Origin: an uncultured Faecalibacterium sp.
Lineage (GTDB): Bacteria; Bacillota; Clostridia; Oscillospirales; Ruminococcaceae
Direction of reading: 5' to 3'
DNA: 12,287 nucleotides
NCBI GenBank assembly: GCA_934561485.1
Contig: CAKTGS010000058.1
Span: 1 to 12,287, forward strand
The notes under the pieces are model-generated. The model saw only the letters and a program-made list of their open reading frames with translations, made no database searches and was not told the DNA's origin. Each line of letters begins with the position of its first letter. Position 1 is the stretch's first letter. The translations under genes were made by a program, and so were the position numbers. Positions 1 through 12,287 of this stretch are shown here, one piece after another.

Positions 1-58
1 CAGTCCAAACAAACTCCTTACCGCAGTCCTTGCAGACTAAAGTCTTGTCTTCAAACAT
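1..58 (-). CDS. Zinc-ribbon domain protein, N-terminal fragment (runs off the window)
   Basis: Only the first 19 codons are inside the window: MFEDKTLVCKDCGKEFVWT. The CKDC knuckle at residues 9-12 followed by GKEF is the start of a short probable zinc-ribbon protein that I recognise as common in clostridia; the second Cys pair should lie outside the window. The start is fixed by a strong Shine-Dalgarno GAGGAG at 67-72, 8 bases before the ATG, and by a consensus promoter further upstream. Function is unknown; zinc binding is inferred from the one visible CxxC. The gene reads away from ackA and has its own promoter, so it is a separate transcription unit. Confidence 0.75.
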   Translation of the reverse strand, partial: MFEDKTLVCKDCGKEFVWT

Positions 59-187
59 AGTAGTATCTCCTCTTTGTTAGTTCTTGCCCGCGGAAGGATT
101 GTAACCATACCTTTGGTTTTGGGACCATCGCGCTGATCAGTAAGCTTACCAGGGGCTTGAATGAATGGATGTCCTCGGATTGAGGAC
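59..187 (-). promoter_or_regulatory. Long 5' leader with a terminal hairpin
   Basis: This is the untranslated leader between the predicted start site and the zinc-ribbon ATG. It begins almost exactly with a 6-bp hairpin, GTCCTC-AATCC-GAGGAC (171-187), and contains a possible second weak stem (CUGGU/AUCAG) around a GTAAGCTTAC palindrome. It ends in the Shine-Dalgarno site. No known riboswitch class was recognised. A 5'-terminal stem can protect mRNA from 5'-end decay; that role here is inference. Confidence 0.45.
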
Positions 188-193
188 TTTCTT

Positions 194-222
194 ATTGTAC
201 CGTTAATTCCGGGTTTTGTCAA
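194..222 (-). promoter_or_regulatory. Promoter of the zinc-ribbon gene
   Basis: On the minus strand there is a perfect -35 TTGACA (217-222) and a -10 TACAAT (194-199) separated by 17 bases, a near-consensus housekeeping sigma promoter. Transcription should begin near 186-188, leaving a leader of about 129 bases before the ATG at 58. Confidence 0.85.
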
Positions 223-349
223 CCAAAAAACAAAGAGCGGCCATTGGATTTGTGGATATGGTACAAGATGGCAGAACTTCTTTGGGCAGATTTACCGGCA
301 GCGGCTGAAAAAAAGGAAAACGCGCCCGCCCTTTCCGGTGCACAGAACC
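223..349. other. Short intergenic gap, nothing recognised
   Basis: These 127 bases lie between the zinc-ribbon promoter and the ackA terminator. The small open frames here lack a Shine-Dalgarno site and resemble no family I know. I see no hairpin or promoter of note. Confidence 0.5.
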
Positions 350-386
350 AAAAAGGGCAGCACCCTCTCTGCAGAGGATGCTGCCC
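350..386 (-). terminator. Intrinsic terminator of ackA
   Basis: Read on the minus strand, GGGCAGCA pairs with TGCTGCCC (355-362 with 379-386), with a further CTCT/AGAG pairing inside, followed directly by five U residues (350-354). It lies 21 bases past the ackA stop, the expected place. This is a textbook rho-independent terminator. Confidence 0.88.
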
Positions 387-406
387 CATAAAAACGGGAA
401 ACGGGA

Positions 407-1603
407 TTACTTTTCCAGAACTTCCTTGGTGTCGCGGGCGATCATCAGCTCCTCATCGGTAGCAATGACCAGGGTGCGCACCTTGGCGCCCCAGGCAGTG
501 ATCTCGCACACATCGCCCACAGGGTGCTTGTTCTTCTCGGTGTCAATGCGGATGCCCAGCCAATCCATGTGGTGGCAGACCTTTGCACGGGCAATGGCAT
601 CGTGCTCACCGATGCCGCCGGTAAAGACGATGGCATCCACGCCGCCCATGGCAGCAATGTAAGCGCCAACGGTCTTCTTGATCTGGTAGTTCAGCATGTC
701 GGAAGCCAGCTGTGCGCGCTCGTTGCCGGCTGCAGCAGCCTCCTCCACGTCACGCTTGTCGCTGGAAACACCGGAAATGCCCAGCAGGCCGGACTTCTTG
801 TTCAGGATCTCGTCCAGCTCGTGGCCGGTGATGTTCAGGGTGTACTTCAGGTAGTTGACCACAGAGGGGTCCAGGTCGCCGCAGCGGGTGCCCATCATCA
901 GGCCGGCCAGCGGGGTCATGCCCATGGAGGTATCCACGACCTTGCCCTGGTCCACAGCGGCAATGGAAGAACCGTTGCCCAGGTGGCAGGTGATCAGCTT
1001 CAGGCGCTCAATGGGCTCCTCCAGGTACTCGGCAGCCTTGTGTGCCACGTACTTGTGGCTGGTGCCGTGGAAGCCGTAGCGGCGCACGCCGTACTTCTCG
1101 TAGTACTCGTAGGGGATGGCGTACATATAAGCCTTCGGGGGCATGGTGCTGTGGAACGCAGTGTCGAACACAGCCACCATGGGAATGTTGCCGAACACCT
1201 TGCGTGCAGCCTCGATGCCCAGGATGCCTGCGGGGTTGTGCAGGGGAGCCAGCGGGCTCAGCTCGCGGATGGTCTCAATGACCTCATCGGTGATCAGGCA
1301 GCTTTCCTTGAACTTCTCGCCGCCGTGCACCACGCGGTGGCCGATGGCGTTGATCTCGCTCACATCGTTGATGCACTTGCCCTCGCCGGTGGTCATCTTC
1401 TTCACGACCTCGGCAAAAGCCTCGGTGTGGGTGGGGAAGATGGCCGGGGTGGTGGCCTTGTGGCCGTTGGCCTCGTGGGTGATCATGCTGCTTTCCATGC
1501 CAATGCGCTCGCACAGGCCTTTGCACAGCACCTTTTCACCATCCATATCAATCAGCTGATACTTCAGGGAAGAAGAGCCGCAGTTAATAACCAGAACCTT
1601 CAT
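407..1603 (-). CDS. ackA: Acetate kinase
   Basis: Acetate kinase interconverts acetate + ATP and acetyl phosphate + ADP. In fermenters it runs toward ATP, giving substrate-level phosphorylation with phosphotransacetylase. The 398-residue product has the usual length and every signature: MKVLVINCGSSSLKYQL at the N-terminus (Asn7), GHRVVHGG (88-95, Arg90), VFDTAFH (Asp147), GFHGTSH (His179), GTRCGDLD (Arg240), FTGGIGEH (327-334) and ATDEE near the C-terminus (Glu384). These match the substrate and phosphoryl-transfer residues known in the ASKHA-fold acetate kinases. The ATG is chosen because it begins the conserved first strand and has AGGAGG (1612-1617) 8 bases upstream; the open frame continues further but without homology. 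No pta gene is adjacent. It is expressed from its own promoter and ends at a strong terminator. Confidence 0.98.
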   Translation of the reverse strand: MKVLVINCGSSSLKYQLIDMDGEKVLCKGLCERIGMESSMITHEANGHKATTPAIFPTHTEAFAEVVKKMTTGEGKCINDVSEINAIGHRVVHGGEKFKESCLITDEVIETIRELSPLAPLHNPAGILGIEAARKVFGNIPMVAVFDTAFHSTMPPKAYMYAIPYEYYEKYGVRRYGFHGTSHKYVAHKAAEYLEEPIERLKLITCHLGNGSSIAAVDQGKVVDTSMGMTPLAGLMMGTRCGDLDPSVVNYLKYTLNITGHELDEILNKKSGLLGISGVSSDKRDVEEAAAAGNERAQLASDMLNYQIKKTVGAYIAAMGGVDAIVFTGGIGEHDAIARAKVCHHMDWLGIRIDTEKNKHPVGDVCEITAWGAKVRTLVIATDEELMIARDTKEVLEK

Positions 1604-1673
1604 CTGTGTTGCCTCCTGTATGTTTTTGCTCCTGTCTGCCGATGCAAACAGGATTTTACAGATTCCTACGTTT

Positions 1674-1702
1674 ATTATATAATAGGGTGGGCGGCTTTTC
1701 AA
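1674..1702 (-). promoter_or_regulatory. Promoter of ackA
   Basis: On the minus strand TTGAAA (1697-1702) and TATAAT (1674-1679) are separated by 17 bases. The start site should be near 1667, giving a leader of roughly 64 bases with the AGGAGG site before the ackA ATG. Confidence 0.85.
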
Positions 1703-1771
1703 GGCGCAACCCTCGCAAAGCGGTAAAACTTGTGTACAAGGTTTTTGTACATCCTGCCCACAAATGCGCGG

Positions 1772-1799
1772 GAGACAGGATGTTTTCTGTATATATGAT
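1772..1799 (+). promoter_or_regulatory. Possible weak promoter of tmcAL
   Basis: A TATGAT (1794-1799) lies in an AT-rich patch, with a poor -35 match GAGACA (1772-1777) 16 bases upstream. No better plus-strand promoter is visible between ackA and tmcAL. The -35 is weak enough that this is only a candidate. Confidence 0.3.
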
Positions 1800-1819
1800 A
1801 TCATTTTAACAATCTTCCG

Positions 1820-1845
1820 GGGCGCGGGACGGCCTTTCCGCGCCC
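1820..1845 (+). promoter_or_regulatory. Leader hairpin just before the tmcAL ribosome binding site
   Basis: GGGCGCGG (1820-1827) pairs perfectly with CCGCGCCC (1838-1845) across a 10-base loop. It ends 5 bases before the GGAG ribosome binding site (1851-1854). It could modulate translation or stability of the tmcAL mRNA. There is no U-tract, so it is not a terminator. Confidence 0.5.
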
Positions 1846-1861
1846 AGAAAGGAGCATTGCC

Positions 1862-3067
1862 ATGAAGTTTGCAGGCATCATTGCCGAGTACGACCCCTTC
1901 CACAACGGCCATGCCTGGCAGCTGGCCCAGGCCCGGGCACTGGGGGCGCAGCGGGTGGCGGTGGCCATGAGCTGCGGGTTGACCCAGCGGGGTGCCCTGC
2001 CGCTGCTGCCGGAAGCTGTGCGGGTGCAGGCCGCACTGGAATGCGGGGCCGACCTGGTGTTTGCCCTGCCGGCCCCCTGTGCCTGTGCAGGAGCTGAGGC
2101 CTTTGCCCGGGCGGGGGTGCGGCTTCTGGCGGCGGCAGGCTGCGATGCCCTGGTGTTCGGGGCCGAAACGCCGGATGCTGATTTGCTGCTGGATGCCGCC
2201 CGGGTGCTGAACAGCGATGCCTACCAGCAGGCGCTGAAAGCACAGCTGGCCGCCGGGGCGCGCAGTTTTGCGGCAGCCCGGCAGGCGGCGGTGCAGGCGC
2301 TCTGCCCGGGCACAGAGCTTGCCGCCCTGCTGGATAAGCCCAACAACAACCTGGCCGTGGAATACTGCCGGGCCATTCTGGAACAGCACGCACCGCTCAC
2401 GCCGGTGCCGCTGCCGCGTGTGGGGGCAGGCCATGGGCAGGCCCTTGCCGAAAGCAGCCATGCACAGTTTGCCAGCGCCAGTGCTTTGCGCACCCTCTGG
2501 GCAGAGCAGGGGGCGGAGGCTCTGGCCCCCTATGTGCCGGAAAATGCACTAAAACTGTATAAAAAGGCGGAACTTGACGGACAGTATACGGATCTTGCCG
2601 CGGCGGGCCGGTGCGAACTGGCTCTGCTGCGGGCGGCCTGTGCAAAACCGGAGCCGTTTGCCCGGGTGCGCGGCATCTCCGAGGGCCTGGAACACCGGCT
2701 GGAACGTGCCGTGCGGCAAAGCACCACCCTGCCGGAACTGCTGGATGCCCTGACCACCGTGCGCTACCCCCGGGCACGGATGCGCCGCCTGGCCATGGAT
2801 GCTGCGCTGGGGTATACAGCCGGGAGCGTTCCGGTGCTGCCGCCCTACCTGCACCTGCTGGGGGCACGCCGGGACGCCCTGTCGCTGCTGGGGCGGGCGG
2901 CGCTTCCGGCGTCCCATGCGCTGGCCCGGCTGGAAAAAGAGGATGCGGCCTGCACCGCCATGGCAGCGGCCCAGGCGGCTGCGGGCGATTTTGGTGCCCT
3001 GTGCCGCAGAACACCGGGGCCGATGGGCGGGGTATATCGTCAAAAAATTATCTTTTTGACAAATTGA
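1862..3067 (+). CDS. tmcAL: tRNA(Met) cytidine acetate ligase
   Basis: TmcAL (B. subtilis YlbM) activates acetate with ATP to acetyl-AMP and transfers the acetyl group to C34 of elongator tRNA-Met, making N4-acetylcytidine. The 401-residue product begins with the nucleotidyltransferase motif AGIIAEYDPFHNGH (HNGH at 14-17), followed by MSCGLTQRG (36-44), GADLVFALP (62-70), DKPNNNLAVEY (158-168), FASASALR (203-210), EGLEHRL (274-280) and RYPRARMRR (301-309), all in family order. Length is close to the family's ~400. The segment usually written MSGNFVQRG is diverged here to MSCGLTQRG. GGAG at 1851-1854 sits 7 bases before the ATG. The gene is divergent from ackA, whose product makes or uses TmcAL's substrate acetate. 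No terminator follows; the next gene has its own promoter. Confidence 0.93.
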   Translation: MKFAGIIAEYDPFHNGHAWQLAQARALGAQRVAVAMSCGLTQRGALPLLPEAVRVQAALECGADLVFALPAPCACAGAEAFARAGVRLLAAAGCDALVFGAETPDADLLLDAARVLNSDAYQQALKAQLAAGARSFAAARQAAVQALCPGTELAALLDKPNNNLAVEYCRAILEQHAPLTPVPLPRVGAGHGQALAESSHAQFASASALRTLWAEQGAEALAPYVPENALKLYKKAELDGQYTDLAAAGRCELALLRAACAKPEPFARVRGISEGLEHRLERAVRQSTTLPELLDALTTVRYPRARMRRLAMDAALGYTAGSVPVLPPYLHLLGARRDALSLLGRAALPASHALARLEKEDAACTAMAAAQAAAGDFGALCRRTPGPMGGVYRQKIIFLTN

Positions 3068-3102
3068 CAAAAAATAATCGAAGAAATTTTATGCAATACC
3101 AC

Positions 3103-3131
3103 TTGTGTCGGGCGCAAATGTGGTGTATGAT
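3103..3131 (+). promoter_or_regulatory. Promoter of the GltD-like gene
   Basis: TTGTGT (3103-3108) and TATGAT (3126-3131) are spaced by 17 bases. This predicts a start near 3138 and a ~68-base leader ending in AAGGAGG (3193-3199). Two further TTGACA hexamers lie upstream at 3056-3061 and 3064-3069, straddling the tmcAL stop; the second has only a poor -10 (TTTTAT, 3087-3092). Confidence 0.65.
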
Positions 3132-3205
3132 TAGAACAAAGGACTGTTGGATACAACAAGAGAAAAGGATCGCAAATTCGCACAGGTATTTGAAGGAGGA
3201 AACAC

Positions 3206-4522
3206 ATGGCACTTCACGTTCTGGACGAAGCCAACCGCTGCCTGGGCTGCAAAAAGCCCCTGTGCCAGCAGGGCTGCCCCATCCACACCAATATCCCGGA
3301 GGTGATCCGGCTGCTGAAAGCCAATCAGATGGACGAAGCGGGCAAGATGCTGTTTGAGAACAACCCGCTCACCACTGTGTGCAGTCTGGTCTGCAACCAC
3401 GAGAATCAGTGCGAGGGCCACTGCGTGCGCAACCGGATGCCCAGCCACGACCCCGTGCATTTTTCCATCATCGAGGATTACATCTCCACTACCTATGCCA
3501 ACAAGATGACAGCCGGCCCTGCCCCCAAGAACGGCATGAAGGCTGCTGTTGTGGGTTCCGGCCCGGCAGGTCTGACCATTGCGGTGCTGCTGGCACGCTG
3601 GGGCTACGATGTGACCATCTTTGACGCCCGTGATAAGATCGGCGGCGTGATGCGCTACGGCATCCCCAACTACCGCCTGCCGGACAGCGTGCTGGACGAT
3701 TTCCAGTACCGTCACCTGGAGCTGAAAGGCATCAAGGTGCGCCCCAACACCACCATCGGCAAGACCATTACCATTGATGACCTGTTCCGCGATGGCTACA
3801 AGAGCGTGTTCATCGGTGCCGGTCTGTGGAAGGCAAACTCCCTGCACATCAAGGGCGAGAGCCTGGGCAATGTGGCCTTTGGCATCGACTATCTGGCCAA
3901 CTCCAAGGCCTTCCGCCTGGGAGATGACATTGCCGTGATCGGCGTGGGCAACTCCGCCATGGACTGCGCCCGTACCGCCATCCGCAACGGGGCACGCCAT
4001 GTGACCTGCTATGCCCGCCGCGATGAGAACTGCATCAGCGCCTCTGAGTACGAGGTGAGCTATGCCAAGCTCGAGGGCGTGGGCTTCCGCTTCTGCAAGG
4101 CTCCCGTGGAGATCCGCGAAAACGGTCTGATCTGCCGCGACACCGTGAAGGGCGAGGACGGCAAGTTCATCCAGGTGGAGGGCAGCGAGACCTTCTACCC
4201 CCACACCGGCGTCATCGTGTCGGTGAGCCAGGGCTCTGAGAGCAACCTGGTCAAGACCACCACCGGCATCGAGACCAATCAGAAGGGCCTGCTCACCGTC
4301 AGCGAGGACGGCAGCACCACCCGCGAGGGCGTGTTTGCCGGCGGTGACGCCGTGATGGGCGCCCGCACCGTGGTGGAGGCTGTGGCCGTGGCCAAGAAGG
4401 TGGCGGAATCCATGGACGCCTACATGAAGGCCCTGCCCAAGGAAGAAGCGGCAGACCCCTATGCCAACATCCCGGTGTTCCAGACCCCCACTTCGGACGT
4501 GCTGGCAAAGCAGAAAGTGTAA
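3206..4522 (+). CDS. GltD/NfnB-like FAD-dependent NAD(P)H oxidoreductase with two Fe-S motifs
   Basis: The 438-residue protein has the architecture of the glutamate synthase small subunit and its relatives. Residues 12-24 carry C-x2-C-x4-C-x3-C followed by P. Residues 59-73 carry C-x3-C-x5-C-x3-C. FAD binding is at GSGPAG (117-122), and the GGVMRYGIPNYRLP segment (146-159) is typical. NAD(P) binding is at GVGNSA (246-251) with ARR at 270-272, and the C-terminal FAD motif VFAGGDAVMGARTVVEA spans 376-392. Such proteins pass electrons from NAD(P)H through FAD and Fe-S centres to a partner. Neither a GltB large subunit nor an NfnA-like subunit lies in this window, so the acceptor is unknown and glutamate synthesis should not be assumed. 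AAGGAGG 6 bases before the ATG fixes the start. It is monocistronic by its promoter. Confidence 0.85.
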   Translation: MALHVLDEANRCLGCKKPLCQQGCPIHTNIPEVIRLLKANQMDEAGKMLFENNPLTTVCSLVCNHENQCEGHCVRNRMPSHDPVHFSIIEDYISTTYANKMTAGPAPKNGMKAAVVGSGPAGLTIAVLLARWGYDVTIFDARDKIGGVMRYGIPNYRLPDSVLDDFQYRHLELKGIKVRPNTTIGKTITIDDLFRDGYKSVFIGAGLWKANSLHIKGESLGNVAFGIDYLANSKAFRLGDDIAVIGVGNSAMDCARTAIRNGARHVTCYARRDENCISASEYEVSYAKLEGVGFRFCKAPVEIRENGLICRDTVKGEDGKFIQVEGSETFYPHTGVIVSVSQGSESNLVKTTTGIETNQKGLLTVSEDGSTTREGVFAGGDAVMGARTVVEAVAVAKKVAESMDAYMKALPKEEAADPYANIPVFQTPTSDVLAKQKV

Positions 4523-4559
4523 CCGTACTGTGGACGGTTTGTAAACAATCAGTTTTTTT
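4521..4559 (+). terminator. Possible weak terminator of the GltD-like gene
   Basis: AACCGT (4521-4526, overlapping the stop codon) can pair with ACGGTT (4534-4539), and a run of seven T ends at 4559. However, 13 bases separate the stem from the T-run, so this is not a classic terminator. The hairpin at 4581-4606 may share the job. Confidence 0.35.
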
Positions 4560-4580
4560 ATGGCGTCTTAGCCAATCTTT

Positions 4581-4606
4581 GCCGCTCCGTTGGTTGACGG
4601 GGCGGC
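4581..4606 (+). terminator. 10-bp hairpin containing the -35 of the DUF1538 promoter
   Basis: GCCGCTCCGT (4581-4590) pairs with ACGGGGCGGC (4597-4606), with one U-G wobble and a 6-base loop. Only a broken T-rich stretch follows (ATTTGGTTT), so it may be a weak terminator for the gene upstream. Because the -35 TTGACG sits in its loop and right arm, it could instead be an operator-like palindrome. Confidence 0.5.
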
Positions 4607-4622
4607 ATTTGGTTTGTATACT
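4594..4622 (+). promoter_or_regulatory. Promoter of the DUF1538-PII operon
   Basis: TTGACG (4594-4599) and TATACT (4617-4622) are separated by 17 bases, a strong match to the housekeeping consensus. Transcription should start near 4629, about 44 bases before the proposed GTG start. Confidence 0.8.
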
Positions 4623-4672
4623 ATAAATATACGTTGCATAAAATTGTACGAACTGGAAATGACTGAAAGGCG

Positions 4673-6223
4673 GTGGACGCAATTCTGAAAGCATCTCTCC
4701 CCAAACTGCGGGAAAAACTGCTGGAAGCGCTGCAGGCGGTGCTGCCCATTGTGGCCATTGTGCTGGTGCTGTGCTTTACGGTTGCGCCGGTGTCGCCCAG
4801 CATTCTGCTGTGTTTTCTGCTGGGCGCAGCCATGATCGTGGTGGGCATCATGTTCTTTACTCTGGGCGCAGAAATGAGCATGACCCCCATGGGCGAGCGT
4901 GTAGGCGCAGTGCTGACCAAAAGCCGCAGACTGCCGGTGATCCTGGGCATCGGTTTCCTGCTGGGGTTCCTCATTACCATTTCCGAGCCGGACCTGCAGG
5001 TGCTGGCCAACCAGGTGCCCTCCATCCCCAACCGGACCTTGATCCTGTCGGTGGCGGCGGGTGTGGGGCTGTTCCTGGCCGTGGCGTTTCTGCGTATGCT
5101 CATCGGCATCTCGCTGCCCCGGCTTCTGGTGCTGTTTTACGGCATCATTTTTGTGCTGGCGGCTTTTGTGCCCCGGGAGTTTCTGGCCGTGGCCTTTGAC
5201 TCCGGCGGCGTGACTACCGGCCCCATGACGGTGCCCTTTATCATGGCTCTGGGCGTGGGCGTGTCTGCCATCCGCGGCGACCGCCATGCCGCGGACGACA
5301 GCTTCGGCCTGGTGGCCATGTGCTCGGTGGGGCCGATCCTGGCTGTGCTCATTCTGGGCATTGTGTTCCGCGCCTCCGACAGCACGTACATCCCGCCGGT
5401 TTTGCCGGACGTGGCCGATTCGGTGGAGCTGTGGCAGCTGTTCCACGAAGGGCTGCCTGCTTATCTCAAGGAGATCGCCGTCTCGCTGCTGCCCATCATT
5501 GTGATGTTCGGGGTGTTCCAAGCCGTGGCCCTGCGGCTGGACAAGCGCACCCTGGGGCGCATCGCGGTGGGCCTGGCCTACACCTATGTGGGGCTGGTGC
5601 TGTTCCTCACCGGAGCAAACGTGGGCTTTATGCCTGCCGGTAATTACCTGGGGCAGGTACTGGCGGGGCAGAGCTTCCGCTGGCTGCTCATCCCCATCGG
5701 AATGCTCATCGGTTACTTCATCGTCAAGGCCGAGCCGGCCGTCTACGTGCTGAACAAGCAGGTGGAAGAGGTAACGGACGGTGCCATTTCGGCCCGGGCC
5801 ATGGGCATGGCACTTTCGGTGGGCGTGTCCCTCTCGGTGGGGCTGGCCATGGTGCGGGTGCTCACCGGCATTTCCATCCTGTGGTTCCTCATTCCGGGCT
5901 ATGCGGTGGCCATTGGCATCTCTTTTGTGGTGCCCAAGCTGTTTACCGCCATTGCCTTTGACGCGGGCGGTGTGGCTTCCGGCCCCATGACGGCCACCTT
6001 CCTGCTGCCGCTGGCCCAGGGAGCCTGCGTGGCCGCGGGCGGCAATATCGTCACCGATGCCTTCGGCGTGGTGGCCATGGTGGCCATGACCCCGCTCATC
6101 ACGGTGCAGCTGATGGGCCTGGCGGCACAGATCAAAACCCGCAGGGCACGCCGGATGCAGCCTGCAGCTGCCTGTGCCGGGGCCTTTGCCGACTGGCCGG
6201 ATGACGCCATTATTGAACTGTAA
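4673..6223 (+). CDS. DUF1538 family polytopic membrane protein (internally duplicated)
   Basis: I recognise this 516-residue, strongly hydrophobic protein as DUF1538; no biochemical role is established that I know of. It consists of two repeats about 250 residues apart. SEPDLQVLANQV (104-115) matches AEPAVYVLNKQV (353-364); RMLIGIS (141-147) matches RVLTGIS (395-401); AFDSGGVTTGPMT (174-186) matches AFDAGGVASGPMT (428-440); SFGLVAM (210-216) matches AFGVVAM (463-469). Each half contains several membrane segments, and a charged tail follows residue 487. Duplicated membrane halves with conserved GGV..GPMT loops suggest a transporter or channel (inference). The next gene, a tandem PII protein 12 bases downstream, suggests nucleotide or metabolite-gated activity. 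The start is uncertain: GTG at 4673 has AAAGG only 2 bases upstream, and an in-frame TGA at 4664 excludes earlier starts. Confidence 0.85.
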   Translation: MDAILKASLPKLREKLLEALQAVLPIVAIVLVLCFTVAPVSPSILLCFLLGAAMIVVGIMFFTLGAEMSMTPMGERVGAVLTKSRRLPVILGIGFLLGFLITISEPDLQVLANQVPSIPNRTLILSVAAGVGLFLAVAFLRMLIGISLPRLLVLFYGIIFVLAAFVPREFLAVAFDSGGVTTGPMTVPFIMALGVGVSAIRGDRHAADDSFGLVAMCSVGPILAVLILGIVFRASDSTYIPPVLPDVADSVELWQLFHEGLPAYLKEIAVSLLPIIVMFGVFQAVALRLDKRTLGRIAVGLAYTYVGLVLFLTGANVGFMPAGNYLGQVLAGQSFRWLLIPIGMLIGYFIVKAEPAVYVLNKQVEEVTDGAISARAMGMALSVGVSLSVGLAMVRVLTGISILWFLIPGYAVAIGISFVVPKLFTAIAFDAGGVASGPMTATFLLPLAQGACVAAGGNIVTDAFGVVAMVAMTPLITVQLMGLAAQIKTRRARRMQPAAACAGAFADWPDDAIIEL

Positions 6224-6235
6224 GGAGGGGGCCGC

Positions 6236-6922
6236 ATGAGCAGTTTGTTTTTGATGGTCACCATCACCGACCGCCGTTCCACCGATGCCTTTTTGCAGCT
6301 GTACCAAGCCCACGGCGTGACCGTGAGTCTGCGCACGGTGGGTTCCGGCACGGCGGTGCAGGAGACCCTGTCCACCCTGGGGCTGGAAAAAACCGAGAAG
6401 GCGGTGCTGCTGGCTGTGGTCACCGTGGAGAGCTGGCAGAAGATCCAGCGCGATCTGCGCCGCAGCCTGCGCATTGATGTGCCGGGCACCGGCATTGCAT
6501 TCACCGTGCCGCTGAGCAGCATTGGCGGCAAGCGGGCACTGCAGTTTCTCACCGAACATCAGCCCCTGCATTGGGAGGAGGAAAGCACCTTGAAGGATAC
6601 CCGTTACGAACTTTTGCTGGTAATTGCCAACCAGGGGCACACCGGTTCCATCATGGATGCGGCCCGGGCCGCTGGGGCCGGCGGCGGCACCGTGATCCAC
6701 GCCAAGGGCACCGGTATGGAAGGGGCTGCCCACTTTATGGGTGTGGAGTTGGTGAACGAAAAGGAGCTGGTGCTCATCGTGAGCCGCACCGCCCAGAAAA
6801 ACACCATCATGAAGGCCATTATGGAAGGAGCCGGCCCCAAGGCGGGAGCCATTGTGTTCTCGCTGCCGGTTACCGATACCGCCGGCCTGCGCCTGATGGA
6901 AGAGGACGAGGCACCGGCCTGA
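6236..6922 (+). CDS. Tandem PII-like (GlnB-superfamily) regulatory protein
   Basis: PII proteins are small trimeric sensors that bind ATP/ADP and effectors and dock on transporters or enzymes. This 228-residue protein contains two PII-like halves. The C-half (about 122-217) is the clearer: LLLVIANQGHTGSIMDAARAAGA, then GGGTVIHAKGTG (149-160) in the T-loop region, and GPKAGAIVFSLPV (200-212) in the position of the phosphate-binding B-loop. The N-half (about 3-98) has the same strand-helix pattern (LFLMVTITDRRSTDAFLQLY split around residue 11) and a VPGTGIAFTVPL segment (82-93), but is more diverged. The classical uridylylated T-loop tyrosine context is absent. AAGGAGG (6222-6228) overlaps the upstream stop and lies 7 bases before the ATG, so the gene is cotranscribed with the DUF1538 gene. 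A role as its regulator is inference from this linkage. Confidence 0.85.
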   Translation: MSSLFLMVTITDRRSTDAFLQLYQAHGVTVSLRTVGSGTAVQETLSTLGLEKTEKAVLLAVVTVESWQKIQRDLRRSLRIDVPGTGIAFTVPLSSIGGKRALQFLTEHQPLHWEEESTLKDTRYELLLVIANQGHTGSIMDAARAAGAGGGTVIHAKGTGMEGAAHFMGVELVNEKELVLIVSRTAQKNTIMKAIMEGAGPKAGAIVFSLPVTDTAGLRLMEEDEAPA

Positions 6923-6944
6923 TCCGCCCCCAAAAACCGAACAA

Positions 6945-6988
6945 AACGCCGTGTTTATCGCCGAACGCTTGATAAACGCGGCGTTTTT
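6945..6988 (+). terminator. Strong terminator of the DUF1538-PII operon
   Basis: A 15-bp stem (6945-6959 with 6971-6985, one G-U pair) carries an 11-base loop and runs directly into five T residues (6984-6988). It lies 22 bases past the PII stop. The right arm also holds part of the next gene's promoter. Confidence 0.9.
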
Positions 6989-6997
6989 CGTTATCAT
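6969..6997 (+). promoter_or_regulatory. Promoter of the YitT-family gene, overlapping the terminator stem
   Basis: TTGATA (6969-6974) lies at the loop and right arm of the terminator hairpin. TATCAT (6992-6997) follows after 17 bases. This gives a start near 7004 and a leader of about 27 bases ending in AAAGGG (7017-7022). Confidence 0.65.
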
Positions 6998-7030
6998 AGA
7001 AGAAAGATTTTCAGGAAAAGGGTGTATGAT

Positions 7031-7909
7031 ATGATTCAACTTTCACACAAGCAGCAGGCCGTGTACAGTGCGGCGTCCATTTTGGTGGGCAACGCACTGT
7101 ATGCGCTCACGGTGGTGCTGTTTCTGATGCCGTCCGGCCTGATCACCGGCGGTGCCACCGGCATTGCGCTGGCAGTGAACAAGGCCACCGGGCTTGCGGT
7201 GTCCGGGGTGCTGTTTGCGGTCAACATGGCCATGCTGACGCTGGGCTGGGTGGCGCTGGGCCGCAAGTTTGTCCTCAACACCATTGCCAGCACCGTGTTA
7301 AGCCCGCTGTTTCTGGCGCTGTGGGAACGGCTGTTCGGCAGCATCGTGCTGACGGAGGACCTGGTGCTCAACACCGTTTTTGCGGGCCTGGGCGTGGGCG
7401 TTTCGCTGGGCATCACCATCCGGGCCGGGGCTTCCACGGGCGGCATGGACATTCCACCGCTGGTGCTCAACAAGTGGTTCCACCTGCCGGTGTCCGCCAC
7501 CATGATGGCGTTTGACTTTGCCATTCTGGCCATGCAGGCGGCCTTCAGCCCGCTGCAGCAGTCACTGTACGGCATCGTGCTGGTCATTGTGTACACCGTG
7601 GTGCTGGACAAGGTGCTGCTGCTGGGTACCACCCGCACCGAGGTCAAGATCATCAGTGTGCAGGCGGACGCCATCTGCAAGGCCATTCAAGCCGAGCTGG
7701 ACCGCGGCGTGACCATCCTGCACGGCGAGGGGGCCTACCGCCGGGAGCCGGAGCAGGTGCTGCTGAGCGTGATCTCCAACCGGCAGCTGCCCCGGCTGGA
7801 AAAGCTGGCCCACACCATCGACCCCACCTGCTTTATGATCGTGAGCCACGTGACCGAGGTGAGCGGGCGCGGCTTCTCGCTGGAAAAGGATTACCAGGCG
7901 GAGGAGTAA
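7031..7909 (+). CDS. YitT family membrane protein (DUF161 plus DUF2179)
   Basis: The 292-residue product has an N-terminal membrane domain of about five or six segments (residues ~8-195) with the family motifs SGLITGGATGIA (35-46) and ITIRAGASTGGMD (128-140). A soluble C-terminal DUF2179 domain (~203-282) starts at TEVKIISV and ends in SGRGF. This matches B. subtilis YitT and its paralogues, whose substrate is not established; transport is assumed from topology. The ATG at 7031 is preferred because AAAGGG lies 8 bases upstream; a GTG at 7022 would add three residues but overlaps that site. The gene is monocistronic: a strong terminator precedes it, and a 274-base gap with repeats follows. No clear terminator hairpin is seen at the T-run after its stop (7916-7923). 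Confidence 0.88.
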   Translation: MIQLSHKQQAVYSAASILVGNALYALTVVLFLMPSGLITGGATGIALAVNKATGLAVSGVLFAVNMAMLTLGWVALGRKFVLNTIASTVLSPLFLALWERLFGSIVLTEDLVLNTVFAGLGVGVSLGITIRAGASTGGMDIPPLVLNKWFHLPVSATMMAFDFAILAMQAAFSPLQQSLYGIVLVIVYTVVLDKVLLLGTTRTEVKIISVQADAICKAIQAELDRGVTILHGEGAYRREPEQVLLSVISNRQLPRLEKLAHTIDPTCFMIVSHVTEVSGRGFSLEKDYQAEE

Positions 7910-7944
7910 ACAATATTTTTTTTGCTGATCTGCCCGGCTGCAAA

Positions 7945-8002
7945 AGCCTTCACCCCTTGGGGGGAAGGTGGCTGCGAACGCAGTGAGCAGACGGATGAGG
8001 GG
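7945..8002 (+). repeat. Intergenic palindromic repeat, copy A
   Basis: It consists of a C-rich/G-rich hairpin (CCTTCACCCC with GGGGGGAAGG, 7947-7968), the sequence GGTGGC, a small hairpin (CTGC-GAAC-GCAG), and a tail GACGGATGAGGGG. Copies C and D in this window share the same order in the same orientation, and copy B is inverted. Confidence 0.7.
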
Positions 8003-8016
8003 TAATTCCGGTAGCA

Positions 8017-8070
8017 GCGCCCTCACCAGTCACCTGCGGTGACAGCTTCCCCCGGCCGGGGGAAGCCTTC
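8017..8070 (-). repeat. Intergenic palindromic repeat, copy B (inverted)
   Basis: Read on the minus strand it has a 22-base perfect palindrome (8045-8066, GCTTCCCCC...GGGGGAAGC), then a 6-bp GTCACC/GGTGAC hairpin (8029-8043) and the tail TGGTGAGGGCGC. It lies 14 bases from copy A in opposite orientation, so the pair forms a larger imperfect inverted repeat. Confidence 0.65.
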
Positions 8071-8097
8071 AGAGGAAAGCGGATTTCCCCAAGGCTC

Positions 8098-8127
8098 TTG
8101 CAAAACTGCCCCGGTTTGGGGTATAGT
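8098..8127 (+). promoter_or_regulatory. Promoter of the DUF1858-trmK-nif3 operon
   Basis: TTGCAA (8098-8103) and TATAGT (8122-8127) are separated by 18 bases. The start would be near 8134, giving a ~50-base leader with AGAAAGGA (8167-8174) before the ATG at 8184. Confidence 0.6.
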
Positions 8128-8183
8128 ATAGAGGAACAGTAGGTTATACTGTATCTCACCCAAAACAGAAAGGAAAAGCTATC

Positions 8184-8438
8184 ATGTTTGATATTTTCAA
8201 TATGCTCAAAAAAGAAGAGAACAACGCCCCCAAGCAGGTCACCCGGGAGACCATCATCGGCGACATCCTGGACATGGATCAGACCACTGCCCCCTACTTT
8301 ATGGAGATCGGGATGCACTGCCTGGGCTGCCCGGCTTCCCGCGGGGAGAGCATCGAGGAAGCCTGCGCAGTGCACGGCGTGGACTGCGAAGAGCTGATCG
8401 AGAAGCTGAACGAGCACCTGGCCGCAAAGAAGGCCTGA
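8184..8438 (+). CDS. DUF1858 redox-disulfide domain protein
   Basis: This 84-residue cytoplasmic protein is the small domain sometimes called the hybrid-cluster-protein-associated redox disulfide domain. It shows the hallmark order: VTRETIIGDILDMD (19-32), APYFMEIGMHCLGCP (36-50) with the CxxC pair Cys46/Cys49, and GVDCEELIEKLNEHL (65-79). Two extra cysteines lie at 61 and 68. Family members are thought to undergo thiol redox or bind a metal or cluster, but no reaction is established. A 10-residue charged N-terminal extension precedes the domain. AGAAAGGA lies 9 bases before the ATG. The stop codon is separated by one base from the TTG start of trmK, so the two are translationally coupled. 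Confidence 0.9.
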   Translation: MFDIFNMLKKEENNAPKQVTRETIIGDILDMDQTTAPYFMEIGMHCLGCPASRGESIEEACAVHGVDCEELIEKLNEHLAAKKA

Positions 8439-8439
8439 G

Positions 8440-9099
8440 TTGCTGCCCACACTGGATGCGCGTCTGACCGCTGCCGCCGAACTGGTGCGCCCCGGCCAGC
8501 CGGTGGCGGATATCGGCTGTGACCACGGCAAGCTGACGGCGGTGCTGGCGGCTTCGGGCCGGTACCCCAAGGTGATCGGGGCCGACCTGCGCCCCGGCCC
8601 GCTGGCCAAAGCAAAGCAGACGCTGGAACATGCAGGCTGCCAAGACCGCGCTGAGCTTCGGCTCGGTGACGGTCTTTCTGTGTTATCGGAAGGCGAAGTG
8701 GGCAGCATCGTGCTGGCGGGGGTCTCGGCCCAGACCACCTGGGAGATCCTGGAAAAGGCTCCCTGGGTGTTCATGGCGGGCGGGCCGCGCATCATCATGG
8801 TGCCCGCCACCCGGCACAGTGAACTGCGCCGTTGGCTGTGGACCCACGGCTTTGCCCTTGTTGCTGACCGCCCTGTGCAGGCGGCAGGCCGCTGGTATGC
8901 GGTGATGGCCGCCGAATACACCGGCGAAGTCCGCACGCCGACCTTTGCGGAATGCCTGTTCGGCCAGACAGACGCGTGGCCGGAAGGGCAGGGCTACGCT
9001 GCCTGGCAGAAGGCCAAACTGCCCCGCTTCCGCCTGGGCGTGCCGGACGGCAGCGAACTGGCGCAGGAGATCGATGCGATTTTACGCGGCGAACAATAA
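8440..9099 (+). CDS. trmK: tRNA (adenine(22)-N1)-methyltransferase
   Basis: TrmK (B. subtilis YqfN) methylates N1 of A22 in the D-arm of bacterial tRNAs using S-adenosylmethionine. The 219-residue product shows the Rossmann-type SAM site VADIGCDHGKL (22-32), GADLRPGPLAKA (47-58) and LRLGDGLSVL (73-82), then a C-terminal helical region. The family's usual AGMGG segment reads AGVSA here (93-97), and the usual QP segment in the next strand reads VPA (121-123), so this is a divergent member. The start is TTG, one base past the DUF1858 stop, with AAAGAAGG (8426-8433) 6 bases upstream. No ATG fits before the conserved SAM motif. The trmK-nif3 order is a well-known pairing in Firmicutes (yqfN-yqfO) and supports the call. 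Confidence 0.85.
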   Translation: MLPTLDARLTAAAELVRPGQPVADIGCDHGKLTAVLAASGRYPKVIGADLRPGPLAKAKQTLEHAGCQDRAELRLGDGLSVLSEGEVGSIVLAGVSAQTTWEILEKAPWVFMAGGPRIIMVPATRHSELRRWLWTHGFALVADRPVQAAGRWYAVMAAEYTGEVRTPTFAECLFGQTDAWPEGQGYAAWQKAKLPRFRLGVPDGSELAQEIDAILRGEQ

Positions 9100-9100
9100 C

Positions 9101-9150
9101 AGCCTTCTCCCGGCTGGGAGACGGTGGCGCGAAGCGCCGGATGAGGGCGC
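9101..9150 (+). repeat. Intergenic palindromic repeat, copy C
   Basis: It has the same order as copy A: AGCCTTCTCCC, GGCT, GGGAG (hairpin 9107-9120), then GGTGGC, a hairpin GGCGC-GAA-GCGCC (9126-9138), and a GGATGAGGGCGC tail. It fills almost the whole trmK-nif3 gap and ends 16 bases before the nif3 ribosome binding site. Confidence 0.7.
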
Positions 9151-9178
9151 AGAGACAGAAGCGCGAAAGGGGAAAACG

Positions 9179-9955
9179 ATGACAACTGTACAGCAGCTTT
9201 ACGAAGCAATGCAGGCTTTGGCTCCGTTGGAGCTGGCGGAGCACTGGGACAACCCCGGCCTGCTGGTGAACTGCGGCGGCGAGGTGCGCCGCGTGCTGGT
9301 GACGCTGGACATCACCCCCGAGGTGGTGGAAGAAGCCGCCGCAAAGCAGTGTGAAGTGATCGTGGCGCACCACCCGGTCATTTTTGCTCCGCTCAAAAAG
9401 ATCGGCCCGCAGGAGGTGCCTTACCAGCTGGTGCAGGCGGGTATTTCTGCAGTGTGTATGCACACCAACCTGGATGCCGCAGAAGGCGGCGTCAACGATG
9501 TGCTGGCGGACCTGTTTGGCATGAAGGACCGCACTGCCTTTGCTGAGGGCTGCGGCCGGGTGGGGGAGATCGACCCCGTTACGGTGCCGGAGCTGGCCCG
9601 CAAGGCTCAGCGGGTGCTGGCGGCCCGGTGCAATGCGCCGGATGCCGGCCCGGCGGTGCAGGTCAAATTTGCCGACACCGGCAGGACGGTGCATCGGCTG
9701 GCGGTGATCAGCGGCGCAGGCGGCAGCCTGTTTGAAGATGCCATTGCGCTGGGTGCCGACTGCCTGCTGACCGGCGAGGCCAACCATCACCACGCCTGCG
9801 ATGCCCGGCGGCTGGGCCTTTCGCTCATCGCGGCGGGGCATTACGCCACCGAATTTCCGGTGACCGCCGCCGTGGCAGAGAAGCTGCGTGCCGCACTGCC
9901 TGGACTGGAAGTGCTGGTGAGTGAAGCGAATAAAGACCCGTATACTTATTTATAA
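9179..9955 (+). CDS. Nif3-like dinuclear metal centre protein (YqfO/YbgI family)
   Basis: The 258-residue protein carries the family's metal-binding signatures: AHHPVIFAPLKKI (63-75, His64/His65), HTNLDAAEGGVND (95-107, Asp99), LTGEANHHHACDA (197-209) and AGHYATEFP (219-227, His221 and Glu225). Members form toroidal hexamers with a two-metal site. A GTP cyclohydrolase activity has been reported for some, but the cellular role is unclear. B. subtilis YqfO carries an inserted PII-like domain; that insert is absent here, so this is the short form like E. coli YbgI. The ATG is chosen because AAAGGGG (9166-9172) lies 6 bases upstream and the preceding open frame is repeat copy C. It is very likely cotranscribed with trmK, 79 bases upstream. 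Confidence 0.93.
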   Translation: MTTVQQLYEAMQALAPLELAEHWDNPGLLVNCGGEVRRVLVTLDITPEVVEEAAAKQCEVIVAHHPVIFAPLKKIGPQEVPYQLVQAGISAVCMHTNLDAAEGGVNDVLADLFGMKDRTAFAEGCGRVGEIDPVTVPELARKAQRVLAARCNAPDAGPAVQVKFADTGRTVHRLAVISGAGGSLFEDAIALGADCLLTGEANHHHACDARRLGLSLIAAGHYATEFPVTAAVAEKLRAALPGLEVLVSEANKDPYTYL

Positions 9956-9959
9956 GGAA

Positions 9960-10043
9960 AAGCGGCCTTGCCCTCTCTGCTGCTTGCGCGACAAGGGGAG
10001 CGGTGGCACGGTGTTAGCCGTGACGGAGAGGGCAAGGCCGCTT
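9960..10043 (+). repeat. Large cruciform-like repeat, copy D
   Basis: An 18-bp perfect inverted repeat (9960-9977 with 10026-10043, extendable by about two pairs) encloses a CTTG/CAAG hairpin and a CACGG-TGTTAG-CCGTG hairpin. Its inner part, GGGGAGCGGTGGC...GACGGAGAGGG, matches the ends of copies A and C. There is no T-run on the plus strand, so it is not a plain terminator for nif3. On the minus strand four U follow, but no minus gene is nearby. Confidence 0.8.
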
Positions 10044-10084
10044 AAAACAAGAGAGATCATAGTTGTAAAATGAGGTAAACCATT

Positions 10085-11839
10085 ATGGCATTGGATGCCG
10101 CGACACTGGCGCTGACGGCCCGGGAACTGAAAGCCGCCCTGACGGACGCTAAGATCGCAAAATTGTTTGAACCGACCCGCGATGAGCTGGTCATTACCCT
10201 GCGCACCCGCACGGATACCTATGCGCTGCTGCTTTCGGCCCGCAGCGGCTCCGCCCGGGTGTGCCTGACCGAAGAGACCTTTGAAAACCCGGAGACCCCG
10301 CCCTCGTTCTGCATGCTCATGCGCAAACATCTGACCGGCGGCAAGCTGCTGGATGTGCGCATGGAGTCGGGCGACCGCATTGTGTACTTCGATTTTCAGT
10401 GCACCAACGAGATGGGCGACCTGGTGCGCAACACCCTGTGCGCCGAGCTGATGGGGCGCTACTCCAACCTGGTGCTGGTGCAGAACGGCAAGATCATTGA
10501 CGCCCTCAAGCGGGTGGATTTTGAGGACAGCGATGTGCGGCAGTTGCTGCCGGGTCTGCCCTACACCACGCCTCCCAAGCCCGCCCGGCCGGATTTTCTG
10601 CTGGTCAGTTCGGCGTCCATTGTGGCGGCAGCCTGCCAGCGGGACCTGCCCGTGGCGGACGCCCTGAACAAGACCGTGGCGGGCGTTGGCCCGGTGGTCT
10701 GCCGGGAAGCTGCCTGGCGCGCCTTCAATGGGGAGCACCTGCCCGCCAACGAGCTGAATGAAGCCCAGAAACTGCAGCTCATGGCTGCCATTGACGAGCT
10801 GAAAGAACTGCACGCAAACGGCGGCTGCCCCTGCAGCGTCACCGACCCGGACGGCAAGCCCATTGAATATACCTTCTTCTGCCCGCAGCAGTACGGCGAG
10901 AAATATATCATCAAGGAATGGCCCTCCTTCAATGCCATGCTGGAAGGCTATTATGCCGAGAAGGATCGTGCCGAGCGCCTGCGCACCAAGAGCAAGGAGC
11001 TGCACAAGGCGGTGCACAATATGTACGAGCGTGCCGTGCGCAAGCAGGCGGCCCGGCAGGAAGAACTGGCCGCCAGCGGCAAAAGCGAGAAGCTGCGCCT
11101 GTATGGTGAGCTGCTGTCCGCCAACCTCTACCTGGCCCAGAAGGGCATGAAGAGCATCACGGTGCCCAACTGGTATGACGAGGGCAAAGAGGTGACCATT
11201 CCGCTGGACCTGCGCTTTACCCCCAGCCAGAATGCCCAGAACTTCTTCAAAAACTACAAGAAGAAGCAGACTGCTGCCCGGATGCTGGTGGACCTGCTGG
11301 CCGAGGGCGAAAAGGAGATCACCTATCTGGAAACGGTGCTGTACGAGGTGGAGTCTGCCTCCGGCGAGGCTGCTCTCAACGAGATCCGTGCCGAGCTGAA
11401 GAGCCAGGGGTACCTGAAATACTACAAGCAGCGCGACAAGCGCCAGAAGCCCGCAGATTTCCTGCGTTTTACGTCCAGTGACGGGTTCGAGATCCTGGTG
11501 GGCCGCAACAACGCCCAGAACGACAAGCTCACCCTGCACACCGCCCGCGGCAAGGACCTGTGGTTCCATGTGCAGAAGGCTCCCGGCAGCCATGTGGTGG
11601 TCATGAGCCGGGGCGAGGACATCCCGGACACCACCAAACAGGAAGCCGCCGAGCTGGCGGCCATCCATTCCAGCACCTACAAAGCAGGCACCGGTGCCAA
11701 GGTTGCGGTGGATACCACCGAGGTAAAGAACATCTGGAAAGCCAACGGCGCAAAGCCCGGCATGGTGCTGTACGAGGTGTACACCACCGTGTATGTTACA
11801 CCCCGGGACGGCCTGGCAGAACAGCTGAAGAAGAAGTGA
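10085..11839 (+). CDS. rqcH: RqcH (NFACT family) ribosome quality-control protein
   Basis: RqcH binds stalled 50S subunits carrying peptidyl-tRNA, recruits tRNA-Ala and directs addition of C-terminal alanine tails that mark the chain for degradation. The 584-residue product has the full NFACT layout. An NFACT-N domain starts at MALDAATLALTARELK and contains GDRI with Asp97/Arg98, the residues known to be needed for tRNA selection. A helical/HhH region (~170-240) follows, then coiled-coil segments rich in K/E/R (~290-440), and the NFACT-R domain (DUF814, ~458-573). That last domain shows GFEILVGRNNAQND (467-480), DLWFHVQKAPGSHVVV (491-506) and ANGAKPGMVLYEVYTTVYVTP (553-573, quoted only by its ends: NGAKPGM and TVYVTP). 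Older annotations call such proteins fibronectin-binding. GAGGT lies 8 bases before the ATG. No clear own promoter was found, so it may be read from the nif3 operon. Confidence 0.96.
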   Translation: MALDAATLALTARELKAALTDAKIAKLFEPTRDELVITLRTRTDTYALLLSARSGSARVCLTEETFENPETPPSFCMLMRKHLTGGKLLDVRMESGDRIVYFDFQCTNEMGDLVRNTLCAELMGRYSNLVLVQNGKIIDALKRVDFEDSDVRQLLPGLPYTTPPKPARPDFLLVSSASIVAAACQRDLPVADALNKTVAGVGPVVCREAAWRAFNGEHLPANELNEAQKLQLMAAIDELKELHANGGCPCSVTDPDGKPIEYTFFCPQQYGEKYIIKEWPSFNAMLEGYYAEKDRAERLRTKSKELHKAVHNMYERAVRKQAARQEELAASGKSEKLRLYGELLSANLYLAQKGMKSITVPNWYDEGKEVTIPLDLRFTPSQNAQNFFKNYKKKQTAARMLVDLLAEGEKEITYLETVLYEVESASGEAALNEIRAELKSQGYLKYYKQRDKRQKPADFLRFTSSDGFEILVGRNNAQNDKLTLHTARGKDLWFHVQKAPGSHVVVMSRGEDIPDTTKQEAAELAAIHSSTYKAGTGAKVAVDTTEVKNIWKANGAKPGMVLYEVYTTVYVTPRDGLAEQLKKK

Positions 11840-12039
11840 TCTGAACTGCGCGCCGCTGGGGGAAGCTTCTGCTTGCCGGGGATGTTCTCTTTTGACACCA
11901 AAAGAGAAGAAAAGTGCGGCGGTGCCTGCAAGGTATGAAAGCCCCAGTGGGGCTTTCAAGGCGCAGACCGGTTTGCGCAGCAAATGCTGTGCGGTCAGCA
12001 CAGCAAGGTCACAGCGATTTCGACGCGCTGGAGTCACGA

Positions 12040-12062
12040 AAAAGGGGCTGCTCGCCCCTTTT
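12040..12062 (+). terminator. Likely terminator downstream of rqcH
   Basis: AAAAGGGG pairs with CCCCTTTT around a short loop (9 bp with the closing C-G pair), ending in four T then AACC. It is symmetrical, so it may act on both strands. It lies 200 bases past the rqcH stop. Confidence 0.5.
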
Positions 12063-12097
12063 AACCCCAAAGAAGTGGGCTGCACCGGAAAAAACTG

Positions 12098-12130
12098 AAG
12101 ATTCGCGCCTGTTCGGCGTGAAGATCTTTT
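12098..12130 (+). terminator. Possible terminator hairpin
   Basis: AAGAT-TCGCGCC pairs with GGCGTGA-(AG)-ATCTT, a 12-bp stem with one wobble and a 2-base bulge, ending in CTTTT. A second run of seven T follows at 12136-12142. Confidence 0.45.
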
Positions 12131-12161
12131 AACCGTTTTTTTCGGCTCCGCCGATTTAAAG

Positions 12162-12188
12162 CCCCTCAGTCGCGGCGCGACTGAGGGG
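12162..12188. repeat. 12-bp perfect inverted repeat
   Basis: CCCCTCAGTCGC (12162-12173) pairs perfectly with GCGACTGAGGGG (12177-12188) across a 3-base loop, with two further pairs possible outside. There is no T-run on either side beyond two bases. It looks like a palindromic intergenic element. Confidence 0.65.
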
Positions 12189-12216
12189 TTATGGATGGAG
12201 AAGCGAAAAGAGCGTT

Positions 12217-12254
12217 AAAGCGATAGCGCCGACTGGCGCAGCGCTAGCTTTTTT
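12217..12254 (+). terminator. Intrinsic terminator near the window end
   Basis: AAGC-(GA)-TAGCGC pairs with GCGCTA-GCTT, a 10-bp stem with a 2-base bulge; an alternative inner GCGCC/GGCGC pairing is possible. It runs into six T residues (12249-12254). It is the best T-tract terminator after rqcH. Confidence 0.65.
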
Positions 12255-12287
12255 GTGCTTCGACTTCTTCTTTAGGATTGTCAAGGG

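Follow-up and report, generated by a model that had tools for sequence, protein, structure and literature searches.

A DUF1538 membrane protein and a tandem PII protein as a probable sensor-switched transport unit in Faecalibacterium

The two-gene unit and its neighbours

The window, by which we mean the whole 12,287-nucleotide stretch of DNA analysed here, comes from a Faecalibacterium-like host. Its closest named locus is that of Faecalibacterium prausnitzii, where the DUF1538 protein is 93% identical. Two adjacent genes and the signals around them are considered here:

4594 to 4622, plus strand: promoter-like site TTGACG-17-TATACT, putative for the two-gene unit (10/12 in a consensus scan)
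4673 to 6223, plus strand: gene for a double DUF1538 membrane protein (PF07556; 516 amino acids, GTG start), an UmpA-like half followed by an UmpB-like half
6222 to 6228, plus strand: ribosome-binding site AAGGAGG of the PII gene, read from the sequence and overlapping the TAA stop of the DUF1538 gene
6236 to 6922, plus strand: gene for a tandem PII protein (PF00543, AlphaFold and Foldseek; 228 amino acids, ATG start)
about 6938 to 6990, plus strand: intrinsic terminator hairpin with a T-rich 3' side (fold -27.1 kcal/mol, z -5.13)

The gap between the genes is 12 bases. With the ribosome-binding site over the stop codon, the promoter-like site, and the strong terminator also found, the two-gene unit is as originally predicted. 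Promoter-like sites of such score numbered five between 4300 and 7200, against 0.7 expected in the consensus scan. Just 3' of a gltD-like gene, a hairpin at 4580-4607 shares bases with the -35 hexamer of this promoter-like site and may be the terminator of the upstream gene. Among 200 shuffled sequences, none folded as well as the terminator hairpin downstream of the pair, which is absent from the consensus scan list because its loop exceeds the length that the scan allows.

Both proteins were of the kind expected. The first matched PF07556 in two stretches (461.8 bits against a gathering cut-off of 22.6, E 2.8e-139), and its AlphaFold model (pLDDT 92.1, pTM 0.90) shows a helical membrane fold in duplicate, in agreement with the duplicated polytopic membrane protein of the original prediction. 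The second, described there as a fused double PII, matched PF00543 in two stretches (50.2 bits against a cut-off of 25, E 3.6e-13) and was modelled as two ferredoxin-like domains (pLDDT 83.3, pTM 0.81). Each gene is already annotated publicly, one as "DUF1538 domain-containing protein" and the other as "P-II family nitrogen regulator".

Directly downstream of the PII gene, positions 7022-7909 encode a YitT-type membrane protein with a DUF2179 domain. The accessible part of a study of Borrelia BB0017 describes a PII-like structure for the DUF2179-containing C-terminal domain of that protein (PMC6516651), and two membrane/PII-like units therefore lie side by side in the window. A small protein with a DUF1858, or hybrid-cluster-protein-associated redox disulfide, domain is encoded at 8184-8438. 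These flanking genes are rare beside the pair, with yitT found in 3, the gltD-like gene in 5, and DUF1858 in 2 of the 80 closest loci.

Linkage and fusion of DUF1538 and PII across genomes

In 79 of these 80 loci, DUF1538 is followed on its own strand by a tandem PII gene, and in the remaining one (L033) the contig stops 79 bases past DUF1538. A draw of 398 genomes from the phylum, with the central genome (G001) included, was chosen to reach beyond close kin, and DUF1538 was present in 139 of them. We surveyed one locus per genome for all 139; the following are raw counts with kin included. In 132 loci, PII shared the strand of DUF1538 at a domain-to-domain distance of 20-346 bases. Five others ran off the contig (L089, L167, L209, L226, and L227), and two had no adjacent PII: L229/G063, in which the DUF1538 frame is broken, and L140/G225. 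The latter has a fused DUF1538 without the C-terminal tail described below, and its tandem PII is on another contig. Profiles for the locus surveys, and for the fusion search below, were built from sequences gathered in this analysis.

In a plasmid collection, in which some records are chromosome-sized (2.6 Mb), searches with DUF1538 and with a single-domain PII retrieved the same nine records, at neighbouring coordinates. Five of the nine were also matched by the PII of the window itself, which is more diverged. Three records are alphaproteobacterial (Chelativorans and two Methylocystis), and there a pair of DUF1538 genes stands in a row with a gene for a single-domain PII. The evidence from outside the surveyed phylum consists of these three plasmids and a single fusion whose source is given as Anaerolineaceae. 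The DUF1538-PII pairing is far beyond chance, and the linkage across taxa that the original prediction proposed to check was found, both within the phylum and on alphaproteobacterial plasmids. Our search of the open-access literature, which most subscription journals lie outside, returned no paper on the pairing. The word "undescribed", used in the original prediction, therefore agrees with this search as far as the pairing is concerned but not for the transporter family, on which work has been published.

The two domains also occur in a single protein. At two surveyed loci (L208/G396 and L212/G335), the double DUF1538 protein continues C-terminally into a PII domain, at residues 514-613 and 515-614, respectively. 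In both, the fusion gene is preceded by a tandem PII gene, so that the unit has three PII domains in all, which would suffice for a single three-PII ring. We then have a wider set from protein clusters, searched with the fused PII part only as query and limited to proteins of 0.55-1.75 times the length (765 candidates). PF07556 was present in all 88 hits, of which 84 were DUF1538-DUF1538-PII and four were shorter DUF1538-PII proteins, with a median PII start at residue 509. Clostridiaceae and Anaerolineaceae are among the named sources. This PII domain is divergent (best Pfam E 0.0016 in seven proteins scanned), and it shares 33% identity with the Methylocystis PII (BLASTP E 3e-14). Fusions, which the original prediction had suggested surveying for, thus exist both in surveyed loci and in protein clusters.

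PII copy number broadly tracks DUF1538 architecture in the 132 loci, again in raw counts with kin included. Where DUF1538 is a fused double protein (57 loci), PII is a tandem in one frame in 55 and in two frames in two, and it is never single-domain. Separate DUF1538 genes (55 loci) accompany one PII domain in 27, a tandem in 16, and two PII frames in 12, with L132 and L142 among the last group as two whole modules side by side. Loci with one DUF1538 domain (20) have one PII domain in 15 and are cut by the contig end in five (L085, L197, L199, L200, and L228). Two DUF1538-PII modules adjoin within one locus in L128, L132, L142, and L146, which makes these loci a natural test of partner specificity.

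A conserved motif also lies at the end of the DUF1538 protein:

6200 to 6220, plus strand: C-terminal tail DDAIIEL of the DUF1538 protein, a candidate peptide for the docking of PII on the cytosolic side

The DUF1538 protein ends in [IV][IV][ED]L in 65 of 108 pairs of fused DUF1538 and tandem PII with a placeable start. The spacing between the two genes varies across these pairs from -20 to 163 bases, the value of -20 hinging on start codon placement. Because the tail is conserved despite this variable spacing, the constraint acts on the protein. The tail comes after a stretch rich in lysine and arginine that is predicted to be cytosolic, and natural fusions attach PII at the same end. We regard DDAIIEL as a candidate docking site for PII, judging from its sequence and position.

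PII content also differed among genomes. A single DUF1538 match was found in 17 genomes of the phylum draw, four of which (G034, G114, G125, and G289) are cut by a contig end. Each of the other 13 (G216, G373, G250, G111, G274, G208, G352, G354, G237, G161, G189, G305, and G327) has one PF00543 match at E 0.001, which adjoins the intact lone DUF1538, and no further GlnB/GlnK-type PF00543 match at that threshold. Seven named Clostridia, Faecalibacterium and Hungatella among them, have at least one stronger PF00543 match besides the DUF1538-linked PII; in five of the seven, a stronger match sits in a frame of 581-641 amino acids. In these relatives, another PII is therefore available for nitrogen control.

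Substrate, topology, and the PII ligand site

The original prediction knew of no assigned substrate for DUF1538, which proved wrong. In the available part of its description, UmpAB of Halomonas zhaodongensis, which belongs to the DUF1538 family, carries out Na+(Li+,K+)/H+ antiport; it was identified through selection for salt tolerance and termed the first of its family (PMC5484666). UmpA and UmpB are described there as two homologous proteins of seven transmembrane segments that form a heterodimer and jointly confer antiport. Antiport in E. coli came from the two genes alone, so PII is dispensable for basal activity. A term search for PII or P-II gave zero occurrences in the main text of this paper and none in the main text of the other papers naming UmpAB that it covered.

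The nearest NCBIfam models to the window protein are those of UmpA and UmpB (the pair NF041627/NF041628), at 152.7 and 139 bits, respectively, against curated equivalog cut-offs of 490 and 500. Because these scores fall far short, we can only infer that the Faecalibacterium protein shares the monovalent cation substrates Na+ and K+. A structure search of the PDB with the AlphaFold model gave no clear match. Four acidic positions, E105, D176, E354, and D430, are invariant or nearly so across both halves in sequence comparison.

PII could instead gate a DUF1538 protein that in Clostridia carries something other than Na+/K+, whether another ion or an organic solute. The missed equivalog cut-offs would agree with this, as would the origin of the lone characterised pair in a salt tolerance selection and the regulation by PII elsewhere, in the sources available to us, of ammonium, nitrate, urea, and bicarbonate transport. 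However, the near-invariant acidic residues are what a cation/proton exchanger would have, and UmpAB exchanges K+ and Li+ as well, according to the accessible text (PMC5484666). We consider a different substrate rather unlikely and favour monovalent cations.

The two halves of the DUF1538 protein appear to be oriented in opposite directions:

4748 to 5365, plus strand: DUF1538 half A, residues 26-231, predicted N-in/C-out (Pfam stretch and loop charges)
5420 to 6190, plus strand: DUF1538 half B, residues 250-506, predicted N-out/C-in (model helices and loop charges)

Counts of lysine and arginine in homologous loops of halves A and B mirror each other. We expressed this as a charge bias, the count in alternate loops from the N-terminus minus that in the remaining loops. 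With a loop split that was set after the pattern had already been seen, the bias was positive in all 36 fused A halves and all 43 split A proteins. On the B side it was negative in every one of 36 fused halves and in 42 of the 43 split proteins. The fused halves were every second row of their set (36 of 71); duplicates (L188 and L189) and contig-cut DUF1538 (L179, L197, L199, and L200) were excluded. By contrast, 16 lone DUF1538 proteins, several of them close kin, scattered around zero (seven positive, six negative, and three zero; mean -0.06). These mirrored and scattered biases predict antiparallel DUF1538 halves and a dual-topology-like arrangement in the lone forms. The terms "topolog", "antiparallel", and "inverted" gave no match in the main text of PMC5484666.

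The PII halves differ in a complementary manner:

6245 to 6553, plus strand: PII half 1, residues 4-106, with the B-loop motif PGTGIAF kept and GGT and GRG lost
6605 to 6904, plus strand: PII half 2, residues 124-223, with GGTVIHAKGTG and EKE kept and the B-loop motif lost

In Foldseek, single PII domains matched GlnK1/GlnK2 with target TM-scores of about 0.6-0.7, and the three top rows by E-value were other proteins, aligned across both halves at low TM-score. Alignment to GlnK1 showed a shorter T-loop region and replacement of K90. At this column of the B-loop (TGxxGDGKI), as set by the GlnK1 alignment, lysine occurred in none of 324 PII domains from sequences gathered in this analysis. The original prediction would have counted it as evidence against itself if both PII halves had lost the residues that bind nucleotides; the canonical K90/B-loop motif is indeed gone, but the pairing is not thereby refuted. 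Single-domain partners carry a signature of their own, GGTIxxGRGTGIHE...EPEKE...KPGxGIAF...GIxHL, and the five that were scanned matched PF00543 at 33.3-42.2 bits. Among the matches listed, two tandem PII relatives (P0083 and P0084) have an added PF00072 response-regulator domain.

In the window's clade, whose DUF1538 proteins have the tail, GGT is present in 0 of 78 first halves and 78 of 78 second halves, and the B-loop glycine in 77 and 0 of 78, respectively. The partition is partial beside fused DUF1538 without the tail (GGT in 32/44 and B-loop in 44/44 first halves; 44/44 and 38/44 in second halves). Tandems next to split DUF1538 hardly show it: the two motifs occur in 16 and 16 of 17 first halves and in 15 and 17 of 17 second halves. 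Single-domain PII proteins have GGT in 44 of 46 and the B-loop in 46 of 46. This reciprocal motif loss points to a family-specific site that, in the window's clade, is split across the two PII halves. In classical PII proteins, the ligand lies between neighbouring subunits, so that a composite site is plausible, without this being proof.

The missing B-loop lysine, the motifs lost within each tandem half, and the near-constant pairing could also be explained if PII served the transporter as a constitutive component, for structure or assembly, and sensed nothing. This seems unlikely, given that the GGT, GRG, EKE, PGxGIAF, and GIxH signature is kept in single-domain partners and that UmpAB works from two genes (PMC5484666, accessible text). 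Less probable again is that PII senses c-di-AMP in the manner of PstA/DarA and ties the pump to potassium signalling. Its PII-like fold would fit, as would K+ exchange by UmpAB (PMC5484666) and the link between c-di-AMP and potassium in Bacillota, both as given in the available portions of the sources. However, PF00543 was the sole Pfam match of the window PII at E up to 1, and a PstA-type model was not listed. Moreover, the same pairing occurs in Alphaproteobacteria, which are mostly without c-di-AMP. That PII regulates nitrogen or carbon metabolism independently of the transporter, sharing only a transcript with it, could be read from its PF00543 domain, from the several targets of classical PII proteins in the sources available, and, taken alone, from the 13 genomes with a sole PF00543 match, but is very improbable in light of the fusions, the second and stronger PF00543 match in seven named Clostridia, flanking genes that change while the pair stays, and a tail conserved at the protein level.

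Proposed control and known systems

Our preferred reading is that the locus encodes an UmpAB-like monovalent cation/proton antiporter gated by its own dedicated PII, to which we assign a probability of roughly two in three. At the level of sequence, linkage, fusions, matched domain numbers, and genomes with only the DUF1538-linked PF00543 match strongly support the control of the DUF1538 protein by PII that was originally predicted, and the PII sensor probably switches the DUF1538 pump. We infer gating, the direction of control, a ligand, and a physical complex, the last with indirect support from the fusions. Two antiparallel DUF1538 halves would make up one transporter. On the cytosolic side of this transporter the tandem PII would dock, probably to the tail that ends half B and to cytosolic loops. 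An effector, perhaps an adenylyl compound, would then bind between the PII domains and alter the rate of antiport.

A broader evolutionary scenario is offered tentatively, as possible but doubtful. DUF1538 may have passed from a dual-topology homodimer to an antiparallel gene pair and then to a fused inverted repeat. Its PII partner may have undergone duplication and fusion in parallel, leaving two unlike PII halves to serve two unlike cytosolic faces. The split-site composite PII of the window's clade, with half 2 supplying the GGT/GRG side and half 1 the B-loop, might gate the antiporter via the docked tail, outside the trimer-on-trimer rule given for transporters under PII control.

Among known systems, UmpAB is the closest in kind, as a member of the DUF1538 family with two homologous cooperating units and, in the available text, a hydrophilic C-terminus on the B unit (PMC5484666). 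However, it is encoded by two genes in Halomonas rather than one fused gene, and its paper's main text is without PII, whereas the window gene adjoins one. The YitT/DUF2179 protein of Borrelia (BB0017) likewise joins a membrane domain to a PII-like C-terminal domain in the accessible part of its description (PMC6516651), but its membrane family is not DUF1538.

GlnK-AmtB also places a PII-family gene beside a transporter, with control that is known there, in the portions of the sources available, and proposed in the window. Its transporter is of another family, and its PII is single with a canonical B-loop, in contrast to the tandem with altered B-loops found here. SbtB-SbtA pairs a PII-family protein with a secondary transporter, but SbtA is described in the available text as a trimer of another family, and SbtB chains in the PDB are of about 104 residues and one domain, unlike the tandem of the window. 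The PII-gated transporters named in the accessible part of a review (Amt, Nrt, Urt, and SbtA) all handle nitrogen or carbon compounds. If our reading is true, an ion/proton antiporter family joins them, one present in 139 of 398 genomes of a single phylum, and the natural fusions make the DUF1538-PII interaction easy to test.

EmrE, paired SMR proteins, and Fluc are dual-topology and paired small transporters. As in those families, DUF1538 includes an unbiased lone gene, gene pairs predicted to be antiparallel, and fused inverted repeats. By contrast, DUF1538 units are larger, with about seven helices, and a soluble regulator is present at each stage. The lone, paired, and fused series would therefore allow an antiparallel transporter and its regulator to be traced together in evolution.
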